From positions 1-39,405 of the forward strand of contig DAIDJG010000362.1 of the NCBI GenBank assembly GCA_027451445.1: a stretch of 39,405 nucleotides of DNA, written 5' to 3'. Below are positions 1-39,405 of the stretch, one piece after another. Within the stretch, counting starts at the first letter, position 1, and every line of letters starts with the position of its first letter. Under the pieces are notes generated by a model. That model searched no databases. It worked only from the letters and a program-made list of their open reading frames with translations, and was not told the DNA's origin. A program made the translations under genes and the position numbers. The stretch comes from Singulisphaera sp. (GTDB lineage: Bacteria > Planctomycetota > Planctomycetia > Isosphaerales > Isosphaeraceae).

Positions 1-2
1 GG

Positions 3-596
3 GGGGGTGGGGATGCGCCTCACTCGCGTGCATCGGAATCGGCCGCCCCTCTCACGGGGGTCGTTTCGGCCGCCTTGGACGGGGGCGTGCGCGTTTTCGG
101 GGAGGCCGATCCCTACGACCCGCCGAATCCCGCCGACTACGCGCATGTCGTCGACGGTCGTTGCCGGTATCGGGTCGAGATCGGAACGGTTGCGGTCGAA
201 GGGCTCACCGACTTCAAACGGGGTGCGCCCTGGGTGAAGCGCCGGGTGATCCGCGGAATTGGAGATGGTCGGCCATTTGAGATCGACGTCTCCTACCTCG
301 AAGGGAAGAAGTCGCTGCGCGTGAATGGCCATGACCTTGCCTGCGACCCGATGGCGGACTCGTACGCCAACGTCCTTTCCACAGCGGTGCGCTGGTCGCG
401 CGAGCATGACCGGGTGCAACTTATGGGCGGTCTGTTCCCGAATCCTCGGTTCACGAGGTTGACGTACCTGCTCTCGGCCGCACTGTGGTGGAGTTGTCAA
501 GACCGAGAAGGGCGTGCGTTCTCGTCTGCGAATGAATTGCTCGACTGGGGTGAGCAGAGCCAGTCAACCACCGACTTCGGAAGGGAGCGGGGATAG
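3..596 (+). CDS. Hypothetical protein, 5' end probably cut by the window edge
   Basis: I do not recognise this protein. The frame is open from the left edge of the window to the stop at 594-596, with no ATG near the beginning; the first usable start is a TTG at 75. The visible part (about 173 residues from that TTG) is soluble, with no signal peptide or membrane segment. It is rich in charged and aromatic residues (for example DPYDPPNPADYAHVVDG near the start and SAALWWSCQDREGRAF near the end). It converges on the minus-strand DUF4058 gene, with about 65 bp between the stops. Amino-acid composition looks like real coding sequence, but no motif supports a function. It could also be a decayed fragment. 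Confidence 0.4.
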   Translation, partial: GGGDAPHSRASESAAPLTGVVSAALDGGVRVFGEADPYDPPNPADYAHVVDGRCRYRVEIGTVAVEGLTDFKRGAPWVKRRVIRGIGDGRPFEIDVSYLEGKKSLRVNGHDLACDPMADSYANVLSTAVRWSREHDRVQLMGGLFPNPRFTRLTYLLSAALWWSCQDREGRAFSSANELLDWGEQSQSTTDFGRERG

Positions 597-661
597 GTCG
601 GGAATCACGTCCTCGTCCGATGTGGGCCGAGTCCTCCGCGCGACAACTGCGAAGGAAAGAC

Positions 662-1441
662 TCAGTCGCGAAGCCCGGCCGCGCGAAGGCGTTCTTCGGC
701 CCATGCGGAGTCCTCGGCAGACAAGGGGACCTCGGGAGGCTCCGCGTAGTTGACCATGAGATCCAAACTGCTTTCGTCGTAAACGTTCGTCAGCGCCTGC
801 TGAAGGTCGAGAAGCACGTCGGCATCGCCGGGTAAGAGCGGGACGTTGACAATCGGCAATGGCTGACGGAGAGTAATCGGCCACACATCCATTAAAAGTC
901 CCTTCTCCACGCGGTGGAGAAGCACGAAGTAAGGGACCGGGGGTAACGGTTCGAGCATCGGTACGCGTTGGCCGGCACGGAGAAGGTCGATCTCGAGCAG
1001 GTGGGCCGTGCTCGAAAGAACCCCTTGTCTCTTGCAGATATATTCAGCGCGCCCTGAGCCCCGTTTGTTGACCGGCGAGAGCACTTCGATTGCAGTGATC
1101 AGGTCACGGTTCCGAACATCACGGATTTCAACCGTGATTACAGGAACTGTGCTCGTGATCACCGTCGCCAGCTCCAGGGTGGCGGTTGTCTCTTCCGCCC
1201 TTTCGCGCCTCGGAGCTCCAGCTTCGGACTCGACCACCACCACGTCCGGGTAAATATTCGACCTCGTAATCTCGACGTCGTCGAGAGAATCGAGCACAAA
1301 CCGTCGGGTCGACAAGGCAGCGTACTTGGGACGAAGTTTGGGATTGAGCTGCCTCGCGATCTCCGCGCAGAGCATCGTGTGGACACTACTCCAGAGCGAT
1401 CCTTCCAGGTACGGGTCCATTCCCGGAAAGGGCGAGGCCAT
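662..1441 (-). CDS. DUF4058 family protein
   Basis: The 259-residue product starts MASPFPGMDPYLE, the hallmark N-terminus of DUF4058 proteins, which are abundant in planctomycetes and cyanobacteria and have no established function. The region around residues 60-125 contains YPDVVVVE, VEIRDV and ITAIEVLSPVNK. This spacing of acidic residues and a lysine resembles the PD-(D/E)XK nuclease core also seen in Uma2 proteins, although this relationship is an inference. The start ATG is preceded on the minus strand by AAGGTGG at about 7 nt. It lies 37 nt downstream of the toxin-like gene on the same strand and is probably cotranscribed with the toxin/antitoxin-like pair. It is full length for the family, with no membrane segment. 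Confidence 0.85.
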   Translation of the reverse strand: MASPFPGMDPYLEGSLWSSVHTMLCAEIARQLNPKLRPKYAALSTRRFVLDSLDDVEITRSNIYPDVVVVESEAGAPRRERAEETTATLELATVITSTVPVITVEIRDVRNRDLITAIEVLSPVNKRGSGRAEYICKRQGVLSSTAHLLEIDLLRAGQRVPMLEPLPPVPYFVLLHRVEKGLLMDVWPITLRQPLPIVNVPLLPGDADVLLDLQQALTNVYDESSLDLMVNYAEPPEVPLSAEDSAWAEERLRAAGLRD

Positions 1442-1478
1442 AACGTTCCACCTTCGTCTCGTGAAGTCGTATTGGAAC

Positions 1479-1751
1479 TCAACTCGGTGGCCGGCGCTTG
1501 CTGATCGACCACACCGCCGTCACGGTTACACGGGCATCGTCCGGCTCGACAACGAACTGAACTCCCAAAGGGCTTTCGAAAAGGATCCGTTCGGAGTCGT
1601 CTCGAGCCTCACCTTCGTTTTCCGTGTCTTCCTTCAACCGCTCGTCAATGTTCGTGACGGCGTCCGTTACGGCATTACGGTCGTCAGCTCGCATCCAGAT
1701 TGCGGCAAGCTGGTTGAGCGTGACTTGGGTCCAGAGGATGGTAAACTTCAC
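1479..1751 (-). CDS. RelE/ParE-like toxin-family protein
   Basis: A 90-residue protein starting MKFTILWTQVTLNQLAAIW. The early tryptophan, the helix with IWMRADDRNAVTDAVTNIDERL, and the late strands (SERILFESPLGVQFVVEPDDARVTVTAVW) fit the compact RelE/ParE toxin fold as seen in a planctomycete subfamily. Proteins of this fold usually cleave mRNA or inhibit gyrase, but the catalytic set is not clear from sequence, so activity is unproven. It overlaps the upstream 80-residue gene by four bases (ATGA), the normal translational coupling of toxin-antitoxin pairs. The size matches the family. Confidence 0.65.
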   Translation of the reverse strand: MKFTILWTQVTLNQLAAIWMRADDRNAVTDAVTNIDERLKEDTENEGEARDDSERILFESPLGVQFVVEPDDARVTVTAVWSISKRRPPS

Positions 1752-1990
1752 GACTGTTCCAGCCCTCTCAAGTGCGCGAGCACTTCCTCCGTCGTAAAGC
1801 GTCCCGGCTCACGAGCAAATCGCTTGAGCTCCTCATCAGTGAATGGAATTGCAGATTTGTCGTCCGATGACTGGATCGTCAAGGGTGTGAAGAAACCCAA
1901 GGTGTGACCCGATTCGTCGCAAAGCTCAATGCGTTCCTCGGCTTGTTTGAGCTTTGCGACCATCGACGGATCGAGCGTCATCTTTGTCAT
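1748..1990 (-). CDS. Antitoxin-like partner of the RelE/ParE-like gene
   Basis: An 80-residue acidic protein (MTKMTLDPSMVAKLKQAEERIELCDESGHTLGFF, later FTDEELKRFAREPGRFTTEEVLAHL). This layout, a short N-terminal strand region with an ELCDESG motif followed by a C-terminal helix ending in TTEEVLAHL, recurs in planctomycete small proteins encoded just ahead of RelE-like toxins. It is inferred to be the antitoxin and possible autorepressor; no classical DNA-binding motif is visible. A good ribosome-binding site (AAGGAG on the minus strand, plus positions 2001-2006) lies 10 nt upstream of the ATG. The next gene starts within its stop codon. Confidence 0.6.
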   Translation of the reverse strand: MTKMTLDPSMVAKLKQAEERIELCDESGHTLGFFTPLTIQSSDDKSAIPFTDEELKRFAREPGRFTTEEVLAHLRGLEQS

Positions 1991-2354
1991 GGTCTATGGA
2001 CTCCTTAACGACGACTCGCTGGCGCAGCCCGGTGACTGTCCTTGTTCGTCAGTATACCGAGTCTCAGAACGGATCGTTAGACGAGCATCTCGCCAAAGCC
2101 CCTCTGGAGGCGTAGCGAAAATCCATGCCTGAATCGTTGACAGCCTCCAACGGTTCCCGGAAAGTAATCGTATCTCTAGTCAGCCGAACGATTGCGCCGA
2201 GTTTTCCGCGAAGCGCTCCGGAACGGCGTCGTGGTCGCGGTGCGTCCCCGGTTTGGCGATAGCGTGTGGTTGAACGTACTCCGTCTCCCCCTTCAAGACG
2301 AGTGAGCGGAGTCATCGTCCGTCCCCATCGGGTCACTCAGCCAGCGAGGCGTCT
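1991..2354. other. Divergent intergenic region
   Basis: This 364-bp gap separates the minus-strand toxin/antitoxin genes from cluster 1 on the plus strand, so it should hold promoters for both. On the minus strand there is a TATACT box at 2051-2056, about 60 bp upstream of the antitoxin start, with no good -35 partner. On the plus strand TTGACA occurs at 2137-2142 without a convincing -10 box at the normal spacing. Small open frames here show no recognisable protein. I see no repeat of the families found elsewhere in the window. Confidence 0.3.
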
Positions 2355-3431
2355 GTGCAACAGAAGAAGATCAATCCCCTCGGCGTTGGCGGCGGGGGCA
2401 CGGCAACGGCCGCTCGGGTTGAACACCACCTCGATCAGTCCGACCTCCGCGCAGCGGAGGCCCTGACCGACGCGTACGCCCGGATGTCGAAGGAACTCGC
2501 ACGGGTGATCGTGGGCCAGGAGGAAGTGCTCAAGCAGATCCTGATTGCGCTGTTCTGCCAAGGGCACTGCATCCTCGAAGGCGTCCCCGGGCTGGCGAAG
2601 ACGTTGATGATTTCCAGCATCGCCAAGCTGCTCTCGCTCCAGTTTGGACGCATTCAGTTCACGCCCGACCTCATGCCGTCGGACATCACCGGCAACGAAG
2701 TGCTCGAAGAAGAGGAGGGGACCGGGCGGCGCAAGATGAGGTTCTTCAAGGGGCCGATTTTCGCCAACATCATTCTCGGCGACGAAATCAACCGCACCCC
2801 TCCCAAGACCCAGGCCGCTCTCTTGCAAGCGATGCAGGAGTACAAGGTCACGGTCGCGGGTGAAGACTATCCCCTCGAGAAGCCGTTCCTCGTTCTCGGC
2901 ACCCAGAACCCCATCGAGCAGGAAGGGACGTACCCGCTCCCCGAGGCGCAGCTCGACCGGTTCATGTTCAAGGTGCTGATCGACTACCCGAGCTACGAAG
3001 AAGAGCTCATGATCGCCGAGACGACCACCTCCACCGACCAGGCGGAGCTGGAACCGATCCTCGGCCGCGACGATATCATCGCGATCCAGAAGGTGGTGCG
3101 GCGGGTCCTGGTGGGCCGCTCGGTGTCGTCGTACGCGGTGAAGCTCGCCCGCGCCACCCGACCGGGCACAGACGAGGCGCCCGACTTCGTGAACCAGTAC
3201 CTCACCTGGGGCGCAGGCCCCCGCGCCTGCCAGGCCATGCTCCTCGGAGCGAAGGCCAACGCGCTGCTCGACGGCCGGGTCCATGTGTCGACCGACGACA
3301 TCCGTTACGTTGCGACGCCCGTCCTCCGACACCGCCTGGCGACCAGCTTCCGGGCGGAAAGTGATGGCGTCCTCTCCGACCACATCGTGGAAAAACTGTT
3401 CGAGACGATCAAGGAACCGGTGGAACGGTAA
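2355..3431 (+). CDS. MoxR-family AAA+ ATPase (cluster 1)
   Basis: A 358-residue AAA+ ATPase of the MoxR family. Walker A is GVPGLAKT (residues 76-83), Walker B ends in DE at 143-144 within LGDEINRTPPKTQAALLQAMQE, and sensor 1 is TQNPIEQEGTYPLPEAQLDRF from 183. These are diagnostic and intact. The C-terminal lid contains TWGAGPRA. MoxR proteins are hexameric chaperones that typically act on VWA-domain partners, and the VWA-like genes that follow fit that role. The chosen start is GTG with GAGG at 2346-2349; a downstream ATG at 2484 is possible but would remove the N-terminal helix preceding the AAA core. It heads cluster 1 and is followed by inverted repeat A1. Confidence 0.93.
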   Translation: MQQKKINPLGVGGGGTATAARVEHHLDQSDLRAAEALTDAYARMSKELARVIVGQEEVLKQILIALFCQGHCILEGVPGLAKTLMISSIAKLLSLQFGRIQFTPDLMPSDITGNEVLEEEEGTGRRKMRFFKGPIFANIILGDEINRTPPKTQAALLQAMQEYKVTVAGEDYPLEKPFLVLGTQNPIEQEGTYPLPEAQLDRFMFKVLIDYPSYEEELMIAETTTSTDQAELEPILGRDDIIAIQKVVRRVLVGRSVSSYAVKLARATRPGTDEAPDFVNQYLTWGAGPRACQAMLLGAKANALLDGRVHVSTDDIRYVATPVLRHRLATSFRAESDGVLSDHIVEKLFETIKEPVER

Positions 3432-3452
3432 GATACGAAATTCAAGAGATCG

Positions 3453-3576
3453 ATCCGCAGATGTCGCAGATGTTCGCAGATGATGAAAAACGACAAAGAG
3501 CATAGCACGCCGGAACTCGGAATACTGTCTAAATACATTCAACTTTATCTGCGTTAATCTGCGACATCTGCGGATA
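3453..3576. repeat. Inverted repeat family A, copy 1
   Basis: Left arm 3453-3481 and right arm 3547-3576 are near-perfect reverse complements. They are built from ATCCGCAGATG, TCGCAGATG and TTCGCAGAT units and separated by a 65-bp spacer. The left arm begins about 21 nt after the moxR stop. The arms differ by a few bases in the unit next to the loop, making this the most diverged of the five copies. The spacer contains GGAATA, also present in copies 2 and 5. Confidence 0.9.
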
Positions 3577-3642
3577 AGCCTCTTCGATTCGTTCGTAATG
3601 GCTTAGGCGGTTAGTCCGTCTCTGGTCCGTGGGAGTTGCCCT

Positions 3643-4536
3643 TTGAACGGTAATAACCGCTATTTTGATCCGGATGGCCTGGCGCGCATCGGCAACATGG
3701 AGCTGGTGGCGCGGCAGGTCGTGGAGGGATTTCTCACCGGCCGGCACCGCAGTCCGTATCATGGGTTCTCGGTTGAGTATCTCGACCACCGCGCGTACAC
3801 GCCGGGAGACGACATCCGGTCGCTCGACTGGAAGATCCTCGCGAGGTCCGACAAATATCACGTCAAGCTGTTCCAGGACGAGACGAACCTCCGCGCGACA
3901 ATCTTGCTGGACTGCTCGGCGTCAATGACGTTCAAGAGCGACGGGATGAGCAAGCTGGAGTACGGCAGTTTCCTCGCCGCCGCTCTCGCTCACCTGATGC
4001 TTCGACAGAAAGACGCCGTCGGTCTGACACTCTTTGACCGCGAGGTTCGCGCCTCGTTGCCGCCTCGCGCCCGGCCTTCGCAATTCCGGCAGATCCTCGA
4101 CCTGCTCGACCAACCGCCGACGGGGAGTGATACCGACGTTGGATCGATCCTCCACACCGTCGCGGAACGGATCAAGCGCCGAGGCCTGGTGATCATCATC
4201 AGTGACCTGATCGACGACGAGGCAAAGATCGCCAACGGCTTGCAGCACTTCCGCCACAACCGCCACGAGGTGGTCGTGTTCCAGGTGATGGATGACGCCG
4301 AATTGACGTTCCCGTACGACCGGATTACGCGCTTCAAAGATCTCGAAGGGGCAGGGCGGGTCGTGACCAACCCCAAGAGCCTCCGCACCCGCTACCTGGC
4401 GCGGATCAACGCGTTCACGGATGCGATCAAAACGGCCTGTTTCGAACGGGGGATCAGCTATAACCTGGTCAACACGAAACAGCCTTACGACATGTTCCTG
4501 GCAGCCTACCTGGAAAAACGAGCCCGAATGGGATGA
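3643..4536 (+). CDS. DUF58 domain protein (cluster 1)
   Basis: The 297-residue product has the DUF58 signature YTPGDDIRSLDWK (residues 52-64), followed by a VWA-like half with a metal-ion (MIDAS-type) motif D-C-S-A-S at 90-94 and a second acidic stretch, VIIISDLIDDE, near 187-197. There is no membrane segment, so it is probably cytosolic. DUF58 proteins are the usual neighbours of MoxR ATPases and are taken to be their partners or adaptors. The TTG start is supported by GGGAG at 3631-3635, 7 nt upstream; no ATG lies near the conserved N-terminus. It is flanked on both sides by family A inverted repeats. A diverged paralogue lies at 20306. Confidence 0.9.
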   Translation: MNGNNRYFDPDGLARIGNMELVARQVVEGFLTGRHRSPYHGFSVEYLDHRAYTPGDDIRSLDWKILARSDKYHVKLFQDETNLRATILLDCSASMTFKSDGMSKLEYGSFLAAALAHLMLRQKDAVGLTLFDREVRASLPPRARPSQFRQILDLLDQPPTGSDTDVGSILHTVAERIKRRGLVIIISDLIDDEAKIANGLQHFRHNRHEVVVFQVMDDAELTFPYDRITRFKDLEGAGRVVTNPKSLRTRYLARINAFTDAIKTACFERGISYNLVNTKQPYDMFLAAYLEKRARMG

Positions 4537-4542
4537 AAGAGG

Positions 4543-4672
4543 TTTATCCGCAGATGTCGCAGATGAACGCAGATGAAATAACAAGAATAATATTGGAATA
4601 AATTAGATTAATTTTATTAAAGATTTCTTGATTTTTATTAATCTGCGTTCATCTGCGACATCTGCGGATAAA
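4543..4672. repeat. Inverted repeat family A, copy 2
   Basis: The arms at 4543-4574 and 4641-4672 are perfect 32-nt reverse complements (TTTATCCGCAGATGTCGCAG and onward). They flank a 66-bp spacer made almost only of A and T, in sharp contrast to the GC-rich genes. The left arm starts 7 nt after the DUF58 stop, and the right arm ends 23 nt before the next ATG. Imperfect complementarity continues outward (AAGAGG against CTCTGTT). Confidence 0.95.
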
Positions 4673-4695
4673 CTCTGTTGGATTCGGAGTGCTTC

Positions 4696-6987
4696 ATGAC
4701 GTTCCTTCACTGGGCCCTGTTTCCGCTTGCGGCGTTGGCCGTGGTGCCGATCTTGCTCCACTTGCTGACGTTGCATCGGCTGCGCACGGTGGAGTTGAGC
4801 ACGTATCGGTTCCTGTTCGATAGCTACGTCCAGCAGCGCCGGCGGATGAAGTTTCTCGAGGCGCTCCTGGCACTTTTGCGCAGCCTGTTTTTGCTGGCGC
4901 TCGTGGTCGTCTTCTGCCGGCCGGTCGTGAAGCACTGGGACCGTCTGTTCGGCGGCGGTTCCGGGCGCGAGGTTGTGCTTTTGGTGGACAGTTCGGCCAG
5001 CATGAATGCCCGGACGGCCGGGCGGTCGAGCATGGACCGGGCGAAGAGTGCCGCGCTGGCGGTGGCCGAAAGCCTCGGGCGCGACGACCGGGTGACCTTG
5101 ATCCGGGTCGGTGGCCGGCCGACGGAGGTCTTCAACCGGTTCGGGGCCGATGCTGAGACGATCCACGAAAAGATCGAGGGGTTGGAGCCGGGTCCTGCAC
5201 GCGCCAATCTGTTCGCGGCCCTCGCGCACATCTTCGGTCCCAGGAAGCAGGATGAGGTGCGGCCGAACGTCTATGTGTTCACCGACGGCCAGTCGGGCAC
5301 CTGGCGCGAGGTGCGGGACGGCGGCCTGGAGCGCGTTGTGCCCCAGGGCACGAAGCTGACGGTCGTCAATGTGGGCACGGACGAATCTGTCGGGAACCGG
5401 GGTGTCATTGGTGATGCACCTCGCCAGAAGTTGGCGATTCTTGGCCTCCCAGTGCGGCTTCGGCCGCGTGTCGTGAACCAGTCGCGGACCGAGACGGCGG
5501 AGGTGACCGTCGGCGTCTTCCTCGACGAGAAGGAAGTCGCCCGCGTTCCGTTCACGCTCAAGCCGGGCGAGACCGCCGCCAAGGAGATCGTCTACGTTCC
5601 GACCGACGCAGGGGCGATCCAGGGACGCTTCGAGATCAGTGCAGACCGTTTCCCGGACGATGACACGTTCCTGTTCACTCTCCCCGTCGCCCGGCAGATT
5701 AAAGTACTGCTGGTCAACGGTCATCCGGCCGCCGACCCCTTCGAGAACGGCGCGCTCTACTTGCGCACCGCCCTGAGTGCGAGCGACGAAGATCAACCTG
5801 CCGCCAAGACCAAGGCGGCCCAAGCCGCGACGCTCGGACCGAGCGCGGAGTTTGTGCGGTCGCTCGATGTCCAGGAGATCACCGAGGATAAGCTGAACGC
5901 GGAAAGCCTGCGAGAAACCTCGGTGGTGATCCTGGCCAACTGTGGAGCCCTCGATGCCCCGAAGTTCGCCGCGCTGCGCGAATTCGTGGCCGCGGGAGGT
6001 GGATTGCTCGTCTTCCCCGGCGACAAGGTGAACCCTGACGTCTACAACAAGCAGTTCTTCCCTGTCCCCGGCCCGCAGAAGGAGGCCCTCACCGCCGCGG
6101 AGTTGGCCCCACCTGCGGGTGACCCCAAGCAGCGGTCGACGTTCGAGCGGCTGGGCTCGATCGACTTTGCCCACCCTGCGCTCTCGGTCTTCGACGACCC
6201 TGACGCCCATTACCTGACCTCGGCCTACTTCTCGCGACGATTCCCCCTGAAGCTGGGCGAGCCCCGAGGCTCGAGCTGGCCCCTGGCCAAGTTCGCCTCG
6301 GGAGCGCCCGCCCTGGTTGAGAGCCGGCTCGGCGACGGCGTCGTGGTGCTCGCGGCCTTCCCGGCTGAAACGCGCTGGACGAACCTGCCACTCAAGCCCG
6401 AGTTCGTCCCCCTGGTCCTGCGACTGGTCAGCTACGCGTCGCACGCGGCTGACCTGGAAGTTCCGTCGACCGTGCCCGCCGACGGTGCGGCGGAGATTGC
6501 CGTCACTGGGACATGGGCGCCCGTCTCGGGCAAGATCCACGACACGCACGGCCGGCCAACCCCGTTGACGTTTGAACGATCGGCCTCGCGGCTCCTCGGC
6601 CAGTTCGACCAGACGAACGCGAAAGGCTACTACGCCGTCGAGGTCAAAGGAGGCCGGCCCAATCCACCGCAGCTCGCGTCCTCATCGTTCGCCGTGAACG
6701 TTGCGCCGGAGGAGTCGCGCTTCGAAACGGTGAAAGAGGACCAGATCCGCGAGTGGCTCCCGCACGCCGATCTGACGTTCGTCAACGCCTCGGCCGAACA
6801 ACAGCAGATCCATGGCGCCTTCGGCGAAGAACGCGAAATCTGGCGCCCACTCATCTTCGTGGTCTTCGCGATCATCGGCGCTGAGTTTATGCTCGCCACC
6901 CTTGGCGGCAGCCACGACGAGACGCAGATGCGCCGCACACTCAGACAACGACTTCAGGCAGCGGTTCCAAGCGGTGAACTCGAATAA
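4696..6987 (+). CDS. BatA-like membrane VWA protein (cluster 1)
   Basis: A 763-residue protein with the BatA/DUF1550-type N-terminus: a membrane segment at about 5-25 ending PILLHLLTLHRLRTVELST, and a second at about 55-75. A VWA domain follows, with its MIDAS motif D-S-S-A-S at 98-102 and VYVFTDGQSG near residue 200. The middle part (VLLVNGHPAADPFENGALYLRTAL, then GGGLLVFPGDKVN) resembles the class I amidotransferase-like fold often fused to planctomycete VWA proteins. A third membrane segment near the C-terminus (LIFVVFAIIGAEFMLATLGG) would close a large extracytoplasmic section. I chose ATG 4696 because GGAGT lies 5 nt upstream and the family begins at this MTFLHW; an in-frame TTG at 4678 is less likely. 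It is a probable MoxR client. Confidence 0.88.
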   Translation: MTFLHWALFPLAALAVVPILLHLLTLHRLRTVELSTYRFLFDSYVQQRRRMKFLEALLALLRSLFLLALVVVFCRPVVKHWDRLFGGGSGREVVLLVDSSASMNARTAGRSSMDRAKSAALAVAESLGRDDRVTLIRVGGRPTEVFNRFGADAETIHEKIEGLEPGPARANLFAALAHIFGPRKQDEVRPNVYVFTDGQSGTWREVRDGGLERVVPQGTKLTVVNVGTDESVGNRGVIGDAPRQKLAILGLPVRLRPRVVNQSRTETAEVTVGVFLDEKEVARVPFTLKPGETAAKEIVYVPTDAGAIQGRFEISADRFPDDDTFLFTLPVARQIKVLLVNGHPAADPFENGALYLRTALSASDEDQPAAKTKAAQAATLGPSAEFVRSLDVQEITEDKLNAESLRETSVVILANCGALDAPKFAALREFVAAGGGLLVFPGDKVNPDVYNKQFFPVPGPQKEALTAAELAPPAGDPKQRSTFERLGSIDFAHPALSVFDDPDAHYLTSAYFSRRFPLKLGEPRGSSWPLAKFASGAPALVESRLGDGVVVLAAFPAETRWTNLPLKPEFVPLVLRLVSYASHAADLEVPSTVPADGAAEIAVTGTWAPVSGKIHDTHGRPTPLTFERSASRLLGQFDQTNAKGYYAVEVKGGRPNPPQLASSSFAVNVAPEESRFETVKEDQIREWLPHADLTFVNASAEQQQIHGAFGEEREIWRPLIFVVFAIIGAEFMLATLGGSHDETQMRRTLRQRLQAAVPSGELE

Positions 6988-6996
6988 CAGATTGTC

Positions 6997-7078
6997 ATCC
7001 GCAGATGTCGCAGATGAACGCAGATTAAGGAAGAAATTTTCAATTTTTATCTGCGTTCATCTGCGTCATCTGCGGATA
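6997..7078. repeat. Inverted repeat family A, copy 3 (short loop)
   Basis: The arms at 6997-7025 and 7049-7077 are complementary except for one missing base in the right arm (GCGTCATCTG instead of GCGACATCTG). The loop is only 23 bp, the shortest of the five copies. It lies 9 nt after the stop of the BatA-like gene and 23-24 nt before the next ATG. Confidence 0.93.
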
Positions 7079-7101
7079 GGAACTCTCACGAGGACCGAGT
7101 C

Positions 7102-10100
7102 ATGGCCGAGCACCAGACACGTCCCGACATTTCGCCGATTCGCCGGTTGGTTCGGCGGACCGTGCGCCTGCTTCGATCGAGCTGGGTTGCGACGGGGATG
7201 GGGCTGACCCTGGGCCTGGGGCTTGGGACCCTCGTGGCGCTGGCGTTGCTGGACCTGGCATTGCCGTTGGTCGAGGGCTTGCGGGTTGTGGCCCTGGTGC
7301 TGGTTGTGGTGCCTGCGCTCTGGATGTTTGTTAATGGTGTGCTGCGCCCGCTCTTGCGGCGGCTACGGCCTGCGCAGGTGGCACGGCGGATCGAGCGACA
7401 TATTCCCGGGATCCATAACCGGCTTGTGAGCTGCATTGACCTCGATAACGGGGAAGGGTCGAAGAAGTATTCGCCGGACTTCCACAAGCGGCTGGTGCAC
7501 GAGGCGCTGGAGCGGATCAAGGGGTTCCATCCTCGCGTCGTGGTCGATGGCCGGCGGCTCCGGCGCGCGTTGGTTTTCGCGGGGGCGAGCGTGGTCGCCT
7601 TGGTGGTAGCGTTTGGTCTGTTCTCGGATCGCATGCCGACGGCGTTTGCGCGGATCTTCTCGCCGTTGGCCGATATCCCTCCGGCCTCGGGCGTGTTGTA
7701 CACCGTCGAGCCGGGCGATGCGAAAGTGCTCAAAGGGGACGACATCACGTTCACGGCCGTGGTCACCAAGGGCGATCCGGGGCGGCTCCAACTGGAGATT
7801 CAGCCTGAGGCCGACGTGAAGGGCCTGCGCTACGACCTTCAGAAAGTGGAGCCCGGGCGCTGGACGTTCACGCTGAGCGGCTTCGAGCATTCGTTCCGTT
7901 ACCGGGTGCGCGGGGGCGGTACGTGGAGCCTTCAGAAGCGGATCACGATGGTCGAGCGTCCGGTTCTGGTTGGCCTGCATACGGTCCTGCACTATCCCGA
8001 GTACATGGGCATGCCCGACCCTCGCGTCGGGCCGCCGCAGGTGGCCGATGTGACCGGGCCGGAGGGGAGCGCGGTCGAAATCGTTGCGCAGGCCGAGGGA
8101 AACGTGGCCGAAGGCGAGATCCAGGTTCTGGGGACGCGGTCGAAGAAGGTTGAAGTGAGCGACCGGCCCGAGAGCATCTGGTACCAGGAGCATTTGCCGG
8201 AAGGGGCGAGTGCGAAAGGACAGTGGGAATGGGATCTCCGCTTACTGGCTCGCCCTGCCCATACGCAGCCCCCGTCCAAGGACTTCAACCAGCATGAGTT
8301 CACCGGCGGTCCGGCCTACCCGGTGCAAAGTAACGATGTCTTGTTCGCTTATGTGTATCTTAAGCCAACCGAACTGCCCGAGATGATCTCGGTCAAGTGG
8401 TTCGATGGCGCGGGCTGGGAGCACCGGGCGTACTGGGGCGCGGACAAGCTGCCGAACGATAACGTGAAGCCCAACACACCGGGCCGGCAGCACATGGGTC
8501 CGCTGCCGAAAGCGGGGGAATGGGTCCGGCTGGAGGTGCCGGCGAAGCTCATGGGCATGGACGGGAAAAGCGTGCGCGGGATGTCGTTCGGACAGACCGG
8601 CGGCCGGTGCTACTGGCACCGCGCGGGGGTGTTGCCGCCGGCGTTCGAGGAGCGGCCCGAGCTGTACGTCGCCTCCACATTCCCGCTGGCTTCGGCCGGC
8701 TCGGGGGCGTGGGCGGGCCGGTTCCCCCTGGAGCGCGAGACGCTGTACCGGGTTGAGCTGCGGAACGAGCTCGGACATCCAAGCAAGCCGATGAAGCCCG
8801 GCAAGGCCACGGCGATCCCGGACAATCCGCCGCAGGTCGTACTCGAACGGCCGGGCAGCGACCTCGTGCTCAGCACGCCGGCCAAGGTGCCACTCTCGAT
8901 CGCGGCGTTCGACGATTTCGGCTTGGCAGATATCGTCGTCGCAGTTCAGAAGGGGGACAGCGGCGGGTTCATCGGCCGGCCGGTCAAGCATTACGACAAA
9001 CCCCAGCGCAGCGAGAACGTGCTCGCCACGCTCGACCTGCCGAGCATGGACCTGAAGCCGGGCGAGCACATCCGCTACCGGGTCGAAGCACGGGACCGCA
9101 AGGGTCAAAGCGCCCAGACGCAAGAATACATGGTCCGGATCGCCGCCGACAACAACGCGGCCGACAAGCAGCTCGACAACTACGACAAGAGCCAGGACGC
9201 GTTCCGTGAGAATCTCGTCAAGCTGATCGCCGAGCAGGCCAAGGTGCAAGAGACGGTCAAGGCGATGACCGCCAAGTATGCGCCGCTGGAGGAGAAGCTC
9301 CAGGCCGTCGCCAAGGCCGAGGAACGTCCGGCCCCTGAAGGAGCGCCCAAGCCGGCCGAGGCCGCCAACGCGCCGAAGCTCGACCCGGAGACTGCGAAAC
9401 AGCTTGAAGAATTGCGTAAGGAACTGGCCCAGCTCGCCGGGCAGGAAGCGCAGAACGTGCAGCTCGGCCAGAACGTCGAGGCCGGCCTGAAGCAGGCGGC
9501 CGAGCAAGCGGCCAACCTCAAGATGCTCCCGTCCGAGATGCTCAACCAGCTCCAGGCCCTGCCGCGAGCGTTCCAGACCCGCGCGCTCGACCCCTTGCAG
9601 GACCTTGCGGCCGAGATGAAGCAAGGGGCCGACGCGAAGCAACCTCCGCCTGACCTCGCCGCAATGCAGCACGAGGCGAACCGAGTCCAGCAAGAGCTCG
9701 AGGCCGTCAAGGCCCAGCTCGATGCCGCCTCCAAGGCGCGCAAGGAACTCCCGCAAGATGCGGGGGAGGCCATCGCGGCGCTGCGGCGCGAGATGCTCCG
9801 CCAGAACGCTGACCTCTCGGCGCGCGAGCTTCAGGAGCTCATGGAGTTCCTCAAAGCGCGAGCCGAGGAGTTGAAACGGCTCGAAGGCCAGCAAGAACAG
9901 CTTGCTCAGGCGACGCCGAAGGCGCCCGATGTGATCCTACCGGATATCGAGAAGCGGCAGGGCGAACTCGATCCGAAGGAAGACCAGGCCCTCGATGAAG
10001 CACGGCAGCTCCTCAACGCGGAGCGCATGCGCCGGTTGAGGGGCGATCCCGACTTCCCCAACGCGCCCTTCCGACCGGAGGCCGATGAGCGGATGGTCCC

Positions 10101-10842
10101 TCCCAAGGAGGAAGACCCTGCCGAGCCCGATGCGGCCAAGGACAAAGCTGCGGCCAAGAAGGACGGCGATCAGGCCAAAACCAAGGACGAAGCCGGCGAG
10201 CATGAAGAAGAACCTCTCTTCATGCCCGCGCTCGGCGGGCCGCAGCCCAAGCTCGATCCGCGGTTCGCCGACAAGCTTCGCCCCGTTCCCCCCAAGGCCG
10301 CCGCGAAGCACGGCGACCATCCCCCCGACGCCAACGAGCATCGGGCGGAGCTTGCGGCTCACCAGCAAGAGCGCCTCGCGGAGCTCGACACCGCGCGCCA
10401 GGCACTCGCCAGCGACGAGCACTCACTCGACGCGATGCTCCAGCAGCTTCATCAGGCCCTCAACGATCACGACGCGGCCCACGCCGACCAGCTTCTGAAC
10501 GAAGCGATGCACAACCCGGCCCTGCAACAGGCGCTCGCAATGGCCCAGCGCAGCCAGCGGCTCAACAACGCCCGGACCCAGGCCCGCAACCACCCGCCGG
10601 GTCAGCCAACCTCAGCAATCACGAACCGGCCGGACGAACTGCCCACGACCGACAAGGTCGGCTCGCCGGAAAGCGATCAGCTCGCCGAGCTCGATATCGA
10701 AACGCGCACGGTCATCCTCAAAATGCAGCCCCAGCTCCGCGAGGAACTGCTGCAAGGCCTGCGCGAGGAAGGTCCGGAAGGCTACAAGGCGTTCATCCGC
10801 GATTATTTCAAACGGCTCACCAAGGTTAAAGGCGGCCCTTGA
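7102..10842 (+). CDS. DUF4175-like giant membrane/coiled-coil protein (cluster 1)
   Basis: A 1246-residue protein. Two membrane segments lie within about residues 33-80 and a third near 153-172. Extracytoplasmic beta-rich repeats follow to about 690. Residues 690-1200 form a long Gln/Glu/Ala/Lys-rich coiled coil, interrupted by a charged low-complexity linker (about 990-1080). The end, LREELLQGLREEGPEGYKAFIRDYFKRL, matches the terminus of the cluster 2 counterpart, so this is a family hallmark. Residues of roughly 393-510 look like an inserted beta-sandwich domain (LFAYVYLKPTELPEMISVKW, WEHRAYWG, MGPLPKAGEWVRLEVP) that the paralogue lacks. GAGGA at 7090-7094 supports the start. It probably forms the scaffold of the envelope complex; no enzymatic motif is seen. 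Confidence 0.82.
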   Translation: MAEHQTRPDISPIRRLVRRTVRLLRSSWVATGMGLTLGLGLGTLVALALLDLALPLVEGLRVVALVLVVVPALWMFVNGVLRPLLRRLRPAQVARRIERHIPGIHNRLVSCIDLDNGEGSKKYSPDFHKRLVHEALERIKGFHPRVVVDGRRLRRALVFAGASVVALVVAFGLFSDRMPTAFARIFSPLADIPPASGVLYTVEPGDAKVLKGDDITFTAVVTKGDPGRLQLEIQPEADVKGLRYDLQKVEPGRWTFTLSGFEHSFRYRVRGGGTWSLQKRITMVERPVLVGLHTVLHYPEYMGMPDPRVGPPQVADVTGPEGSAVEIVAQAEGNVAEGEIQVLGTRSKKVEVSDRPESIWYQEHLPEGASAKGQWEWDLRLLARPAHTQPPSKDFNQHEFTGGPAYPVQSNDVLFAYVYLKPTELPEMISVKWFDGAGWEHRAYWGADKLPNDNVKPNTPGRQHMGPLPKAGEWVRLEVPAKLMGMDGKSVRGMSFGQTGGRCYWHRAGVLPPAFEERPELYVASTFPLASAGSGAWAGRFPLERETLYRVELRNELGHPSKPMKPGKATAIPDNPPQVVLERPGSDLVLSTPAKVPLSIAAFDDFGLADIVVAVQKGDSGGFIGRPVKHYDKPQRSENVLATLDLPSMDLKPGEHIRYRVEARDRKGQSAQTQEYMVRIAADNNAADKQLDNYDKSQDAFRENLVKLIAEQAKVQETVKAMTAKYAPLEEKLQAVAKAEERPAPEGAPKPAEAANAPKLDPETAKQLEELRKELAQLAGQEAQNVQLGQNVEAGLKQAAEQAANLKMLPSEMLNQLQALPRAFQTRALDPLQDLAAEMKQGADAKQPPPDLAAMQHEANRVQQELEAVKAQLDAASKARKELPQDAGEAIAALRREMLRQNADLSARELQELMEFLKARAEELKRLEGQQEQLAQATPKAPDVILPDIEKRQGELDPKEDQALDEARQLLNAERMRRLRGDPDFPNAPFRPEADERMVPPKEEDPAEPDAAKDKAAAKKDGDQAKTKDEAGEHEEEPLFMPALGGPQPKLDPRFADKLRPVPPKAAAKHGDHPPDANEHRAELAAHQQERLAELDTARQALASDEHSLDAMLQQLHQALNDHDAAHADQLLNEAMHNPALQQALAMAQRSQRLNNARTQARNHPPGQPTSAITNRPDELPTTDKVGSPESDQLAELDIETRTVILKMQPQLREELLQGLREEGPEGYKAFIRDYFKRLTKVKGGP

Positions 10843-10862
10843 TCAGGAAGACGAAGACGTTC

Positions 10863-10986
10863 TATCCGCAGATGTCGCAGATGAACGCAGATAAAGATAA
10901 AAATACAATGGATAGCAATCGTCGTTTCCACGCGATCGCAGAATAGACTGAATTTAATCTGCGTTCATCTGCGACATCTGCGGATA
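10863..10986. repeat. Inverted repeat family A, copy 4
   Basis: The arms at 10863-10892 and 10957-10986 are perfect 30-nt reverse complements around a 64-bp spacer that is less AT-rich than in copy 2. The left arm starts 20 nt after the DUF4175-like stop, and the right arm ends 45 nt before the next ATG. Outside the right arm the sequence GACTCTTCTGATTC resembles the tail of copies 1 and 2. Confidence 0.95.
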
Positions 10987-11031
10987 GACTCTTCTGATTC
11001 TATGGTTTGTTTATAGCAGGGATTGGTTTTC

Positions 11032-13449
11032 ATGATCAAGTGGTTTCTCACAACGATCGGCGTCGGCGATGAACTGCTCGTGCGGCTTGACCAGGCGGTC
11101 CTGGCTGTGCAGAGGCCGGGCCTGTTGTGGGTCGGGCTGGCGCTGTTGGTGCCGGTCGGTTGGTTTATCATTCAGCGGCAACGCCAGAACCTTGCCGGGA
11201 TACCGGGGGCGCTTCGAGCCGCTCTCAGTGCCACGCGGATCGCTGTGGTTGGGCTGCTCGTCGTCGTATTGGCCGGTCCCTACTTGAAGGTCGATTACCA
11301 GATCGACAAGCGGCCGATCGTGGCGCTGCTCTTCGACCAGTCGCAAAGCATGCAGCTTCCGGCCGGTCCGTTTGAGGACAATGCCGAGGCGGTCAAGGTC
11401 GCACAGGCAGCGGGTTACCTGACGTCGCCCGGCCAGGGGATTGGGGGCCAGCCCGATCCCGAGACGCGCAAGGCGCTCAACCAGGTGGGCCGGACCAAGC
11501 TTGCGCAAACCGTCGTGAAGGCGAGCGTGAAGACGTTGACGGAGCCGTTGGCCGAGAAGTTCGACGTGCGGTACTACGCGTTCTCGCGTCAGCCGGAGTC
11601 GCTCGGCGTCGACGCCGCCCATCCCGTCTTTCCCGAGCCGCCGACGCCCGGCGGTTCGTCGACCCAGATCGGCGATGCGCTTGGCCGTGTCTTCGACGAT
11701 GCGGCCGGTCGGCCCATCGCGGGGATGTTCCTATTCTCTGATGGGCAGAACACCGGTGGCCGCTCGCCGGCCGAGGCCGGCAGTGTCGCAGCTCGACTTG
11801 GGGCGCCTTTGTACGCGGTGCCGACGGGTACCGCGACGCGGCTCAAAGACGTGGCCATTGTTGATGTCTTCACCTCGGGACTCGTCGCACTCGGAGACAC
11901 GGCGCGGATTGCCGTCACAGTCGAGTCACAAGGGTTCGACGCCCGGCCCGTCAAGGTCGAACTGCGTGACGGCGACAAGGTCCTCGCCACAAAGGACCTC
12001 ACGCTTCACGATACCGAGCAACAAAAGATCGACCTCACCTTCGAAGCGAAGGAGCCCGGAGCCAAGTATCTGACCGTGGCCATTCCTCCCTTGCCCGAGG
12101 AGCCAGAGCACCTGAAGGCGAACAACACGGATGTGGCGTTTGTCCGCGTGAGCGAGGAGAAGGTTCGCGTCCTGGTCATCGACGGCCTCCCGCGCTGGGA
12201 TTTCCGGTTCCTGAAGAACGCGTTGCGGCGCGATCACGGGATCGGCGGCCGAACGAACAAGGACCAGCCGGACGTGGTGCTCGAGAGCGAGCTCCGCCGC
12301 CAGCCGGCCGAAGCGAAGGACAAGGCCCTCCCCGCCAATGTGGATGAGCTGGCGGATTATCACACGATCATCCTCGGTGATGCGTCTCCCGCGTTGCTCA
12401 CACCTGCGTTCGTGACGATGCTGGCTGACGCCGTGCGCGACAAGGGGGTCGGCCTGATCGTCGAGGCCGGGCCGCGGTTCATGCCGCAGGGGCTGGACGA
12501 GCGCTTGCGAGAGCTGCTCCCCGTACGGCTACGAGCCAGCGCGGGCGGGCTCGATGCGCCCGTGTACAAGCCGTTCCAACTGGAGCTGAGCCCGGACGGG
12601 TCGGTCCACGAGGTGATGCGGCTCTACGACGACCCGGGCCGGAACCAGAACGCGTGGTCGCAGATGCATCCCTATTACTGGTGCGCCGCGGTCGAACGCC
12701 CCGCGCCTGCGGCATCGGTGCTGGCGTGGAACCCGAGCGTCGAGGGACGCTACGGCAAACTGCCACTCATCGCCCACCACTACGCCGGCCGGGGGAAGGT
12801 GCTGTTTGTCGGCACGGACTCGACCTGGACCTGGCGGCAGAACGTCGGCGACCGCTTCTTCTACAAGTTTTGGGGCCAAGGGGTCCGGTTTGTCGCCCGC
12901 CGCGATACCAAAGGAGCGCAGAAGAGCTGGATCGAAGTCCGCCCCGTCCGCGCCCAGCCGGGCGAAGAAGCCCAGATCGAGCTGATGGCCATCGGCACCG
13001 ATGGCACCCCGCGCACCGAACGCACGCTGTCGATTCAACTTTCCGGCGTCGGCACACCGGGTTCGCTCGAACTGACGGCCGACCCGGCAACCAAAGGCCG
13101 GTACACCGGCCGGTTCACGCCGCAGTCGATGGGCGACTACCTGCTGAGCTACAACCCCGGCGACGGCACACCCGCGGTCGAAGCCAAGCTTCGCGTGATG
13201 GCGGCCCCTGAGGAGATGCGCCATCCGAACGTGAACCGCCCCGCGCTCGACCTCCTCGCCAGCGCGACGGGCGGCCGGGTCGTCGAACTCGACGACCTCG
13301 CGTCAGTGGTCCCCGGTCTCAAGGGCGAGTCGAAGCTCACCCAGATCCACCGCGAGGCGACCCTCTGGGACAACTGGCTCACGCTCGTTGTCCTGATCTC
13401 CATCTACTCGCTCGACGTGGCGCTCCGGCGTCTGGCGGGACTGTCATGA
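11032..13449 (+). CDS. VWA / amidotransferase-like membrane protein (cluster 1)
   Basis: An 805-residue protein with membrane segments at about 31-47 and 67-82. A VWA domain follows, with MIDAS motif D-Q-S-Q-S at 102-106 and FLFSDGQNTGG further on. A beta-sandwich region comes next, then a class I amidotransferase-like region beginning RVLVIDGLPRWDFRFLKNAL and including YHTIILGDASPALLTPAFV and GKVLFVGTDSTWTWR. A C-terminal membrane segment (LTLVVLISIYSLDVALRRL) ends the protein. No catalytic Cys-His-Glu set is evident, so it is unlikely to be an amidotransferase enzyme. ATG 11032 is preferred over TTG 11023 because of its spacing from AGGGA. Its stop overlaps an in-frame ATG of the next reading frame (ATGA at 13446). 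The paralogue is at 23782. Confidence 0.87.
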   Translation: MIKWFLTTIGVGDELLVRLDQAVLAVQRPGLLWVGLALLVPVGWFIIQRQRQNLAGIPGALRAALSATRIAVVGLLVVVLAGPYLKVDYQIDKRPIVALLFDQSQSMQLPAGPFEDNAEAVKVAQAAGYLTSPGQGIGGQPDPETRKALNQVGRTKLAQTVVKASVKTLTEPLAEKFDVRYYAFSRQPESLGVDAAHPVFPEPPTPGGSSTQIGDALGRVFDDAAGRPIAGMFLFSDGQNTGGRSPAEAGSVAARLGAPLYAVPTGTATRLKDVAIVDVFTSGLVALGDTARIAVTVESQGFDARPVKVELRDGDKVLATKDLTLHDTEQQKIDLTFEAKEPGAKYLTVAIPPLPEEPEHLKANNTDVAFVRVSEEKVRVLVIDGLPRWDFRFLKNALRRDHGIGGRTNKDQPDVVLESELRRQPAEAKDKALPANVDELADYHTIILGDASPALLTPAFVTMLADAVRDKGVGLIVEAGPRFMPQGLDERLRELLPVRLRASAGGLDAPVYKPFQLELSPDGSVHEVMRLYDDPGRNQNAWSQMHPYYWCAAVERPAPAASVLAWNPSVEGRYGKLPLIAHHYAGRGKVLFVGTDSTWTWRQNVGDRFFYKFWGQGVRFVARRDTKGAQKSWIEVRPVRAQPGEEAQIELMAIGTDGTPRTERTLSIQLSGVGTPGSLELTADPATKGRYTGRFTPQSMGDYLLSYNPGDGTPAVEAKLRVMAAPEEMRHPNVNRPALDLLASATGGRVVELDDLASVVPGLKGESKLTQIHREATLWDNWLTLVVLISIYSLDVALRRLAGLS

Positions 13450-13510
13450 AACGGGATGAGCCTATGCGTACCAAAGCGATTTCCACCATCGTCACGCGCC
13501 CAAGCGCATT

Positions 13511-13661
13511 ACTCCCCCCCTTGGGAAGGGGGGGTGGGGAGTCAGCGCACGCATTCGGCTGGTTCCATGTCCGTCAACCGTTAAGCGCAAAAAAGTGGCT
13601 CGTGGCTGAGGTGCATCCATCGGACGGCCACTGCCCACCCCCCCTTCCCAAGGGGGGGAGT
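13511..13661 (+). repeat. Poly-C/G-ended inverted-repeat element B, copy 1
   Basis: The left end (13511-13543) and right end (13631-13661) are near-perfect reverse complements sharing the core CTTGGGAAGGGGGGG / CCCCCCCTTCCCAAG, around an interior of about 87 bp. The interior and the right flank to about 13740 align with copy 2 in the opposite orientation. Examples are TTCGGCTGG at 13554-13562, GTCAACCG at 13573-13580 and GGCCACT at 13626-13632. This makes it a defined element rather than a simple hairpin. It has no coding capacity of its own and looks like a small non-autonomous mobile element. Confidence 0.85.
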
Positions 13662-13706
13662 TATGAGGTTCCACACGTCGCGAAGGGGGTGGTGCGAAGC
13701 GATGCG

Positions 13707-14762
13707 ATGCGCAATCCGACCGTAAACCGCTGTCGCCTCGTGATCTCTGCATCGCTCGTCGCGTTCCTTGTTGCGCTCCCAGTCCGCGCGCAGGGTCCGC
13801 AGGCGTCGACCCCTGAGCCGCTGACCGAGATCAAGGTCATCGAACGCGTGACCGCGTCGGTCGACCGCAGCCTGGCCTACCTTGCCTCGAAGCAGCTTCC
13901 GGACGGGAGCTGGCACAAGAACAACGCGGTGAATGCGCTGGCGATCCTGTCGTTCCTGGGGCGTGGACACGCTCCGGGACATGGGCCGTATCGTGACGTG
14001 GTCGAGCGCGGCAAGAAGTTCCTGCTATCGACGGCCAAGACCGACACGGGCTACGTCTCGTTCAGCTCGATGTACGAGCACGGTCTTGCCACGCTCGCGC
14101 TGGCCGAAATGTATGGGATGGACCCCGACCCCGAGCTCGAAGAGAAGCTGCGCAAGGCCGTTGACCTGATCGTCAAGTCGCAATCTCCCTCGGGCGGCTG
14201 GCGCTACAATCCGAATCCTGGCGACCAGGACCTGAGCGTTACGGTGATGCAGATCGTCGCCCTCCGCGCGGCGAATAACGCCGAGATCCCCGTCCCGGCC
14301 CCGGTCATCGAGAAGGCGATCGGCTACGTGCGCACCTGCTCCCACGCCAGCGGCGGCTACGCCTACACCGCCGGCGGCGGGCCGGGTCCGCAGACCACCG
14401 CGGCGGGCATCCTCTCCCTCCAACTGCTCGGCAAATTCGACGACCCGACGATTCCGAAGGCCCTCGAAGTGCTGGCGAAATATCCCATCAAGTGGGACAC
14501 CAGCGTCCAGTACTTTTACTACTTCCACTACTACGCGGTGCAAGCCGGCTATCAAACCGGCGGCCAGCACTGGAACGACTGGCATCCCAAAATCCGCGAA
14601 TTGCTTCTGTCGAAGCAAAACGGCGACGGCAGTTGGGACGTACCGCCAGGAACGGCGGAAGCCAACGAAGGAGTGGTCGGACCGAACAAGATCTACTGGA
14701 CGGCGATGTCGTCATTGATTCTGGAAATCTACATGCACTTTCTGCCAGCGTATCAAAGATGA
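13707..14762 (+). CDS. Secreted prenyltransferase/squalene-cyclase-repeat protein
   Basis: A 351-residue protein with a signal peptide (basic start, then LVISASLVAFLVALPVRAQG) followed by alpha/alpha-barrel repeats of the prenyltransferase/squalene oxidase type: LAYLASKQLPDGSW, YVSFSSMYEHGLATLALAEMYG, KSQSPSGGWRYNPNPGDQDLSVT, TCSHASGGYAYTAGG and LLLSKQNGDGSW. The DXDDTA catalytic motif of squalene-hopene cyclases is absent, so it is probably a binding or structural protein outside the cytoplasm. The frame is open upstream to an ATG at 13446 that overlaps the previous stop. I chose ATG 13707 because the signal peptide begins there and the intervening codons are made of repeat element B. Repeat A5 follows the stop. 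Confidence 0.85.
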   Translation: MRNPTVNRCRLVISASLVAFLVALPVRAQGPQASTPEPLTEIKVIERVTASVDRSLAYLASKQLPDGSWHKNNAVNALAILSFLGRGHAPGHGPYRDVVERGKKFLLSTAKTDTGYVSFSSMYEHGLATLALAEMYGMDPDPELEEKLRKAVDLIVKSQSPSGGWRYNPNPGDQDLSVTVMQIVALRAANNAEIPVPAPVIEKAIGYVRTCSHASGGYAYTAGGGPGPQTTAAGILSLQLLGKFDDPTIPKALEVLAKYPIKWDTSVQYFYYFHYYAVQAGYQTGGQHWNDWHPKIRELLLSKQNGDGSWDVPPGTAEANEGVVGPNKIYWTAMSSLILEIYMHFLPAYQR

Positions 14763-14772
14763 GGGAGAGTTT

Positions 14773-14885
14773 TATCCGCAGATGTCGCAGATGAACGCAG
14801 ATGAAATACGAGGAATCGGAATAGTTAAATAGTCAAAAATTTAATAATTCGATTAATCTGCGTCTATCTGCGACATCTGCGGATA
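14773..14885. repeat. Inverted repeat family A, copy 5
   Basis: The arms at 14773-14802 and 14856-14885 match except for a two-base swap (GTTCA against GTCTA), around a 53-bp AT-rich spacer. Complementarity continues outside: GAGAGTTT before the left arm pairs with GAACTCTT after the right arm. It begins 10 nt after the cyclase-repeat stop and ends 24 nt before the next ATG. This is the last family A copy in the window. Confidence 0.95.
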
Positions 14886-14909
14886 GAACTCTTTATCGGG
14901 ACCTATTCC

Positions 14910-15659
14910 ATGAGAATGCCGGGTTACATGATCGGCCTTCTTTTCGCTGTGGCCTCGTCACTGGCGTGGGCGGACGGTGGTCCCGGATCGATCACCGGCC
15001 GCGTCGAGGCGCCCGGAGAAGTGGCTGCGATTGCGGCGATCGACCGCGCGACCGATAAGAAGTACTCCGCGACGATCGAGCCGGCCGGCCGGTTTGTGAT
15101 TGGCGGTTTGCCTGCGGCGGGGACGTTCGACGTCCTGGTCGATTACAAGGACGGAGCCCGGCTCGAGGGCGTGAACTTCAAGGTCCCCCGTTCGGATTAC
15201 GAGGAAGAGCAGCCGCTTGCGCCCGAGGACGTCGACACGATCAAGGGGCAGGTCAAGCATCTCAACAAGTTCGAGGATGAGGTCGACATCCTCGCGGTCT
15301 CGGGCAACATCCAGCACGCGGCTGTGCTCGTCAACAAGCTGCGCACGCGGCCGTTCGTCAACTCGAAGCCGGGCGAGGTCGTCTGGCGCTGCGAGCTTTG
15401 GCGGTTCGAGCGGCCCGAGGAGACGTGGGTGAAGGTCCAGGACGAGTTGTTCCTGGTCCTTTATCGCCAGCGGATCCCGAATGCCGAATATCAGAAGAAA
15501 TCGATCACTTTTGATGCCTCTCTGGGTGGACTCGCTCCTGCCCAGGATGCGACGATGGATCTGGGTTTGATCAAACGTCCCAACGCGCAGTCAGGCATAC
15601 GGTTTCGCGCCGCACAGTTACCGAACGACAAGCCAGCGACAAAGGAGGACTCGCGATGA
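14910..15659 (+). CDS. Secreted protein with carboxypeptidase-regulatory-like fold
   Basis: A 249-residue protein with a signal peptide (MRMPGYMIGLLFAVASSLAWA) and then a small beta-sandwich, GSITGRVEAPGEVAAIAAIDRATDKKYSATIEPAGRFVIGGLPAAGTFDVLVDY. This pattern (GxVxxP, FxxxGLPxGxYxL-like) is that of carboxypeptidase regulatory-like domains. The C-terminal half (VKHLNKFEDEVDILAVSGNIQHAAVLVNKLRTRPFVN, then ELWRFERPEETWVKVQDELFLVLYR) is not recognised. Its stop overlaps the start of the DUF4159 gene (ATGA at 15656), so the two are translationally coupled and probably act together outside the cytoplasm. Confidence 0.75.
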   Translation: MRMPGYMIGLLFAVASSLAWADGGPGSITGRVEAPGEVAAIAAIDRATDKKYSATIEPAGRFVIGGLPAAGTFDVLVDYKDGARLEGVNFKVPRSDYEEEQPLAPEDVDTIKGQVKHLNKFEDEVDILAVSGNIQHAAVLVNKLRTRPFVNSKPGEVVWRCELWRFERPEETWVKVQDELFLVLYRQRIPNAEYQKKSITFDASLGGLAPAQDATMDLGLIKRPNAQSGIRFRAAQLPNDKPATKEDSR

Positions 15660-17149
15660 CACGGTTCCCCGGTTGGGTCCGAGCAGGCGGTCTGTTGGCG
15701 TTGCTCGCCGCGTGCACCTTGGCGAACGGTCAAGCCCCCCGCAAGTTGGGGACGTGCGGTCCGCCCCCTCGCAAGAACCCCGAGCGCCAGACCTCGGCTG
15801 AGGGGATGCCCCCGCTGCCGCTTCCGGTGACTCCTTTGCGCCGGAGTGAGCCAAAAGCCGAGCCCGCGCCGCCGATTATGATCGCCAAGCTCGAATACGG
15901 TACGAGCCAGGACTGGAACACCGATCCCGGCGACGTCGACAACCTGATGCGCCACTGCCGGTACGAGCTGGGTTTGTGGTACGGCTGGAAGACGTGGAAC
16001 GTCAACGAACTGGTTGCGCTTCACAAGGCGGGCAAGACTTCAAAGATCCCCATCCTCTATGTCAGTGGGCACGACGCGTTCGAGTTCACTCCTGATCAAC
16101 GCCTGGCCATTTCGCAATACGTGCTCGACGGCGGCACGCTCCTGGGTGACGCTTGCTGCGGCCGGCCCGAGTTCATCGGGTCCTTCCGCAAGGAAGTGCT
16201 GGCCATGTTTCCTCAGCGTGCGTTTGACCTGCTCGAAGTCGATCACCCAATCTACCGCGCCTTTTACCCGTACAACAACGTCCACTACCTGGCCTACGAC
16301 GAGGGCGTGAAGAAGGAAACGCAAGGCCCGCCTCAGTTGCTCGGCCTTACCATTGGGTGTCGCACGGCCGTGCTGTTAAGCCCGTGGGACCTCTCGTGTG
16401 GCTGGGACGAGCACACCCACGAGCATGGCTCGCGGGCGATCCCCGGCGACGCGATCCGCCTGGGCATCAACATCGTCAGCTACGTTGCGGGCGAGAAGCA
16501 GCTTGGCGAGGTTCAGTCGATCACACGCGAAGTCCTGGCCCCCGTGACCCGGCCTCGCCAGCAGTTCAGCCTCGCACAGCTCAAGCACCAGGGCGATTGG
16601 GATCCCGATCCCAACAGCGTCTACCAGTGGCTGCGGCACGTTGCGGTTGACTCCAGCCTTGCGGTCGGGTTCGACCTCAAGTTTGTCGACGCGACGGAGG
16701 CCCAGCTCGCCCCGTACCCGTTTGTGTACATGACGGGCCACCGCGACCCGAAGTTGACCGACGATGAGGTAACCGCTCTGCGGCGACACCTGCAATCCGG
16801 AGGCTTCCTGTTCATCAACAACTGTTGCGGCCGCAGCGCGTTTGATCAGCACGTGCGGGCACTCGCGGGCCGTCTTTTCCCCGACCAGAAGCTCGCGGCG
16901 GTCCCCGCCGAGCACCCGCTGAACCACGCGTTCTTCCGCGTCAACGAGGCCCACGACCGGGTGAACGGCGCCTCGCGGCCGGTCGAGCTGGAGGGGATCT
17001 CCATCAAGGATCGGCTCGTGCTGGTTTATTCGAAGAACGATGCTGTGACCCAGCTCAAGCAGGTCAGCGACCCGTTCGGCAACGGTTACGACGCGGAGAC
17101 GTGCAAGCGCCTCGCGGTGAACATCGTGGCGTATGCGTTGCAGAACTGA
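15656..17149 (+). CDS. Secreted protein with two DUF4159 domains
   Basis: A 497-residue protein. A signal peptide (VRAGGLLALLAACTLANGQA) and proline-rich linker precede two tandem copies of a DUF4159 domain. The first, at about 75-285, contains ILYVSGHDAFEFTPDQ and GDACCGRPEF. The second, at about 303-497, contains FVYMTGHRDPKLTDDE and NNCCGRSAF. Both keep the GH turn, the GG(T/F)L strand and the CCG motif typical of DUF4159, which itself belongs to the amidotransferase-like superfamily. The function is unknown, but the family commonly accompanies MoxR/VWA operons in planctomycetes. A strong AAAGGAGG site precedes the start, within the end of the upstream gene. Confidence 0.85.
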   Translation: MTRFPGWVRAGGLLALLAACTLANGQAPRKLGTCGPPPRKNPERQTSAEGMPPLPLPVTPLRRSEPKAEPAPPIMIAKLEYGTSQDWNTDPGDVDNLMRHCRYELGLWYGWKTWNVNELVALHKAGKTSKIPILYVSGHDAFEFTPDQRLAISQYVLDGGTLLGDACCGRPEFIGSFRKEVLAMFPQRAFDLLEVDHPIYRAFYPYNNVHYLAYDEGVKKETQGPPQLLGLTIGCRTAVLLSPWDLSCGWDEHTHEHGSRAIPGDAIRLGINIVSYVAGEKQLGEVQSITREVLAPVTRPRQQFSLAQLKHQGDWDPDPNSVYQWLRHVAVDSSLAVGFDLKFVDATEAQLAPYPFVYMTGHRDPKLTDDEVTALRRHLQSGGFLFINNCCGRSAFDQHVRALAGRLFPDQKLAAVPAEHPLNHAFFRVNEAHDRVNGASRPVELEGISIKDRLVLVYSKNDAVTQLKQVSDPFGNGYDAETCKRLAVNIVAYALQN

Positions 17150-17243
17150 CGATGAGTCTTTCGGTAGAGCTGGAAGGTTGAGGGCGAATGAGACGTCCTC
17201 AACCGCTCCACTGGATCTGGTTCAATGGGCTCCCGAGGAAGCC

Positions 17244-18542
17244 GTGATCGTGTCAACACCCGATGCTTTGATGAGCTTCTCCGGTTACGAATTAATCTTC
17301 CCTCGGGTCATAAAATCGCTGCGCTATTCCGACCAGCTCGATCAGTCTTGTTATGAGGTCCGGCGAGTCAATGGAACCGAGATGATTCGTTGGTACTTTC
17401 GCGAGATGTACGACGGCGCCAAGTACGAGCGTTTCGTCCATTCCGAGGAAAACCGAGCCTACCCGAACTGTCTGACTCGCCGAAACTTCGCCAACGCCTC
17501 CCTGATCCGTGCTCGGGGCTGGAGCTACGAGGGCGTTAAAAGCCTAATTGACTGCAACCTGCCTGAACTGGCGCGCATTCCCACTGACGCCGATCTCTTC
17601 GAAACAGATATTTACGACGATGCAATCGTTGAAGCATTGGAGGTGCTCTACGAATACCCGGGTATTCAAGTCGCGAATGCATGCAAACTGCTCTATCAGA
17701 AAAGACCGCGGCTTGTCCCTATCCTTGATGCGTACGTCCGGCAGGCGGTAGACGTCCCTTGGCTCCGCGAAGATGGTATCGCTCCGGTTTTGCGGCTTGC
17801 CTTTACGCGGTTGCGTGAGCTTGTGAATTACGGAGCAAACGGCGGAAATCTGGACAAGATCGCTGAGTGGGTCACGAGCGACCCTGACATCACCGGGGTG
17901 AGTGAGCTGTCGAAGCTACGAATCCTGGACATTCTTGCCTGGGGAGCGATCCGGCAAACGACAGGTGGCCCGATCGGTGTTTCCGAATGGGGGGAGCTTG
18001 AAGGGCCGCCTCACTTCGAACTCGTCAACGGGCGTCTCAAGGAACGAAAGGATGATCCATTCTGGCACGCGGTTCTTTACACGGCTTTGATGGGACCATT
18101 ATTTTCTCACATCAGGCAACAGAATCTGGGGCTGTTGTTGGGAGGCCATGCGAAGATCAAAGTCTCTTCGATCGAGGGGCGTGTCCCGGATCTTTTCTTT
18201 ATCCCGAACGCACTGATGCATCTCGTCGGCAAGAACCTGTTCAAAGGTGCGCCGCCGCTCGTGATTGAACTTCTGTCGCCCGTGGATGCGCCGGACGAAC
18301 TGGCGGAGAAGATCGGCGACTATGCGCGGCTTGGCGTCGACGAAGTCTGGCTTGTCAACTTTCCGAGCCGCCGTATCGAAACGTACCGCTTGAAACGCCA
18401 TGAGGACAGCTTGAGCACGTACGAGCGAATAGAGACCGTTCAAGGCGAAGACGCCGTCTTTCGCCCATCGTTCTTCCCAGGATTCGAAATCTCACTGTCC
18501 GATGTTTGGCCGACGAAGTTCGAACATTGTGCCGACGACTAA
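17244..18542 (+). CDS. Fusion of unknown N-terminal domain with Uma2 (PD-(D/E)XK) domain
   Basis: The product is 432 residues from the chosen start. The C-terminal part, from about residue 249, is a Uma2-type restriction-endonuclease-like domain: HFELVNGRLKERKDDPFWHA, VPDLFFIP (active-site-type Asp), LVIELLSPVD (acidic pair position) and KIGDYARLGVDEVWLVN. The N-terminal roughly 240 residues (EMIRWYFREMYDGAKYERF, DDAIVEALEVLYEYPGIQVANACKLLYQKRPRLVPILDAYVRQAV) form an all-helical-looking domain that may resemble DUF6308; this is weak recognition. GTG 17244 has GAGGA about 5 nt upstream; an in-frame ATG at 17133 would overlap the DUF4159 gene and add a non-conserved stretch. Codon use is less GC-rich than in its neighbours, which fits an inserted accessory gene between clusters 1 and 2. 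Confidence 0.72.
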   Translation: MIVSTPDALMSFSGYELIFPRVIKSLRYSDQLDQSCYEVRRVNGTEMIRWYFREMYDGAKYERFVHSEENRAYPNCLTRRNFANASLIRARGWSYEGVKSLIDCNLPELARIPTDADLFETDIYDDAIVEALEVLYEYPGIQVANACKLLYQKRPRLVPILDAYVRQAVDVPWLREDGIAPVLRLAFTRLRELVNYGANGGNLDKIAEWVTSDPDITGVSELSKLRILDILAWGAIRQTTGGPIGVSEWGELEGPPHFELVNGRLKERKDDPFWHAVLYTALMGPLFSHIRQQNLGLLLGGHAKIKVSSIEGRVPDLFFIPNALMHLVGKNLFKGAPPLVIELLSPVDAPDELAEKIGDYARLGVDEVWLVNFPSRRIETYRLKRHEDSLSTYERIETVQGEDAVFRPSFFPGFEISLSDVWPTKFEHCADD

Positions 18543-18582
18543 CAGCAGAGAAACTCCTCGAACCGCACCCAGGAGACGCGCG

Positions 18583-19653
18583 ATGACGGCCCTCGGCAAA
18601 CCGAACCCGCTGAAGACTAATCCGCTCAAGGCGGCGCCGGCCGCGACGGCGGGCGACCTGGAGGCGATCGCACGTTTGGGCGAGGCACGTGCCCGGCTCA
18701 AGCAGGAGATCGCCAAGGTGATCATCGGGCAGGAGTCGATCGTCGATGACCTGCTCACCGCCCTCTTCGCCCGCGGTCACTGCCTCATGATCGGCGTGCC
18801 CGGCCTGGCCAAGACGTTGATGGTCCGCACGATCGCGCGGGCGATCGACCTGGGATTCAACCGCGTCCAGTTCACACCTGACCTCATGCCGTCGGACATC
18901 ACCGGCACGGAAATCATCGAAGAGGACCGCGAGAGCGGCGGGCGGCGGTTCCGGTTCGTTGAAGGGCCGGTGTTCGCGAATATCCTGCTTGCCGATGAGA
19001 TCAACCGCACGCCGCCCAAGACGCAGGCCGCACTGTTGCAGGCAATGCAGGAGCTGCAGGTCACCGTGGCCGGTCGCACGTACGAGCTGCCGCGGCCGTT
19101 CTTCGTGCTCGCCACCCAGAACCCGATCGAGCAAGAAGGGACGTACCCGCTCCCTGAGGCGCAGCTCGACCGCTTCATGTTCGACATCCGGATCGGCTAC
19201 CCGAAGCCCGAAGAGGAGCTCGAGATCGCCAAGAACACGACTTCGGACGTCGAGGTCGAGGTGGCCAAGGTGTTGACCGGACCCGAAATCACGGCGCTCC
19301 AGCAGATCGTGCGCAAGCTGCCTGTGAGCGATCATGTTGCGCTCTATGCCGTCAACCTCGCGCGTTCGACGCGCCCGGACGACGAGATTGCGCCTGCCGT
19401 CACGCGTGAGTTCGTCCACTGGGGCGCGGGCACTCGGGCCACGCAGAACCTCGTGCTCGGAGCCAAAGCCCGCGCGGCGATCGCGGGCGAGTACAACGTC
19501 ACCTGCGCTCATGTGCGTGCAGTCGCTCCGCTCGTGTTGCGACACCGGGTCATCGTCAACTTCCACGGCGAGGCCGAGGGGATGACGCCCGACAAGATCG
19601 TCGGCGAACTGCTCAAGCAGGTTCCCGAGCCGAGGCCGGAAGACTACTCGTGA
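18583..19653 (+). CDS. MoxR-family AAA+ ATPase (cluster 2)
   Basis: The 356-residue product has intact MoxR motifs: Walker A GVPGLAKT (71-78), Walker B DE at 138-139 (LADEINRTPPKTQAALLQAMQE), sensor 1 TQN at 178-180, and HWGAGTRATQN in the lid. It is clearly homologous to the 2355 ATPase but diverged outside the core, so the duplication is old. ATG 18583 has AGGAGA 7 nt upstream; upstream in-frame codons lie inside the end of the Uma2 fusion gene and are not conserved. The predicted role is chaperoning the DUF58 and VWA proteins encoded just downstream. A nucleotidyltransferase gene starts 7 nt after its stop. Confidence 0.93.
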   Translation: MTALGKPNPLKTNPLKAAPAATAGDLEAIARLGEARARLKQEIAKVIIGQESIVDDLLTALFARGHCLMIGVPGLAKTLMVRTIARAIDLGFNRVQFTPDLMPSDITGTEIIEEDRESGGRRFRFVEGPVFANILLADEINRTPPKTQAALLQAMQELQVTVAGRTYELPRPFFVLATQNPIEQEGTYPLPEAQLDRFMFDIRIGYPKPEEELEIAKNTTSDVEVEVAKVLTGPEITALQQIVRKLPVSDHVALYAVNLARSTRPDDEIAPAVTREFVHWGAGTRATQNLVLGAKARAAIAGEYNVTCAHVRAVAPLVLRHRVIVNFHGEAEGMTPDKIVGELLKQVPEPRPEDYS

Positions 19654-19660
19654 GGAGGCC

Positions 19661-20287
19661 ATGACCATGACCAGGCCGACCGTCGCTGAGCCGGTCGACT
19701 TCATCGCCAGGCTCAAAGAAATCGACATGTTCTTCCAAAAACGCGACAAAGTCCATCAGACGATGCAGCGCGTCGCGAAGGAGCTGGACAAGGCCGGAAT
19801 CTCGTACGCGCTCATGGGGGCGATGGCCGTCAATGCTCATGGTGCGGAAAGAACGACCAAAGATGTCGACATCCTCCTCACGCCGGAGGGACTCTCGAGG
19901 TTCCGTGATGAACTCGCCCCGGGTGCCTTCGATCAGGTGCCTAACCGACCCAGGCGGTTTGTGGACCGAAAGAACGGTGTGGGCGTAGATGTCCTGCTCA
20001 CGGGCAATTATCCCGGGCGGGGAGGGCCGGGGCCGTTTGCGTTCCCGGACCCGGCCGATGTTGGTCAGATGATCAAGAAGATTCGCGTGGTGAACTTGCC
20101 GCAACTCATCCAGCTCAAGCTCGCCGCCAGGCGCTACTACGACTTCGGCGATGTGGTTTTCCTGATCCGCGTTCACAACCTGGATGAGTCGTTCGCGGAG
20201 CAGCTTCATCCGTCCGTACGGTCCGACTACGTCGAATGCCTCGAAGAGAAACGCCGCGAGGACGAATACGAAGCCCGAGAGGGCTAA
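19661..20287 (+). CDS. Nucleotidyltransferase-fold protein (AbiEii-like)
   Basis: A 208-residue protein. Residues 49-75 (ISYALMGAMAVNAHGAERTTKDVDILLTPEGL) carry the GxxA...HG.ER.T.DVD pattern of the minimal nucleotidyltransferase superfamily, as in AbiEii-like toxins and related proteins, with the paired metal-binding aspartates DVD. A later GVGVDVLLTG supplies a third acidic strand. It is soluble. GAGGAGG sits directly upstream of the ATG. It lies between MoxR and DUF58, a junction that is uninterrupted in cluster 1, so it looks like an insertion into the operon. Whether it modifies nucleic acid, protein or a small molecule cannot be said. Confidence 0.75.
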   Translation: MTMTRPTVAEPVDFIARLKEIDMFFQKRDKVHQTMQRVAKELDKAGISYALMGAMAVNAHGAERTTKDVDILLTPEGLSRFRDELAPGAFDQVPNRPRRFVDRKNGVGVDVLLTGNYPGRGGPGPFAFPDPADVGQMIKKIRVVNLPQLIQLKLAARRYYDFGDVVFLIRVHNLDESFAEQLHPSVRSDYVECLEEKRREDEYEAREG

Positions 20288-20305
20288 CCGCCGAGACTTC
20301 ATCCC

Positions 20306-21208
20306 ATGCCCGCTTCGCCCCACACGTACCTCGACCCCGAGGCCCTCAGCCGCCTGAAGAACCTCTCGCTGGCCGCGCGCCTGGTGGTCGAGGGGTCGTT
20401 CTCGGGCATGCATAAGAGCCCGCACCGTGGCTTCTCGGTCGAGTTCGCCGAGCACCGCGAGTATTCGCCCGGCATCGACCCGCGCCACATCGACTGGCGT
20501 GTCTTCGGCCGGCGCGACAAACTGTACGTCAAGCAGTACGAGGAAGAGACGAGCCTCCGCTGTTGCCTGGTGCTCGACAAGTCGGCGTCGATGGACTACA
20601 AGTCGGGCTCGGCGCTCACCAAGTTAGAGTACGGCTCATTCCTTGCGGCGAGTCTTGCCTACCTCACGACTGCTCAGCACGATGCGGTGGGACTGACAAC
20701 GTTTGACACGGCCGTCCGCGACAACCTCGCGGCCCGTCAGGGTCCCGGGCACTTGCGGAACGTATTGGAGACACTGGAGCGGACGAAGTCCGGCGGCGAG
20801 TCGGGCCTGGCAGCGACGTTCCACCACCTGGCCGAGAACCTCAAGCGCCGGTCTTTGGTCGTCGTGATCTCCGATCTGTTCGATGATCCCGACGCCCTGA
20901 TCGGGGCCCTGAAACACTTCAGGCACAAGAAGCACGACGTCATCGTCTTCCACACGCTCGACCCGCATGAGCTGACGTTCCCGTTCGACGACGTTACCAA
21001 GATCGAGGACATGGAAACGCGCCGGGAGGTGATTAGCGACCCGCGCGCTTTTCGCAAGTCGTACCTCGAGGAACTGGCCAGGTTCCTCGAAACCATCCGT
21101 AGCGGCTGCCGCGCGGCGCGGATCGACTATGCACTTGCGGAAACCAACCAACGGTTTGATGCGTTCCTCGGGACCTATCTGGCCCGAAGGCAGGGTATGA
21201 ATGCTTAG
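20306..21208 (+). CDS. DUF58 domain protein (cluster 2)
   Basis: A 300-residue paralogue of the 3643 gene. The DUF58 signature YSPGIDPRHIDWR spans residues 53-65, the VWA-type MIDAS motif D-K-S-A-S is at 91-95, and VVVISDLFDDPDAL is in the second half. It is soluble, with no signal peptide. No strong ribosome-binding site precedes the ATG, and it lies 18 nt after the nucleotidyltransferase stop, so expression may depend on readthrough coupling. Element B copy 2 begins at or very near its stop codon. Confidence 0.9.
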   Translation: MPASPHTYLDPEALSRLKNLSLAARLVVEGSFSGMHKSPHRGFSVEFAEHREYSPGIDPRHIDWRVFGRRDKLYVKQYEEETSLRCCLVLDKSASMDYKSGSALTKLEYGSFLAASLAYLTTAQHDAVGLTTFDTAVRDNLAARQGPGHLRNVLETLERTKSGGESGLAATFHHLAENLKRRSLVVVISDLFDDPDALIGALKHFRHKKHDVIVFHTLDPHELTFPFDDVTKIEDMETRREVISDPRAFRKSYLEELARFLETIRSGCRAARIDYALAETNQRFDAFLGTYLARRQGMNA

Positions 21209-21279
21209 AGCGTTTAACGTTCGGATCGGACACCGTATCACATCGCGCTGCGCCCTCCGCAAGCGACGAAAGCCTCTTA

Positions 21280-21448
21280 ACTCCCCCCCTTGGGAAGGGG
21301 AGGTTGGGGGGGTGGTGAGTGGCCGCCCGTTGCGCGCCATTCAGCGACGAATCGACCGTCGGCGCATAGCGGTTGAGCGACATGCGGCCAGCCGAAGGCG
21401 TCTGCTTATCCCCCGCCCCCCCGACCCCCCCTTCCCAAGGGGGGGAGT
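21280..21448 (-). repeat. Poly-C/G-ended inverted-repeat element B, copy 2
   Basis: The ends (21280-21313 and 21410-21448) are reverse complements sharing CTTGGGAAGGGG / CCTTCCCAAG. Read on the minus strand, the interior aligns with copy 1: CCAGCCGAA at 21388-21396, CGGTTGAG at 21370-21377 and AGTGGCC at 21318-21324 are the complements of the landmarks in copy 1. The homologous flank runs from 21279 back to about 21206, next to the DUF58 stop. Apart from this element the 321-bp gap 21209-21529 holds only the ribosome-binding site (GAGGAA) of the next gene. Confidence 0.85.
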
Positions 21449-21529
21449 AATATGTTCCCACGTTGGCACGGGGGTTGACGGGCTCTCTCAAACCTTCCGC
21501 TCCCGATATCCGGCACCGAGGAACTCCCC

Positions 21530-23785
21530 ATGCTGACCTTCCTCAGCCCCCTGTTCCTCGTCGGCCTCCTCTCCGCGGCGATCCCGCTGATCATTCACCT
21601 CAGCCGATCGCGACGAACGAAGACGATGAAGTTCTCGACCACCCGCTTCTTCACCGATCAGTTCCTGCGGTCATACCGCATGAGCCGGCTGAAGGAACTC
21701 CTGCTGTTGCTCTGCCGGATGGCGCTCTGCGCAGTGCTCGCCATGGCGATGGCCCGGCCGCTGCTCATGCCCAAAGGGCCCGCGCTGCTCGGAGGTGGTG
21801 CGCGATCGGTCGTACTGGTGCTCGACGATTCGGCCAGCATGGGGTACGCAGACGATGGCACGACCCTGTTCGAACGCGAACGGGCCGCGGCGCGTTCGTT
21901 GATTGAGGGCTTGCGGCCCGGCGATACGGCTTCGGTCGTATTGGCCGGGCGGAGGGCAGGGGGGCCGGAAGTGCTCTTCCCGCAACCGACGCCCGCGCTT
22001 GGCGATGTGCTCCAGGTCATCGACGCGGTCCGCGTCGGCACGCTTGGCACCGATCTCTCGGGTGCGGTCGCGCGGGCCGAAACGATTGCGAGGTCGAGCG
22101 GGGCCACGAGCAAAGAGGTCTACGTTCTCAGTGACCTCCAGGACAGCGGCTGGCAGCTCGCCGACGAGGCGACAGCCGACGCGACTCGAGGCGATGTGCT
22201 TTTCTTCTTCGTACAAGCGCGACCCAAGAAGGTTGGGAACCTCGCCGTCACGGCCGTGCAGTACGCGGCTCCTCGGCCGATGGCGGGCGTGCCATTCTCG
22301 ATCCGTCCGCACCTGGTGATCCAGGGTGATCGTGCGACGGCCAGCACGGTGAAGCTCGTCGTTGACGGTAAGCCAGTTGCCGAGCGTCCGGTGCAGGTCC
22401 TCAACAACGGCCGCTGGTCCGTGCCGCGCTTCGACCACACGTTCGCGACCGGAGGCTGGCACACCGGCTACGTCGAGGTTTCCGACCCAACCTTGGCGCA
22501 GGATAACAGGCGCTACTTCGCACTCGAAGCACTCGACTCGGTCCGGGTGCTCGCGGTGAATGGGGCCTCGTCGCAGGTTCCGCGACTCGACGAGCTCTTC
22601 TTCCTGAAACTGGCCCTCACTTCGAACCCTGACAATCCCAGCGCAATCCAGGTCGACGCGGTCAGCCCGTCGGCCCTCACTGGGTCGGACTTCGGCAAGT
22701 ATTCGCTCATCGTCCTGGCGAACGTCGAATCGCTGCCGCCACCAGCGCTCGAAGCCATTGAGGGCTATGTCGACCGTGGCGGGAGCCTGCTCGTCTTCCT
22801 GGGCGACCAGGTCAACGCCCCCTTCTACAACGCCAGTCTCGCCGCGGCCACGCGCCTGCATGGCGGCCTGATGCCGGGCCGCCTGCTCGGCCGCGAGGGG
22901 AACCCGGCGGGCACGGACGACTTCGCGAAGATCGGCGAAATCGACGATGCTCATGAGGTAATCTCCGCGTTTCGCGAGCCTGAGTTCGCCAGCCTCGGCA
23001 GCGTCGGTTTTAAAGCGCTGTGGGGGGTTGAGCCGTCCGCCGAGGCAATCGTTCTGATGCGTGCCAGCACGGGTTCCCCGCTGCTCCTGGAGAAACCCTT
23101 CGGCAAGGGACGGGTGATGGCGTTCGCCAGCACGTGCGATCGTGACTGGACGAACTTCCCCGTCCGCCCGGCGTTTCTTCCCTGGATCCACCGGCTCGTC
23201 GGCGACCTCGCGCAAGAGCCGCTGGGCCGCTCGGGGTTCTTCACGACCGGTCAGTCTGTCCCCATACCGGTTGCGGCTTCCGAAGGACTCACGCCTATGG
23301 CGATCAAGAAACCGAATGGCACGCTCGGTCGCGCTGTCGCCGCGAACGATCCGGCGCAGCCGCTCGTTTTTCCTGACACGGCCGAGGCGGGCGTTTACAC
23401 GCTGCTCGATCCCAATGACAAGGACCACCCTCGCTCGTTCGCGGTGAACCTCGACAGCTATGAGTCGGATCTGACCTATCTCGATGATGTCCTCGCCGAC
23501 CGTCCCGAGGTCCAGGGCGTCGCGGACCGCTCGGCCCGAGTTGAGGCGGGGCTCAAAACGTTGTTGCCCGGTCGCGAGCTGGTCACGTTCGTGGACGATC
23601 CCGGTCAAGCGTCCGAGGTGTCGCTTGCGGCCAGGCGCGGGTTTCCGCTCTGGGACGTCGCGCTCGCGCTCGCCCTGATCCTCGCGCTGTTGGAGCCGTG
23701 GTTCGCGAATCGCATCAGTCTGCGGCACTACACGCGCCCGAGTGCCTCGGCTCGTACCCAACTTCAGGAGGCAGGCACGCGATGA
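21530..23785 (+). CDS. BatA-like membrane VWA protein (cluster 2)
   Basis: A 751-residue paralogue of the 4696 gene. Residues 1-22 (MLTFLSPLFLVGLLSAAIPLII) are the BatA-type first membrane segment, followed by HLSRSRRTKTMKFSTTRFF and a second segment at about 57-77. The VWA domain has its MIDAS motif D-D-S-A-S at 99-103 and VYVLSDLQDSGW. An amidotransferase-like middle (VRVLAVNGASSQVPRLDELFFLKLAL, GGSLLVFLGDQVNAPFYN) and a C-terminal membrane segment (LWDVALALALILALLEPWFANRI) complete it. Most of the chain should be extracytoplasmic. GAGGAA precedes the ATG, and its stop overlaps the next start (ATGA at 23782). Confidence 0.88.
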   Translation: MLTFLSPLFLVGLLSAAIPLIIHLSRSRRTKTMKFSTTRFFTDQFLRSYRMSRLKELLLLLCRMALCAVLAMAMARPLLMPKGPALLGGGARSVVLVLDDSASMGYADDGTTLFERERAAARSLIEGLRPGDTASVVLAGRRAGGPEVLFPQPTPALGDVLQVIDAVRVGTLGTDLSGAVARAETIARSSGATSKEVYVLSDLQDSGWQLADEATADATRGDVLFFFVQARPKKVGNLAVTAVQYAAPRPMAGVPFSIRPHLVIQGDRATASTVKLVVDGKPVAERPVQVLNNGRWSVPRFDHTFATGGWHTGYVEVSDPTLAQDNRRYFALEALDSVRVLAVNGASSQVPRLDELFFLKLALTSNPDNPSAIQVDAVSPSALTGSDFGKYSLIVLANVESLPPPALEAIEGYVDRGGSLLVFLGDQVNAPFYNASLAAATRLHGGLMPGRLLGREGNPAGTDDFAKIGEIDDAHEVISAFREPEFASLGSVGFKALWGVEPSAEAIVLMRASTGSPLLLEKPFGKGRVMAFASTCDRDWTNFPVRPAFLPWIHRLVGDLAQEPLGRSGFFTTGQSVPIPVAASEGLTPMAIKKPNGTLGRAVAANDPAQPLVFPDTAEAGVYTLLDPNDKDHPRSFAVNLDSYESDLTYLDDVLADRPEVQGVADRSARVEAGLKTLLPGRELVTFVDDPGQASEVSLAARRGFPLWDVALALALILALLEPWFANRISLRHYTRPSASARTQLQEAGTR

Positions 23786-26019
23786 CCGGCATTCGCCCCC
23801 TGTTCGCCCTTTTGCGTTTCGAAGGTGTGGCGCATCCCTGGGCCTGGCTTATTCTGCTCATCGCGGGCGCGGCGTTTCTCGCCTGGACCTATCATGAGAT
23901 CGCCCAGCGTGCCGAGCGCCGGCTTTGCCTGGGGTTGATGGTGCTCCGCGCGGCGGGCTTGCTCGCCCTGGTGCTTGCCCAGGCGAAGCCGACCTGGACG
24001 CACGAGTCGGCCCTGGTCGATCCCGGCCGGCTCGCCGTCGTCGTCGACAACTCGGCGTCGATGTCACTTGCCGATCCAAGTGGACCCACCCGCTTCACAC
24101 TGGCCGAAAGGGCGGTGGAGCGCCTGCGCGATGCACTGGACGCCGGTCGAGGCTCGCCGGTGGCGCTCGACGTCTTCGATATCACGGGAGAGCCCGTCGC
24201 GAACGGCCAGGCCCTCAAGCCGGTGATCGAGCGCACGGACCTGGCACGTGCAGTTTCGGAATCGATCGCCCGGCTCCGTTCGCGGCCGCTCGCGGGTGTG
24301 GTCCTCGTCAGCGACGGCATGGACAACACCGGCCGGCCCGACCTTCGCGAGCTGGCCGACGCCCCCGTCCCGATCCATGCCGTCGGCTTCAAGGCGGACC
24401 CGAACGCGAGCGGACTCGACCTCGCCGTGCGAAACGTCCGGGCGCCGAGCCGGGCGATGGTTCACAACCAGATCAAGGTCGACGTCACCCTCGCGAAGAC
24501 CGGCGGACCGGCGACAGAGGCCGAGGTCGTCCTCACGCGCGGTCGCGATAACTTCGCGTCACAGAAGGTGAGCCTCGGCGCAGGGAACAGCGAGCAGACG
24601 GTCAGCCTGAACCTCACGCCGAGCCAGGCCGGGACGTTTGTCTTCACCGCCACCGTTGCCGGCGCATCGGGCGAGCGCCTGCTGGCCAACAACGCCGCGC
24701 ACTTTCCCCTGCGCGTCGACTCCGAACCGATCCGCGTGCTTTATCTCGAAGGCTTCCTGCGCTTCGAGTACAAGTTCCTCAAGAATCGCCTTGAAGACGA
24801 CCCCGACGTCAGCCTCGTCTCGGTTGTCCGCCGTGCCAACCCCGAGCAGCCCGACGCCCGGTCCGACGACGGCCTGATCACGCCCGACCGGCTGAAGAAC
24901 ATCGACATCGTGATCCTCGGCGACATGGAGGCGTCGTACATTGGCTCGCCCGAATACCAGGCGCTCTTGAAGTGGCTCGACGAGAAGAACCATGCCTTGC
25001 TCGTCCTGGGGGGCTACCGCTCGTTCGGTCCTGATGGGTTCCGCACGACCCCGTTGGCCGAAGCGCTCCCGGTCGTCTTCGCGACGGCTGAGCCCTATCA
25101 GACCGAGGAGCCCTTCGTCCTCCAACTGACCGAGGAAGGCCGGCGCCACCCGCTGTTCGAGATCACCGGCGACCGTGTCAAGGATGGCGCGGCGTGGGCC
25201 GCCGCACCTCCCTTGGCGGGCACGTGCCTGGTCCAGGAGGCCAAGGCCGGGGCGGACGTGCTCGCAGTCCATCCGAGCCTTCAGGTGGGCGGAAAGCCAG
25301 CCGTCATCGTCGCTGTCCAGCGCTTCGGTGCGGGGCACACGATGGTCCTGGCCGCCGACACCACCTGGCGCTGGAGCCGTATGGCCCGCGTGCTGGGGCG
25401 ATCCGATACGCTCTACGCTCGCTTCTGGAGCCAGACCCTGCGCTGGCTTACCGGCCGCAGCCTGGACGATCAGCGCCCGCCGCTAGTCGTCAGCACCGAC
25501 CGGCCGGATTACGACGTTGGCAAGGCCGTCTCCATCAAGGTCACCCGCCAGCCCAAGCCCGGTGAGGACCTCGCCGCCACCGAGATTGGTCTGGAGGTGA
25601 CCGGTTCGTCGGGACGTTCGGTCGCCGTGCCGCTGCGCTCCTCGTCGGCCGATCCGAATCTGTTTCAGGGGTCGTTCTATCCCTCTGTAGGGGGGCGTTA
25701 TGAAGTGGCTGCGACCTTGACCGGCGGCGGGAAAACGATCGCGAACCAGACGGCCGAGTTCCTCGTCCACGGCGCGGATCTGGAACTCGCCGATCCCGGC
25801 ACGAACCGTCCCGCTTTGCAATCGTTGGCGGCATCGACGGGCGGGGTGTATGTTGACGTTGAGGATGCCGCCGAGCTCGCGGCCAAGGTTCCTCGCAAGG
25901 AGCGCCGGGTGCCGCGCGTGGAGCGGGCGGAGCTGTGGCACTCGCCGGTGCTGTTCTTCGGGTTCCTCGGGTTCATCACGGCGGAGTGGTTTTTGAGGCG
26001 CAGGAACCACCTCGTCTGA
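23782..26019 (+). CDS. VWA / amidotransferase-like membrane protein (cluster 2)
   Basis: A 745-residue paralogue of the 11032 gene. Membrane segments lie at about 20-37 and 50-67. The VWA domain has MIDAS motif D-N-S-A-S (89-93) and VVLVSDGMDNTGRPDL. An amidotransferase-like region starts at IRVLYLEGFLRFEYKFLKNRL and includes IDIVILGDMEASYIGSPEY and LVLGGYRSFGPDGF. The C-terminal membrane segment is VLFFGFLGFITAEWFLRRR. ATG 23782 is chosen because it overlaps the upstream stop and follows CAGGAGG; an in-frame upstream codon at 23698 lies inside the BatA-like gene. With the previous gene it forms a coupled VWA pair, a likely MoxR client. Confidence 0.88.
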   Translation: MTGIRPLFALLRFEGVAHPWAWLILLIAGAAFLAWTYHEIAQRAERRLCLGLMVLRAAGLLALVLAQAKPTWTHESALVDPGRLAVVVDNSASMSLADPSGPTRFTLAERAVERLRDALDAGRGSPVALDVFDITGEPVANGQALKPVIERTDLARAVSESIARLRSRPLAGVVLVSDGMDNTGRPDLRELADAPVPIHAVGFKADPNASGLDLAVRNVRAPSRAMVHNQIKVDVTLAKTGGPATEAEVVLTRGRDNFASQKVSLGAGNSEQTVSLNLTPSQAGTFVFTATVAGASGERLLANNAAHFPLRVDSEPIRVLYLEGFLRFEYKFLKNRLEDDPDVSLVSVVRRANPEQPDARSDDGLITPDRLKNIDIVILGDMEASYIGSPEYQALLKWLDEKNHALLVLGGYRSFGPDGFRTTPLAEALPVVFATAEPYQTEEPFVLQLTEEGRRHPLFEITGDRVKDGAAWAAAPPLAGTCLVQEAKAGADVLAVHPSLQVGGKPAVIVAVQRFGAGHTMVLAADTTWRWSRMARVLGRSDTLYARFWSQTLRWLTGRSLDDQRPPLVVSTDRPDYDVGKAVSIKVTRQPKPGEDLAATEIGLEVTGSSGRSVAVPLRSSSADPNLFQGSFYPSVGGRYEVAATLTGGGKTIANQTAEFLVHGADLELADPGTNRPALQSLAASTGGVYVDVEDAAELAAKVPRKERRVPRVERAELWHSPVLFFGFLGFITAEWFLRRRNHLV

Positions 26020-26048
26020 CAAGAACGAGTAACGGGAGACAACCGCCT

Positions 26049-26714
26049 ATGTCCACGATCGACCCTTCTAGCGCCAAAACGATCTCTCCGGACGTCATGG
26101 ACGATATCACACCATACGATCAGGTGGAATCGTCTGCGTCTCCGCTTGATCATCCGTTCAAGTTTACGATCGAGTCGTATCGCCGCTTGGCCGAGAGCGG
26201 CGTCCTTGGCCGGACCGCCAAAGTCTATCTCTGGAAAGGACAGCTCGTCGAGTCTATGACTAAAGGCGATCCGCATGCGTTCGGCGTGAAGCGTCTTTAC
26301 GATCGTCTCACGCCCATCGTTCCAGCCGGATGGTATGTCGATCGGGAGCGCCCGATGCGCATCGCCGACGATAGCTTGCCCGAGCCTGACGTCACGGTGA
26401 TCCGAGGCGCTGACCGCGACCACGCGCAGAAGACGCCGACCGCGCAGGAAGTCGCATTGATCATCGAGGTAGCGGACAGCAGCCTCGCGATCGATATGGG
26501 TGAGGTCTGGCGGACGTATGCCGCGGAACGAATTCCGATCTATTGGGTCGTGAATCTTCGCGCCCGACAGATCTGGGTCTTTGGCGACCCGACCGGGCCA
26601 GTGAAGCGGCCAACGTATCGGGTTGGTCACCAATATGAAGAGGGACAGGAAGTTCCTGTGGTCCTGGATGGCAGAGAGATCGGCCGGATCGCCGTGGCCG
26701 ACGTTTTGCCTTGA
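26049..26714 (+). CDS. Uma2 family PD-(D/E)XK nuclease-like protein
   Basis: A 221-residue Uma2 protein: YRRLAESGVLGRTAKVYLWKGQLVESM, LPEPDVTVIRG (conserved Asp), VALIIEVADSSLAIDMGEVWRTYAAERIPIYWVVN (Glu of the active-site region) and the terminal ELGRIAVADVLP-type ending (here GREIGRIAVADVLP). The lysine usual after the EVA/EVS strand region is replaced in this D-M-G-E-V context, so activity is uncertain. Uma2 proteins are abundant in planctomycetes and cyanobacteria; their biological role is not established. This gene sits between the VWA and DUF4175-like genes of cluster 2, which would otherwise be near neighbours, and has lower-GC codon choice than they do. Confidence 0.85.
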   Translation: MSTIDPSSAKTISPDVMDDITPYDQVESSASPLDHPFKFTIESYRRLAESGVLGRTAKVYLWKGQLVESMTKGDPHAFGVKRLYDRLTPIVPAGWYVDRERPMRIADDSLPEPDVTVIRGADRDHAQKTPTAQEVALIIEVADSSLAIDMGEVWRTYAAERIPIYWVVNLRARQIWVFGDPTGPVKRPTYRVGHQYEEGQEVPVVLDGREIGRIAVADVLP

Positions 26715-26739
26715 TCTTTACTTTGCAAGCGAGGCCGCC

Positions 26740-29700
26740 ATGAGCTCCGCCCAAGCCTACCCCAAGCTGATCGACGCCATCGACGAGCTGCGTCGCCGCT
26801 GGCGCGCGCGAAAAGTGATGGAAGGCTGCTTCGTCGCCTGCGCCGGAATCCTCGGCGTGCTCGCAGCGGTTGTGGCGGTCGATAACCTGTTCCAGCCGAG
26901 CCCAACCGGCCGGTCGATCCTCGCGGCGGCGCTCTGGGGAACTTTCGTCCTCACGTCCCTGCGCTGGGTCGTGCAGCGCTGGTTGGAAGATCGACGTGAC
27001 GACTTCTTCGCCGTGCTGGTCGAGCGTCACCATCCCGAGCTGGGCAACCGGCTCATCAACGCGTTGCAGCTCGGGCGCGTGGCCCAGCCCGGTGCGTCGC
27101 CCCAGATGATCCAGAAGATCATCGACGACGCCGCGGATGCGTCGGCCGACCTCGACTTTTCGGACAGCCTCGACCCTCGCCCCACCCAGCGCGCAGCCTG
27201 GATGATGGGAGGCGCCCTGCTGGTCGTCGGGCTCTATGCGGCCTTGCTGACACCGCGCTTCCTCAACGGCGTGACCCGCGTACTCCTCCCCGTGGCCGAC
27301 ATCCCGCCGTTCACGGCGACGCGAGTCGTCGATGCATCCGTCAAGCCCGGCGATACGCGTGTGCCCGAGGGGGCGACCATCAACGTCCAGGCGAAGGTCG
27401 AGGGCGTGGTCCCACAGGCGGCTCAGCTTCTGAGACGCGTGGGTGATGGCCCCTGGCAGTCGCTGTCGATGACGTCCGACGGCAAGAGCGCCGATCAATT
27501 CGCGGCCGCGGTGGCCCAGCCGGGCGAGTCGTTCGACTACCAGGTCGTCGCCGGGGATGGTCGCTCGCGGACGTTCCATGTTGAGGTCGTCAAGCGGCCA
27601 AGAATCGAATCGCTGGCGCTCACGTATACGCCACCCAGTTACACGGCCCGCAAGCCGCAGAGCGTTCCCGACTCCGACGGCGAAGTCGCGGGACTGCCGG
27701 GGACGCTCGTGCGGATCAACCTGAAGGCGACGAAACCGCTGACGCAAGCGTCGCTCACCACCGAACAGGGGACGACTCTCGCGCTGGCAAAGTCGGAAGG
27801 CGCCTGGGCCGCCTCGTTCCTGATCGGGAGCCGTGATGTCAAAGCATCGAGCGAGCCGGCGCCCGCCCCCTGGGTCAACGCCCCGATGCGCTACCAGATC
27901 AAGCTGACCGACACCGACGGCTACGAAAACGCCGACCCTCTCTGGCGGTCGATTGTCCCCAACAAGGACCAGGCTCCCACGGTGACCCTCTCCGCTCCAG
28001 GCCGCGACCTCCAGGTTAAACCCGGCGCGACGGTCCCGATTACGATCGACACCCGCGATGACCACGGCGTCGGTGCGGTGCGGCTCGTCTATCGGATCAA
28101 CGATGAGGCGGCCATCCACGAACTGGCCGCCTTCCCGCACGAAGGACCCCCCGCGCTCCAGACGAGCGATCGTCATGAGTGGGTCCTCTCCGGTCCTGAA
28201 TTCAAACCTGGCGCGCTCGTGCAGTACTGGGCCAGCGCCGTCGATCGCAACACGATCACCGGGCCGGGACAGGGCGAGTCGCGGCGGTTTTCGATCTTCC
28301 TGAGCACGCCCGAGCAGGCTGTCGCCAAGCTCGACCTGGAGATCTCCGACTTCGCGCAGATGCTCGAGGCACTCGCCAGGCTCCAGAAAGAGAACCGAGC
28401 GCAGACGACCTCAGGCGGGGCGTTCGACGTCCTGATCAAGCGCGAGAGCCTGATCCGCACCAAGACCGGCCAGCTCGCCCGCGCGATGGAGAAGGACGGC
28501 CTGCCGGTCGGCACGATCATCGCGGCCCTCGACGAACTGGCCGCTGGTCTGATGGCTGACGCGTTGCGGCACTTCGAAGCGGGTCGCGACGCCGCCAACC
28601 CGGCCTCGGCCACCGAGCAACGAACGCAATCGTTACCCATTCAGGAACAGATCATCGCGCAGCTCGAGAGCCTGCTCGCGCGCCTCCAGCGCAACGAGAG
28701 CGCCAAGGATGCCCTCCGTAAGATGGCCAAGACCGATCAGCCGGCCCACCGCGACACGACCAAGGTCCTTGGCCAGATGATCAAGGACCTCGAACGGCTC
28801 AGCGCAGACCAGGCCGAGCTCACCGCGAAGTTCGAGGCCATGCCCAAGAAGCCGACCGACGAATACAAGGAGGAGTCGCTCCAGGCCGCCAAGGAACAGG
28901 AAGACCTGCGCAAAGCGTGGGAAAAGTGGGCCAAGGGGACCGTCGCCGAGCTATCGAAGCTGCCGACCGGCTTTACCGACGACTTCAAGTTGCGCGAGGA
29001 TGTGAACAAGATCTTCGAGGAAATCGAGAAGGCCGCCAATCGTCCCAAGGCTGAAAAGGTTGAGGTGGCGCTCGAAGACCTCGGTGCAGGCCTCGCGACC
29101 AAGATGCTCGAAGACCTCGAAATGTGGATGCCTGATGCTCCCGACGCGGCGAAGTGGGTCCTCGAAGAGCCGCTCGACAAGAAGCCGATGAAGATCCCCG
29201 AAATGCCGCTCCCCACCGCGCTCGAAGACATGGTGGGCGATTTGCTCCAAGAAGCTGACGAGTTCGACGAGGAGGCCGACGACATCACCTCGGCCTGGGG
29301 CGATAACCTGAACCAGGCGGGCTGGGGCGTGAGTGACGGGCCGATCAGCTCGTTTTCCGCCAAGGGGAAGACGGGGAACGACTTGCCGAACAACATGGAA
29401 CTCTCCGGCCGTTCGGGCGACGGCCGGCGCGGGAAGTCGTCGGGCCAAATGGTCGGCGACACGGCCCGCGCGCTCCAGGGGCGGAAGACCCCCGCACGCG
29501 TCAACAACGAGCGCTACGAGCCGGGCCAGCTCAAGCAGGAAGGGCGCTCCGACCCGAACGGCTCGACCGGCGGCGGCAAGAAAGCTGGATCCGGCCGCAA
29601 GGGTTTACAAGGTGGCACGCCCCCCGACTTCGTGCGCGACATCGGCCGGCTCACCGAGAAGCAGGCTGGACTGCGCGAGAAGGCCGAACAGGTCGCCAAG

Positions 29701-30006
29701 AAGCTCGACACGACCGGGTTGAGCAATCGCCGGCTCCTTCAGAGTATCGAGCTGATGAAGTCGGCCGAGACGGACCTGCGCGACCTCCGCTATCAGGACG
29801 CGGCGCGCAAGCGCCGGACGGCGCTGGGGCAGTTGAAGTCGGCCTTCGATCGCGACTCGGCGACGGCCGCTCAACTGAGTCGCGCTCGCGATTTACCGCC
29901 GCAGATGCGGACCGAGTTGCTTCAGGCGGCGGATGAAGGGTATCCGGCGGGGTATGAGTCACTTTTGAAGAGTTATTTCAAGGCGCTGTCGTCGTCAGAG
30001 CGCTGA
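26740..30006 (+). CDS. DUF4175-like giant membrane/coiled-coil protein (cluster 2)
   Basis: A 1088-residue paralogue of the 7102 gene. Two membrane segments lie in residues 28-75 (CFVACAGILGVLAAVVAV, ILAAALWGTFVLTSLRWVV) and one near 155-175. Beta-rich extracytoplasmic repeats follow (YTPPSYTARKP, VTLSAPGRDLQVKPGATVPITIDTRDDHGVGAVRLVYRI). A long helical/coiled-coil portion runs from about 520 to 860, then a Gly/Ser/Lys-rich linker at about 890-955. The end, PPQMRTELLQAADEGYPAGYESLLKSYFKAL, parallels the paralogue's. It lacks the inserted sandwich domain of cluster 1. ATG 26740 is the first start after the Uma2 stop and leads directly into the conserved N-terminal helix. Confidence 0.82.
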   Translation: MSSAQAYPKLIDAIDELRRRWRARKVMEGCFVACAGILGVLAAVVAVDNLFQPSPTGRSILAAALWGTFVLTSLRWVVQRWLEDRRDDFFAVLVERHHPELGNRLINALQLGRVAQPGASPQMIQKIIDDAADASADLDFSDSLDPRPTQRAAWMMGGALLVVGLYAALLTPRFLNGVTRVLLPVADIPPFTATRVVDASVKPGDTRVPEGATINVQAKVEGVVPQAAQLLRRVGDGPWQSLSMTSDGKSADQFAAAVAQPGESFDYQVVAGDGRSRTFHVEVVKRPRIESLALTYTPPSYTARKPQSVPDSDGEVAGLPGTLVRINLKATKPLTQASLTTEQGTTLALAKSEGAWAASFLIGSRDVKASSEPAPAPWVNAPMRYQIKLTDTDGYENADPLWRSIVPNKDQAPTVTLSAPGRDLQVKPGATVPITIDTRDDHGVGAVRLVYRINDEAAIHELAAFPHEGPPALQTSDRHEWVLSGPEFKPGALVQYWASAVDRNTITGPGQGESRRFSIFLSTPEQAVAKLDLEISDFAQMLEALARLQKENRAQTTSGGAFDVLIKRESLIRTKTGQLARAMEKDGLPVGTIIAALDELAAGLMADALRHFEAGRDAANPASATEQRTQSLPIQEQIIAQLESLLARLQRNESAKDALRKMAKTDQPAHRDTTKVLGQMIKDLERLSADQAELTAKFEAMPKKPTDEYKEESLQAAKEQEDLRKAWEKWAKGTVAELSKLPTGFTDDFKLREDVNKIFEEIEKAANRPKAEKVEVALEDLGAGLATKMLEDLEMWMPDAPDAAKWVLEEPLDKKPMKIPEMPLPTALEDMVGDLLQEADEFDEEADDITSAWGDNLNQAGWGVSDGPISSFSAKGKTGNDLPNNMELSGRSGDGRRGKSSGQMVGDTARALQGRKTPARVNNERYEPGQLKQEGRSDPNGSTGGGKKAGSGRKGLQGGTPPDFVRDIGRLTEKQAGLREKAEQVAKKLDTTGLSNRRLLQSIELMKSAETDLRDLRYQDAARKRRTALGQLKSAFDRDSATAAQLSRARDLPPQMRTELLQAADEGYPAGYESLLKSYFKALSSSER

Positions 30007-30019
30007 GAGGAGGAGTTTC

Positions 30020-30748
30020 ATGAGTACAGCTACGCTTGCGCCTAAACCTCAGACCATTCAAGCCGAACCGGAAACGCGGCTGGTGCTCGACGACGTGCCC
30101 TGGGAGCTCTACGAGCGCCTCCGCGAACTGCCGGGCTCCCGAAACATCCGCATGACCTTCGACCGCGGGAGGTTGGAGCTAATGTCGCCATCGCAGCCAC
30201 ATGAGCAGTACGCCGTTCGCTTCGAGCACATGATCGTCGAACTGTCGCGCCACTTCGGCTTCTCTTGCAACCCGTTACGGACGACGACCTGGAAAAAACC
30301 CGAGCAGACGGGTAAAGAAGCCGATGCCTGCTTCTACCTGGCGAACGCGCCTCGCGTGCGGAAAAAGATCATCAAGCTATCCGTGGATCCTCCGCCTGAT
30401 CTTGCCATCGAGGTCGAGCTTTCACCCTCTTCAACGGACATCGAATCGATCTACACCAACCTTCGTGTGCCCGAAATCTGGCGCTTTGATGGTCAGTCGC
30501 TCCGAATTCTCGTGCTCCAAGCTGACGGTACGTATCGCGAAAGCACGCACAGTCCGAGCCTACCGTTCTTACCCTCGGAAGCCGTCCTGAGTCTCTTGCG
30601 CGAAGCTGAAGACCTTGACGACCACCGAGCCTGGATGGAACGCGTTGCGCAATGGGCTCGCAAGCAAGGGCATCGAGCCACCACCGGAAAGAAAAAAAAT
30701 CCACCGCGCAAGCCACCGGGACGAAGGCGAGGGGACACCGGCGAGTGA
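30020..30748 (+). CDS. Uma2 family PD-(D/E)XK nuclease-like protein with basic tail
   Basis: A 242-residue Uma2 protein: PWELYERLRELPGSRNIRMTFDRGRLELMSPSQPHE, GKEADACFYL (Asp), LAIEVELSPSSTDIES (Glu) and RVPEIWRFDGQSLRILVL. These are the standard Uma2 landmarks. Its C-terminus carries an extra strongly basic stretch (KQGHRATTGKKKNPPRKPPGRRRG) that could bind nucleic acid. A strong GAGGAGGAG site precedes the ATG, 13 nt after the DUF4175-like stop. The following gene starts 14 nt after its stop, so it is part of the transcription unit. Confidence 0.87.
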   Translation: MSTATLAPKPQTIQAEPETRLVLDDVPWELYERLRELPGSRNIRMTFDRGRLELMSPSQPHEQYAVRFEHMIVELSRHFGFSCNPLRTTTWKKPEQTGKEADACFYLANAPRVRKKIIKLSVDPPPDLAIEVELSPSSTDIESIYTNLRVPEIWRFDGQSLRILVLQADGTYRESTHSPSLPFLPSEAVLSLLREAEDLDDHRAWMERVAQWARKQGHRATTGKKKNPPRKPPGRRRGDTGE

Positions 30749-30762
30749 AAGGAATCGAACGA

Positions 30763-32931
30763 ATGGACCGGAAACTGACGATACATGGTTTTCTCGGTTT
30801 TCCTTTCTGTGCCCTCTGTGCCCTCTGTGGTAGATCGCTCGCCGCGGAACCCTGGCATCTGAACGGCTGGACGGCCCGGGCTGTGGTGGATGTCGCGCCG
30901 GGACAAGCCGAGCCCGGTGCGAACACTGCGGGTGTGCGCGTGCTTTGCCAGGGGCGTGCAAAAGCCGACGGCTCTGACTTTCGCGTGATCGATGCCGGCG
31001 GTAAGCCGGTGCCGTTCCAAATTACCTTCTTGGACTTCAGTCGCTACGCCCTAATTTCGTTTCAAGCTCAAGAGCCGAAAGCGCGATACTTCGTCTACTT
31101 CGGAAATCCGCAAGCCACGCGCGCCCCCGAGCAAATCGCCGACGCGCCCCCTCCCGGTGGAGGGGCGCCCCAGGGCGCGTGGGTGCCGCACCAGGGCCTC
31201 GTGCTCCAGACCCTCCGCCGGCCGGAAGGCGAGAACCCGAAGACGATCGACGAGATGGCCAAGCTGATTGCCGCGAGCCCCGCGAAGGACGGCGCACGCT
31301 ATCAACGGCGCGTCGAGGACGGGTTCAATCCGTTCGGTTCGTCAGACGGTTATATCAGCATTTACCGAGGCTGGATGCGCATCCCGAAGGCCGGGAAGTA
31401 CAAGTTCTGCACCGTCTCGAACGAGGCGTCGTTCTCGTTCCTCGACGGTAAGGAACTGGTCCACTGGCCGGGCCGGCACACCGTCGAGCGCGGGATGCGG
31501 GGTGAGAAGAACGCGACGGTCGAGCTCTCGGCCGGGCTGCATTACCTCGAATACTATCAGGAAGAAGTCGTCCTGGAGCAGATGGCCTATCTCGCCTGGC
31601 GCCCAACGGGCGATGACGGGCCGTTCGAACCAATCCCCGAATCCGTCTTTCCTGCGCCGCTCGACGCGACCGTGACACGCTATGAAACGCCCGAAGGGAA
31701 GACGCTCCCCGCCTTCGAGCCCGTCGTGCTCGACTCCATCTGGCCGACCGACCGCCACGAAGGCCAGTACACACGCATTCGCTTCCAGGCGGCTCCCGCG
31801 ATCGACGGAACGACCTACCACTGGGACTTCGGCGACGGTCAGACCGCGACCGGACCGAGCGTCGAACATGTCTATCTCGCCCTTGGAACCTATAACGTGA
31901 CCCTCAAGGCCGAAGGCTCAGCCTCTCAAGGTGAGACTCGCTGGCCATTGACCGTTTTTACGATTGAGAACGTCACCGACCGCTTCGAGGAGGGCCGGCC
32001 CGAGGATTACGCGAAGGTCGCCCGCAGCTACGATCTCTCCAAGCTTGATGCACCGAGCCTGCGCGAGCTGGCGCACCTCCTGGCCGAGAGCGAGGATGCC
32101 AGCGCTGCCCTCGAGGCGGGCAAGCGGTACGTCGAACGCTTCGGCTCCGCACAGCCGGCGACCGTCCCTCGCATACGCAGACTCATGGCCGATTGCGCCT
32201 TGCAACTGGGGCAAGGGGGTGTCGAGGAAGCGATTGCCCAATTCGAAGCGTCGCTCACCAGTGACACGCCCGCGACCGAGCGGCTCGATGTGCTCGCGCG
32301 CTTGATCCGTCTGCTGGGGATCGACCGCAACCTCCCCGAAAAGGCCGGCGCCTTGCTCCCGCGGGTCGAGGCGGCAGTGAAAGGGGCGAAGCTCGACGAC
32401 GAGACGCTCGCCGCTTATCGACGTGCCGTGATTGCCGCGGCCGACGTACTCCTCTGGAACGCGAAGCTCGACGGTGCTCGCGAGCTTTACGACCGCGCCG
32501 AGAAGCTCGGCAATCGCTTCATCCCCCGACAGGTGCGTGCCGCACGCATCGGCGCGTACCCGAACGCCGTGCGCGAGTACATCGACAGCGGCAACTTTGG
32601 TGCGGCGCTCGACCTCGTCGACAAGTGGGACGAAACGTTCCCGACCGACAAGCCGAACGGCCAGACGCTCTTCTGGCGCGGTAAGCTGTTGCTCCTGCGC
32701 GGGCAGCCCAAGGAAGCCGCGCGCTACCTGGCCCGTGCGATCGGTCTTGCTCCCGGAGCGTCGTTCGAATCCGAGTCCCGATGGCTCCTCGCCCAGGCGC
32801 TCGAGCAAGCCGGCAAGCCGCAGGACGCCCGCAAGGAACTGGCGCGACTTGTCGCCTCAGGCATCAACGACGCGTTCGCCCAACGGGCGAAGGCGAAGCT
32901 GGCGGACGGGACGAAACCGAATGGCAAATGA
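30763..32931 (+). CDS. Secreted PA14/PKD/TPR-like multidomain protein
   Basis: A 722-residue protein. An N-terminal signal peptide (MDRKLTIHGFLGFPFCALCALCGRSLAAEP) is followed by a DUF2341-like sandwich (about 30-120; DFRVIDAGGKPVPFQITFLDFSRYALISFQ, YFVYFGNP). A PA14-like region comes next (about 138-296; GWMRIPKAGKYKFCTVSNEASFSFLDGKELVHW), then a PKD domain (about 325-400; YHWDFGDGQTATGPSVEHVYLALGTYNVTLKA), and a C-terminal helical TPR-like part. It is probably a surface protein. I chose ATG 30763 because GAAAGGA lies 9 nt upstream and it starts the signal peptide; GTG 30745 is an alternative. The hydrophobic core is encoded by a short-period repeat (see 30801), and the stop lies inside another repeat (32929). 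Confidence 0.83.
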   Translation: MDRKLTIHGFLGFPFCALCALCGRSLAAEPWHLNGWTARAVVDVAPGQAEPGANTAGVRVLCQGRAKADGSDFRVIDAGGKPVPFQITFLDFSRYALISFQAQEPKARYFVYFGNPQATRAPEQIADAPPPGGGAPQGAWVPHQGLVLQTLRRPEGENPKTIDEMAKLIAASPAKDGARYQRRVEDGFNPFGSSDGYISIYRGWMRIPKAGKYKFCTVSNEASFSFLDGKELVHWPGRHTVERGMRGEKNATVELSAGLHYLEYYQEEVVLEQMAYLAWRPTGDDGPFEPIPESVFPAPLDATVTRYETPEGKTLPAFEPVVLDSIWPTDRHEGQYTRIRFQAAPAIDGTTYHWDFGDGQTATGPSVEHVYLALGTYNVTLKAEGSASQGETRWPLTVFTIENVTDRFEEGRPEDYAKVARSYDLSKLDAPSLRELAHLLAESEDASAALEAGKRYVERFGSAQPATVPRIRRLMADCALQLGQGGVEEAIAQFEASLTSDTPATERLDVLARLIRLLGIDRNLPEKAGALLPRVEAAVKGAKLDDETLAAYRRAVIAAADVLLWNAKLDGARELYDRAEKLGNRFIPRQVRAARIGAYPNAVREYIDSGNFGAALDLVDKWDETFPTDKPNGQTLFWRGKLLLLRGQPKEAARYLARAIGLAPGASFESESRWLLAQALEQAGKPQDARKELARLVASGINDAFAQRAKAKLADGTKPNGK
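30801..30832 (+). repeat. Short-period repeat family D (CTGTGCCCT units)
   Basis: Three consecutive 9-nt-period units of TCTGTGCCC type lie at 30801-30832, ending CTCTGTGGT. They fall inside the signal-peptide codons of the 30763 gene. No complementary arm is visible nearby, so it is a single arm or remnant. Similar tracts occur as dispersed intergenic repeats in planctomycete genomes, from general knowledge and not checked here. Confidence 0.6.
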
Positions 32932-33020
32932 CAGATGGCAGATGCAAGATGCAAGAAAGTCTGCGGCGATTCGGCCTCCATCTCGCATCTGCCATCTGCC
33001 ATTCTGCATCTGCCATCTGT
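32929..33020. repeat. Inverted short-period repeat family C (CAGATGG/CATCTGC units)
   Basis: The left arm, ACAGATGGCAGATGCAAGAT at 32931-32950 and onward to 32956, is complementary to the right end at 33001-33020. The right arm is longer, with five consecutive 7-nt units of CATCTGC type from 32985 to 33020. The left arm begins at the stop codon of the upstream gene. The unit shares CAGATG with family A but has period 7 instead of 9-10. Confidence 0.8.
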
Positions 33021-33068
33021 CCTCACGACCTGCGCACCAACTCCCCAGCACCCACGAGGGCCTACCCC

Positions 33069-33908
33069 ATGAACCCTGGTTTCGCCCGGACGATGGCCAC
33101 CGTCTGCGTCGCCCTGGCCCTCGTGCTGAGGGCTTCGGCCGATGAGCCGAAGAAATCGCTCCGCACGACTCCCAAGCCCGGCGAGGAAGCCCCGCGCAAC
33201 CTGATCCCCCCCGATGCGAAGAACCTCGTCCCCAACGGAGACTTCGAAGCGGGCTCGATCACTCCCACCGGCTGGCAAACGACCGATGGTCTCTCCACCT
33301 TCTGGGTCCAGGACGCTGACCCCGCCCACGGCAAAGTCATCAAGTTCGACACGGATGTCCTCCAATCGCAGGCCTACGACTGGTGGGTCAAGATCGCTCA
33401 AGGGGCCTCGCCCAAGGACGCTCCGCCGAAGAAGCCGACCGTCGAGCCCAAGTACGACACGCTCGCGGGGCTCGACGGCGTCTGGTTCTTCAGCGACTTC
33501 ATCCCCGTGGAGAAGGACAGGTCCTACTGGCTCACGCTCGACGCAAAGGGCCCACCGATCCTGGTCTGGCTCTTCGGCTATCCCGAGAAGGCGAGCGACG
33601 CCTTCGGCGCCGATGAAGCGGCGTTTCAAGAAGTGCTCAAGTCGAAACTGGCCGGCAAGGAGCCGGACACGACCCGGAAACGCGAGGTGTTCGTGCACAA
33701 GTACGTCTGGAAAGGCCAGCTCGCCGCCGGCGGCTCCGACCAGTGGAAAACCTACTCGCGCCGCGCCAAGCCGTTTCGGCCCACCGCGGTGACGCCGAAT
33801 GTTAAATATGTACGCGTCATGATTTATCCCTTCTGGCCCCCGGGCGCGTACTACGTCGACAACGTCCGTCTCGTGGCGATCGAAGATCCGAAGCCAACCG
33901 TCCCATAA
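33069..33908 (+). CDS. Secreted carbohydrate-binding-module-like protein
   Basis: A 279-residue protein with a signal peptide (MNPGFARTMATVCVALALVLRASADEP). After a short linker, NLVPNGDFEAGSITPTGWQTTDG is the typical beginning of a jelly-roll carbohydrate-binding-like domain. Later strands include YDTLAGLDGVWFFSDFIPVEKDRSYWLTLDAKGPPILVWLFGYPEKASDAF and VKYVRVMIYPFWPPGAYYVDNVRLVAIEDP, the usual closing strand of such folds. No catalytic domain is present. GAGGG precedes the start. It follows the PKD/TPR protein across repeat C and may be its partner at the cell surface. The ligand is unknown. Confidence 0.75.
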   Translation: MNPGFARTMATVCVALALVLRASADEPKKSLRTTPKPGEEAPRNLIPPDAKNLVPNGDFEAGSITPTGWQTTDGLSTFWVQDADPAHGKVIKFDTDVLQSQAYDWWVKIAQGASPKDAPPKKPTVEPKYDTLAGLDGVWFFSDFIPVEKDRSYWLTLDAKGPPILVWLFGYPEKASDAFGADEAAFQEVLKSKLAGKEPDTTRKREVFVHKYVWKGQLAAGGSDQWKTYSRRAKPFRPTAVTPNVKYVRVMIYPFWPPGAYYVDNVRLVAIEDPKPTVP

Positions 33909-34127
33909 TGGAGTGTCCAGCGGTCAAACTCTCCGAGTGTGAACAAACTCCTCGCAATCGGTGAAGTCGCGACGTGATTTTCCCCCAAACTGTAGATTTT
34001 CGGCAAAACGAGGGGAATCATCTCTTTAAGGACAAGCGCAGCCCGAATATATTGACGATTGGTTCCGACAGTTTCGGCAGGAATGACCCGATTGCTGCGG
34101 AATCGATTTCGTGTGAGGGCTCGAACC

Positions 34128-34613
34128 ATGGCCACGAAGAAGACCCCCGTCAAAGCCAAGGTGAAGGATGCGCCGGTTGCCCAGAAGGCCGGCAAAGTGA
34201 CCGCGGCGAAGGAGATGCCCCAGGAAACTCCAGCGGCGAAGCCCGTTCCCCAGTCGAAGGCCAAGGCCGCTTCCGCGGCGAAGGCGCCTGCGCCGAAAGC
34301 CGTCAAGCTCTCGAGCGCGCAAGGCGACCTGCTGAAGAAGGTCGCCGCCGCCGAGGCCGGTTATTTGAGCGACAAGAAGGCCGAAATGCGCTCGATCGAG
34401 GCTCTTGCCGAGCGCAAGCTCGTGAAGAAAGGGTCGAAGGACAAGGCGAGCGGCCGCTATCGCTACCTGGCTTCTTCCGCAGGCAAGAAGCTCGTCGAGT
34501 CGCTGACCGCCCCCAGTCCTGCCTCCGTTCCAGCCCCAGTCCCCGCTCCAGCCTCTGTCGCGGCCCCGGCTCCGAGTGCCCAGCCGGCCTCTCCGCCACC
34601 GACCACTCCGTGA
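34128..34613 (+). CDS. Histone-H1-like basic protein with possible winged-helix core
   Basis: A 161-residue protein with three parts. Residues 1-58 are a Lys/Ala/Pro-rich tail (MATKKTPVKAKVKDAPVAQKAGKVTAAKE) resembling bacterial histone H1-like proteins. Residues of about 62-123 are a compact domain (LSSAQGDLLKKVAAAEAGYLSDKKAEMRSIEALAERKLVKKGSKDKASGRYRYLASSAGKKLVESL) whose helix-helix-wing pattern resembles a winged-helix fold. The end is an Ala/Pro/Val-rich tail. It is presumably a nucleoid-associated DNA-binding protein, an inference from composition and fold pattern. GAGGG lies 8 nt before ATG 34128; an upstream in-frame start at 34059 adds a non-conserved segment. It stands alone, with gaps of 219 and 128 bp around it. 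Confidence 0.72.
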   Translation: MATKKTPVKAKVKDAPVAQKAGKVTAAKEMPQETPAAKPVPQSKAKAASAAKAPAPKAVKLSSAQGDLLKKVAAAEAGYLSDKKAEMRSIEALAERKLVKKGSKDKASGRYRYLASSAGKKLVESLTAPSPASVPAPVPAPASVAAPAPSAQPASPPPTTP

Positions 34614-34741
34614 GCAGGACTGGACCCACACCAGTAGCTCCGCGTACGCTCTCCTCTTCAATGAGGAGAGTGTCCGCATTGATGACGGCTCCCCCCGATT
34701 CTGCCCTTAATCTTTGACCCGCTCCGAGGAGCCGCAACGGC

Positions 34742-35125
34742 ATGGCCATCGTTCACTTCACGCTGCCCACCCGGGACCTGACCCGCACCGTGGCCTTCTT
34801 CGAATCGACGCTCGGCTGGCGACGCGTCGAGCGACCCGACAACATCGAGACCCGCGCCGCCTGGCTGGAAATCGTGCCGGGGCAGGAGGTCCACCTGCTG
34901 GAGGTCAAAGGCTTCAAGGCCTCGCCCTTCGAACGCGAATATGGCCGGCACATCGCCTTGTCGTATCCTCGTGCGCGTTTCCCTGAGCTCAAGGAACAAC
35001 TTGTACGCCACGGCGCCGAGGTGATCGCGGCGATGCGTCCCACCCCCTTTGAGCGCTTTTTCTTTCGCGACCCGAACGGCTATATCTTCGAGGTTGTGGA
35101 TGAAGGACGGCCGTCGGAGACTTGA
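34742..35125 (+). CDS. VOC superfamily (glyoxalase/dioxygenase-like) protein
   Basis: A 127-residue single VOC domain pair. MAIVHFTLPTRDLTRTVAFFESTLGWRRVERP is the first beta-alpha-beta module; RHIALSYPRARFPELKEQLVRHGAEVI and FFFRDPNGYIFEVVDEG form the second. The metal-ligand-type residues are visible: His in IVHFTL, Glu in HLLEV, His in RHIALS and Glu in YIFEVVD. This supports a metal-dependent enzyme of the glyoxalase/extradiol dioxygenase class, with unknown substrate. GAGGAG lies about 10 nt before the ATG. It is apparently monocistronic. Confidence 0.9.
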   Translation: MAIVHFTLPTRDLTRTVAFFESTLGWRRVERPDNIETRAAWLEIVPGQEVHLLEVKGFKASPFEREYGRHIALSYPRARFPELKEQLVRHGAEVIAAMRPTPFERFFFRDPNGYIFEVVDEGRPSET

Positions 35126-35503
35126 CGATTGGTCGACCTGCGGAGGTCCATTTCCCACGTCGACGCGCTCTCACCCACTGTCAGGGCCGAAATCCTCGTC
35201 AATAACGCTCACTTCCTGTGGGCGGGTGCTGATGCGAGTCTGTGGATGGGCTTCGACGTCGTGAGCCTTCGAAGTGCATGTCCACGAGACGGTCACTAAG
35301 AGTGGATAACGATTGCAAGTCGGACGCGCGTCGTCCGAACTCGTCTTATTGGCGAATGTCGATAATTCCTTTGATTTCGTGATCTGCACCGATTATTCGC
35401 TTTCCAGCTTGCAAGGAACCCCGAAGTGGCGTAGGCTCAACCAATTCCTCCTCATGGGTGGTCAGCATACTTCGTCAAATCACACCCCTTCTCGGAGCTT
35501 TTT
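35126..35503. other. Intergenic region, possible weak promoter
   Basis: This 378-bp stretch has no convincing gene. Its base composition is lower in GC than its neighbours. A weak promoter-like pair, TTGATT at 35371-35376 and TTATTC at 35393-35398 with a 16-bp spacer, could drive the lipoprotein gene. GGAG at 35494-35497 is that gene's ribosome-binding site. I see no repeat family here. Confidence 0.25.
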
Positions 35504-35701
35504 ATGCAGCCACGCATCCTGAATTCACGCGTGCTTCGCTTTCTCAGCCTGACGGCTTTTCTTTTTGCCTTCGGCCTGATCGTGTCGGGCTGCGGCGAGG
35601 AACAAAGCAAGACCGGGCAATTGACGCCAAAGAACGAGGCGGCGGAGCAATCAACCAATGACATGAAGAATTTCATGGACAAGCAGCAACAGAAAAAGTG
35701 A
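35504..35701 (+). CDS. Small lipoprotein
   Basis: A 65-residue protein with a basic N-terminus, a hydrophobic stretch (FLSLTAFLFAFGLIV) and a lipobox VSGC with the lipidated cysteine at residue 30. A short hydrophilic Gln/Lys/Glu-rich mature part follows (GEEQSKTGQLTPKNEAAEQ and onward). After lipidation it would be a peptide of about 36 residues anchored in a membrane. GGAG sits 6 nt before the ATG. Small lipoproteins of this kind commonly lie next to DUF1559 genes in planctomycetes; their function is unknown. Confidence 0.8.
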   Translation: MQPRILNSRVLRFLSLTAFLFAFGLIVSGCGEEQSKTGQLTPKNEAAEQSTNDMKNFMDKQQQKK

Positions 35702-35880
35702 GGTCCGGCAGGCTGTAAAGGTGATCATGAGGCGGGCCAAGGTCGGAGTCACAGTATCTGTTTTTTATCGGCCGACGCCTTGGCTGTGGGGGTTCTTCAT
35801 GTTGCCTTATGCCGTGCTGACTGGTCCAGCGTTGTTTTCCGTGCGTCATTTTCACATCCGAGCGCCAGGAGAGATCTCTT

Positions 35881-36933
35881 ATGAGCATCCGGTCTCATCG
35901 CGGTTTCACTCTCATTGAACTGTTGGTGGTCATTGCGATCATCGCGGTTCTGATCGCCCTGCTGCTGCCAGCGGTCCAGGCAGCGCGCGAGGCGGCCCGA
36001 CGCTCGCAGTGCGTCAACAATCTCAAGCAGATTGGCCTGGGACTGCACAATTATCACTCGGCCAACAACACCTTCCCGTTGGGCTCCACGCAGGGACCTT
36101 ACAACGCCGCGTTTAATAATACCGGCTCCGTCGCCTGGGACGGTTGGAGTGCCCAAGCGCTGATGCTCGGTTATCTTGAGCAGGGTCAACTCTACAACGC
36201 AGCGAATTTCAGCTTCACCCCGGCCTGGACTGGTCAACTCGGCTATATCGTCAACACCACGGTCAGCCTCACGAAACTCAATACGTTCCTCTGCCCGTCG
36301 GACGGCAACGCCGGGAAGCCGGACACCAACAGCTATTTTGGCAGCATTGGCAACACCACGTTCAACTGCTGCAGCAACCCGCAGGCGATCAACACGACGG
36401 GCGTCTTTGGTTATCTTAAGGGCAGCTCGATTGCCGCGATCACGGATGGCACCACAAACACGATTGCGTACTCGGAGAGCCTGGACGGCAACGTTCTCGG
36501 CCGCGGCCCCTACGCGGGCAATGCTACCGGCGCGGGGTCGGGAGTGGCCACCAGCCAGACCAACGTTTCCATCCTCGCGAACGCCCAGACGCTCGTCCAG
36601 CAGGACATCGCCACGTGTACGAGCAATTGGCTAACTGGCAACGGCAATAACGACAAGGGTGCCTCATGGGCATATGGTGCCATGGGGTACTCGTTGTTTA
36701 ACACGGTGATTCCGCCCAACGCCACCAAGTGGACCGCGTGCCGGATGGACGGCTGCTGCAATCAGGCCGCCCACGCGCACTACGAGGTGGCGACCAGCAA
36801 CCACTCCGGCGGCGTGAACTGCCTGATGGCCGACGGCAGCGTGCGGTTCGTCAAGAACTCGATCAACATGTACACATGGTGGTCGCTGGGGACCGTCGCC
36901 CTGGGCGAGGTGATCGACGCCAACTCGTATTGA
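35881..36933 (+). CDS. DUF1559 protein with type IV pilin-like N-terminus
   Basis: A 350-residue protein with a prepilin-like leader: cleavage is expected between G8 and F9 in [35 protein letters not shown], with Glu at +5. The body has the DUF1559 landmarks, [18 protein letters not shown] just after the helix, [15 protein letters not shown], and the C-terminal [25 protein letters not shown]1559 proteins are a hallmark expansion of planctomycetes and are thought to be pseudopilin-like surface or secretion components. AGGAGA at 35867-35872 precedes the ATG. A clear terminator follows at 36973. Confidence 0.95.
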
Positions 36934-36972
36934 TCGGCTCCGCACGCCGCCCATGCGGCGAAGGATGCAAGA

Positions 36973-37019
36973 CCGGGCGGGCAGGCTTCCCAAAGCCTGG
37001 CCCGCCCGGCGTGTTTTCT
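36973..37019 (+). terminator. Rho-independent terminator after the DUF1559 gene
   Basis: CCGGGCGGGC at 36973-36982 pairs with GCCCGCCCGG at 37000-37009, with an inner stem AGGCTT/AAGCCT and a very short loop. GTGTTTTCTT follows at 37011-37020. This is a strong GC-rich hairpin plus a T-rich tract 40 nt after the stop codon. Confidence 0.85.
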
Positions 37020-37119
37020 TGGATCGGTGGGTGCGTTACGCTGAAGCCGCAGCCGGTTTTTGCAGGAGCGAGCGGATCGTGGATGTCTGCTGTCATTGAA
37101 CGAGCCAGCCAACCAGCCC

Positions 37120-39162
37120 ATGTCATCGCCATCCGCCACGGACCGCGCAACGAGCGTTCGCGCCGAGCGCAGGGCCCTCGCGTTGCTCGCGGTCGTGCTC
37201 CTGGTCCACGCGGTCATGGTCACGCGGCTCTTCCCAGGTCTTGGGTCGTTGACGGATCCGAAATCGCCCGTGATCGTGGTGGACCATGCGATCCACCTTT
37301 ATCATGGCGCACTCGGCAGCCGGTTCGTGCGCGAGCACGGCACGTCTTGGGGATTCGATCCCTTCTTCATGGCCGGCTATCCGGAGACCCCGGTCTGGGA
37401 TTCGAGCAGCAACCTCTCGATCTGGTTTCAAGCACTTGCCGGAGGGGGCTACCAGCCTGCGGCGTACAAGCTGGGCCTCTGGGTTTGCTTGTTCCTCGTC
37501 GTCGCCGCGGTTCCTGCCGGCTGCTGGGCTGCGGGAATGGGCCGGTGGGAAACCACCGTGGCCACACTACTGGCCTGGCTCTATTTCTGGGTCGGCTTTC
37601 CCATCATGCTCGAGCGGAGCGGGCTGTTCGCCTTTAATCTCGCGTCGGGTGGCCTGGTGCTTTTGTTGGGCCTGGCGCTCCGGTTCGAGGCCGCGCCAAC
37701 GGTCCGCCGCTGGGCCGCGTTGACCGGGTGCGGCGGCGCTCTCTTCTTCGCACACGTCACCACGCCCATTCTTGCGCTCGGCGCTGTGGCGGGCCTCTCG
37801 GTGACCAACCTCCGTCGCCACGGCCGCCGCTGGTGGGCCGCCCTGGTGCTGGCGCCCGTGCTGGCGACCCTCGCGAACCTGTTCTGGCTCGTTCCGCTCT
37901 GGCGGTTCAGGGGCATCCGAAACCCCTCTTACCTGTTCATGAACGTCGATACCGCCTGGCTGCTCCGCGACCACTATACCGATATCACACCAGACAGCGT
38001 CGTGGGCCTGGGGCTCCTGGTCCTGGGCAGTGCGGGTCTGCTCGTCTGGTGGAAGGGCGGAGCGCGCGTACGTGCGGCGACGTTCGGCGGAACGGCTTTG
38101 GTGCTCCTGCTCCTCTTCGGCTTCGGAAGTCTGCACTCGACCACGGCGATGCTGGAGCCGCTCCGGTTCCGCATCCCGCTCAACCTGGTGCTGACTGTGC
38201 CCGCCGCCTCGGCCCTTTGTGCAGTGGCTGGTGGTGTGGCACGCGGCCTCGGCGGCGGCTGGCGAGGCGCGCTCGTCACGGCGGTTGCGGGACTGCTCGC
38301 GCTCGTGGCGCTCGGTCGGGCGCTTCCCAGAACCGCCTACCTCACAGGGTTTCTGTTGACCCAACATCGTCCTCTCGTCGTCGGCCTGCGCCCGGAGATG
38401 CGCGCGCTTGTGCGGATGATTCAGACTCAGACCGAGCCCTCAGCGCGGATCCTGTTCGAGGACCAGCTCCGGCTCCTGGAGACGACCGATCCCGAGTGCA
38501 CGCACTGGACCCCGTTACTGCCCTATCTGCTGGAGCCCAAGCAGCGGCAGTTCATCGGCGGCCTCTACCAGGTTGGGTTCATCGCGCACAGTCACCACGC
38601 GTCGTTCGGCGACTTTCACCTCGGGGGTGTTCCCATCGACCGCTGGTCGGAGGCGGAAATCCGGCAGTATTTCGACCAGTACAACATCGGCTGGGCCATC
38701 TGTTGGTCGCCGCTCTCTCGGTTCTACTTCGACCGTCTGCCGCAAGCCACTCGCGTCGCAGTTGTGCCGCGCTGGCATACACCGCCCCGCGGTCCCGTGA
38801 GCCCTCATCCGCAGCAGTGGCAGGCGATGATGAGTCGAGGAGGCCCGCTGCTGGCAATGAAATACAGCTCCGAAGCCGATTCCCAGTACGTGATCTACCG
38901 GATCGACCGCAAGCACTCGTTCTTCTTGCAAGGTCAGGGCCAGCTCTCGGCCGTCGACGCCAACCGGATCGAATTCAGCAACGTCGTGCCGGAGCGCGGT
39001 GAGGTGCTCCTCAGCCTCCATTCGCTCGATACCTGGCGCACCGAGCCTCCACTGCCGTTGAGTCCCTCACCCGTGCAGGAAGACCCAATCCCCTTCGTTC
39101 GAATCAAGCTCACCCAGCCTCTGGAACGACTGGTCTTGTTCAACAGCTATCGGCGGCCTTGA
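37120..39162 (+). CDS. Polytopic membrane protein, GT-C glycosyltransferase-like
   Basis: The product is 680 residues from ATG 37120. The first membrane helix (RALALLAVVLLVHAVMVT) is followed by a long loop containing VVDHAIHLYHGALGSRFVREHG and WGFDPFFMAGYPETPVWDSSSN. This acidic/histidine first loop, with its dPffxxGYP pattern, is typical of GT-C-fold enzymes. About nine to eleven membrane helices follow to roughly residue 420, then a soluble C-terminal domain (QFIGGLYQVGFIAHSHHASFGDFHLGG, YFDQYNIGWAICWSPLSRFYFDRLP). By analogy it may transfer a sugar from a lipid donor on the outer face. An in-frame TTG at 37060 lies upstream; ATG 37120 starts just before the first helix. Confidence 0.7.
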   Translation: MSSPSATDRATSVRAERRALALLAVVLLVHAVMVTRLFPGLGSLTDPKSPVIVVDHAIHLYHGALGSRFVREHGTSWGFDPFFMAGYPETPVWDSSSNLSIWFQALAGGGYQPAAYKLGLWVCLFLVVAAVPAGCWAAGMGRWETTVATLLAWLYFWVGFPIMLERSGLFAFNLASGGLVLLLGLALRFEAAPTVRRWAALTGCGGALFFAHVTTPILALGAVAGLSVTNLRRHGRRWWAALVLAPVLATLANLFWLVPLWRFRGIRNPSYLFMNVDTAWLLRDHYTDITPDSVVGLGLLVLGSAGLLVWWKGGARVRAATFGGTALVLLLLFGFGSLHSTTAMLEPLRFRIPLNLVLTVPAASALCAVAGGVARGLGGGWRGALVTAVAGLLALVALGRALPRTAYLTGFLLTQHRPLVVGLRPEMRALVRMIQTQTEPSARILFEDQLRLLETTDPECTHWTPLLPYLLEPKQRQFIGGLYQVGFIAHSHHASFGDFHLGGVPIDRWSEAEIRQYFDQYNIGWAICWSPLSRFYFDRLPQATRVAVVPRWHTPPRGPVSPHPQQWQAMMSRGGPLLAMKYSSEADSQYVIYRIDRKHSFFLQGQGQLSAVDANRIEFSNVVPERGEVLLSLHSLDTWRTEPPLPLSPSPVQEDPIPFVRIKLTQPLERLVLFNSYRRP

Positions 39163-39378
39163 GAGCCGCCGCCATCGGGAGCCGACCACACGCGTCGCCC
39201 CGTCCACCCGCGCGGTGGATGATCTCTGGCGGATCTACAGCGGTTTACGGTCGCGCAGCGCACACGGGAGGGCGAGGCTCCGTCCCAATGGCACTAAGCT
39301 TCATCGAGCTAACTTGGCTGGCTGCTGCTTTCTCCCATATCCTAAATTCCGAGTCTTCGTGTCTTTAGGGCGAGGATA

Positions 39379-39405
39379 ATGACGACCGGGACGCTCCTTC
39401 ACGAC
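39379..39405 (+). CDS. Possible start of a gene running off the window
   Basis: ATG at 39379 is preceded by AGGGCGAGG and opens a frame (MTTGTLLHD) that is still open at the window edge. Nine residues do not allow identification. The preceding gap 39163-39378 holds no other gene that I can support, only a GGGAGGGCGAGGCTCC tract at 39266-39281. Confidence 0.25.

Follow-up and report, generated by a model that had tools for sequence, protein, structure and literature searches.

Five inverted repeats in one gene cluster

In the window, the whole stretch of 39,405 nucleotides that we analysed, five junctions of one gene cluster each hold a long inverted repeat, which raises the question of whether these hairpins serve the operon that contains them or are copies of an element that inserts preferentially at such sites. 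An earlier note on this DNA leaned towards base pairing maintained for a role in the operon and gave hairpin insertion with a site preference as the competing explanation. All five repeats are real and lie at the junctions named there: moxR–DUF58 (3439..3589, arms 3439-3481/3547-3589), DUF58–BatA (4542..4673, arms 4542-4574/4641-4673), BatA–DUF4175 (6997..7077, arms 6997-7028/7046-7077), DUF4175–VWA (10861..10988, arms 10861-10895/10954-10988) and cyclase–CRD (14766..14892, arms 14766-14805/14853-14892). The host genes around the first three include those for a MoxR-type AAA ATPase (2355..3431, + strand), a DUF58 protein (3643..4536, +) and BatA/VWA (4678..6987, +; probable start 4696).

Each arm is built of GCAGAT units with a period of 9–10, as had been described, and there are three units per arm; CGCAGATG occurs 25 times in the window versus 2.15 expected, a count reached by no shuffle. 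The description of the stems as perfect or almost so also held (repeats 2 and 4 are perfect, and the remaining three have 1–3 mismatches), as did that of the loops as diverged, these being A/T-rich and mutually unrelated among the five window repeats. Left arms begin close after a stop codon, at 9–21 nt counted from the first conserved base (ATCCGC). The distance of 23–25 nt from right arm to next ATG that had been given for three copies stood in part: it is about 22–24 nt in two copies and about 17–21 nt in the fifth, but 43 and 67 nt in the other two. A single consensus, gaagagtytATCCGCAGATGTCGCAGATGAACGCAGATtaagaa, describes the two ends of every copy, so that the true terminal repeat is about 45 nt long, its outer part being rich in purines. 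The five window copies are miniatures of about 80–150 bp and are non-coding.

One reading of these data is that a hairpin has been selected at these operon junctions, for mRNA segmentation, 3′-end protection or expression ratios, with its sequence free to change, so that two species would come to hold unrelated hairpins. The RNA folds of the five repeats are very stable (z-scores of -7 to -13.5, with no shuffle folding equally well), in keeping with such selection, whereas the absence of any Rfam match in the window at gathering score (0 matches) counts against it.

A dispersed family placed at gene ends

The repeats are not special to this operon; the family is dispersed across the genome. 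A degenerate arm pattern, run over the window's genome (G000, a 10.9-Mb draft of 622 contigs whose gene content and scan results fit a planctomycete), gave 88 matches, versus 0 in the reversed control, and these resolve into 44 hairpins beside diverse, unrelated genes. None of the 44 lies in the interior of a host gene; 34 are at tandem, 8 at convergent and 2 at divergent junctions, versus 118, 28 and 27 in the background (256 kb). Thirty-five start no more than about 30 nt past the stop of a gene pointing at them, whereas for positions drawn at random from intergenic DNA the share within 30 nt after a stop is 10% when weighted by length or 28% when counted per junction (p = 5e-27 to 2e-12). 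The earlier note had suggested a genome-wide check for enrichment just after stops and inside operons; the former was found, but operons are not favoured. Genes were called with a simple, purpose-written codon-usage finder, so that distances to starts are approximate.

Placement 3′ of genes, together with a purine-rich left edge and a pyrimidine-rich right edge (outer flanks of the GAAGAG...CTCTTC type), is compatible with the elements being transcription terminators, or parts of them, that were spread by ordinary duplication. We consider this very unlikely, because intrinsic-terminator-like sites (G/C stem plus T tract) number 10 versus 11.7 in shuffles, with only the copy at 14863-14887 scoring, because most copies lie between same-strand tandem genes, and because the long form of the element contains a nuclease gene. 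Selection at the operon junctions finds some support in the census, in that the five copies of the window form a cluster (its 27 junctions would be expected to hold 0.16, p = 8e-7) and the arms covary within copies (28.1 versus 27.2 of 30 matching, 0 of 10,000 permutations). The same elements, however, also follow unrelated and convergent genes, and the covariance, although present, is equally predicted for a mobile hairpin, so that it fits hairpin-dependent mobility and RNA pairing alike. A link to moxR/DUF58/BatA loci alone was considered and rejected: further copies are found next to paralogous loci in some cases (C310, C418, C498), yet the neighbouring genes are mostly unrelated.

The flanks of the hairpins showed no significant target-site duplication (longest flank match 5.2 nt on average versus 4.9 nt for permuted flanks, p = 0.075). 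Tandem pairs in which a flank had been duplicated along with the GCAGAT element were seen at L182:9810-10140 and L170:1460-1800, the former (contig C56) taking in the final 30 nt of the gene upstream; such duplications agree with breakage and repair at the hairpin, without amounting to proof.

A coding copy with a GxxExxY gene

The copy on contig C94 is the long form of the element, in which near-identical arms surround a complete GxxExxY gene. Its 380-nt loop codes for 136 residues, in a frame that opens with an ATG within the left arm and closes with a TAA within the right arm, and the protein scores 145.1 bits against TIGR04256 (cut-off 35) and 139.6 bits against PF13366 (cut-off 22). The search of the 10.9-Mb genome found no other PF13366 gene, and neither CRISPR genes nor a helicase partner were seen beside the C94 copy. 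The 43 short copies and the one coding copy have about 41–45 nt in common at both ends, just as MITEs are non-coding copies with the terminal inverted repeats (TIRs) of a coding element in the same genome. No miniature loop contains a relic of the GxxExxY gene, so that the putative descent from the coding copy is traced through the arms only. Start and stop codons within the arms, as in C94, are not a general rule, with both present in only 5 of 60 loci.

We think it likely that the five window repeats are miniatures of this dispersed hairpin family, whose long form is a hairpin-flanked GxxExxY nuclease gene, and that the family is a nuclease-linked, gene-end-targeting mobile element.

Linkage of arms and nuclease across relatives and phyla

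Arms and nuclease gene are linked well beyond this genome. PF13366 was found in 35 of 59 related genomes, and most intact GxxExxY genes of these relatives lie inside long inverted repeats; the arm words differ (CACAGAG, CGCAGAG, CACGGAT, CACGGAG, CACGAAA, CGCCAAG and CGCAAAG), with a common build of tandem units at a period of 9–10. A scan of GTDB species genomes for close homologues yielded 80 loci from >15 phyla, in both metagenome-assembled (MAGs) and isolate genomes. An inverted-repeat score of ≥16 was reached at 79.5% of 146 GxxExxY loci, versus 13.6% when flanks were paired between loci, a figure raised by unrelated loci having arm words in common, and 1% for control windows shifted along each locus. 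At this threshold, about 20% of the GxxExxY loci lack a clear inverted repeat. Arm similarity is correlated with protein similarity (Mantel r = 0.63, 0 of 999 permutations; r = 0.47 once close pairs are removed). In 86 of 101 cases a protein and its nearest protein neighbour agree in arm class, as they do in 31 of 41 when only planctomycete relatives are counted (expected 0.21); shared descent contributes to all of these figures.

It might be argued from the miniatures, which have no trace of the gene, that nuclease gene and repeats are independent, GxxExxY genes simply ending up in intergenic regions rich in repeats. This appears very improbable given the drop from 79.5% to 1% in shifted windows, an arm class that follows protein subfamily, and the presence of one and the same arm sequence around close homologues in many phyla.

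Turnover at orthologous junctions

At orthologous sites the elements have turned over, as seen by comparison with a sister species (G001) of the same genus, about 80% identical in DNA over the cluster. Distant BatA homologues (25–32% identity), being paralogues, were left out when junctions were compared. Four of the five window junctions in G001 hold a hairpin of unrelated sequence: CGCCAAG-type hairpins replace the GCAGAT type at moxR–DUF58, DUF58–BatA and DUF4175–VWA, the inverted repeat at DUF58–BatA carrying a complete GxxExxY gene, and a C/G-rich hairpin is found at cyclase–CRD. The fifth junction, BatA–DUF4175, is at contig ends, where the sister assembly breaks at G/C-rich repeats. Pairing kept for a role in the operon, as the earlier note proposed, agrees with these replacements, but recurrent insertion at preferred sites predicts likewise.

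At 14 further orthologous sites in G001 (one more, C354a, is at a contig end and outside the 14), 6 are empty (C358, C56:4335, C33, C136b, C418a and C103), although two lineages that are about 80% identical are too diverged for exact empty-site boundaries. A same-family element is present at 4 (C144, C67, C2 and C400), CGCCAAG elements or remnants at 3 (C325, C167 and C240), and a homologous GxxExxY element with ACAGATG arms at 1 (C94). That none of the five window junctions was shown to be empty, versus 6 of 14 elsewhere, would favour a hairpin selected at the operon, but the difference falls short of significance (Fisher p = 0.13), a whole nuclease gene is present in one of the replacements, and the elements track a nuclease family across phyla. 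We regard such selection as unlikely. Hairpin insertion with a site preference is better supported, by the dispersal, by the preference for gene ends and by the 6 of 14 empty orthologous sites, and an operon-specific role for the five genes is not needed.

Gene ends are re-used repeatedly by different families, as indicated by an excess of CGCCAAG elements at the sites tested: they occupy 5 of 19 in G001 versus 0.07 expected (p = 1.5e-8, or 3e-5 if the operon counts once). The CGCCAAG tandem occurs at about 22 loci in G001 and has 1 match in the window's genome. The nuclease element of C94 is at one junction in both species, with its arm unit changed, and so may also have been resident there for long; no insertion was caught in the act among the compared genomes. 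The sole CGCCAAG tandem of the window's genome (L046, G000:C63:17560-17772) lies about 120 nt from a GCAGAT element and is perhaps a remnant of an older family at that junction. One otherwise empty G001 locus (L359) has a small GTAGGGTGCAT...ATGCACCCTAC hairpin, which belongs to another repeat family.

Predicted fold of the GxxExxY protein

The GxxExxY protein is predicted to have a Cas4/RecB-like PD-(D/E)XK nuclease fold, although a shared fold shows no function. Across 41 GxxExxY sequences, E, D, E-x-K and Q are invariant and QxxxY nearly so. An AlphaFold model with a pLDDT of 95, made for a close homologue (L272) and not for the C94 protein, has as its best structural match SSO0001 (4ic1; Z 9.9, 101 residues, 3.6 A), which we take to be a Cas4. 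Foldseek placed the lambda and RecE exonucleases and AddAB at high ranks, with I-Bth0305I among the matches, and Holliday junction resolvases scored about 6–7 against the L272 model. No homologue was found in the PDB by sequence. Conserved residues and predicted model together display the features of the PD-(D/E)XK superfamily (fold, D...ExK and Q), and an earlier publication reports that a GxxExxY domain was called at a place which a different tool assigned to cas4 (PMC8934634).

Proposed mechanism and relation to known elements

We infer that the nuclease drives the mobility of the element. It would recognise the tandem arm units in a cruciform or in a hairpin of single-stranded DNA, and cut at the arms or at a new site; repair would copy the hairpin in, allowing ORF-less copies to spread in trans, and a new arm family could in this way overwrite its predecessor. 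Any influence on mRNA, for instance through weak termination or RNase III processing, would be a by-product that is tolerated at gene ends.

Several known systems bear a resemblance. Like REPIN/RAYT systems (PMC3116915, PMC2817692), these are multi-copy extragenic hairpins that would depend on one or a few nuclease genes per genome and have nuclease-specific arm families, and the GCAGAT elements are likewise inverted doublets that form dispersed extragenic hairpins. RAYTs, however, are HUH (Y1) tyrosine enzymes found beside, and not usually inside, a hairpin, and the REP palindrome is short (PMC3116915, PMC2817692), whereas here a PD-(D/E)XK nuclease is coded between arms of about 45 nt with three tandem units. 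Since the gene between the arms is a PD-(D/E)XK gene, not a Y1/HUH transposase, in the coding copy and in the sampled GxxExxY loci, we do not file the elements under REPIN/RAYT, though they may work like REPIN/RAYT or MITE. MITEs also have short non-coding copies with only the terminal inverted repeats in common with a coding element; unlike them, the present elements have no DDE transposase and no detected target-site duplication, and their insertion is strongly biased to just past stops.

The IVS (S23p) protein is a four-helix bundle; a search for this family (PF05635) gave no match here, the control of that search also being without a match. The 23S rRNA intervening sequences with an S23p ORF (for example, in Coxiella, PMC4990558) are similarly small selfish units with one small ORF, but they sit in rRNA helices and encode a protein of another family. 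PD-(D/E)XK homing endonucleases (I-Bth0305I and relatives) are selfish single-gene elements with the same type of nuclease; the present elements, in contrast, involve neither intron nor intein, lack a conserved coding target, and have long inverted-repeat ends and miniatures. Cas4/RecB-family nucleases provide the likeness in predicted fold, in the D-ExK-QxxxY residues and in the best structural match, but here the nuclease is a stand-alone protein of 120–136 aa inside a hairpin.

A literature search on the repeat words, a role of GxxExxY in repeats and PF13366 returned nothing relevant in open-access papers, which is weak evidence that the association of GxxExxY genes with hairpins appears to be undescribed. 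The elements point to a class of mobile element in bacteria that has received little description. GxxExxY proteins occur widely among bacteria, with a motif as their sole annotation; should their genes prove to belong to hairpin elements, this large, uncharacterised family would gain a testable role, and intergenic repeats of the GCAGAT, CACAGAG and CACGGAT type in many genomes would gain an origin. The correspondence of arm code and nuclease subfamily would also offer a convenient system in which to study how repeated DNA is read by a small nuclease.

Other repeat families and DUF559 genes

Further inverted repeats, missed by the earlier note, are present in the window. C/G-rich repeats of the CTCCCCCCCTTGGGAAGGGGGGG type lie at a sixth junction, inside ORF 13446-14762 (13507..13665, in frame in its N-terminal part), and at the junction at 21.3 kb (21280..21448), and a third family (GGCAGATGCAAGATG) is at 32921..33021; another GGCAGATGCAAGATG copy is nested inside the loop of the GCAGAT element L019, which lies between a different pair of moxR and DUF58 genes. 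The CTCCCCCCCTTGGGAAGGGGGGG type flanks DUF559 nuclease genes in this genome, where all four strong DUF559 (PF04480) genes (L161-L164) are inside long C/G-rich inverted repeats. The association is weaker in relatives, being clear for 3 of 8 strong hits and marginal or absent for the others, and a second nuclease–repeat pair of DUF559 and C/G-rich repeats is a lead and not a result.

More speculatively, and with considerable doubt, one might propose a pan-bacterial class of mobile hairpins run by Cas4-like (GxxExxY) and Vsr-like (DUF559) PD-(D/E)XK nucleases. Each arm would carry three times a subfamily-specific code word (CRC-NRAN: CGCAGAT, CGCCAAG, CACAGAG, CACGGAT, CACGAAA), and an incoming subfamily would overwrite resident hairpins at the same gene ends, leading to concerted replacement of arm families.

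In the cyclase-like ORF itself, the C/G-rich repeat follows the start codon and precedes the signal peptide, in frame (13446-13800), and the sister species has a different C/G-rich repeat at the equivalent place, where the frame is open too.
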